DNA of 32,102 nt, taken from Defluviitaleaceae bacterium. GTDB taxonomy: Bacteria > Bacillota > Clostridia > Lachnospirales > WRAX01. Shown here piece by piece: positions 1 through 32,102 of this stretch. The position numbers and the translations under genes are program-made. The first letter of the stretch is position 1; every line of letters starts with the position of its first letter. The stretch covers positions 1-32,102 of the forward strand of contig WRAC01000032.1 of assembly GCA_009780415.1 (NCBI GenBank), read 5' to 3'. A model generated the notes under the pieces. The model did no database searches and was not told the origin of the DNA. It saw only the letters and a program-made list of their open reading frames with translations.

Positions 1-1025
1 CCCCAACGGACACAAGTCGATGCCCACACATACCCAATCCCCGCCGCAATCATGCACACCAGGCCGCCGTCCTTTATTCTGCCCTGCTCAATCCCCAAAA
101 ACAACGACAGGATCTGGTCAATTTGCCCGATATGCCCGTAGTCTTCCAAATAAACGGTCTGCTCCGGCGTGAGCCCCAGCTCCGCAACCATAGCCTCATG
201 CTGCGAACGCTTAAAATGCAATATCGCCAAATAATCAATATCTTTGCGGGTCAAACCGCCGGATTTACGTAAACTTTCATCCACGCATCTGTACCAGTTC
301 GCCACGGAAACCGCGTTAAGCCGCTCCTTCATATGTGCGGCATCCATAAGCCGCAGCGATTTATAGCCCTCATCTACATTATCGGCCTTAAAGGGGTTCG
401 CCGTCCCGCCGATCTCTACCCCCGCGTCCCGCGCCATGCTGCCGTCGCCTATAATATGCGAGCCCAGCACTATGTTTTTACCCAGTCCCTTGCGCAAAAC
501 CAACGCCGCGCCGCCCGCGCCCAAATTATACATCATGGACATGTTTTTGTCGGTATAATCCACAAAATCACCGTTGCGGTAACCGCCGGCTATAAGTATA
601 GTATTTATCTCATCGTCAGCAATCAGCATATCCTTCGCCATCTTTATAGCCGCGCAGGCCGTACAGCAGCGGTTCTGCACATCTATGCCCCAGGCGTTCA
701 CCGCCCCGATGCGCCCCTGTATGTACATGGCCGACGTAGTGAGCGGATATTCCTTCCACTCCTCGCCCATGCAAAGGATTACGTCGATTTCCCCGGGGTC
801 AGCCCCTCCGCGCCTCAACGCGTCCAACGCCGCCAGCGCGCCCATCTCCTGTGTCCCGTCGCGCCCGGGAGTAGGGACGGGCTTTTTCTTTATGCCCAGC
901 TTATCAATAACCGCCTCTTCCGTCCAAAGGCCCTTCGTCGCCTCGGATATCTCCCGCGCCGTCATATAAGTATCGGGAAGGTATATCCCGCAGCTCAAAA
1001 TCCCTACCTCCGCCATATCCCGCAT
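1..1025 (-). CDS. 3-oxoacyl-ACP synthase III (KAS III)-like protein, 3' end cut by window edge
   Basis: The minus-strand frame is open from an ATG at 1025 to base 1, giving 341 codons with no stop. The start has GAGGGG about 11 bases upstream. The fold is thiolase-like: a KAS III-type nucleophile Cys lies in TACAAI (C124, after C120-C121), with His270 in LHFKRS and a Gly-rich C-terminal segment (MIAAGIGYVW) ending close to the edge, so only a few residues are probably missing. Family members condense or transfer acyl groups from CoA or ACP. The third triad residue, Asn in FabH (YGN), appears here as His298 in YGHIGQ, so classical FabH activity is uncertain. The gene diverges from the liv operon and shares palindromic sites with it, so its role may be tied to the imported compound (inference). 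An HMG-CoA-synthase-like or acyltransferase role is possible. Confidence 0.8.
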   Translation of the reverse strand, partial: MRDMAEVGILSCGIYLPDTYMTAREISEATKGLWTEEAVIDKLGIKKKPVPTPGRDGTQEMGALAALDALRRGGADPGEIDVILCMGEEWKEYPLTTSAMYIQGRIGAVNAWGIDVQNRCCTACAAIKMAKDMLIADDEINTILIAGGYRNGDFVDYTDKNMSMMYNLGAGGAALVLRKGLGKNIVLGSHIIGDGSMARDAGVEIGGTANPFKADNVDEGYKSLRLMDAAHMKERLNAVSVANWYRCVDESLRKSGGLTRKDIDYLAILHFKRSQHEAMVAELGLTPEQTVYLEDYGHIGQIDQILSLFLGIEQGRIKDGGLVCMIAAGIGYVWASTCVRW

Positions 1026-1046
1026 TTCCTTCGTTCCCCTCAACAA

Positions 1047-1062
1047 ATGACGATCATGTCAT
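1047..1062. promoter_or_regulatory. Palindromic operator candidate (copy 1), ATGAC-N6-GTCAT
   Basis: ATGAC (1047-1051) and GTCAT (1058-1062) form an inverted repeat separated by six bases. It lies just downstream of the minus-strand promoter at 1075-1103, in the leader of the KAS III-like gene. The same arms and spacing recur at 1213-1228. The placement fits a repressor site; the regulator is unknown. Confidence 0.55.
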
Positions 1063-1074
1063 ATGGTTTTATTA

Positions 1075-1103
1075 AGTATATCAGATAACTTTTGCCATTT
1101 CAA
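1075..1103 (-). promoter_or_regulatory. SigA-type promoter for the KAS III-like gene
   Basis: On the minus strand TTGAAA (1103-1098) is followed after exactly 17 bases by TATACT (1080-1075). The predicted start, near 1068, lies a few bases before the palindrome at 1047-1062. Confidence 0.6.
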
Positions 1104-1162
1104 CATGCTACATAAAAAATCCGGCAAAAAAATTCGATTTATGTTTATTTTTACATTAACAG

Positions 1163-1191
1163 TTGACAAACCGCTTTCACTGCTTTATAAT
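1163..1191 (+). promoter_or_regulatory. Consensus SigA promoter for the liv operon
   Basis: TTGACA (1163-1168), a 17-base spacer and TATAAT (1186-1191) match the housekeeping consensus perfectly. Transcription should begin near 1198, ahead of the palindrome at 1213-1228 and the livH start at 1247. Such a strong promoter usually needs a repressor to be controllable. Confidence 0.88.
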
Positions 1192-1212
1192 ATCAACAAG
1201 TTTAATCCAATA

Positions 1213-1228
1213 ATGACAATAGTGTCAT
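1213..1228. promoter_or_regulatory. Palindromic operator candidate (copy 2), ATGACA-N4-TGTCAT
   Basis: ATGACA (1213-1218) and TGTCAT (1223-1228) are six-base arms around ATAG. The site lies about 15-30 bases after the predicted liv transcription start and before the livH ribosome binding site, where a bound repressor would block elongation. It matches copy 1 at 1047-1062 in arm sequence and spacing. Confidence 0.6.
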
Positions 1229-1246
1229 ATGAAATGGGTGAGTCTA

Positions 1247-2140
1247 ATGAGCGGAGAACTGGGAACCTTAATCCAATTACTGCTGCGCAGCCTTGAAACG
1301 GGCAGCGTATACGCGCTGGCGGCTTTAGGCATAATCATCGTGTTCCGTACCAGCCTGATAACCCATTTCGCCCAAGGCTCCATGGGCATGTTCAACACAT
1401 TTCTGGTAACTACCCTGGTCGTTTCCTTCGCCGTGCCGCTATGGGCGGCGATGCTGTGCGGTGCTGTAAGCGCCGTCATTTGCGGGTTCCTTGTGGATTT
1501 CTTCATAATCCGACGGGCAAAGCGCGTAACGCCGGTAGGCCGCCAAATAATAACCCTTGGCCTTATAATGATTTTCCTGGGCCTTGCGCCCATGGTGTTC
1601 GGCGTTGACCCGCTTCTGCTGCCGCGTTTTATCACAGGCGGCGATTTCAGGATACCCGGGCTCGGCGCGTCCATCTCCCATAACGCCGTATTGAACATCT
1701 CCATCGGCCTGGTGCTGATGGGCACGCTTTTCTACATACTGCAAAAGACAAAACTGGGCCTCGCCGTACGCGTAACGGCTTCAAACGAACCAACGGCGCG
1801 GCTTATGGGCGTCCCGACAAGGACAGTTACACTGCTGGCCTGGGCGGTCGCCGGGGTGCTGGGCATGCTGTCCGGCGTGATGATAGCCCCCGCCACAACG
1901 GTAACGGTCACATTAATGAACATCGTGCAGGTAAACGCGCTGTTCGCCTGCGTTCTGGGCGGGTTCCAGACATTCTACGGCCCCGTCATAGCCGCGTACA
2001 TAATCGGCATCGGCAACAATCTGTTGGTATACTACGTCAGCTCCGTTTGGGGCGGGCAGATAATGTACCTGCTGATACTGATTTTCCTCATCTTCCGGCC
2101 CAACGGGCTTGTCGGCAAGAAGTACGTCAAGAAAGTCTGA
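1247..2140 (+). CDS. livH: Branched-chain amino acid-type ABC transporter, permease LivH
   Basis: The 297-residue polytopic membrane protein has the usual LivH length and layout, with eight or so hydrophobic segments and the C-terminal run of FRPNGLVGKK typical of the family. It pairs with LivM to form the membrane channel of a HAAT-family importer. I chose ATG 1247 because GGGTGAG lies at proper spacing (1236-1242) just before it. An in-frame ATG at 1229 exists, but it abuts the operator palindrome and has no Shine-Dalgarno sequence. It is the first gene of a five-gene operon (H-M-G-F-J) driven by the consensus promoter at 1163-1191. The actual substrate (Leu/Ile/Val, other amino acids, amides or short acids) cannot be read from the permease. 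Confidence 0.92.
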   Translation: MSGELGTLIQLLLRSLETGSVYALAALGIIIVFRTSLITHFAQGSMGMFNTFLVTTLVVSFAVPLWAAMLCGAVSAVICGFLVDFFIIRRAKRVTPVGRQIITLGLIMIFLGLAPMVFGVDPLLLPRFITGGDFRIPGLGASISHNAVLNISIGLVLMGTLFYILQKTKLGLAVRVTASNEPTARLMGVPTRTVTLLAWAVAGVLGMLSGVMIAPATTVTVTLMNIVQVNALFACVLGGFQTFYGPVIAAYIIGIGNNLLVYYVSSVWGGQIMYLLILIFLIFRPNGLVGKKYVKKV

Positions 2141-2152
2141 TAAGGTGAGTAT

Positions 2153-3163
2153 ATGATTGCCAAAATCTATAAAAATCCTTACATACGGTTCATATTGTTC
2201 GGCGTGCTGGCGGCGATGGTTCCGACTCTTGCGGACTGGGGCGTTATCAGGTTCGGCACTATAACGACCCTGACCCAGGTTATCTATTTCGGCATAGCCG
2301 CGCTGGGCCTTAACCTGCTGCTTGGATACTCCGGCTCCATCTCCCTTGGAACAGCGGGGTTTATGGGCCTCGGCGCGTACATAGCGGCTTATGTGTTAAG
2401 CGATCTGAACATGAGCTTCCTCTTGGGCATCCTTATCGCCATTCTCGTCCCCACCGCCATCGGTATACTCGTGGGTCTGGTATCGCTGCGGATATCCGGG
2501 CTTTATTTAGCAATAGCCACCCTTTGCGTGTCCGAAATCCTTCTTGAATCCTTCAGGCAAGCCACCGACATAACCGGCGGCATGAGCGGCAAAAGAACCT
2601 CGTTCCCCAGCATCTTCGGGTACACCTTTGACCGCGCGTCCACTTTTATATTCCTTGTCGCGGTGCTGGTGCTTGTAATGATATTAACATACAACCTTGT
2701 CAACAGCCATCTTGGCCGCGCCTTCAACGCTATGCGCGGAAGCGAGGTGGCAGCCCAGGCCATGGGCGTGAACCTGTTGAAATACCGCTTGATAGCCTTC
2801 GCCCTGGCAACGGCTTACGCGGGGCTTGCGGGGGCGCTGTGCGCGTACTACATCCGCGCCGTATCACCCACGCAATGGAGCCTTAACCTCTCCCTTCTGT
2901 GCCTGGCCGCCGTGGTAATCGGAGGGTTCCGCTCCATCTACGGGACGGTTCTCGGGGCTTTCGTCGTCTGGGCCGTACCCGACCTGTTTTTGAAAAGGCT
3001 GCCCATAATCGGCGATAACCCGGCAATCCCATTCATTTTTAACGGTGTGTTAATAATAGTCGTCATAATGTTCTACCCGCACGGCCTTGTCCACATTACC
3101 CACGACGCGCGCAAACTCCTTAACAAACTGAAAAAGAGGGGAAAGGGGGATGCCGATGCATAA
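2153..3163 (+). CDS. livM: Branched-chain amino acid-type ABC transporter, permease LivM
   Basis: This is the second channel subunit, 336 residues and strongly hydrophobic. It contains the LivM-like stretch AALGLNLLLGYSGSISLG near residues 50-67, the central EAA-type loop region around GRAFNAMRGSEVAAQAMGVN, and a final FYPHGL segment. Its ATG is 12 bases after the livH stop and is preceded by AAGGTGAG. It overlaps livG by 14 bases at the 3' end, so the subunits are probably translationally coupled. Confidence 0.92.
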   Translation: MIAKIYKNPYIRFILFGVLAAMVPTLADWGVIRFGTITTLTQVIYFGIAALGLNLLLGYSGSISLGTAGFMGLGAYIAAYVLSDLNMSFLLGILIAILVPTAIGILVGLVSLRISGLYLAIATLCVSEILLESFRQATDITGGMSGKRTSFPSIFGYTFDRASTFIFLVAVLVLVMILTYNLVNSHLGRAFNAMRGSEVAAQAMGVNLLKYRLIAFALATAYAGLAGALCAYYIRAVSPTQWSLNLSLLCLAAVVIGGFRSIYGTVLGAFVVWAVPDLFLKRLPIIGDNPAIPFIFNGVLIIVVIMFYPHGLVHITHDARKLLNKLKKRGKGDADA

Positions 3164-3977
3164 TACCGTAACCCTTCCCGAGGGCTGTATATTATCCGTG
3201 GAGAACCTCTCCATGCATTTCGGCGGCTTGAAGGCCGTGGACGACCTCTCCTTCGCCGTAAAAGAACGTGAGATATTCGGGCTGATAGGCCCAAACGGAG
3301 CGGGCAAAACAACGGTTTTCAACTGCATAACCCAGTTTTACCGCCCCAAAGAAGGCCGCATATTGTTCAACGCCGGCAGAAAGGGTGAATCTCTGCGCCC
3401 TATGAACCTTGTGGGCCTGCCCGTCCACCGGATCATCCGACTGGGCATGGTGCGCACTTTCCAGAATGTAGAGGTAATAAAAGAGCTGTCCCTGATAGAT
3501 AATGTATTGATAGGCGCGCACATCAAGTTCAAGGCAACCGTACTGGAACAGGCGCTGAAACTCCCCCGCGCCCGGCGCGAGGAAAAAGCCATAAGCGAAA
3601 AAGCCGTTGAAGCCCTTGATTTCTTAGGTATAGCCGACAGAAAAGACCTGCTTGCGGGCGGACAGCCCTACGGCGTCCTGAAAAAAGTCGAGCTGGCACG
3701 AACGCTTATGAGCGAACCGCGCCTTATCATTATGGACGAACCCGCCGCCGGGTTAAACGATTCCGAGACAGACGCGCTGGCGCAATCCATCCGTAAAATC
3801 CGCGATACCTTCGGCTGCGCCGTCTTGCTGGTTGAACACGATATGCGCCTTGTTATGGACGTTTGCGACCGTATCTGCGCCATTTCCTTCGGCAAGTTCC
3901 TTGCCCTGGGCACCGCGCGCGAAATTCAAACCAGCAAGCTTGTCCAAGAGGCCTACTTGGGGGAGGAAGAAGAATGA
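3150..3977 (+). CDS. livG: Branched-chain amino acid-type ABC transporter, ATP-binding LivG
   Basis: This cytoplasmic ATPase has 275 residues. It shows Walker A (GPNGAGKTT), a family-type signature region (QPYGVLKKVELARTL, where LivG proteins normally have an LPYG-like variant rather than LSGGQ), Walker B (LIIMDEPAAGLN) and the switch His in LLVEHDM. It couples ATP hydrolysis to transport through LivH-LivM together with LivF. GAGGGG lies 8 bases before ATG 3150; ATG 3156 is an alternative. The start lies inside the end of livM, and the stop overlaps the livF start as ATGA. Confidence 0.93.
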   Translation: MPMHNTVTLPEGCILSVENLSMHFGGLKAVDDLSFAVKEREIFGLIGPNGAGKTTVFNCITQFYRPKEGRILFNAGRKGESLRPMNLVGLPVHRIIRLGMVRTFQNVEVIKELSLIDNVLIGAHIKFKATVLEQALKLPRARREEKAISEKAVEALDFLGIADRKDLLAGGQPYGVLKKVELARTLMSEPRLIIMDEPAAGLNDSETDALAQSIRKIRDTFGCAVLLVEHDMRLVMDVCDRICAISFGKFLALGTAREIQTSKLVQEAYLGEEEE

Positions 3978-4696
3978 GCCGCCCCTTAGCCCTCTCAGTC
4001 AAAAACCTTAAAATCCGATACGGCGCAATCGAAGCCGTCAAAGGCATGGACCTGGAAGTCCCCGAAGGTTCCGTCGTGGCGCTTCTTGGCGCAAACGGCG
4101 CGGGCAAAACCTCAACCCTCCGCGCCATTTCAGGCCTTGTACCAGCCGCCGGCGGTACCATAACCTTCCAAAACAGGGATATAACATCACTCGACGCTGA
4201 AAAAATAACCGCCTTGGGAATATCCCATTCACCCGAAGGCCGCCAGATTTTCGGGGACCTAACCGTCGAGGAAAATCTGAAGATCGGCTCCTATACCGTA
4301 AAATCCAAGTCAGCCGTCCAGGACTCCTTCAACCGCTGCTACCGTTATTTCCCCCGCTTAATGGAGCGCAAGAAGCAAATGTCCAACACCCTGTCCGGCG
4401 GCGAACTCCAAATGCTGGCAATCGCCCGCGCGCTGATGGCGAACCCCAAGCTCCTGCTCCTCGATGAGCCGTCCCTTGGCCTAGCACCCCTCGTCGTCCG
4501 CGATATCTTCGCCATCATCTCCGATATAAAAAAAGAGGGCGCAACCGTCCTCATAGTAGAGCAAAACGCTCTCCAAACCCTTAAAATAGCCGATTACGCC
4601 TATGTCCTGGAAGTCGGCGCCATGAACATGCACGGCCCCGCTTCCGAGCTGATTAAGGATTCAAGGCTTATCGAAGCGTATCTGGGAGCCCATTGA
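3974..4696 (+). CDS. livF: Branched-chain amino acid-type ABC transporter, ATP-binding LivF
   Basis: This is the second ATPase of the importer, 240 residues from ATG 3974. That start overlaps the livG stop as ATGA and follows GGGGAGGAAG. Motifs in order are Walker A (GANGAGKTS), signature LSGGELQMLAIARAL, Walker B (LLLLDEPSLGLAP) and VEQN, where LivF proteins commonly carry Gln in place of the switch His. A longer in-frame extension back to 3863 runs inside livG and lacks a ribosome binding site, so it is rejected. Confidence 0.93.
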   Translation: MSRPLALSVKNLKIRYGAIEAVKGMDLEVPEGSVVALLGANGAGKTSTLRAISGLVPAAGGTITFQNRDITSLDAEKITALGISHSPEGRQIFGDLTVEENLKIGSYTVKSKSAVQDSFNRCYRYFPRLMERKKQMSNTLSGGELQMLAIARALMANPKLLLLDEPSLGLAPLVVRDIFAIISDIKKEGATVLIVEQNALQTLKIADYAYVLEVGAMNMHGPASELIKDSRLIEAYLGAH

Positions 4697-4739
4697 AAAT
4701 CTCGTTTAGCATTAACTAATAATAAAAGGAGGCTGTAAA

Positions 4740-5963
4740 ATGAAGAAAATCTTTGCGCTGGTACTGACCGCCGCTATGTTGTTTGGCGCGGCGGCTTGCC
4801 AAACGGAATCCGAAGGGACACAGGGTGTTACGGATACATCCATCACCGTGGCGAACTCCGCTGCCGCGTCCGGGGCTTTCGCGCCCGTAGGCGTGCCTTT
4901 CAACGCGGGTATCGAAGCTTATTTCCGTATGGTCAACGAAGGCGAAGGCGGTATTGACGGGCGCAACCTTGTTTTCCTCCACTATACCGACGACGAGTTT
5001 GACCCCATTAAGGGCAAAGCCGCCCTTGAAGGCATGGTTGAGGACGCTAAGGTCTTTGCCATCGTCGGGCATTTCGGCACCCCCACCGTCGCGGCGACTG
5101 TTGAGGATTTGAAAGAGTACGGTATCCCCGCGGTTTACTTCGCCACGGGTATCGGTCAGCTTTACGCCACAAACGCCGCCACGAACGCCGAAGGGTTCAA
5201 TCTCTTCCCCGTCCAGCCCATTTACCAGACCGAGGGCCGCATTATGGTAGCTTACGCGGCGGGTATGTTCGGTGCGTCGAGGATTGGCGTTATTTATACC
5301 AACGACGACGCCGGAATGGATCTCTTCGCCGGCGTGAGAGAACAGGTTGAACTGCTGGATGGCATCGAGCTTGTCGCCGAGCAGGTAACCGCCGGAAGCC
5401 CGGACGTTTCCGCCGCTGTTACGTCAATTAAAAACGCGAACGTCGATTTTATCATTGTCGCGTCTATCCAAGCCACCATGCCCACCATCGTTAAAGAGCT
5501 TGCCGCGCAGAGCGTAAACGTAGATTGCGTCACGACATACGTTAACGTGGCCCTTGCCCAGTCCGCCGCCGTTGCGGAAGATATCCAGGGTAAATTTGAT
5601 GTGTACGGGTTAGGCTGGGTCTCAATGGACTTACCGGAAGATATGGCTGTCTTCGCGGACTGGATCCAAGCCGACTACGCCGCGAACTCGTTCGCCATGG
5701 CTGGCTGGATTGCCGGGCACTTCTTTACCGAAGGCGTACGCCGCTTAGAAGGAAAGGAAGTAACCTGGGAAAGCTACATGGAGGCCCTTGAAGAGGCACC
5801 CATACGGGCTCCCTTCGGCGGATTCGTCGATTTCACCAATGGCCAGCGCCTGGGGGTACAGGAAATGAATCTCTCCAAGATAGTCCCCTTAGCCGATGAA
5901 TTCCCCCTTGGCTGGCAGCAGGTAGGCGGTTTCCAAGGCATCACATCGTTGATTGGAGAATAA
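4740..5963 (+). CDS. livJ: Branched-chain amino acid-type ABC transporter substrate-binding lipoprotein
   Basis: The 407-residue precursor has a lipoprotein signal: MKKIF, a hydrophobic core and a lipobox ending at Cys20 (GAAAC). It would be lipid-anchored outside the membrane. The mature part matches the type I periplasmic binding fold of LivJ/LivK (Peripla_BP_6): ITVANSAAASGAFAPVG at the start, an NEGEGGIDGRNL strand-loop, and VFAIVGHFGTPT. It captures the ligand and delivers it to LivHM. An ideal AAAGGAGG lies before the ATG. It is the last gene of the liv operon, 43 bases after livF, and is followed by a GC-rich stem-loop repeat. Ligand specificity cannot be assigned. Confidence 0.9.
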   Translation: MKKIFALVLTAAMLFGAAACQTESEGTQGVTDTSITVANSAAASGAFAPVGVPFNAGIEAYFRMVNEGEGGIDGRNLVFLHYTDDEFDPIKGKAALEGMVEDAKVFAIVGHFGTPTVAATVEDLKEYGIPAVYFATGIGQLYATNAATNAEGFNLFPVQPIYQTEGRIMVAYAAGMFGASRIGVIYTNDDAGMDLFAGVREQVELLDGIELVAEQVTAGSPDVSAAVTSIKNANVDFIIVASIQATMPTIVKELAAQSVNVDCVTTYVNVALAQSAAVAEDIQGKFDVYGLGWVSMDLPEDMAVFADWIQADYAANSFAMAGWIAGHFFTEGVRRLEGKEVTWESYMEALEEAPIRAPFGGFVDFTNGQRLGVQEMNLSKIVPLADEFPLGWQQVGGFQGITSLIGE

Positions 5964-5967
5964 TTCC

Positions 5968-5990
5968 GGGAGCGCGGGCGTCCCGCCCGC
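5968..5990. repeat. GC-rich 23-bp stem-loop repeat, copy A
   Basis: A perfect hairpin, GCGGGCG-TCC-CGCCCGC (5974-5990), is preceded by GGGAGC. The whole 23 bases recur exactly, inverted, at 7136-7158. No T-tract follows, so it is not a standard intrinsic terminator. It resembles REP-type intergenic repeats and could stabilise the liv mRNA end. Confidence 0.8.
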
Positions 5991-6016
5991 ACCGCAAAGC
6001 CAAATAAAGAAATAAC

Positions 6017-6045
6017 TTGAAATCCTCATTACTGTGATGTACAAT
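6017..6045 (+). promoter_or_regulatory. SigA-type promoter for the Mrp/Mnh antiporter operon
   Basis: TTGAAA (6017-6022), a 17-base spacer and TACAAT (6040-6045). Transcription would begin near 6052, so starts at 6034 or 6037 are excluded and the GTG at 6076 is favoured for mnhE. Confidence 0.65.
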
Positions 6046-6075
6046 TTATTATATCACCGCAATGAGGAGTTTTTT

Positions 6076-6552
6076 GTGGGAAAAGTCTTTTCAATGGCCG
6101 CCTTAACCGCCGTATGGGTTATATTGGCGGAGGGTCTTACATGGCGTAACGTGCTGACAGGATTGATTATAAGTACGATAGCCCTGTTTTTTATCGCCAA
6201 ATTCTTGCCATTGAAAGAAATTTCGAACGTTAATTTCTATAAGCTTGCCACGTACCCGTTTTACCTTATCGGGCAGATTTATTTGGCGGGTTTTCATGTT
6301 ATAAAGATAATACTAAGCGGCCCGAAGGTGGATATTGTTACCGTCCCAACAAAAATAAAGGCTGAGGCGCTGAAAATAATCCTGGTGGATTCCATCACTC
6401 TCACTCCGGGTTCGGTTTTATTGGAATTGAATGATGATAAGATTACTTTGCTGTGGATACGGGACAAGAAGTCGCCAAACGATCCAAAAGCCGCCGAGGA
6501 ACAGCTTAAAGCAAAACTGGAACGCAGATTGTTGAAAGCGCAAAAACCGTAA
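6076..6552 (+). CDS. mnhE: Na+/H+ antiporter (Mrp/Mnh) subunit E
   Basis: This is a small membrane subunit of the multi-protein cation/proton antiporter, 158 residues from a GTG start, the usual MnhE length. The GTG at 6076 has GAGGAG six bases upstream; GTG 6034 and ATG 6037 precede the predicted transcript. Two N-terminal hydrophobic segments are followed by a conserved MnhE stretch, SITLTPGSVLLELNDDKITL, and a basic, soluble tail. It opens an operon with the order E-F-G-B-C-D, as in archaeal Mbh-type membrane arms, rather than the A-B-C-D-E-F-G order of Bacillus mrp. Confidence 0.88.
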   Translation: MGKVFSMAALTAVWVILAEGLTWRNVLTGLIISTIALFFIAKFLPLKEISNVNFYKLATYPFYLIGQIYLAGFHVIKIILSGPKVDIVTVPTKIKAEALKIILVDSITLTPGSVLLELNDDKITLLWIRDKKSPNDPKAAEEQLKAKLERRLLKAQKP

Positions 6553-6564
6553 AGGGGGTGCAAA

Positions 6565-6840
6565 ATGATCGTTTTCTGGGTAATGTTTGCACTGCTGGCA
6601 CTTTACATGGTTCGCACAATTAAAGGCCCCGCCATGTGGGACCGGCTGCTGGGTCTTAATTTAATTTCAACAAAAATAATTGTTATAATTATTGTCGTAG
6701 CATCCATTTACGGTAAACCTTTTTTGCTGGATTTCGCCATAATCTATGCTCTGTCCGGCTTTATCGGCACAATTTTTCTGGCTCTTTTTTTGTCGGAACG
6801 CAGGCTTGGCAAGCAAAGGGGTAACAAAGATGGGTATTGA
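6565..6840 (+). CDS. mnhF: Na+/H+ antiporter subunit F
   Basis: The product is 91 residues and almost entirely hydrophobic, with three predicted membrane spans. It includes the family-like VRTIKGPAMWDRLLGLNLIS near residues 17-36 and a DFAIIYALSGFIGT segment. AAAGGGGG precedes the ATG. It overlaps mnhG by 11 bases, consistent with coupled translation of these small subunits. Confidence 0.88.
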   Translation: MIVFWVMFALLALYMVRTIKGPAMWDRLLGLNLISTKIIVIIIVVASIYGKPFLLDFAIIYALSGFIGTIFLALFLSERRLGKQRGNKDGY

Positions 6841-7183
6841 GAACATCCGGCATCTTATAGGCAATATAATCATTTACATAGGCGCGGCTTTTATGGTTTT
6901 CGGCGTGGTGGGGCTGTTCAGGCTAAAGGATTTCTACCCGCGCATCCTTGTCGCGTCAAAGATAGACACAGTGGGCGTCCTAACACTTATCACAGGCTTC
7001 GCCATACGCCACGGCCTCAGCTTTTTCACAGGCAAGCTGTTTCTGATCATGGTTATCATGCTGATCTTGAACCCGCTTGTAGCGCATATCGTAGCCCGTT
7101 CGGCCTATCTAAGCGGCCATAAAGTAAATGGAATTGCGGGCGGGACGCCCGCGCTCCCAGAGTTAGACGAAAATGGGGAATAG
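6830..7183 (+). CDS. mnhG: Na+/H+ antiporter subunit G, C-terminus formed by a stem-loop repeat
   Basis: This is a 117-residue membrane subunit with three hydrophobic spans and the MnhG hallmark FGVVGLFRLKDFYPRILVASKIDTVG split over residues 22-50. ATG 6830 follows AAAGGGG and lies within the end of mnhF; a longer frame from 6746 overlaps mnhF extensively and is rejected. The last residues, GIAGGTPALPELDENGE, are encoded in part by the 23-bp stem-loop repeat (7136-7158), so the tail seems to have been added or replaced by that repeat. The core subunit looks intact, so function is probably retained. Confidence 0.86.
   Translation: MGIENIRHLIGNIIIYIGAAFMVFGVVGLFRLKDFYPRILVASKIDTVGVLTLITGFAIRHGLSFFTGKLFLIMVIMLILNPLVAHIVARSAYLSGHKVNGIAGGTPALPELDENGE
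7136..7158. repeat. GC-rich 23-bp stem-loop repeat, copy B, inside mnhG
   Basis: This is the exact reverse complement of the repeat at 5968-5990. It lies in frame in the last codons of mnhG and encodes the peptide AGGTPALP. No stop is introduced. Confidence 0.8.
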
Positions 7184-7186
7184 CAA

Positions 7187-8140
7187 ATGACACAGGCGCT
7201 GCTTGTTTTATGGATATTATGCGCGATATTTATTATCCTTGAAAACAGGATTTACAGGGTCATTATTTATTTCGGCATTTTTTCCCTTATAACATCTCTG
7301 GCTTATCTGTTATTGGGCGCACCCGACGTAGCTATGGCGGAAGCCGCCATTTCCGCGTTTTGCACCATTTTCTTCATCATCTGCATCGAAAAATACTACA
7401 GCAGCCGGGACAATGTAAAGAAAGAAGAAGAGCGCGGAAGCAAAAAGCACCTATTCCGCGGCTTCGTTAAACTATTGCCGCCCCTGGCTTTGTGCGCCGG
7501 GCTTTTTGTATTGTTTGTTTATTTTATTCCCGATTCCCCCATGTCTACATACCTTAAATATCAATATTTAATGCGGTTTATGCAGGATGTGGGCGGGGAA
7601 AACGCGGTCACGGCTATTTATCTGGGGTACCGGGTATATGACACGCTTTTCGAGGCACTTATTCTTGTAATTTCCGTTGTCGCCGTCTCGCACATGTCAT
7701 ATTACGAGGCAAGCCAGGTAAAAGACGGGAAACACAGCGAAATAGAGAACTCCGGCATGGCAATATTCACCATGCGCCTTATCTGCCCCATCATAATCAT
7801 CTTCGGGGCCTACCTCATCATGAACGGGCATATCTCCGCCGGCGGGGGTTTTCAAGGCGGTTTAGCCGTCGCGACCTTCTTCATCTGCCGCTACCTGATT
7901 TATGATATCTACGACATCCCCGTAAATAAAGTCATCAAACTGGAAGAAATTGTGTTTATAAGCATCATCATCGTCACCGCCTTTGCCGTTTTTCTGGGCG
8001 CGGCGGCTTACATGCCCACGGCGTTCCTGCCTTTCTACCACAATATTTACCTTATAATTATGAATGTCCTGATAGGCATGAAGGTGGCCTGCGGTTTCTT
8101 TGTGTTGTTTTACCGGTATATTGCCATAGAGCGGAGATGA
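7187..8140 (+). CDS. mnhB: Fused antiporter subunit: MbhD/DUF4040 + MbhE-like + MnhB
   Basis: The 317-residue membrane protein joins three modules that are separate in archaeal Mbh complexes. Residues 1-85 carry the DUF4040 motif LGAPDVAMAEAA (43-54), found in MbhD and in the C-terminal part of MrpA. Residues about 90-175 carry an MbhE-like motif (NAVTAIYLGYRVYDTLFEAL). Residues about 185-317 are MnhB, with GHISAGGGFQGG (214-225). The charged linker at 72-90 separates the first two modules. In Bacillus mrp the first two modules belong to the end of MrpA; here the large NuoL-like part of MrpA is absent. The gene starts 3 bases after the mnhG stop. Confidence 0.82.
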   Translation: MTQALLVLWILCAIFIILENRIYRVIIYFGIFSLITSLAYLLLGAPDVAMAEAAISAFCTIFFIICIEKYYSSRDNVKKEEERGSKKHLFRGFVKLLPPLALCAGLFVLFVYFIPDSPMSTYLKYQYLMRFMQDVGGENAVTAIYLGYRVYDTLFEALILVISVVAVSHMSYYEASQVKDGKHSEIENSGMAIFTMRLICPIIIIFGAYLIMNGHISAGGGFQGGLAVATFFICRYLIYDIYDIPVNKVIKLEEIVFISIIIVTAFAVFLGAAAYMPTAFLPFYHNIYLIIMNVLIGMKVACGFFVLFYRYIAIERR

Positions 8141-8144
8141 TTTA

Positions 8145-8516
8145 ATGGACATTTTCAGCGTGGAATACATGGAAATCTTTTCTATCGCATTATTTTTCCT
8201 GGCTTATTTTGGTATTATCACAAGCAAAAACATTATAAAATCAATTATTTTCATTATGCTGATGCAGACGGCCGCCGTTATGTTCTGGCTGAAGCTGGGC
8301 GCGGAGACCAGCGCCATGCCCGCCCCGCCCATCATTTACGAAGCGGACTTGCTGGAGCGCGCTGTGTTCATAGCCGATCCCCTGCCCCAAGCGTTAACCC
8401 TAACGGCAATAATCATCGGATTTTCCGTGATAGCCATAATAATCACCATGCTAAACACACTTTACCGCCACCACCGCACAACGGATTGGGGTAAACTGGA
8501 AAAACTAGTCCAATGA
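8145..8516 (+). CDS. mnhC: Na+/H+ antiporter subunit C (NuoK-like)
   Basis: This 123-residue subunit has three membrane spans and is related to complex I NuoK. It contains the diagnostic DPLPQALTLTAIIIG at residues 78-92, followed by a hydrophobic span and a short basic tail. The stretch AETSAMPAPPIIYEADLLERAVF between spans is a longer external loop than NuoK has. It starts 4 bases after the preceding gene. Confidence 0.9.
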   Translation: MDIFSVEYMEIFSIALFFLAYFGIITSKNIIKSIIFIMLMQTAAVMFWLKLGAETSAMPAPPIIYEADLLERAVFIADPLPQALTLTAIIIGFSVIAIIITMLNTLYRHHRTTDWGKLEKLVQ

Positions 8517-8542
8517 CCGCGTTAAATTTTAGGGGATAACCA

Positions 8543-10135
8543 ATGCTGACATTCCTCATCATCATACCTGTATTAATCGCGGTGCTTCTGTTCGTGCTGT
8601 CAACCAACCGGGCGGCAAAGATTCTCGCCATAGTATTCCAATCAATCCTGTTCGTCGCTTCCGTCTACATTGTTATAGCCACGCGTGAGGCGGACATCGT
8701 TACCTTTGTGGGCAGCTATGACGACGTGCTGGGCATAATACTGCGCGTAAACAGCCTTTCCGCCGTATTTGTCCTGCTTACCACTTTTATCTTCCTCGCG
8801 GTTTCCGTTTATTCATATTCATATACTGAAAAACGCGACACGCGTACCTTCTGGTTCCTGATGTTTTTGCTTGAGGCATCTTTTATCGGCCTATTCCTTG
8901 CGGGTGATCTGTTTAATATATTTGTCCTGGTGGAAGTCAGCACGCTTGTGACGGTCATCCTCACAATGTATGACCGAAGCAAGCGCAACATATTCCACGG
9001 GAAAGTGTTTTTGATGGCAAACGTTGTTGTCGCGCAGTTCTTCCTGATAGGGCTGGGATATATTTACAGGCTTACTGGCGCGCTGGACATGGAGCGCGTG
9101 ACGGAAGCGCTGGGACTGATAGACGGCTCAAACCTTGCCCTGCCGTATGTCCTTATAATGACCACCGTGGCGTTCAAATGCACGCTGATCCCGTTTTTTA
9201 GCTGGACGCCGAAAGCGCGTATATATCCAAACGCCCCGACGGTTGTTGCCGCGATTTTATCCGGCTTGCAAGCAAAGACGGCTCTATATCTGTTCATTTG
9301 TTTTCAGGATATGTTCCAAAATATCGCGTCCCAGGAATTTTTCCTTGTTATCGGCATAATAACGGGGCTGTTCGGGGCGGTAATGGCGATCTGCCAATCC
9401 GACATAAAAATGATTCTGGCGTACCACACCGTATCGCAGGTGGGACTTATCATCATCGGAATCAGCATGGGAAGCCTGTATTCCTACGCGGGCGGGCTGT
9501 ACCACATCGTCAGCCACGCCATGTTTAAGACTACGCTGTTCCTTAGCACGGGCATTGTTATCCATTCCTACGGCACTTCCGATGTGTATAAAATCCGGGG
9601 GGTGATGAAGCGTATGCCCGTGGTGGGCGTTGCTACGGCGGCGGCGGTTCTGGGCATTACCGGAGCTCCGTTCTTCATCGGCAGCATATCGAAATATTTC
9701 ATCGCCTACGATGCGCCGCCCTTGCTGAACATTGTAACCATCGTATTAAGCCTCGGCACCATCATATCCTTTGTAAAGTTCTCATCCATTTTCTTCGGGC
9801 ATTCGGAGCTTGTGGGCGATATTCCGAAAGCGGAGAAATGCCGCATAATCCCGGTGTTTACAATGGGCGCGATCTGTTTGGCGGGCGGCCTTTTCGGCAC
9901 ACAGTTCATCTACCACCTGTTCCGCTTCCAAGTAAACATCAGCATCGCGGGTTACGCGCAAAAATCCGCAATCTTTGTCATAAGCGCCGCGGCGGGATAC
10001 CTGATCTATCAGCACATCGTAAAAGGCAACGCCGTGCTGAAGCGTCTGGGCGCGGTAAACTTCAGCTTCAAAAGCGTATGCGCCTCGCTGGGCGTGTTCT
10101 TCGCCGTTTTGCTGGTGTTTATAGGATTTTTCTGA
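8543..10135 (+). CDS. mnhD: Na+/H+ antiporter subunit D (NuoM/NuoN-like proton-translocating)
   Basis: This is a 530-residue polytopic protein of the proton-conducting antiporter family. It has the key Glu in NIFVLVEVST (E131) and Lys in VAFKCTLIPFF (K212), matching the ion-path residues of MrpD and complex I antiporter-like subunits. The loop WTPKARIYPNAPTVVAAILSG and the HxxSHAMFKTTLFL-type segment in helix 8-9 are also typical. It is the only large antiporter-type subunit in the cluster. Its end overlaps by 17 bases the end of the convergent WYL regulator gene, so no terminator lies between them. Confidence 0.92.
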   Translation: MLTFLIIIPVLIAVLLFVLSTNRAAKILAIVFQSILFVASVYIVIATREADIVTFVGSYDDVLGIILRVNSLSAVFVLLTTFIFLAVSVYSYSYTEKRDTRTFWFLMFLLEASFIGLFLAGDLFNIFVLVEVSTLVTVILTMYDRSKRNIFHGKVFLMANVVVAQFFLIGLGYIYRLTGALDMERVTEALGLIDGSNLALPYVLIMTTVAFKCTLIPFFSWTPKARIYPNAPTVVAAILSGLQAKTALYLFICFQDMFQNIASQEFFLVIGIITGLFGAVMAICQSDIKMILAYHTVSQVGLIIIGISMGSLYSYAGGLYHIVSHAMFKTTLFLSTGIVIHSYGTSDVYKIRGVMKRMPVVGVATAAAVLGITGAPFFIGSISKYFIAYDAPPLLNIVTIVLSLGTIISFVKFSSIFFGHSELVGDIPKAEKCRIIPVFTMGAICLAGGLFGTQFIYHLFRFQVNISIAGYAQKSAIFVISAAAGYLIYQHIVKGNAVLKRLGAVNFSFKSVCASLGVFFAVLLVFIGFF

Positions 10136-11039
10136 ACGCGGAATGTTTTTCCGCTATTTTAAGGGATTTTTCCCTGATTAAGTCCCTAATATGCTCCGGC
10201 GCGAGCACCTCGATGGCTTCCCCATAAGACAGCAAAAGCCCGTAAACCCACTCCTCTTCCAGCCAAGTATCCGTTACGAGAAAGCTGCCGTCCGGCAGTT
10301 TTTCTATTCCCTCGTCGTTAAAATCATCATATACGCGGTATGCCATCTCCCCCGCGATCTTTAGCTTTAAGCAAACCCACGGCGGCTGTTCCGCGGGCAG
10401 CGCGTTTTTCCGCGGAATCGCCGTCAAATCCCGCTCGGGAAAGCGTTCTTCCGTCAGCTTCAAATTCCTTACCCTTGTAAACTTAAATAACCTCATATCC
10501 TGGCGCATTAAACAGAAACCCCTGACGTACCAGGCCTTGGATTTGAACCATAATTGAACAGGTTCCACGCGGCGGCTGGTTAATTCCCCATGGGAGCTGT
10601 AGTAGTCAAACTCCGCTATTCTCCGCTCAAAAATAGCTGTCTTAAAACTGTTGAAGCAGCCGCCGTCAGACCAGCCCCATTCCGAAAAATCCACCTCCAG
10701 CCAGTTCATTGCGTTCTTTTTGAACACGGCGGAGAGTTTTTGCAAAACCAGGGCCGTATCGGGCGTTTTGATACTGGAAAGCCCGTGAAGCGCGGATAAA
10801 ATTGCATTTTGCTCCTGTTCGTTTAAAATGGATTTACTCAGGACAAATTCGGGCAGCAGGCTTATGCCGCCGCCCTTGCCTTTTTCGGTGTAAACCGGGA
10901 TGCCCGACAAGCTCAGCACATCAATGTCGCGGTAAATCGTGCGCTGAGACACGCCGAACCGTTCAGCCAGCTCCCTGGCCGTCACAGTCTTTTGGCGAAG
11001 CAGCACATATACAATTTCAATCAGCCGGTTTATCTGCAT
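10119..11039 (-). CDS. HTH-WYL domain transcriptional regulator (YafY/DeoR type)
   Basis: The 306-residue cytoplasmic regulator has an N-terminal winged helix (residues 1-60; AEFGVSQRTIYRDIDVLS-like recognition region near 22-42 with Ala-Arg-Glu-Leu-Ala before it). The C-terminal WYL half has SKAWYVRGFCLMRQDMRLFKFTRV at roughly residues 165-190. WYL domains bind ligands, possibly nucleic acids or nucleotides. It starts 4 bases after the radical SAM gene stop and so is probably co-transcribed with it. Its target is unknown. Its tail overlaps mnhD on the other strand. Confidence 0.88.
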   Translation of the reverse strand: MQINRLIEIVYVLLRQKTVTARELAERFGVSQRTIYRDIDVLSLSGIPVYTEKGKGGGISLLPEFVLSKSILNEQEQNAILSALHGLSSIKTPDTALVLQKLSAVFKKNAMNWLEVDFSEWGWSDGGCFNSFKTAIFERRIAEFDYYSSHGELTSRRVEPVQLWFKSKAWYVRGFCLMRQDMRLFKFTRVRNLKLTEERFPERDLTAIPRKNALPAEQPPWVCLKLKIAGEMAYRVYDDFNDEGIEKLPDGSFLVTDTWLEEEWVYGLLLSYGEAIEVLAPEHIRDLIREKSLKIAEKHSAFRKIL

Positions 11040-11043
11040 ATTA

Positions 11044-12645
11044 TCACTCCAAAAAATGCAAAGAATAAAGCCCCGTTACCGGGTCACGGTTCTCACTGTC
11101 CACAAAAACCCCCATACCGGAGGGCAGAACAACGGCTTCATAGCGGCGTATCCTGCGGCATAATATCCTTTCGGCATGTTCCGTTATTTGCTTGCGCCGT
11201 TTTTCCAGCGTTTTTTCGGCTTTCATAAAAGCCGGCATGTCGTTGCCCTTTACCATACGGAGCCAGTCGCGGATCATATGGTCCAGGAGTGCCGCGGGAT
11301 CAACACCCGGAATCTTTGACAAGTACTCATAAATCTGCCCGGCATAACTGCCAAGCGGCTGCCCATTGTGCGGAACGGCCTCCCCCAGCGCGGAATATAA
11401 CTCGAAAGGGCGCGGTTTGGCGGCGGACAGCACATATCCCAGCGCGGATAAAAACCGCCCTTTGTTATAGGTGCGCTGCAAAGCGTTTTCCGCTTGCTTC
11501 AATATCTTCAAGTCCGAAACGCTCAGCCACGGGCTGCTTATTATCTCGTAAGGCGGCTCCTTTGTGAAAACAATGGATGTCGCCTTTTCCCGCAGCGCGC
11601 TGCCGTGCAGAAGCTTCAAAAACCCCAATTGCAAGGTATGTGCGCCCAGCGCGTAGGCGCGGTCAAAGCCGTCCTTAAAATCGTTCAGCCGTTCATGGGG
11701 CAGGCCGGCGATCAAATCCACATGGACATGTATGTTCCCGTTCCGCAAAAGCATGCGGATATTTTCCTCAGCCTTTGACAGGTCTGTCCGGCGTGAAGAT
11801 GCTTTTAAAGCAGGCTCATAAAAGCTTTGCAAGCCCGCCTCAAGCTGTATGCGGCCCGGGGGCGCGGTTTGTAAAAGCTCCAGAGTCCGCGCGTCAAACA
11901 GATCCGCCGCAACCTCAAAATGAAAACATCGCGTCGTATCCAAAGAAATAACATACTCAAACAATTCGTAAGCCCGTCCGGGATTGCAATTAAATGTCCT
12001 GTCCACAAATTTAATTGTCCTGGCTCCGGACGCCGCCAGCTTGCGGATTTGCTCCTTAGCCGCAGACAGCGGGAAAAACCTTACGCCGCTGCTGCCGGAT
12101 AAGCAAAACGCGCATGTAAAAGGACAGCCGCGGGATGTTTCGATATAGGCGATTCTGTTGTTTAAGGCGGCAAAATAGGCTTCGGCATAGGGATCGATAT
12201 ATTCATCAGGGGGCCAATCCTGCGTTTCGTGAAACGCAAAGCCCGATTTGCTGCGGCTCAACTCATCAAGAAGCGCCGGGAAACTGCGTTCCCCTTCGCC
12301 TTCCAACACATAATCCGCGCCGTGATTAAGCCAATATTCCGCGTTATGGGACGCTTCCGGGCCGCCTAAAACAAACACAGCGATGGGAAGGCGTTCCCGC
12401 AAAACCTTAATAAGCCCCGGCAGCATTCCGGCATTCCAGATGTAAACCGAGATACCCACCACATCCGGCATATGTGATGCCGTTTCATCGGCGATTTCGT
12501 TTACTTTTTGGTTGATATTCGTTTCGGCAATCCGCACATCATGCGGGAATTCGGCATATCGCCGGACACTCTCAGCCAAAACCCAGACCGCAAGCGAGGA
12601 ATGCGCATATTTCGCGTTTATCGCCAGAATTACCGTTCTGCTCAT
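11044..12645 (-). CDS. B12-binding-domain radical SAM protein (DUF4080-type)
   Basis: The 533-residue protein has an N-terminal Rossmann-like cobalamin-domain fold (residues 1-140; VVGISVYIW, VLGGPEAS, GEGERSFPALL), though without the DxHxxG cobalamin His motif. A radical SAM core follows with CPFTCAFC (C174, C178, C181), which would hold a 4Fe-4S cluster and cleave S-adenosylmethionine. The C-terminal third matches the DUF4080 type. Such proteins resemble BchE-like enzymes, but the substrate is unknown. The start MSRTVILAINAKYAHSSLAV is family-typical, although no clear Shine-Dalgarno sequence precedes ATG 12645. It lies between tatD and the WYL gene. Confidence 0.85.
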   Translation of the reverse strand: MSRTVILAINAKYAHSSLAVWVLAESVRRYAEFPHDVRIAETNINQKVNEIADETASHMPDVVGISVYIWNAGMLPGLIKVLRERLPIAVFVLGGPEASHNAEYWLNHGADYVLEGEGERSFPALLDELSRSKSGFAFHETQDWPPDEYIDPYAEAYFAALNNRIAYIETSRGCPFTCAFCLSGSSGVRFFPLSAAKEQIRKLAASGARTIKFVDRTFNCNPGRAYELFEYVISLDTTRCFHFEVAADLFDARTLELLQTAPPGRIQLEAGLQSFYEPALKASSRRTDLSKAEENIRMLLRNGNIHVHVDLIAGLPHERLNDFKDGFDRAYALGAHTLQLGFLKLLHGSALREKATSIVFTKEPPYEIISSPWLSVSDLKILKQAENALQRTYNKGRFLSALGYVLSAAKPRPFELYSALGEAVPHNGQPLGSYAGQIYEYLSKIPGVDPAALLDHMIRDWLRMVKGNDMPAFMKAEKTLEKRRKQITEHAERILCRRIRRYEAVVLPSGMGVFVDSENRDPVTGLYSLHFLE

Positions 12646-12670
12646 AAGGGGATTATTTAGAATAGTTTTC

Positions 12671-13459
12671 TCATTCCTGCTTCTCTTTTAAATTGAATAA
12701 TTTCTCCGCGTTTTCCCAAACAGCACGCGCCGCTTCCTCATGCTTTATTCCTTTTATCTCAGCCAATTTCCGGCAGATATGATACAAGCTCCGGGAATCG
12801 TTGCGTTTGCCTCTAATAGGTACGGGAGCTATATACGGGCAATCTGTTTCAAGAACTATATGCTCAATAGGCAGCCTAAACGCCGATTCTACAGTCTTAA
12901 CCGCCTTTGGAAAGGTCAGCGCCCCGCCGAAAGCGATGTAAAACCCCAGCTTTGCATATGCCAGCGCAAGTTCCGCGCCGCCGCTGAAGCAGTGGATAAC
13001 GCCGCCGTTAAGCCTGGGCGCGTATTCCTCCAGCATTGCATATGTTTCGGCGTGAGCGTCCCGCGAATGGATTATGACGGGCAATCCGGTTTTTACTGCC
13101 ACCTCAAGCTGGTCGCGGAACCGTCTGAGCTGGACATCCCTGGGTGAATGCTCATAGTAAAAATCCAGCCCAATCTCCCCAAAAGCCGCAACACGTTCAT
13201 TCCGGGACATTTCCAAAAGAACGTCCAGTTCGCTGTCCTTGACATCCTTTACATTATGGGGGTGCACGCCGACGCTTGCCAGCACGTAATCATATTTTTG
13301 GGCAAGCCGTATACCCGCCTTTGAAGATTCAATATCCGCGCCGATATTTATAACACGCGAAACGCCCGCTTCGGGCAGAAGCTTGGACAAAAGCTCGCCC
13401 CTGTCCGGGTTAAAGCGCCTGTCGTCGTAGTGGGCGTGGGTTTCAAAGTATTTAATCAC
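12671..13459 (-). CDS. tatD: TatD family metal-dependent hydrolase/DNase
   Basis: This 262-residue TIM-barrel amidohydrolase-like nuclease has metal ligands visible as HAH (H8, H10), the EIGLDFYY Glu, the IIHSRDAH and GVIHCFSGG His residues, and LETDCPYIAP with the final Asp. TatD proteins hydrolyse DNA 3' ends and may act in DNA quality control. The start is a GTG at 13459, with AGGCAGG about 9 bases upstream; the N-terminus length fits. In Bacillota tatD commonly follows metG, as here (74-base gap). The usual rnmV-ksgA neighbours are replaced by the radical SAM gene. Confidence 0.9.
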   Translation of the reverse strand: MIKYFETHAHYDDRRFNPDRGELLSKLLPEAGVSRVINIGADIESSKAGIRLAQKYDYVLASVGVHPHNVKDVKDSELDVLLEMSRNERVAAFGEIGLDFYYEHSPRDVQLRRFRDQLEVAVKTGLPVIIHSRDAHAETYAMLEEYAPRLNGGVIHCFSGGAELALAYAKLGFYIAFGGALTFPKAVKTVESAFRLPIEHIVLETDCPYIAPVPIRGKRNDSRSLYHICRKLAEIKGIKHEEAARAVWENAEKLFNLKEKQE

Positions 13460-13497
13460 TGGCTTGAGCCTGCCTTTTCTTTTTCAACAGTATATTT

Positions 13498-13522
13498 ACC
13501 TTGGGGAATGCATCCCCAAGGT
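13498..13522. repeat. Perfect 10-bp inverted repeat between metG and tatD
   Basis: ACCTTGGGGA (13498-13507) pairs with TCCCCAAGGT (13513-13522) around the loop ATGCA. No T-run follows on the minus strand, the direction of transcription, so it is not a normal terminator. It may be an attenuator, an mRNA-processing hairpin or a small repeat. Confidence 0.6.
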
Positions 13523-13533
13523 CTCATCATATT

Positions 13534-15438
13534 TTACCTAACCCCGGTCCCTGCCGGCGGATCGCCCTCAACCGTTACAAGCCGCACGGGGCTGCCGCCG
13601 GTGCCTTCGCCCGACGCGAGGATCATTCCCTCGGACATAAAGCCCCGCAATTTTATAGGCTTCAGGTTCGTAACCACCACTACCCGCTTGCCCACCATAT
13701 CTTCGGGTTTGTACCACTCTGCTATGCCGCTGAGGATCTGCCGCGTTTGCCCGCCAATGTCAATCTGCGATTTTAAGAGCTTATCGCTTGCTTTTTCACA
13801 TTCCTTTATGATGCCCACGCGCAGGTCAAGCTTTGCGAAATCGTCAATCGTTATCTGGGGCAGGGAGGGTACGGGTTCGTTTTCCTTCTCTGCACCGCCT
13901 AAAGCGGCTTTTACGTCTATGCGCGGGAAGAGCGTCCCGCCTTTTTCAATGTTAACTTTGGCGGGCAATTTACCGAACTCAAGGCTGTCCCATGATTTCA
14001 ACTTATCGTTATAAATACCCAACTGGCGGAATATCTCGGCGGAAGCCTGAGGCATCACGGGCGAAACAAGTATGGAGGCATGGCGCAGCGTCTCGGCAAG
14101 CATGTATAAAACCCGCGCCAGCGCGCCCTGCTCATTATTGCGGTGCAGAACCCACGGCTCTGTCTCGTCAACATATTTATTCGCGCGCCGTATCATTGCC
14201 CAGATTTCTGTCAGCGCTTCGGTAAAGTCAAGCTGATCCATGGCTTCGGCGGCTTTAGCGGCGGAGCTTTTACAAGTTTCTGTCAGTGAGTCGTCAAAAG
14301 ATGTACGGCTCTGGGTTTCCGGCACTTCCCCCGCGAAGTATTTATCTATCATGCCCACGGTACGGGAAAGGAGATTGCCCAGATCGTTGGCAAGGTCGGC
14401 GTTTATCCTGTTAACCAGAGCAAGCTCGGTGCAGTTGCCGTCCTGCCCCAACGCGATTTCCCTCATCAGGAAATAGCGCACCGCGTCAACCCCGTATTTT
14501 TGGGTAAGCTCGATGGGGTCAATGACGTTGCCTTTGGATTTGGACATTTTTGCGCCGTCTGAAAGGAGGAAACCCGTGCCGTAAATAGATTTCGGCAAAG
14601 GCTCGCCCAGCGCCAGCAGCATTGCGGGCCAGAGGATGGTGTGGAAGCGCAGGATGTCCTTGCCAACCATATGCACATCGGCGGGCCAGTATTTTTTATA
14701 TTCGGTGTCATCTTCGCCAAAAAGCCCCAAAGCCGTGGCGTAGTTGGGCAGCGCGTCAAACCACACGTATATGACGTGTTTGGGGTCGAAATCCACGGGT
14801 ATGCCCCATTTTATGGTTGTTCGCGTAACGGCGATGTCTTCCAGGCCCGATTTCAAAAAACTGACCATCTCGTTCTTGCGGAACTCCGGGCGGATGAAAT
14901 CCGGGTTTTGCTCGATGTGCCTAAGCAGAGCGTCCGCATACTTGGACTGGCGGAAAAAATAGCTTTCCTCGCGCACGGTGTCAAGACCCCTGTTACAGTC
15001 AAGGCAAAGCTTGTCCGGCACGTTCGCCGGCCTGAAAAACGTTTCGCATTCTATGCAGTAAAGCCCTTCGTACTCAGCCTTGTAAATATCGCCCTTTTCG
15101 TACAGCGTGCGGAACAGCTTCTGGCAGGCTTTTATATGGAACGGCTGTGTCGTGCGCATAAAGATATCATACTCGCAGTTCATTACATCCCAAAGGTTTT
15201 TGGACAGCTCGGCAAGCCCGTCCACAAAGTCCTGGGGCGTTTTACCCGCTTTTTGAGCCATGCGCTCAACTTTCTGCCCGTGATCGTCCGTGCCGGTCAG
15301 GAATTTAACGTCATAACCGCGCAGTTTCTTGTACCGCGCCATAGAATCCGTAACAACCGTACAGTAGGCATTGCCTATATGCAGCTTGTTAGACATATAA
15401 TAAATAGGGGTGGTGATATAAAACGTCTTTTTACCCAT
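13534..15438 (-). CDS. metG: Methionyl-tRNA synthetase
   Basis: This cytoplasmic enzyme, 634 residues, charges tRNA-Met. It has the HIGH variant HIGN (residues 20-23), a zinc-binding insertion with two CxxC pairs (C128/C131 and C145/C148), KMSKS (297-301), an anticodon-binding helical domain, and a C-terminal EMAP/Trbp111 OB-fold tRNA-binding domain (about residues 530-634; LDLRVGIIKECEKASD, VTNLKPIKLRGFMSEGMILA). The ATG at 15438 follows AAAGGAAAG. It has its own promoter (15467-15496) and no room for a T-box leader. Confidence 0.96.
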   Translation of the reverse strand: MGKKTFYITTPIYYMSNKLHIGNAYCTVVTDSMARYKKLRGYDVKFLTGTDDHGQKVERMAQKAGKTPQDFVDGLAELSKNLWDVMNCEYDIFMRTTQPFHIKACQKLFRTLYEKGDIYKAEYEGLYCIECETFFRPANVPDKLCLDCNRGLDTVREESYFFRQSKYADALLRHIEQNPDFIRPEFRKNEMVSFLKSGLEDIAVTRTTIKWGIPVDFDPKHVIYVWFDALPNYATALGLFGEDDTEYKKYWPADVHMVGKDILRFHTILWPAMLLALGEPLPKSIYGTGFLLSDGAKMSKSKGNVIDPIELTQKYGVDAVRYFLMREIALGQDGNCTELALVNRINADLANDLGNLLSRTVGMIDKYFAGEVPETQSRTSFDDSLTETCKSSAAKAAEAMDQLDFTEALTEIWAMIRRANKYVDETEPWVLHRNNEQGALARVLYMLAETLRHASILVSPVMPQASAEIFRQLGIYNDKLKSWDSLEFGKLPAKVNIEKGGTLFPRIDVKAALGGAEKENEPVPSLPQITIDDFAKLDLRVGIIKECEKASDKLLKSQIDIGGQTRQILSGIAEWYKPEDMVGKRVVVVTNLKPIKLRGFMSEGMILASGEGTGGSPVRLVTVEGDPPAGTGVR

Positions 15439-15466
15439 ACCAACTTTCCTTTCACGTTAATGCCTT

Positions 15467-15496
15467 ATTCTAACACAAACAGACGCGTCTTGACAA
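15467..15496 (-). promoter_or_regulatory. Promoter for metG, extended -10
   Basis: On the minus strand TTGTCA (15496-15491), an 18-base spacer and TAGAAT (15472-15467), with TG one base before the -10. Its -35 overlaps that of the opposite promoter at 15490-15518. Confidence 0.55.
15481..15490. promoter_or_regulatory. 10-bp perfect palindrome in the metG promoter spacer
   Basis: AGACGCGTCT is self-complementary and lies between the -35 and -10 of the metG promoter, directly beside the shared TTGACAA. It may be an operator; chance cannot be excluded at this length. Confidence 0.3.
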
Positions 15497-15518
15497 GGTT
15501 AAGATTTGCTGTTAGTCT
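15490..15518 (+). promoter_or_regulatory. Promoter for the 15548-17683 gene trio
   Basis: TTGACA (15490-15495), a 17-base spacer and TAGTCT (15513-15518), with TG one base upstream of the -10. The weak -10 is helped by the extended motif. Confidence 0.5.
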
Positions 15519-15547
15519 ATATTTATGAATATTTAGGAGAAATGGAA

Positions 15548-16225
15548 ATGGAAATGGAAAAAGTCAAAAAAAGGACTTTATTATTTATACTTGTCGTAAT
15601 AACTTTAATTGGGTTGAGTTTTAGCGTTTGCGGCATTGTGTGGTATTGGCACATGAGAAGCAGCTACAACCCGCTTTTAGCAAATGAAAGGATAGTATCT
15701 ATAGAGCACACGCCGAATCCGTCGTCAAGAGGAGCGGTAAATCAACGGCGTTACTTCTACACTGACGAAGAGGATAAATATACTGTTTATATAGCTTTGC
15801 CGAATTTTCTGGATTTTGGCGGCGGTGATATTTGCATAAGGCTCGATACGGCTGAAGTGCTGGAAACCGGCGAGTGGACGTATATAAGGGATTTTTCAGT
15901 TGATTTATTTGTAAATCCCGGCGACAGAACTTTAAAGGAGTTGCGTGAAAAAGGGTCATGGCGCCGACGGTTAACGATACGTGAGTTAGATAATCCGGAG
16001 GCTTTCGACTACGCGCTGGAAATGCATGTGGATGTGGACAGGTACGGGAACTTCCTTGCCGCCGGCAGGTACGGCAGAGGCGGGTATACTCTGCTTGACC
16101 CCGATATCCCGGAAGATAAGGCCTTGATTGAGGGATGGCTGGATTTGTATGAAAGGGCCCATGACGATGTAAGCAAGGTGCTGAGGATTGCTGACGAATT
16201 TTTTGGAGAAGGCGTGCTGCGGTAA
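15548..16225 (+). CDS. Unknown membrane-anchored protein
   Basis: I do not recognise this 225-residue product. It has a short basic N-terminus (MEMEKVKKR) and one long hydrophobic segment (about residues 9-35), with no signal-peptidase or lipobox site that I trust. An acidic, probably extracytoplasmic domain of about 190 residues follows, rich in aromatic and acidic residues (YFYTDEEDKYTVYIALPNF, AGRYGRGGYTLLDPD). Three in-frame ATGs (15542, 15548, 15554) follow AGGAG; 15548 has the best spacing (8 bases). The gap to the zinc-ribbon gene is 25 bases, so the two are probably co-transcribed. Confidence 0.7.
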   Translation: MEMEKVKKRTLLFILVVITLIGLSFSVCGIVWYWHMRSSYNPLLANERIVSIEHTPNPSSRGAVNQRRYFYTDEEDKYTVYIALPNFLDFGGGDICIRLDTAEVLETGEWTYIRDFSVDLFVNPGDRTLKELREKGSWRRRLTIRELDNPEAFDYALEMHVDVDRYGNFLAAGRYGRGGYTLLDPDIPEDKALIEGWLDLYERAHDDVSKVLRIADEFFGEGVLR

Positions 16226-16250
16226 TTTTATTATTTAAGGATGTGGATAT

Positions 16251-16595
16251 ATGCTTTACTGCGAAAACTGTATGACCCTCGTTACGGAGGATAAATGCCC
16301 GGATTGCAGGCGTAAAAAGCTCCGCGCGCCGGGGGAGCGGGACCCCGTTTATATTATGACAAGGGACGCTGTTGTGTCGGCAAGCGTTGAGGATATCCTG
16401 GCCCAAAACGGCATACCCTGCATTAAACGCGGGCAGCTTGGTGCGGGGATAGTGGCATATTTAGGCTACACTATGGAATCATTCCGCATATATGTGCCAT
16501 TCGGCGCTTATGGGACGGCTAATGACTTGCTTTCAAATTTTCTTGAACAGGATAGTATTGAACAAGATGATAACGGGGAAAGGGAAGATGAATAA
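16251..16595 (+). CDS. Small zinc-ribbon protein with DUF2007-like domain
   Basis: The 114-residue cytoplasmic protein starts with a zinc ribbon (C4, C7, C16, C19; two CxxC pairs). It continues into a small alpha/beta domain (VYIMTRDAVVSASVEDILAQNGIPC...) like the DUF2007 family of putative signal-transducing proteins; that match is from memory of the pattern. The last 20 residues are very acidic. Its stop codon overlaps the start of the peptidase gene by one base. Confidence 0.65.
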   Translation: MLYCENCMTLVTEDKCPDCRRKKLRAPGERDPVYIMTRDAVVSASVEDILAQNGIPCIKRGQLGAGIVAYLGYTMESFRIYVPFGAYGTANDLLSNFLEQDSIEQDDNGEREDE

Positions 16596-17683
16596 TGGAT
16601 ATGACGCGCATTAACAATCTGGCTGAATATTTAAAAAAGGCCAATTTGGGCGGGCTGCTGGTTTGCCCTTCGGAAGAGCTGCTGTTCCTTACGGGGTTTA
16701 CGCCTAAGATGTGCGAACGGTTTCAAGGTTTGTTTGTAACGTCGGAGGGAAGCTGCTTCTTTGTTTGCAATCTGCTGTATAAGGGTGAGATCAATAACGC
16801 ATACAAAGGCATGTTGACGATTTACACATGGATGGACGGAGAACTCATGACAAACGCCGTGTACGCCGCTCTGGACGACCACAATCTAATCGGCAAAACC
16901 CTTGGCGTAAACAGCACCGCCCCGGCGTTCAACACTCTGGATATCGCCCGGGACTGCGGCGTAACCTTCGTAAACGGACTCGGCGTGCTGGAGGAAGCCC
17001 GCATCATCAAAAGCCCCGCGGAGATTGAGGATTTGCGCGGTGCCGCGCGTATCGCCGACGAAGTCTTTACCATGGCGCTTAAATTTATAAAGCCCGGCAT
17101 GGTTGAAGCCGATATATCACGTTTTTTGACGGAGAAAATGGCGGAGCTGGGCGGGGGGAAGCCTTGGGCAATAGTAGCGTCCGGGCCGAACTCCAGCTAC
17201 CCTCACTATACCGGGTCAAGCCGCGTGATCGAAAAACAGGATATGATGATCCTGGACTTCGGCTGTACCGTGAACGGCATGTATTCGGATATGTCCCGGA
17301 CGGTGTTTGTGGGCGGCATTACGGACGAGCAGAGGGAGATTTACGCTATTGTGCGCGAGTCCGTTGACGCAGGGCAGGCGGCGGCCGTTACGGGCGCGTT
17401 TATACCGGATGTTGATAAGGTTTCCCGCGATATCATCGAGAAGGCCGGATACGGCGAGTGTTTCCTCAACCGCCTCGGACACGGCATCGGCTACATGATC
17501 CACGAAGGGCCGGACATTAAGAAAAATAACAGGCGCAGCCTTGAGCCGGGGATGGCTTTTTCCATAGAGCCGGGGATTTACATAGCCGGAAAAGTGGGGA
17601 TGAGGATAGAGGATATTGTGGTTGCGACGGAAGCCGGGAATGAGGTTTTAAACCGGTCGAGTAAGGAGATTATTATTGTTTAA
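16595..17683 (+). CDS. M24 family metallopeptidase (Xaa-Pro aminopeptidase/dipeptidase type)
   Basis: This cytoplasmic peptidase, 362 residues, removes residues next to proline. It has a creatinase-like N-terminal domain (1-130) and a pita-bread catalytic domain with all five metal ligands: D221 (ILDFG), D232 (MYSDMSRT), H296 (LGHGIGY), E325 (SIEPG) and E339 (RIED). The HEGP loop is also present. PepP and PepQ cannot be separated here; the length fits the PepQ-like, short bacterial form. The start overlaps the preceding stop by one base. A strong terminator follows at 17732-17765. Confidence 0.92.
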   Translation: MDMTRINNLAEYLKKANLGGLLVCPSEELLFLTGFTPKMCERFQGLFVTSEGSCFFVCNLLYKGEINNAYKGMLTIYTWMDGELMTNAVYAALDDHNLIGKTLGVNSTAPAFNTLDIARDCGVTFVNGLGVLEEARIIKSPAEIEDLRGAARIADEVFTMALKFIKPGMVEADISRFLTEKMAELGGGKPWAIVASGPNSSYPHYTGSSRVIEKQDMMILDFGCTVNGMYSDMSRTVFVGGITDEQREIYAIVRESVDAGQAAAVTGAFIPDVDKVSRDIIEKAGYGECFLNRLGHGIGYMIHEGPDIKKNNRRSLEPGMAFSIEPGIYIAGKVGMRIEDIVVATEAGNEVLNRSSKEIIIV

Positions 17684-17731
17684 TGGATTGGTTTTATTGA
17701 ATGTAGAATGAACTGTTTTTGAATAATGAAG

Positions 17732-17765
17732 AAAAAAGGAGCGCGTTTGCATACGCTCCTTTTTT
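17732..17765. terminator. Bidirectional intrinsic terminator after the M24 peptidase gene
   Basis: AAAAAAGGAGCG (17732-17743) pairs with CGCTCCTTTTTT (17754-17765) around a 10-base loop. T-runs on both strands allow it to end the plus-strand trio and the minus-strand gene at 17810-18424. Confidence 0.9.
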
Positions 17766-17809
17766 CTTTATGAATATTTACCCATAAGTATTTTTTAAAG
17801 TAACTACAA

Positions 17810-18424
17810 TTAACCGGTACACCATAATACATTTGTATGGTTATCTTGTCCCGTTTGACCGCAATCATGACATCTCCAGTAAACGGTCAGAAATCGTGTG
17901 CAATTATTTGGATGGGTCGGCCTGTGACTCCATGATATAGCATGATCATATGCAATGGGCATCGTATGCCGTCCTATGCCGCATGACGACGCTGATCTGA
18001 TTTCGGAAGAAGCCGAATTCACGGGATGCCACTCCTGGGACATTACAGAGACTTCAATTATTTGGTCATCACCAAAAAACAATTCAATTGACGCTATATC
18101 AACGCCCAAATCAATAAAATAGTCTCTGGTTACTTGAATGATACCTTTGTGTATATAGATAACCTCATAATCTGCGTCATCCGCCGGCAAAATAGTAACA
18201 ATTCCGGGTTTAAGCGTCCTTACGTCCGCAAAGTGACCATCATTACATATTGAACTGCATTCATGTACATATTCTCTGAATTCCTCAACAGTATCAAAAG
18301 ATTTGACATTGTCTACTACGTCAAAAGGTGTAACACAGGATCCAACAGGCGGAAAGGGCGCAAAAGCCGCGCACATAATTATTGACATGACAACAGTGAG
18401 TAACATTGCTAGTCTCTTCGTCAT
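17810..18424 (-). CDS. Unknown secreted protein with C-terminal Cys motifs
   Basis: I do not recognise this 204-residue product. It begins with a signal peptide (MTKRLAMLLTVVMSIIMCAA, then FAPFPPVG), which predicts export. The middle is acidic with predicted beta strands. The C-terminal 45 residues hold a CxxCGQTGQDNHT motif and a final Cys, suggesting a metal site or disulfides. A TTG six bases upstream is in frame but abuts the Shine-Dalgarno AAAGGAGGA, so ATG 18424 is chosen (6-base spacing). It is a single-gene unit with its own promoter and terminator. It has lower GC than its neighbours, which may suggest later acquisition. Confidence 0.75.
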   Translation of the reverse strand: MTKRLAMLLTVVMSIIMCAAFAPFPPVGSCVTPFDVVDNVKSFDTVEEFREYVHECSSICNDGHFADVRTLKPGIVTILPADDADYEVIYIHKGIIQVTRDYFIDLGVDIASIELFFGDDQIIEVSVMSQEWHPVNSASSEIRSASSCGIGRHTMPIAYDHAISWSHRPTHPNNCTRFLTVYWRCHDCGQTGQDNHTNVLWCTG

Positions 18425-18467
18425 TTTCAATCCTCCTTTTTTTGAATTAAGAGATCTCTATACAAAT

Positions 18468-18496
18468 AGCATATTGCATATAAATCCATATGTCAA
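18468..18496 (-). promoter_or_regulatory. Promoter of the secreted-protein gene
   Basis: On the minus strand TTGACA (18496-18491), a 17-base spacer and TATGCT (18473-18468). The -35 is perfect and the -10 is moderate. Confidence 0.65.
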
Positions 18497-18531
18497 CATT
18501 ATTTTCATTATTTTCCCATTATCATATAAAC

Positions 18532-18572
18532 AAAAAATGATCGGGCATTTAAGCCCGACCATTTAATTTTTT
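18532..18572. terminator. Intrinsic terminator of the pgk-tpiA-eno operon
   Basis: AAATGATCGGGC (18535-18546) pairs with GCCCGACCATTT (18553-18564), with one G-T wobble, around a 6-base loop. On the minus strand a six-T run follows, ending eno transcription. The plus strand also has TTTTTT close by. Confidence 0.9.
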
Positions 18573-18583
18573 CAAATGAATAT

Positions 18584-19912
<1,329 letters not shown>

Positions 19913-19927
19913 CTAAATTCCTCCAAT

Positions 19928-20674
19928 TTATTTAACTGCATTAACTATATCAACAAACTCCGTTTTCAAGCTTGCTCCGCCAACAAGGCCGCCGTCGATG
20001 TCCGGCATGTCGAACAGGTCTTTGGCGTTTGCGCCGGTTACGCTTCCGCCGTATAAAATGCGGATTTTACTTGCCGCGTCCGTACCGTACAGTACGCCGA
20101 AAACTTCGCGGACGCAAGCGCAAGCCTGCTGCGCCTGGTCGGGCGTGGCGGTTTTGCCGGTGCCTATGGCCCACACCGGTTCGTAAGCGATAATCGTCGC
20201 CAGAGCGGTTTCCGCGTCAACATCCATATACGCTATACGCACCTGCATACGGAGTAAATCCTCGGTAATGCCCTGCTCGCGCTGGGTAAGCTGCTCCCCG
20301 ACGCATACAATGGGCGTAAGCCCCTTGGATACGGCTTTTTTAAGCTTTTTATTAACGGTTTCGTCCGTTTCGTTATAATACGCGCGGCGTTCGGAATGAC
20401 CCACGATAACATATTTCGCTTCCATTTTAAGAAGCATATCCGCCGAAACCTCCCCCGTAAACGCGCCGCTGTCCTCATAATGCAAATTCTGCGCGCCGAT
20501 TCCGATGGGATAATCCTTCACCGCTTCCTTCACGCACCAGAGGTTTGTATAGGGTACGCAAAACACAACCTCCGCGCTTGTTTGAAACTTCGGCGCAATA
20601 CCTGCCGCAAAATCCGCGCCTGTTGCCGAAGTATGGTTCATTTTCCAGTTACCCGCAACTACTTTCCTTCTCAT
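19928..20674 (-). CDS. tpiA: Triose-phosphate isomerase
   Basis: This interconverts dihydroxyacetone phosphate and glyceraldehyde 3-phosphate. The 248 residues have Lys11 in AGNWKMN, His93 in VGHSERR, Glu165 in AYEPVWAIGTG, and the phosphate-gripping loop GTGKTA. The C-terminal LYGGSV and GGLVGGASL phosphate-binding motifs are complete. The ribosome binding site is weak and distant (GGGGAG), lying at the pgk stop 9 bases away, so expression may depend on coupling to pgk. Confidence 0.98.
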   Translation of the reverse strand: MRRKVVAGNWKMNHTSATGADFAAGIAPKFQTSAEVVFCVPYTNLWCVKEAVKDYPIGIGAQNLHYEDSGAFTGEVSADMLLKMEAKYVIVGHSERRAYYNETDETVNKKLKKAVSKGLTPIVCVGEQLTQREQGITEDLLRMQVRIAYMDVDAETALATIIAYEPVWAIGTGKTATPDQAQQACACVREVFGVLYGTDAASKIRILYGGSVTGANAKDLFDMPDIDGGLVGGASLKTEFVDIVNAVK

Positions 20675-20683
20675 ATCAACTAC

Positions 20684-21877
20684 TCAGCTCCCCTGTATGC
20701 ATTCAACGCCGGGCAGGGCCTTGCCTTCGAGGAACTCCAGCGAAGCGCCGCCGCCTGTTGATATATGCGTTATTTTATCGCCGAACCCCATCTGGTTTGC
20801 CGCCGCCGCGGAGTCGCCGCCGCCGATGATTGCCGTGCCGTCCATATCGGCAAGGGCTTGGGTGATGGCCTTGGTGCCGGCGGCAAAGTTGGGCATTTCA
20901 AACACGCCCATGGGGCCGTTCCAGATTACGGTTTTGGAGACGGAAATGGCTTCCGTAAACAGCTTTATCGTTTCCGCGCCGATGTCAAGACCCATCCAGC
21001 CGTCGGGGATTCCGCCCAGCGGAACGGTTTTAAACTCGGTGTCGTTCTTAAACTCCGTCGCGATAACCGTATCCACGGGCAGAAGGAGTTTTACGCCTTT
21101 TTCTTTGGCTTTTTCCATCATTTCGCGGGCATAATCAACCTTATCCTCTTCCAGCAAGGATTTGCCGACGCCGTAGCCCTGCGCCTTCATAAAAGTATAA
21201 GTCATGCCGCCGCCGATGATCAGGCAATCCACTTTGTCCAGCAGATTGTTGATAACCGCGATTTTATCGGATACCTTCGCGCCGCCAAGAATAGCGGTGA
21301 AGGGACGTACGGGATTGTTAACGGCATCACCCAAAAACTTCAATTCCTTCTCCATTAGATAACCAACCGCCGTTTCAGCAACGAAATCCGCGACTCCGGC
21401 GGTTGAGGAATGCGCGCGGTGGGATGAACCGAAGGCGTCGTTTACAAATACATCGGCAAGGGATGCCAGTTCCTTTGAAAACCCGGGGTCGTTCTTTTCC
21501 TCGCAGGGGCGGTAGCGCGTGTTCTCCAGCAGCATGCAATCGCCGTCTTTCAAGGCTTCCGCTGCTTTTTTAGCGCTATCGCCGACGACCGTATCATCGG
21601 CGGCAAAAACTACTTCCTTGCCCAAAAGCTCCGACAGGCGTTTTGCCACGGGCGCCAAGCTGTATGCCGGGTCCGGCTTGCCCTTCGGCCTGCCGAAATG
21701 CGAGCAGAGGATAACCCTGCCGCCGTCCGCCAAAAGCTTTTTGATTGTGGGCAGCGCGGCGCGTATGCGTTCGTCGTCGCTTATGGCCCCGTCTATCATC
21801 GGCACGTTAAAATCCACTCTGGTCAGTACGCGTTTGCCCCTAACCGTTATCGTATCCAGACGTTTTTTGTTCAGCAT
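20684..21877 (-). CDS. pgk: Phosphoglycerate kinase
   Basis: This makes ATP from 1,3-bisphosphoglycerate. The 397 residues have the N-terminal substrate site ([14 protein letters not shown]), the arginine-rich HFGRPKG loop, the hinge GGAKVSDKI, and the C-terminal [13 protein letters not shown] nucleotide site. It is the first gene of the operon. AAAGGAG precedes ATG 21877, with a promoter at 21905-21933. The usual clostridial partners gap and gpmI are not adjacent. Confidence 0.98.
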
Positions 21878-21904
21878 TCTACCACTCCTTTAAATTATCA
21901 CTTT

Positions 21905-21933
21905 ATTTTATCAGTTATAGAAAAAAATGGCAA
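21905..21933 (-). promoter_or_regulatory. Promoter of the pgk operon, extended -10
   Basis: On the minus strand TTGCCA (21933-21928), 17 bases, and TAAAAT (21910-21905), with TG one base before the -10. Its -35 box lies two bases from the -35 of the divergent promoter. Confidence 0.65.
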
Positions 21934-21935
21934 GC

Positions 21936-21964
21936 TTGAATTATATATTGTTATAGTATATAAT
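21936..21964 (+). promoter_or_regulatory. Promoter of the PHP phosphatase gene
   Basis: TTGAAT (21936-21941), 17 bases, and a perfect TATAAT (21959-21964). The predicted start near 21971 leaves a 27-base leader containing AAAAGGA before ATG 21998. Confidence 0.7.
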
Positions 21965-21997
21965 AAACCGGCTATTGATAATAAAAGGATTGATTAA

Positions 21998-22810
21998 ATG
22001 TATCTTGCCGATTACCACATACACACGGATTTCAGCATTGACGCCAAGCCCGGCACAACCCCGGAGGCCTGCATCAAACGCGCCATAAGCCTGGGGCTTC
22101 ACGAAATGGCCATTACCGACCATCATGACTTTAAATACCTGACTCTTGAGCCTTACCCTTTTATTGATATGGATGATTATGTCGCGCGGGTGCTGCGGCT
22201 GAAGGACGAGTACGCGGGGCGCATAAGCGTTAAACTGGGGCTTGAGCTTGGCCCGCATATCGAAATAATTGACTCTATGAAGCGGTTTGTAGAAAAATAT
22301 CCTTTTGATTTCATCATTTGTTCTACCCACGATATAAAGGGCCTGGGTATTTGGGACGACGACGATTATTTCAAGACCAGAGAAAAACACGCGGCGCACG
22401 CGGAGTATCTTGAGGAAGTCTTGTCCGTAATCACGGCTTTTACGGATTTCAGCGTATACGGGCATCTTGATTATCTGGACCGCTACGGCCCGTATGACGA
22501 TAAAATCCTCCGGTATGCCGGACACGCCGACATCGTTGACGCAATATTTAAAAAGCTGATTGAAAACGGCAACGGGCTGGAGATCAACACATCGGGGTTC
22601 CGCTACAACCTGCCCCACACAACGCCCAAACCGGAATTCCTGCGCCGTTACAAAGAATTGGGCGGCGAAATCCTGACCCTTGGCTCCGACGCTCACTCTC
22701 TGAACGAAATCGGCGCGGATTTTGACAAAGCCCGCGATATGTTGATTTCACTGGGTTTCAAATATATATCCAGCTATGAAAAAATGCAGCCCACAATGCG
22801 CCCGCTTTAG
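21998..22810 (+). CDS. PHP-domain histidinol-phosphatase-like protein
   Basis: The 270-residue protein belongs to the PHP metallophosphoesterase family of histidinol-phosphatases (HisK/HisJ type). Metal-binding motifs visible are HIH (H7, H9), the ITDHHDF region, a conserved Glu in LGLELGPH, STHD, YGHLDYLDRYG and the C-terminal LGSDAHSLNEIG. In the histidine pathway it would dephosphorylate histidinol phosphate, but PHP relatives act on other phosphates and no his gene is near. It is convergent with murC, with only 10 bases between stops. Confidence 0.82.
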   Translation: MYLADYHIHTDFSIDAKPGTTPEACIKRAISLGLHEMAITDHHDFKYLTLEPYPFIDMDDYVARVLRLKDEYAGRISVKLGLELGPHIEIIDSMKRFVEKYPFDFIICSTHDIKGLGIWDDDDYFKTREKHAAHAEYLEEVLSVITAFTDFSVYGHLDYLDRYGPYDDKILRYAGHADIVDAIFKKLIENGNGLEINTSGFRYNLPHTTPKPEFLRRYKELGGEILTLGSDAHSLNEIGADFDKARDMLISLGFKYISSYEKMQPTMRPL

Positions 22811-22820
22811 TTCCTTGTCT

Positions 22821-24191
22821 CTAAACCTCTAATTTTATGATATCCCCGGCTCCCATGATAATAACTATATCGCCGGGTTCGCACAGGCCGCGTAGATAAT
22901 GCGCCGCTTCGTCAAAGGTGGCGCGGTAAACCGCGTCTTTTCCCCTTTCCAGAAGGCTTTTGCATAAATCGGCGGAAGCAATGTTGATATGGCTTTCCTC
23001 GCGCCCTGATGGGGTGAATATATCCAGCAGCAATATTTTGTCGGCTTCGTTAAAGCTTACAACGAATTCCTCGTAAAGCTCAAGTGTCCGCGAGCGGGTA
23101 TGCGGCTGGAAAGCGGCAATCAAGCGGCCTCCGCCGGCCAGCATCTTTTTTGCGGCGTAGAGGGTGGCGCGTATTTCCGCCGGATGATGGGCGTAGTCAT
23201 CTATTATTGAGGCGCCGTTAAGGGTTTTTCTTAATTGAAAGCGCCGTGCCGCGCCTTTGCTCTTAATAAGCTGAGCGGCGGCATCCGGTATGGACGCGCC
23301 CAGCTCATAGCACACCGCAAGAGCTGCCAGCGCGTTGTCCGCATTATGCTCCCCCGGCACGGACAACCGGACTGTTCCCATGTTTTTGCCGTTGTGCATG
23401 GCTTTAAAAACGGGGAAACCATCGGCGCCCCACTGTAAACCGCCCGCCTGCCAGTTGGAATCCTCTGTACCGTATGTAATTACAGAGCATTTTAACCCGT
23501 CCGTCAGCGTATAAATATCCGGGATTCCGCCATGGACTACCAAAGCGCCGTTTTCGTCAATCAATCTGGCAAAACGGTAAAAACTTTGCCATAACGAATC
23601 AAACGTGGGGAAATAATCCGCGTGGTCATGGTCGATATTCAGGATAACGCCTATATGGGGTTTCATTTTTAAAAACGCGTCGTAATATTCGTCGGCTTCG
23701 GTTACGAAGTACCGCGTGCCTCCCGGAAACATCGAGGCGTTCAGCCGCGTGCATATGCCGCCGTTCATTATTGTGGGGTTGAAATCCAGCCCATACAGGG
23801 TCTCGGCAATCATGGCCGTTGTGCTGGTTTTGCCGTGGGAGCCGGATACACAGATGCTTTGCTTATATTTTTCCATTATATGGCCCAGCAAGCCCGCTTT
23901 ATCCATAATACGAAGGTTCAGTTCCCTTGCGCGCGCCATTTCGGGGTTATGTTCCTTTACCGCCGAAGTGTATACGATGAGATCGACTGACGGGTCGATA
24001 TTAACGGCGGAGTGGCCTATCGCGACGGGTATTCCTAATAAAGTCAAGCGGTCGGTTATGTCGCTTCTTTTCGCGTCGGAGCCGCTGACCCCGCATCCAA
24101 ACAGCTTGCACATTTCCGCAAGCCCGCTCATATGTATACCGCCTATACCGATGAAATGCATTTTTTTGTAAGCCACGCTTATTTTTACCAT
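22821..24191 (-). CDS. murC: UDP-N-acetylmuramate--L-alanine ligase
   Basis: This cytoplasmic peptidoglycan precursor enzyme adds L-Ala to UDP-MurNAc. It has 456 residues from ATG 24191. Domain 1 begins with the HFIGIGGIHMSGLAE Rossmann motif. The ATP loop is GSHGKTSTT (about residue 110), the central domain has DHDHADYFPTF and EHNADNALAAL, and domain 3 has IDDYAHHPAEI, FQPHTRSRT and GAGDI. AAAGGAG lies 7 bases before ATG 24191, so a 10-residue longer N-terminus from an upstream start is rejected. It is a single gene here, not inside a mur-fts cluster. Confidence 0.96.
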   Translation of the reverse strand: MVKISVAYKKMHFIGIGGIHMSGLAEMCKLFGCGVSGSDAKRSDITDRLTLLGIPVAIGHSAVNIDPSVDLIVYTSAVKEHNPEMARARELNLRIMDKAGLLGHIMEKYKQSICVSGSHGKTSTTAMIAETLYGLDFNPTIMNGGICTRLNASMFPGGTRYFVTEADEYYDAFLKMKPHIGVILNIDHDHADYFPTFDSLWQSFYRFARLIDENGALVVHGGIPDIYTLTDGLKCSVITYGTEDSNWQAGGLQWGADGFPVFKAMHNGKNMGTVRLSVPGEHNADNALAALAVCYELGASIPDAAAQLIKSKGAARRFQLRKTLNGASIIDDYAHHPAEIRATLYAAKKMLAGGGRLIAAFQPHTRSRTLELYEEFVVSFNEADKILLLDIFTPSGREESHINIASADLCKSLLERGKDAVYRATFDEAAHYLRGLCEPGDIVIIMGAGDIIKLEV

Positions 24192-24226
24192 GCAAAAACT
24201 CCTTTGCCAATAAAAATCCAAACTTT

Positions 24227-24255
24227 AGTATAACATAGTATATTGCCAATTTCTA
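24227..24255 (-). promoter_or_regulatory. Probable extended -10 promoter of murC
   Basis: On the minus strand TG-T-TATACT (-10 at 24232-24227) with a poor -35, TAGAAA, 17 bases upstream. The extended -10 makes it plausible. Confidence 0.4.
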
Positions 24256-24283
24256 TGTCTTAAATACAAAAACAATATTCAAC

Positions 24284-24309
24284 CACAAAAAACACAAAAA
24301 ACACAAAAA
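24284..24309. repeat. Short tandem repeat, three 9-mers
   Basis: The unit CACAAAAAA occurs three times in tandem (the last with a final T change is truncated at 24309) in the murC/DUF378 intergenic region. It is A-rich and could be an UP-like or bent element, or replication slippage. Confidence 0.5.
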
Positions 24310-24386
24310 TGGTCTCATACATAAAAATTTTCTAAACCGGAATAATAATAGTGGTGTAATATAACCATGATAAAGGAGGAAACATA

Positions 24387-24623
24387 ATGAGAGTTAGAAT
24401 GAGGCCGCTTGACTGGACAGCGCTTACGCTTATCATTATCGGCGCGATTAACTGGGGCCTTGTAGGTTTTTTCAGGTTTGATTTGATCGCGACGTTATTT
24501 GGCGGCGTTGACAGCGTTTTAAGCCGCATTATTTACGCGCTTGTCGGTATATCCGGGCTTTGGGCGCTTACACTTTACGGCCGGATAGACGAGAGGCACC
24601 ACACACCCGGCGGCGAATTATAA
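24387..24623 (+). CDS. DUF378 family small membrane protein
   Basis: The 78-residue membrane protein has two hydrophobic spans (about residues 9-33 and 45-64). It carries the DUF378 pattern, with LDWTALTLIIIGAINWGLVG at the first span and LFGG...LSRIIYALVGISGLW at the second, like Bacillus YuzA. The molecular function of the family is unknown. A strong AAAGGAGGA precedes ATG 24387. It is a single-gene unit, closed by the terminator at 24641-24677. Confidence 0.85.
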   Translation: MRVRMRPLDWTALTLIIIGAINWGLVGFFRFDLIATLFGGVDSVLSRIIYALVGISGLWALTLYGRIDERHHTPGGEL

Positions 24624-24640
24624 TTATACAAGGTAATAAA

Positions 24641-24677
24641 AATAGCCGGGAGCTGTCGGTTGACGGCCCCGGCTATT
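24641..24677 (+). terminator. Intrinsic terminator after the DUF378 gene
   Basis: AATAGCCGGG (24641-24650) pairs with CCCGGCTATT (24668-24677); the inner GCTGTC/GACGGC extends the stem around a GGTT loop. The downstream ATATTTT serves as a short U-tract. Confidence 0.85.
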
Positions 24678-24745
24678 ATATTTTGCATAATCATCAACAG
24701 CATTCTATTTGTTTTTAAGCGGCTTTCGGTATAAAATCAGCGTTA

Positions 24746-24857
24746 ATACCAAGTTGCAATCTAAAGCACACTAACTCCGGGCGGATGATCCAGTACGCTC
24801 ACGCTCAGGCCGGCTCATCCGCCCAGAGTAAGTGTTGCTTTGATTGCAACTTGGTAT
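24746..24857. mobile_element. Palindromic insertion element (MITE-like) in the 3' end of the MFS gene
   Basis: Two 43-base arms (24746-24788 and 24815-24857) are inverted repeats with only a few mismatches or one-base offsets, around a 26-base loop. The outer 16 bases (ATACCAAGTTGCAATC) match perfectly. A 12-base direct repeat, GGTATAAAATCA, lies at 24728-24739 and again at 24853-24864, consistent with target duplication. The element supplies the last codons and the stop of the MFS gene. It codes for nothing itself; it would need a transposase in trans. Confidence 0.75.
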
Positions 24858-25746
24858 AAAATCACCAGTATCGGGAAGATTGCCGCCGTTAACAAGCCTG
24901 TTTTCATGGTGTTCCCGTCTATAGCGGATACTATGCCGACTACCGTCGGGCCGAGCGAACAGCCCAAATCCCCCGCCAGCGCCAGCAGCGCGAACATGGC
25001 GGTTCCGCCGCTGCAGTTTGCCGCCGCCAGGCTAAGTGTTCCCGGCCATAAAATACCCGCCGCAAAGACGCAAGGCCCGGCGAGATCGCCGATGGTTTTG
25101 GATACGCCCAGCTCCGATTCCGCAAAAGCCGAGGCCCATTGGCTCATGGCTTGTTCGGACGCGCCCGAGACAACCATCAGGAACATAAAAAACCAAAACA
25201 TTTTCATGGAAAACAATTTTTTGAAGGATATACTGCCGTGTTTATCAGCTAATGACGCAATCGGCACTTTTGAAAAATAAAAGACATTCGTAAGCGGGAC
25301 AAGCGCCCAGAGCACGGCTAAAATCTGCCAGTTCATGATGCCGAAAACTACGAAGAAAACCGTGGAAATCAGTATTACGGAAACCTGTCCCCAACAGTAA
25401 AACGAGTGCAGCAGGCTCATTGCCGCCGATTTTTTTCGGTTATGGGGCAGGCCTCGACAATGGGGCTTATCAGAACCTCGATTATGCCGCCCCCGGCAGC
25501 GTAGATAACGACGGAAACAAGCAGCGCCGTGAAGGGATCGCTGAAAATCAGCGGGAAAATACCAAGACCGGCAAGCCCCACGGCCGCGCAGATATGGGCG
25601 GTTATAATCAGCGGCCTGTAACCTATTCTGTCCGCGAATTTCGCGGAGGCCAAATCCGCAAGCAATTGGACAAGGAAATTGACGGTAATAAGCAGCGTTA
25701 TCCTATCCAGCGGGATGCCGAAAGAACCTTGAAATGTCAGAAACAA
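24815..25746 (-). pseudogene. MFS transporter, disrupted (N-terminal loss, frameshift, altered C-terminus)
   Basis: Two overlapping minus-strand frames (25746-25417 and 25420-24815) encode successive parts of one major facilitator protein. The first runs from FLTFQGSFGIPLDRITLL to SPIVEACPITEKN; the second continues with MSLLHSFYCWGQVSVIL to the last membrane span. They are separated by a shift at a run of seven A residues on the coding strand (25436-25430); eight A would restore one frame. About 25-30 N-terminal residues (the first span) are missing, and the best start is a TTG without Shine-Dalgarno directly after the C39-like gene. The C-terminus after VILY is encoded by the palindromic element. 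The frames meet as an ATGA overlap, so split translation is possible, but three defects argue for a decaying gene. Substrate unknown. Confidence 0.8.
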
Positions 25747-25752
25747 TTATTT

Positions 25753-26355
25753 TTAAAGTTCATCGTCAATATTCAAATAGACCATCGAGCCACCGAGCAA
25801 AGAGGTTTTTCTCCAAGCGCCGATGTCGATGTCCAGCGCCTTTCCATGGTCGCTGATGCTTACGGTGAGGCTTTCGTCGTCAAACGCCGTGATGGTTGTC
25901 CAATGCCAGCTTTCGAGGGCACGCTGGTTTCCGTTGGACAGGTTGAGGAACGCAACCGGGCAGCCGGCATTCAGCGCGCCGCTTAAAAAATCCCTGATAA
26001 TGCCCGCATCGGGGCGCTTTATGAACAATTTCGGAAATTGTAACGATACTGTGTTTAGATTCATCCCGTGGGCTTTGGCGTACTTCCTTACGCCATCAAC
26101 AAACAGCGGCGCCGAATATACCCCCATAAAGCAAGGGGTCACAAAATTGAACATTTCTTTTTGCAAATTATTGTAGCCGCCGCCTAAATCAGCCCCGGCC
26201 CGCGAGTGGTACCAAATCAAGTTTGCGGCGGCGGTAGGCCCGCATCCGGATGCCCGCTGCCAGCGGTCATCATACCAGTTCTGCGAGCCGCCGAAAAAAA
26301 CGCCGTACGGAGTTACTATCTTCATGTAGTCCAGATTCTTTAATGTGTGGATCAT
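25753..26355 (-). CDS. C39-like cysteine peptidase-fold protein
   Basis: The 200-residue protein has a papain-like layout. A candidate nucleophile, Cys38, is in ASGCGPTAAANLIWY, His151 is in SWHWTTITAF, and Asp169 is in ISDHG. This matches C39-like peptidase families, which often act on peptides. No signal peptide is visible, so it would be cytoplasmic; the substrate is unknown. Its ATG overlaps the pfp stop as ATGA, and it precedes the broken MFS gene. It may be peptidase, amidase or transglutaminase-like. Confidence 0.7.
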   Translation of the reverse strand: MIHTLKNLDYMKIVTPYGVFFGGSQNWYDDRWQRASGCGPTAAANLIWYHSRAGADLGGGYNNLQKEMFNFVTPCFMGVYSAPLFVDGVRKYAKAHGMNLNTVSLQFPKLFIKRPDAGIIRDFLSGALNAGCPVAFLNLSNGNQRALESWHWTTITAFDDESLTVSISDHGKALDIDIGAWRKTSLLGGSMVYLNIDDEL

Positions 26356-27641
26356 TTGCGCCTGAGGGTTTGCGGTACGTACGGCGCGGTTTTCTTATCA
26401 GCAAACACCGGTTTAAGCCTTGCGAAACGCTGCAAGCCGTTCCGCATGGGGATGTTGGGCATTTCCGTGCCTATGAGCGGAGCGGCGTAGCGTATAAAAT
26501 CATCGGTGACGTCTATGCCGTTCCCCGCGATCCAGTGTCTGGGCATAAAACGTTCGGAGTTGGCTACCACCGCCAGTTCTACCTTGTCATAATAAACCTC
26601 GTACCGGCTGCCGGGTTTCCTTAATATTGTTGACATAAAGCCCGTGCCGTCGCGCATAGCGATAGCTACCGCCGCAACGGCCACTTCGTATGCCTCGTCC
26701 AAATCGACCGTAGAAGCCTGAAGCGACACGCCGCGCTGTATAACGCCCGGTATCTGTCCCGTTACATTACCACGCGCGTTCAGCTTGCATTTGTTCAAAT
26801 AGTTTACGACGGCCTGTGCCGCGGTGGTTTGGCTGGCGCCGTATTCGATGTGCCCGAACCCGTCGCGCGCCGCGCCGATTTCACCCACGTCAAAACCCTC
26901 GTTTACAACGACAATGCACCTCCCCGAACGGCTCAGCTCACGGTTTACGTTTTCCGCCAGGCTTTCAAGGGTATGCCCCGTTTCCGCCATATAAAGCTGT
27001 AAGGGCATTTCCCTGCCCGGGTCCGCCAGACGCGCGGCGGCGGTTATAAACCCGGATTTGCGGCCCATGGCCTGAAACACGCTTACACACTCGGAAACAT
27101 GCATGGCGCGGCTTTCCTCGTCGGCGTTCTGCATGGTCAGCGCCCAATAACGGGCGGCGCTGCCGTATCCGGGCGTGTGGTCTATAATGGCGAAGCTCTC
27201 ATCGCCCAAATCGTTGTCAATCGTTTTAGGAATGCCTGTTACGATAAGCTCGTAACCCTTGCTCCGCGCCAGCTTGGACACTTTATCGGCGGTATCCATC
27301 GAGTCGTTTCCGCCTATATAGAAAAAATAACCGATATCATGCGCTCTGAATACCTCTATAATGCGCTCGTAATCTTCGTCCTGGCCTTCTTGAAGCTTAT
27401 AACGGCATGTCCCTATAAAACCGGAGCAGGGCGTTGTCCGCAACAGCTCAAGTTCTTCCGGGCTTTGCTCCGACAACAGAATAAGCTCTTCTTTTAAGAC
27501 TCCCTCAATCCCGTGGTACGCCGCGTATAATTCGCTAATTTTATCCGGATAATTCCCGCAAGCGTCTATCACGCCTTTCAAGGACGCGTTGATAACGGGG
27601 GATGGCCCGCCTGACTGGGCTACGAGTGCTTTGCGTTTCAT
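26352..27641 (-). CDS. pfp: Pyrophosphate--fructose-6-phosphate 1-phosphotransferase
   Basis: This cytoplasmic enzyme, 429 residues from ATG 27641, reversibly phosphorylates fructose 6-phosphate with PPi. It shows the N-terminal AQSGGPSPVINASLKG loop, GGNDS (110-114) with Asp113, and PKTIDND with Lys139. Asp and Lys at those two places mark the PPi-dependent type; ATP-PFK has Gly at both. The start overlaps the HAD gene stop as ATGA and has GGAAGG upstream; a longer frame to 27659 is rejected. It links by another ATGA to the C39-like gene. Confidence 0.93.
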   Translation of the reverse strand: MKRKALVAQSGGPSPVINASLKGVIDACGNYPDKISELYAAYHGIEGVLKEELILLSEQSPEELELLRTTPCSGFIGTCRYKLQEGQDEDYERIIEVFRAHDIGYFFYIGGNDSMDTADKVSKLARSKGYELIVTGIPKTIDNDLGDESFAIIDHTPGYGSAARYWALTMQNADEESRAMHVSECVSVFQAMGRKSGFITAAARLADPGREMPLQLYMAETGHTLESLAENVNRELSRSGRCIVVVNEGFDVGEIGAARDGFGHIEYGASQTTAAQAVVNYLNKCKLNARGNVTGQIPGVIQRGVSLQASTVDLDEAYEVAVAAVAIAMRDGTGFMSTILRKPGSRYEVYYDKVELAVVANSERFMPRHWIAGNGIDVTDDFIRYAAPLIGTEMPNIPMRNGLQRFARLKPVFADKKTAPYVPQTLRRK

Positions 27642-28435
27642 ATATGTCTTCCTTCCCAAATTGCCCCTATGTTGTCGAAAACATAATCTGCCCTGATATC
27701 AGATTTTTTATAATCCTCACGCGATGTTCCGCCCGAAAGCACCAGAATTGATGTAATACCCGCCGTTATGCCCAGCATGATATCCGTTTGCAGCCTGTCG
27801 CCTACTATTGCGGTACTTTCCTTTTTCAGTCCATATTTTTTTAAAACACCGGAAACCATGGGTTCGTGGGGCTTGCCTATAATAACGGGCGAGATTCCGG
27901 TTGAGGCTTCGAACATTCTTATCATCGAGCCGGTGTCGGGCATAAATTTATTGCCTTCCAGCGGGCAGTTGAAATCGGGGTGGGTGGCGTAAAAGGGGAT
28001 ATTTCCCCGGATATAGTCGCAGGCGGCCCATATCTTTGCGTATGTGAGGGTGGTGTCGAAGCCAAGGAGGACAAAATCGGGATCCTTATCCCTTTCGGTT
28101 ATAAGCTTTAACCCGGCGTTAGTAAACTCCTTCTCAAGGGAAGGCGTTCCTAAAAGATATGCTTTTCCAGCCGGATACAATCCGGATAAGTAAACCGCAG
28201 CGGCCTCGCCGGATGTGAATATGTCGTCAGGTTTCGCTTGAACGCCCAGTTTGTTCAGCTTTGAAACATAATCGTACCGGTTCTTGGATGAGTTGTTTGT
28301 TAGGAATACATACCTTTTTCCCAATTTTTTCAACATGGCAAGAAAATCCAAAGCGCCGTCTATAAGCCTGTCGCCCAGATAAACCGTACCGTCCATATCC
28401 AGCAGGAAAGCGTCAATATCATTTAATTCAGCCAT
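27638..28435 (-). CDS. HAD-IIA family (NagD-like) phosphatase
   Basis: The 265-residue cytoplasmic phosphatase has the motif LLDMDGTVYLG with nucleophile Asp13 and Asp15, the FLTNNSSKNR motif II, a C2-type cap (about 80-180), Lys in IIGKPHEPM and Asp in AIVGDRLQTDIMLG. Related enzymes dephosphorylate nucleotides, sugar phosphates or p-nitrophenyl phosphate. I chose ATG 28435 (family N-terminus MAELNDIDAFLLDMDG), although no good Shine-Dalgarno is seen; a longer frame to 28498 would overlap the upstream regulatory region. It is first in the operon with pfp and diverges from the kinase gene. Confidence 0.9.
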   Translation of the reverse strand: MAELNDIDAFLLDMDGTVYLGDRLIDGALDFLAMLKKLGKRYVFLTNNSSKNRYDYVSKLNKLGVQAKPDDIFTSGEAAAVYLSGLYPAGKAYLLGTPSLEKEFTNAGLKLITERDKDPDFVLLGFDTTLTYAKIWAACDYIRGNIPFYATHPDFNCPLEGNKFMPDTGSMIRMFEASTGISPVIIGKPHEPMVSGVLKKYGLKKESTAIVGDRLQTDIMLGITAGITSILVLSGGTSREDYKKSDIRADYVFDNIGAIWEGRHI

Positions 28436-28518
28436 ACATATAATATAACATAACCATATTGCAAATGTATACCTAATTATGATATGCTTACTATGCATTC
28501 TTTAATGGGGGTGTTAGT

Positions 28519-31500
28519 TTGCTGTCTAAAAATAAGCAAATAGCGGCGCTTATACTTGTGCTTACACTATTCGCGGCAGTCATTATAACGGGCTGTTTGC
28601 CGGATGCGCACAGAACGCACACCCAACTTGAATCAATCACAACATTTCGTGATATACCGGGTATTACTGCAAACGAAATAAAGGATATAGAGGAACTTTT
28701 GGCCGGAAGGGACAGCTTCAGCTACGCTATGCTCCTGTCCAGCGAAGTGTTTCCGGAATCGGACGGCTCCCTTGAAGGCTTTGCCGTTTTATTCTGTGAT
28801 CTGCTGACCGGTCTTTTCGGTATACCCTTTGTTCTGGAAGTACTTGACTGGAATACGCTTAAACCCGGTCTGGATGAAATGCGCATAGATTTTTCGGGGG
28901 ATTTGACCCCAACGCCCGAACGCCGGGAACAGTATTACATGACGCTGCCCATTGCCGACCGCAGCCTGTCTATTGTTACCAGCCGGGCACATTTTAATTT
29001 CGAGCAGGAGTCCGATATAAGCAGGCGTACCCTTGGGTTTTACGAGGGTACTATCACAGCTCAGTCTATAAAGGATATTTTTGCCGAGCTGCGTTTCACG
29101 GGCGTTTATGATATCCAAAACGCCGAGGACGCGGCGCAAAGGCTTCTGCGCGGCGAAATCGACGCGTTTATCCTCGACACGCCGCTTGTTATCGAATTTG
29201 AAAAATATAATTTACATACCCAGGAATTTACTTCCATGATATTCGTACCCGTTTCGATGGCCACGGCAAACCCGGAGCTGCAGCCGATTATAGCCGCCGT
29301 AGACGCGTACATAAGGGCCGGCGGGGCGGAACGTTTTGACGAGCTTTACGGCATGGGCTACCTAAGTTTTTCCAGATACAGTTTTAAGAATTCCTTAACG
29401 GAGGAAGAAGCCGCGTATATCAGGCATTTGGACAGCACGGGCGGAAAGGTGCCCATCGCGTATAAGCACGACAATTACCCGGTTAGCTTTTATAATGACA
29501 AGGACGGCGAATTTCAGGGCATCGCGCTGGATATCCTGAAGGAAATAACCGATATAACCGGTATAGAGTTTGAACCGGTTACTAATCAGGACACGCATTG
29601 GCTGACGGCTTTGGACATGCTGAGTGACGGCTGCGCCGCCATTGTAACCGAGTTGATTTATTCCGAGAGCCGTTCGGATTCGTTTTTATGGTCGGAGCCT
29701 TACGCCGGTACAAGCTATGCCTTGATTTCAAGGGCGGACGACCCCGTGCTGAAGCTGCCCCAGGTGGCAAGGAAGACCGTCGGCATAAACAGGCTGTCCA
29801 TTTACGAGGAGCTGTACGGAAGATGGTTCCCGGATGATTCAAATGTGATATATTACGACACCCAGTATGAATGTTTTGCCGCCCTTGAAAACAAGGAGGT
29901 AGACCTTTTAATGGGTTCCGTGAACGATCTGCTGATGTTGGCGCATTTCCGTGAAAGCCCAGGGTTCAGGGTAAATATACTTTTTAACGCGCCGATGCGG
30001 ATGTCCTCATTCGGATTCAATAAGAACGAGGAAATCCTGCGCTCAATCGTTAACAAGGCGCAGAATCTCATAAATACCAGGGCAATCGAATTGAACTGGA
30101 CAAACCGCGTTTTCGACTATGCAAGGGTAGAGGCGGAAGGACGCGTAAGGATAATGACGGCATTCACCGCCGCCCTGTTCGCGGCCCTTGCCTTACTTGC
30201 CATTCTTTTCAGGAAGAATCTTAGTATCAACAAAGCCTATCAAAGCCAATCCGCCACACTTAACGCCGTTTTCCAGAGCATACCGGACTTAATCTTTTGC
30301 AAAGACCGCAACGGTGCCTTTTTGAGCGCAAACCGCAGTTTCTTCGAGCATCACGGGCGGAGCCCGGAGGAGCTTATCGGTAAAACCGATCTGGAAGCCT
30401 TCGATACCGACAGGGATGTTTTGAAGGCTTACATGGAAATAGACCAAAAGGTTATGAACGAAAATATTACCCTTAATTTCCAGGAATACGCCCACACCGA
30501 TACCGGCCCCGGGATGCACGTTGAAAGTATTAAAACGCCCCTTATCCAAGGCGGGGAAACAATCGGGATGCTGGGGATAATTAGGGATATTTCGAAAATC
30601 AAGGAAGCCGAGGAAGCCGCCCGGGAGGCTTCGAGGACAAAGAGCGACTTCCTGGCGCGCATGAGTCACGAGATCCGCACGCCGATGAACGCGATAATGG
30701 GCATGGCGGAGCTTGCCCTGCGCGAGGAAATGTCCTCCGCGGCACGAGAGCACACCGTCACAATAAGGCAGTCCGGTTCCAACTTGCTGGCTATCATCAA
30801 TGATATCTTAGACCTTTCAAAGGTAGAGACAGGTAAAATGGTTATTATCGACAGCGATTACAGCCTGTCGTCATTGATAAACGACGTGGTCGGCATCGTA
30901 AGGACAAAGATATTCGACTCCAGCTTGCGGTTTATTGTAAATGTAAACAACAGCATGCCGGACGCCCTGCGGGGCGATGAAATACGCATCAGGCAGATAA
31001 TGCTGAACCTTTTAAGCAACGCCGTGAAATACACCGACAAGGGCTTTGTGTCGTTTTCGGTGGACGGGCGGGTCATAGACGGTGAAAAAATAATCCTTAC
31101 CGTTGAGATTGAGGACAGCGGCAAGGGTATTAAAGAGCAGGATATGGATAAATTGTTTGACGAGTTTACCCAGCTTGACGTTGAAGATAACATGGGCATA
31201 GAGGGCGCCGGGCTGGGGCTTTCCATCGCGCTGAGCCTTGCTCAGGCAATGGAGGGCGATATTAATGTCCGTTCCGAATACGGCAAGGGCAGCACGTTTA
31301 CCGTAACATTGCCGCAAAAGTACCGCCGTCCCGATAAAATCGCTTATGTACCGAACGCGCATATGAAAAAAATCCTGATATACGAACGCCGCGAGGTATG
31401 TGTGGATTCAATAATGCGTACCATGGAAAACCTGGGTTTGGACGCGACCCTCGTATCTACCGTGCAGGAATTTGTTACAGACCTTACAGGCAGGGATTAT

Positions 31501-32102
31501 GACTTTGTTTTCATAGCCGCCGCTTTATACAAAAACGTCAAAGAAGAACACCCCGAACTTGAGACAAACGCCAGAATCATATTAGTGGCCGAGTTCGGCG
31601 AACCGGTTGCTGATACGAATCTGGATATATTAAATACCCCGATATACTCCGTGTCCGTCGCAAACATAATTAACGGCGTGTCCGGCAGCTTCGGCCCCCG
31701 CACTGACAACGGCTTAATCGCGCTAAGGTGTTTCGTTTCGCCCCAGTCACGCGTCCTTATCGTGGACGATATCCCCGCTAACCTAAAGGTAGCCGAGGGT
31801 TTGATGCTTCCGTACGGTATGCGTATAGATCTGTGCAAGAGCGGCGCCGCGGCTGTTGAGGCTGTCAAATCCAACCGCTACGATATTGTGTTTATGGACC
31901 ATAAAATGCCGGGCATGGATGGTATGGAGGCCGCCAGGCGAATAAGGGCTCTGGAAGGCAGCCCGTATTTTCAAAGCGTTCCGGTTATCGCGCTTACGGC
32001 CAATGCTGTAATCGGCGCGGCGGATATGTTTATGGAGAATGGTTTCAACGGATACCTATCAAAACCGATAGAGGTTATCAGGCTACATGATATCCTGGAG
32101 CG
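28519..32102 (+). CDS. Hybrid sensor histidine kinase with two substrate-binding domains, PAS and two receivers (3' cut)
   Basis: The frame is open from a TTG at 28519 (GGGGGTG five bases upstream) to the window edge, at least 1194 residues. Order: hydrophobic signal with lipobox-like ITGC (Cys26); two type-II periplasmic-binding-like (SBP_bac_3) domains (about 45-290 and 310-535); a membrane span (about 543-567); PAS (about 574-690); HisKA with His717 in MSHEIRTPMNA; HATPase (LNLLSNAVKYT, DSGKGI, GAGLGLSI); a degenerate receiver (about 950-1060) lacking the acidic phosphorylation site; and a true receiver with RVLIVDD and Asp1127 in FMDHKMPGMDG. It would sense an extracytoplasmic small molecule. 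No cognate output regulator is visible in the window. C-terminus unknown. Confidence 0.9.
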   Translation, partial: MLSKNKQIAALILVLTLFAAVIITGCLPDAHRTHTQLESITTFRDIPGITANEIKDIEELLAGRDSFSYAMLLSSEVFPESDGSLEGFAVLFCDLLTGLFGIPFVLEVLDWNTLKPGLDEMRIDFSGDLTPTPERREQYYMTLPIADRSLSIVTSRAHFNFEQESDISRRTLGFYEGTITAQSIKDIFAELRFTGVYDIQNAEDAAQRLLRGEIDAFILDTPLVIEFEKYNLHTQEFTSMIFVPVSMATANPELQPIIAAVDAYIRAGGAERFDELYGMGYLSFSRYSFKNSLTEEEAAYIRHLDSTGGKVPIAYKHDNYPVSFYNDKDGEFQGIALDILKEITDITGIEFEPVTNQDTHWLTALDMLSDGCAAIVTELIYSESRSDSFLWSEPYAGTSYALISRADDPVLKLPQVARKTVGINRLSIYEELYGRWFPDDSNVIYYDTQYECFAALENKEVDLLMGSVNDLLMLAHFRESPGFRVNILFNAPMRMSSFGFNKNEEILRSIVNKAQNLINTRAIELNWTNRVFDYARVEAEGRVRIMTAFTAALFAALALLAILFRKNLSINKAYQSQSATLNAVFQSIPDLIFCKDRNGAFLSANRSFFEHHGRSPEELIGKTDLEAFDTDRDVLKAYMEIDQKVMNENITLNFQEYAHTDTGPGMHVESIKTPLIQGGETIGMLGIIRDISKIKEAEEAAREASRTKSDFLARMSHEIRTPMNAIMGMAELALREEMSSAAREHTVTIRQSGSNLLAIINDILDLSKVETGKMVIIDSDYSLSSLINDVVGIVRTKIFDSSLRFIVNVNNSMPDALRGDEIRIRQIMLNLLSNAVKYTDKGFVSFSVDGRVIDGEKIILTVEIEDSGKGIKEQDMDKLFDEFTQLDVEDNMGIEGAGLGLSIALSLAQAMEGDINVRSEYGKGSTFTVTLPQKYRRPDKIAYVPNAHMKKILIYERREVCVDSIMRTMENLGLDATLVSTVQEFVTDLTGRDYDFVFIAAALYKNVKEEHPELETNARIILVAEFGEPVADTNLDILNTPIYSVSVANIINGVSGSFGPRTDNGLIALRCFVSPQSRVLIVDDIPANLKVAEGLMLPYGMRIDLCKSGAAAVEAVKSNRYDIVFMDHKMPGMDGMEAARRIRALEGSPYFQSVPVIALTANAVIGAADMFMENGFNGYLSKPIEVIRLHDILE

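Follow-up and report, generated by a model that had tools for sequence, protein, structure and literature searches.

The window, i.e. the whole stretch of 32,102 nt analysed here (contig WRAC01000032.1 of the Defluviitaleaceae bacterium assembly GCA_009780415.1), harbors a palindromic element near the 3' end of a gene for an MFS transporter. The features at this locus are as follows.

24705..24743, minus strand: native transporter C-terminus, cut off; after VIL it reads TLILYRKPLKNK and the stop TAG, and the first T-L spans the site (empty-site translation)
24728..24739, no strand: left GGTATAAAATCA, native transporter sequence (the 12-bp repeat is unique to this copy; empty-site reading)
24744..24746, no strand: left copy of the target duplication, TAA (identical TNA 3-mers at 15 of 18 full copies)
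24747..24856, no strand: MITE copy, TACCAAGTTGCAATC...GATTGCAACTTGGTA, 110 bp (17 further full-length copies; one difference from the consensus)
24747..24788, plus strand: left arm of the palindrome
24815..24856, minus strand: right arm of the palindrome
24818..25420, minus strand: C-terminal part of a putative MFS transporter pseudogene; the last 12 codons before the stop are element-derived (homologues in 43 genomes)
24853..24864, no strand: right GGTATAAAATCA, consisting of the element end GGTA, TAA, and AATCA of the target (boundaries of the 18 copies)
24857..24859, no strand: right copy of the target duplication, TAA (same basis as the left copy)
25417..25746, minus strand: N-terminal part of the same putative pseudogene, beyond the frameshift (MFS_1 match and alignment)

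The transporter gene carries three lesions besides the element. About 28 N-terminal residues are missing, a frameshift is located between CPITEKN and MSLLHS, and a deletion of about 56 residues precedes GILWPGT. Taken together they point to a decayed pseudogene, and some of them could be assembly errors. With the insertion, the open frame on the minus strand ends with QVAIKATLTLGG and a stop codon, both provided by the element, as described in the first-pass annotation; the TAG stop at 24705-24707, from which the former end of the protein had been read, is also present on the minus strand. The exchange of seven residues for 12 proposed there stands as far as the element residues and the stop are concerned, but its functional meaning is slight in a gene with three further lesions.

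Further copies were sought in the genome to which the window belongs (85 contigs, 2.53 Mb). In total, 18 full-length copies with a common core of 110 bp (TACCAAGTTGCAATC...GATTGCAACTTGGTA) were detected, the window copy and 17 others, distributed in both orientations over many contigs and in many cases located in intergenic regions or at gene ends. They are 92-100% identical to the consensus, with a mean divergence of 2.3% (45 differences in 1980 positions). The near-identity of these dispersed copies rules out an old conserved palindrome, of which there was no sign at the site either, and agrees with the earlier description of a recent, non-autonomous mobile element. The element is shorter than about 300 bp and has no coding capacity of its own. 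In the consensus, the first 15 bases are fully complementary to the last 15, forming terminal inverted repeats, and the dispersed copies are associated with target duplications, all as defined for MITEs. Judged by its copies, the palindrome is real and mobile, and represents a new, recently active MITE family.

The boundaries of the element became apparent from the comparison of the copies. Identical TNA 3-mers, located before TACC and after GGTA, flank 15 of the 18 full copies (TAA nine times, TGA and TTA three times each), loci showing one copy twice being counted once. When all related elements of the genome are considered, identical 3-mers are present at 24 of 29 (23 TNA, one GTA), each with a chance of 1 in 64. 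The middle base differs between sites but is the same on both sides of one element, and is therefore part of the target. The inverted repeat had been placed at 24746-24788 and 24815-24857 and called near-perfect; it is present, but the 43-bp arms match at 37 of 43 positions, and the element proper extends from 24747 to 24856.

These boundaries bear on another reading, the one favored in the first-pass annotation, according to which the element duplicates the 12 bp of GGTATAAAATCA and the ancestral transporter ended with VILYRKPLKNK. Two exact copies of GGTATAAAATCA do flank the palindrome, and the frame joined across them reads to the same stop. Yet a 12-bp repeat occurs only at the window copy, the longest one near any other copy being 9 bp, and the boundaries common to the 18 copies are different. 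With a duplication of 12 bp, GGTA, which is part of the terminal inverted repeat, would also fall outside of the element, and the resulting C-terminus needs a gap of four residues in the last helix when aligned with homologues. The comparison of the 18 copies, with a duplicated target of 3 bp at 15 of them, thus refutes the 12-bp duplication, and this version is hardly tenable; only TAA is duplicated at the window copy. Within 20 bases of the transporter gene, TGATTTTA occurs two times, and the next four bases (TACC) match the element end. This agreement between the left 12-mer and the element is a coincidence.

The length of the duplication decides how empty sites are read. If the element is removed together with one TAA, VILTLILYRKPLKNK is obtained, a reconstruction from the window copy, and its translation ends with ...FPILVILTLILYRKPLKNK followed by the stop. 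In a longer reading, ...AAIFPILVILTLILYRKPLKNK before the stop, this C-terminus aligns without gaps to 19 homologous transporters of the order, the closest of which ends with ...AAIIFPILLIIGLILCKRVTDRGEV. The insertion point of the window copy is an in-frame Leu codon, TTA on the minus strand.

Folding of the window palindrome was predicted to be very stable, with -40.1 kcal/mol as single-stranded DNA (z = -9; none of 200 shuffles equally stable) and -74.8 kcal/mol as RNA (z = -15). Since many copies are intergenic or adjoin gene ends, a hairpin serving mainly the host, as a terminator or by protecting mRNA in the manner of REPs, with mobility being incidental, was considered as well. The Rfam search of the window produced no family match and thus recognised no structured RNA, and no terminator- or promoter-like match was obtained at the window copy. 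Target duplications and near-identical copies indicate recent transposition, and a primarily host-serving hairpin is therefore quite unlikely. The predicted hairpin of the MITE could in addition terminate or protect transcripts.

Shorter relatives of 43, 45, 47, and 68 bp were also detected in the genome (G000:C2:16176-16249, C10:52039-52112, C30:7256-7304, C1:125033-125085, C15:39830-39880). They have kept the ends, the centre of the palindrome is absent, and most of them show matching TNA flanks. In two copies of 68 bp the centre is identical, whereas the flanks are TGA in one case and TCA in the other; this short form thus appears to have moved itself. A second MITE subfamily of 35-162 bp, starting with TACCATGTTGC... 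and having the ends TACCATGTTGCAATC ... GATTGCAAGATGGTA and TNA flanks, is present in the same genome (G000:C1:92923-93060, C24:6408-6575, C54:3096-3263, and also on C14, C7, and C23). At one further locus (L030; G000:C44, around 20058-20121), a half-element abuts another palindrome, GTAGGGGCGATCCGTGATCGCCCCTAC, resembling GTAG-tagged REP sequences.

In the window's own draft assembly, neither a transposase with matching ends nor a complete element with both ends was detected, and the partner transposase was therefore inferred from other genomes. Similar ends were found in IS630-type candidate autonomous elements of two genomes, G050 and G108. The closest IS end is present at eight sites in G050, a genome of the same order, each about 80-190 bp away from a contig end, as expected of a repeated IS. 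It reads TNA followed by TACCAATTCGCAATCTAAATACAAC..., and its first 25 bases match the MITE end at 20 positions (counted by eye). The adjoining frame ends with ...LENNGELLQSITGFNWVISCI, its stop TAG lying inside the end repeat; in one contig, a one-base difference shifts the frame next to the IS end. This IS is known from its right end and 48 residues, the full IS being unassembled. The best plasmid matches to this C-terminus reach at most 50% identity, most of them bearing the annotation IS630 family transposase or simply transposase, and no relative was detected among the viral contigs searched. In full-length relatives of the transposase, two frames encode a winged-helix part (HTH_33) and a DDE_3 part.

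A complete IS630-type element of 1123 bp is contained in G108 (L127:891-2013), with the ends TACCAATCCCTAA and a TTA duplication. Among 13 transposase relatives, a 3-bp TNA duplication was obtained for 11 (TTA 5, TGA 2, TCA 2, TAA 2), a somewhat favorable proportion because end repeats and flank identity were scored jointly, which rewards flank identity; TACC ends are common to eight of the 11 and fix the boundary independently. Other candidates were rejected. The IS630 fragment of the window's own genome (L095; G000:C27:1-914), truncated, frameshifted, and located at a contig start, has no TACCA-type end nearby; DDE_3 elements of G050 (C147, C151), G208, G013, and G014 have no matching ends; the end of an IS630 relic in G008 differs; and the relatives L121 and L187 showed no convincing ends. 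On a contig of isolate R3-B46 (L171), an IS630-like C-terminus is followed by a matching end; this contig was set aside since its interior reads N.

From these analyses it appears rather likely, with a probability of roughly 0.85, that the element is a MITE with recent activity and that an IS630-like transposase targeting TNA moved it in trans. Such a DDE transposase, composed of a winged-helix DNA-binding part and a DDE_3 catalytic part, would recognise the TACCAAGTTGCAATC... ends in trans, excise the element, and insert it into a TNA site in a cut-and-paste reaction. Repair of a 3-base stagger would then duplicate TNA. The element has spread recently to about 18 full-length sites of the genome, and at the window site it landed in the Leu codon TTA (minus strand) of an MFS gene that is also broken elsewhere.

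The duplication itself raises the question of a different transposase. Duplications of TNA or TWA are usual for IS5-family (IS1031-group) and PIF/Harbinger-like transposases, the IS1031 group duplicating 3 bp of TNA. The 3-bp TNA duplications found here would fit a MITE derived from the IS5/IS1031 group, and the IS5-type transposases of the genome lay outside the survey. The transposase linked to these ends is of the IS630 type. Against mobilization by either of these types, the nearest IS end adjoins an IS630-type C-terminus, and complete IS630-type elements with TACCA ends carry TNA duplications; a transposase of the IS5 or PIF/Harbinger type is therefore an improbable mover. The transposase probably stems from the IS630/Tc1-mariner family, of which ISY100 is the studied bacterial example. 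TA serves as the insertion site of ISY100 and IS630 and is duplicated by them (PMC2170065), whereas TNA is duplicated here. In its ends the MITE resembles IS elements that encode an IS630 (DDE_3) transposase, but the TA duplication of the studied members was not found.

Related elements are present in other genomes. Other genomes of the family and the order contain cousin MITEs of 50-206 bp that share the end motif, most of them with TNA duplications. When about 85,000 species genomes were scanned for TTTAGATTGCNANTTGGTATNA, 25 stretches were found, while about two are expected by chance according to our own estimate. The matches belong to MAGs labelled Defluviitaleaceae, to several cyanobacteria, and to single records of other phyla; G050 and G013, the latter of the window's family, are among the Defluviitaleaceae-labelled MAGs. 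Judging from the isolate names, termite guts would be the host of the Defluviitaleaceae-labelled MAGs. Most of the cyanobacteria with TTTAGATTGCNANTTGGTATNA have palindromic elements of 101-126 bp. Other phyla also contain MITE-like palindromes (68-195 bp) that carry the end motif of the window element and mostly have TNA flanks, namely in cyanobacteria (L174, L183, L184, L167, L169), a Deltaproteobacteria MAG (L186), and a Victivallaceae MAG (L181). A. variabilis and Nostoc plasmid sites carrying the end motif yielded no convincing MITE.

Several known repeats are comparable. RUP of pneumococcus is a non-coding, foldable element of about 107 bp with many copies, and its terminal repeats resemble those of an IS630-family element (IS630-Spn1), the proposed mover in trans (PMC3049150). 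By description, it is similar to the window element in size and kind, but RUP is AT-rich and the window element has a GC content of 51%. Nezha is a short, non-coding, palindromic MITE of cyanobacteria linked to ISNpu3-like elements and proposed to be moved by an IS transposase (PMC3049150). The cyanobacterial elements of 101-126 bp have the window end motif and TNA duplications; their identity with Nezha is only a lead, and the palindromes of the other phyla with this motif are possibly related to it. REPs are characterized as sequences of 20-40 bp, one end of which carries a tag (PMC3733652). GTAG-tagged palindromes of this kind are short, repeated, and often located outside of genes, like the copies of the MITE described here, which in contrast comprises 110 bp, is untagged, and has TNA duplications. 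With this element, a well-bounded, recently active MITE family is now given for an uncultured Clostridia-type lineage. Its kind is an ordinary one; less usual are the duplication of TNA and the frequent landings on stop codons.

The target rule accepted for the IS630 family would become wider if TNA duplications were confirmed for its elements; such duplications may already be on record, for example in ISfinder, and a literature search on them led to a single paper, by its title on Shigella strains. A subgroup of IS630-like transposases and their MITEs in Clostridia, cyanobacteria, and beta-proteobacteria with a 3-bp TNA target instead of TA is offered here as a tentative, rather doubtful proposal. 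The window copy is not inserted at a stop codon. For five of the 29 elements of the window's genome (L018, L031, L032, L033, L073) and for three of 14 in relatives (L049, L051, L070), the adjoining gene has the duplicated TNA as its stop codon, either TAA or TGA. Since TAA and TGA are both of the TNA type, the duplication rebuilds the stop codon and the protein is left intact, which suggests a simple way for such elements to spread without damage to genes. Landing on stop codons appears to be enriched: outside of gene bodies, eight of 28 insertions are located on stop codons compared to 6.1% of comparable TNA sites (P = 2e-4), a count based on simple longest-ORF gene calls and few loci, in which some of the relatives' copies could share descent.
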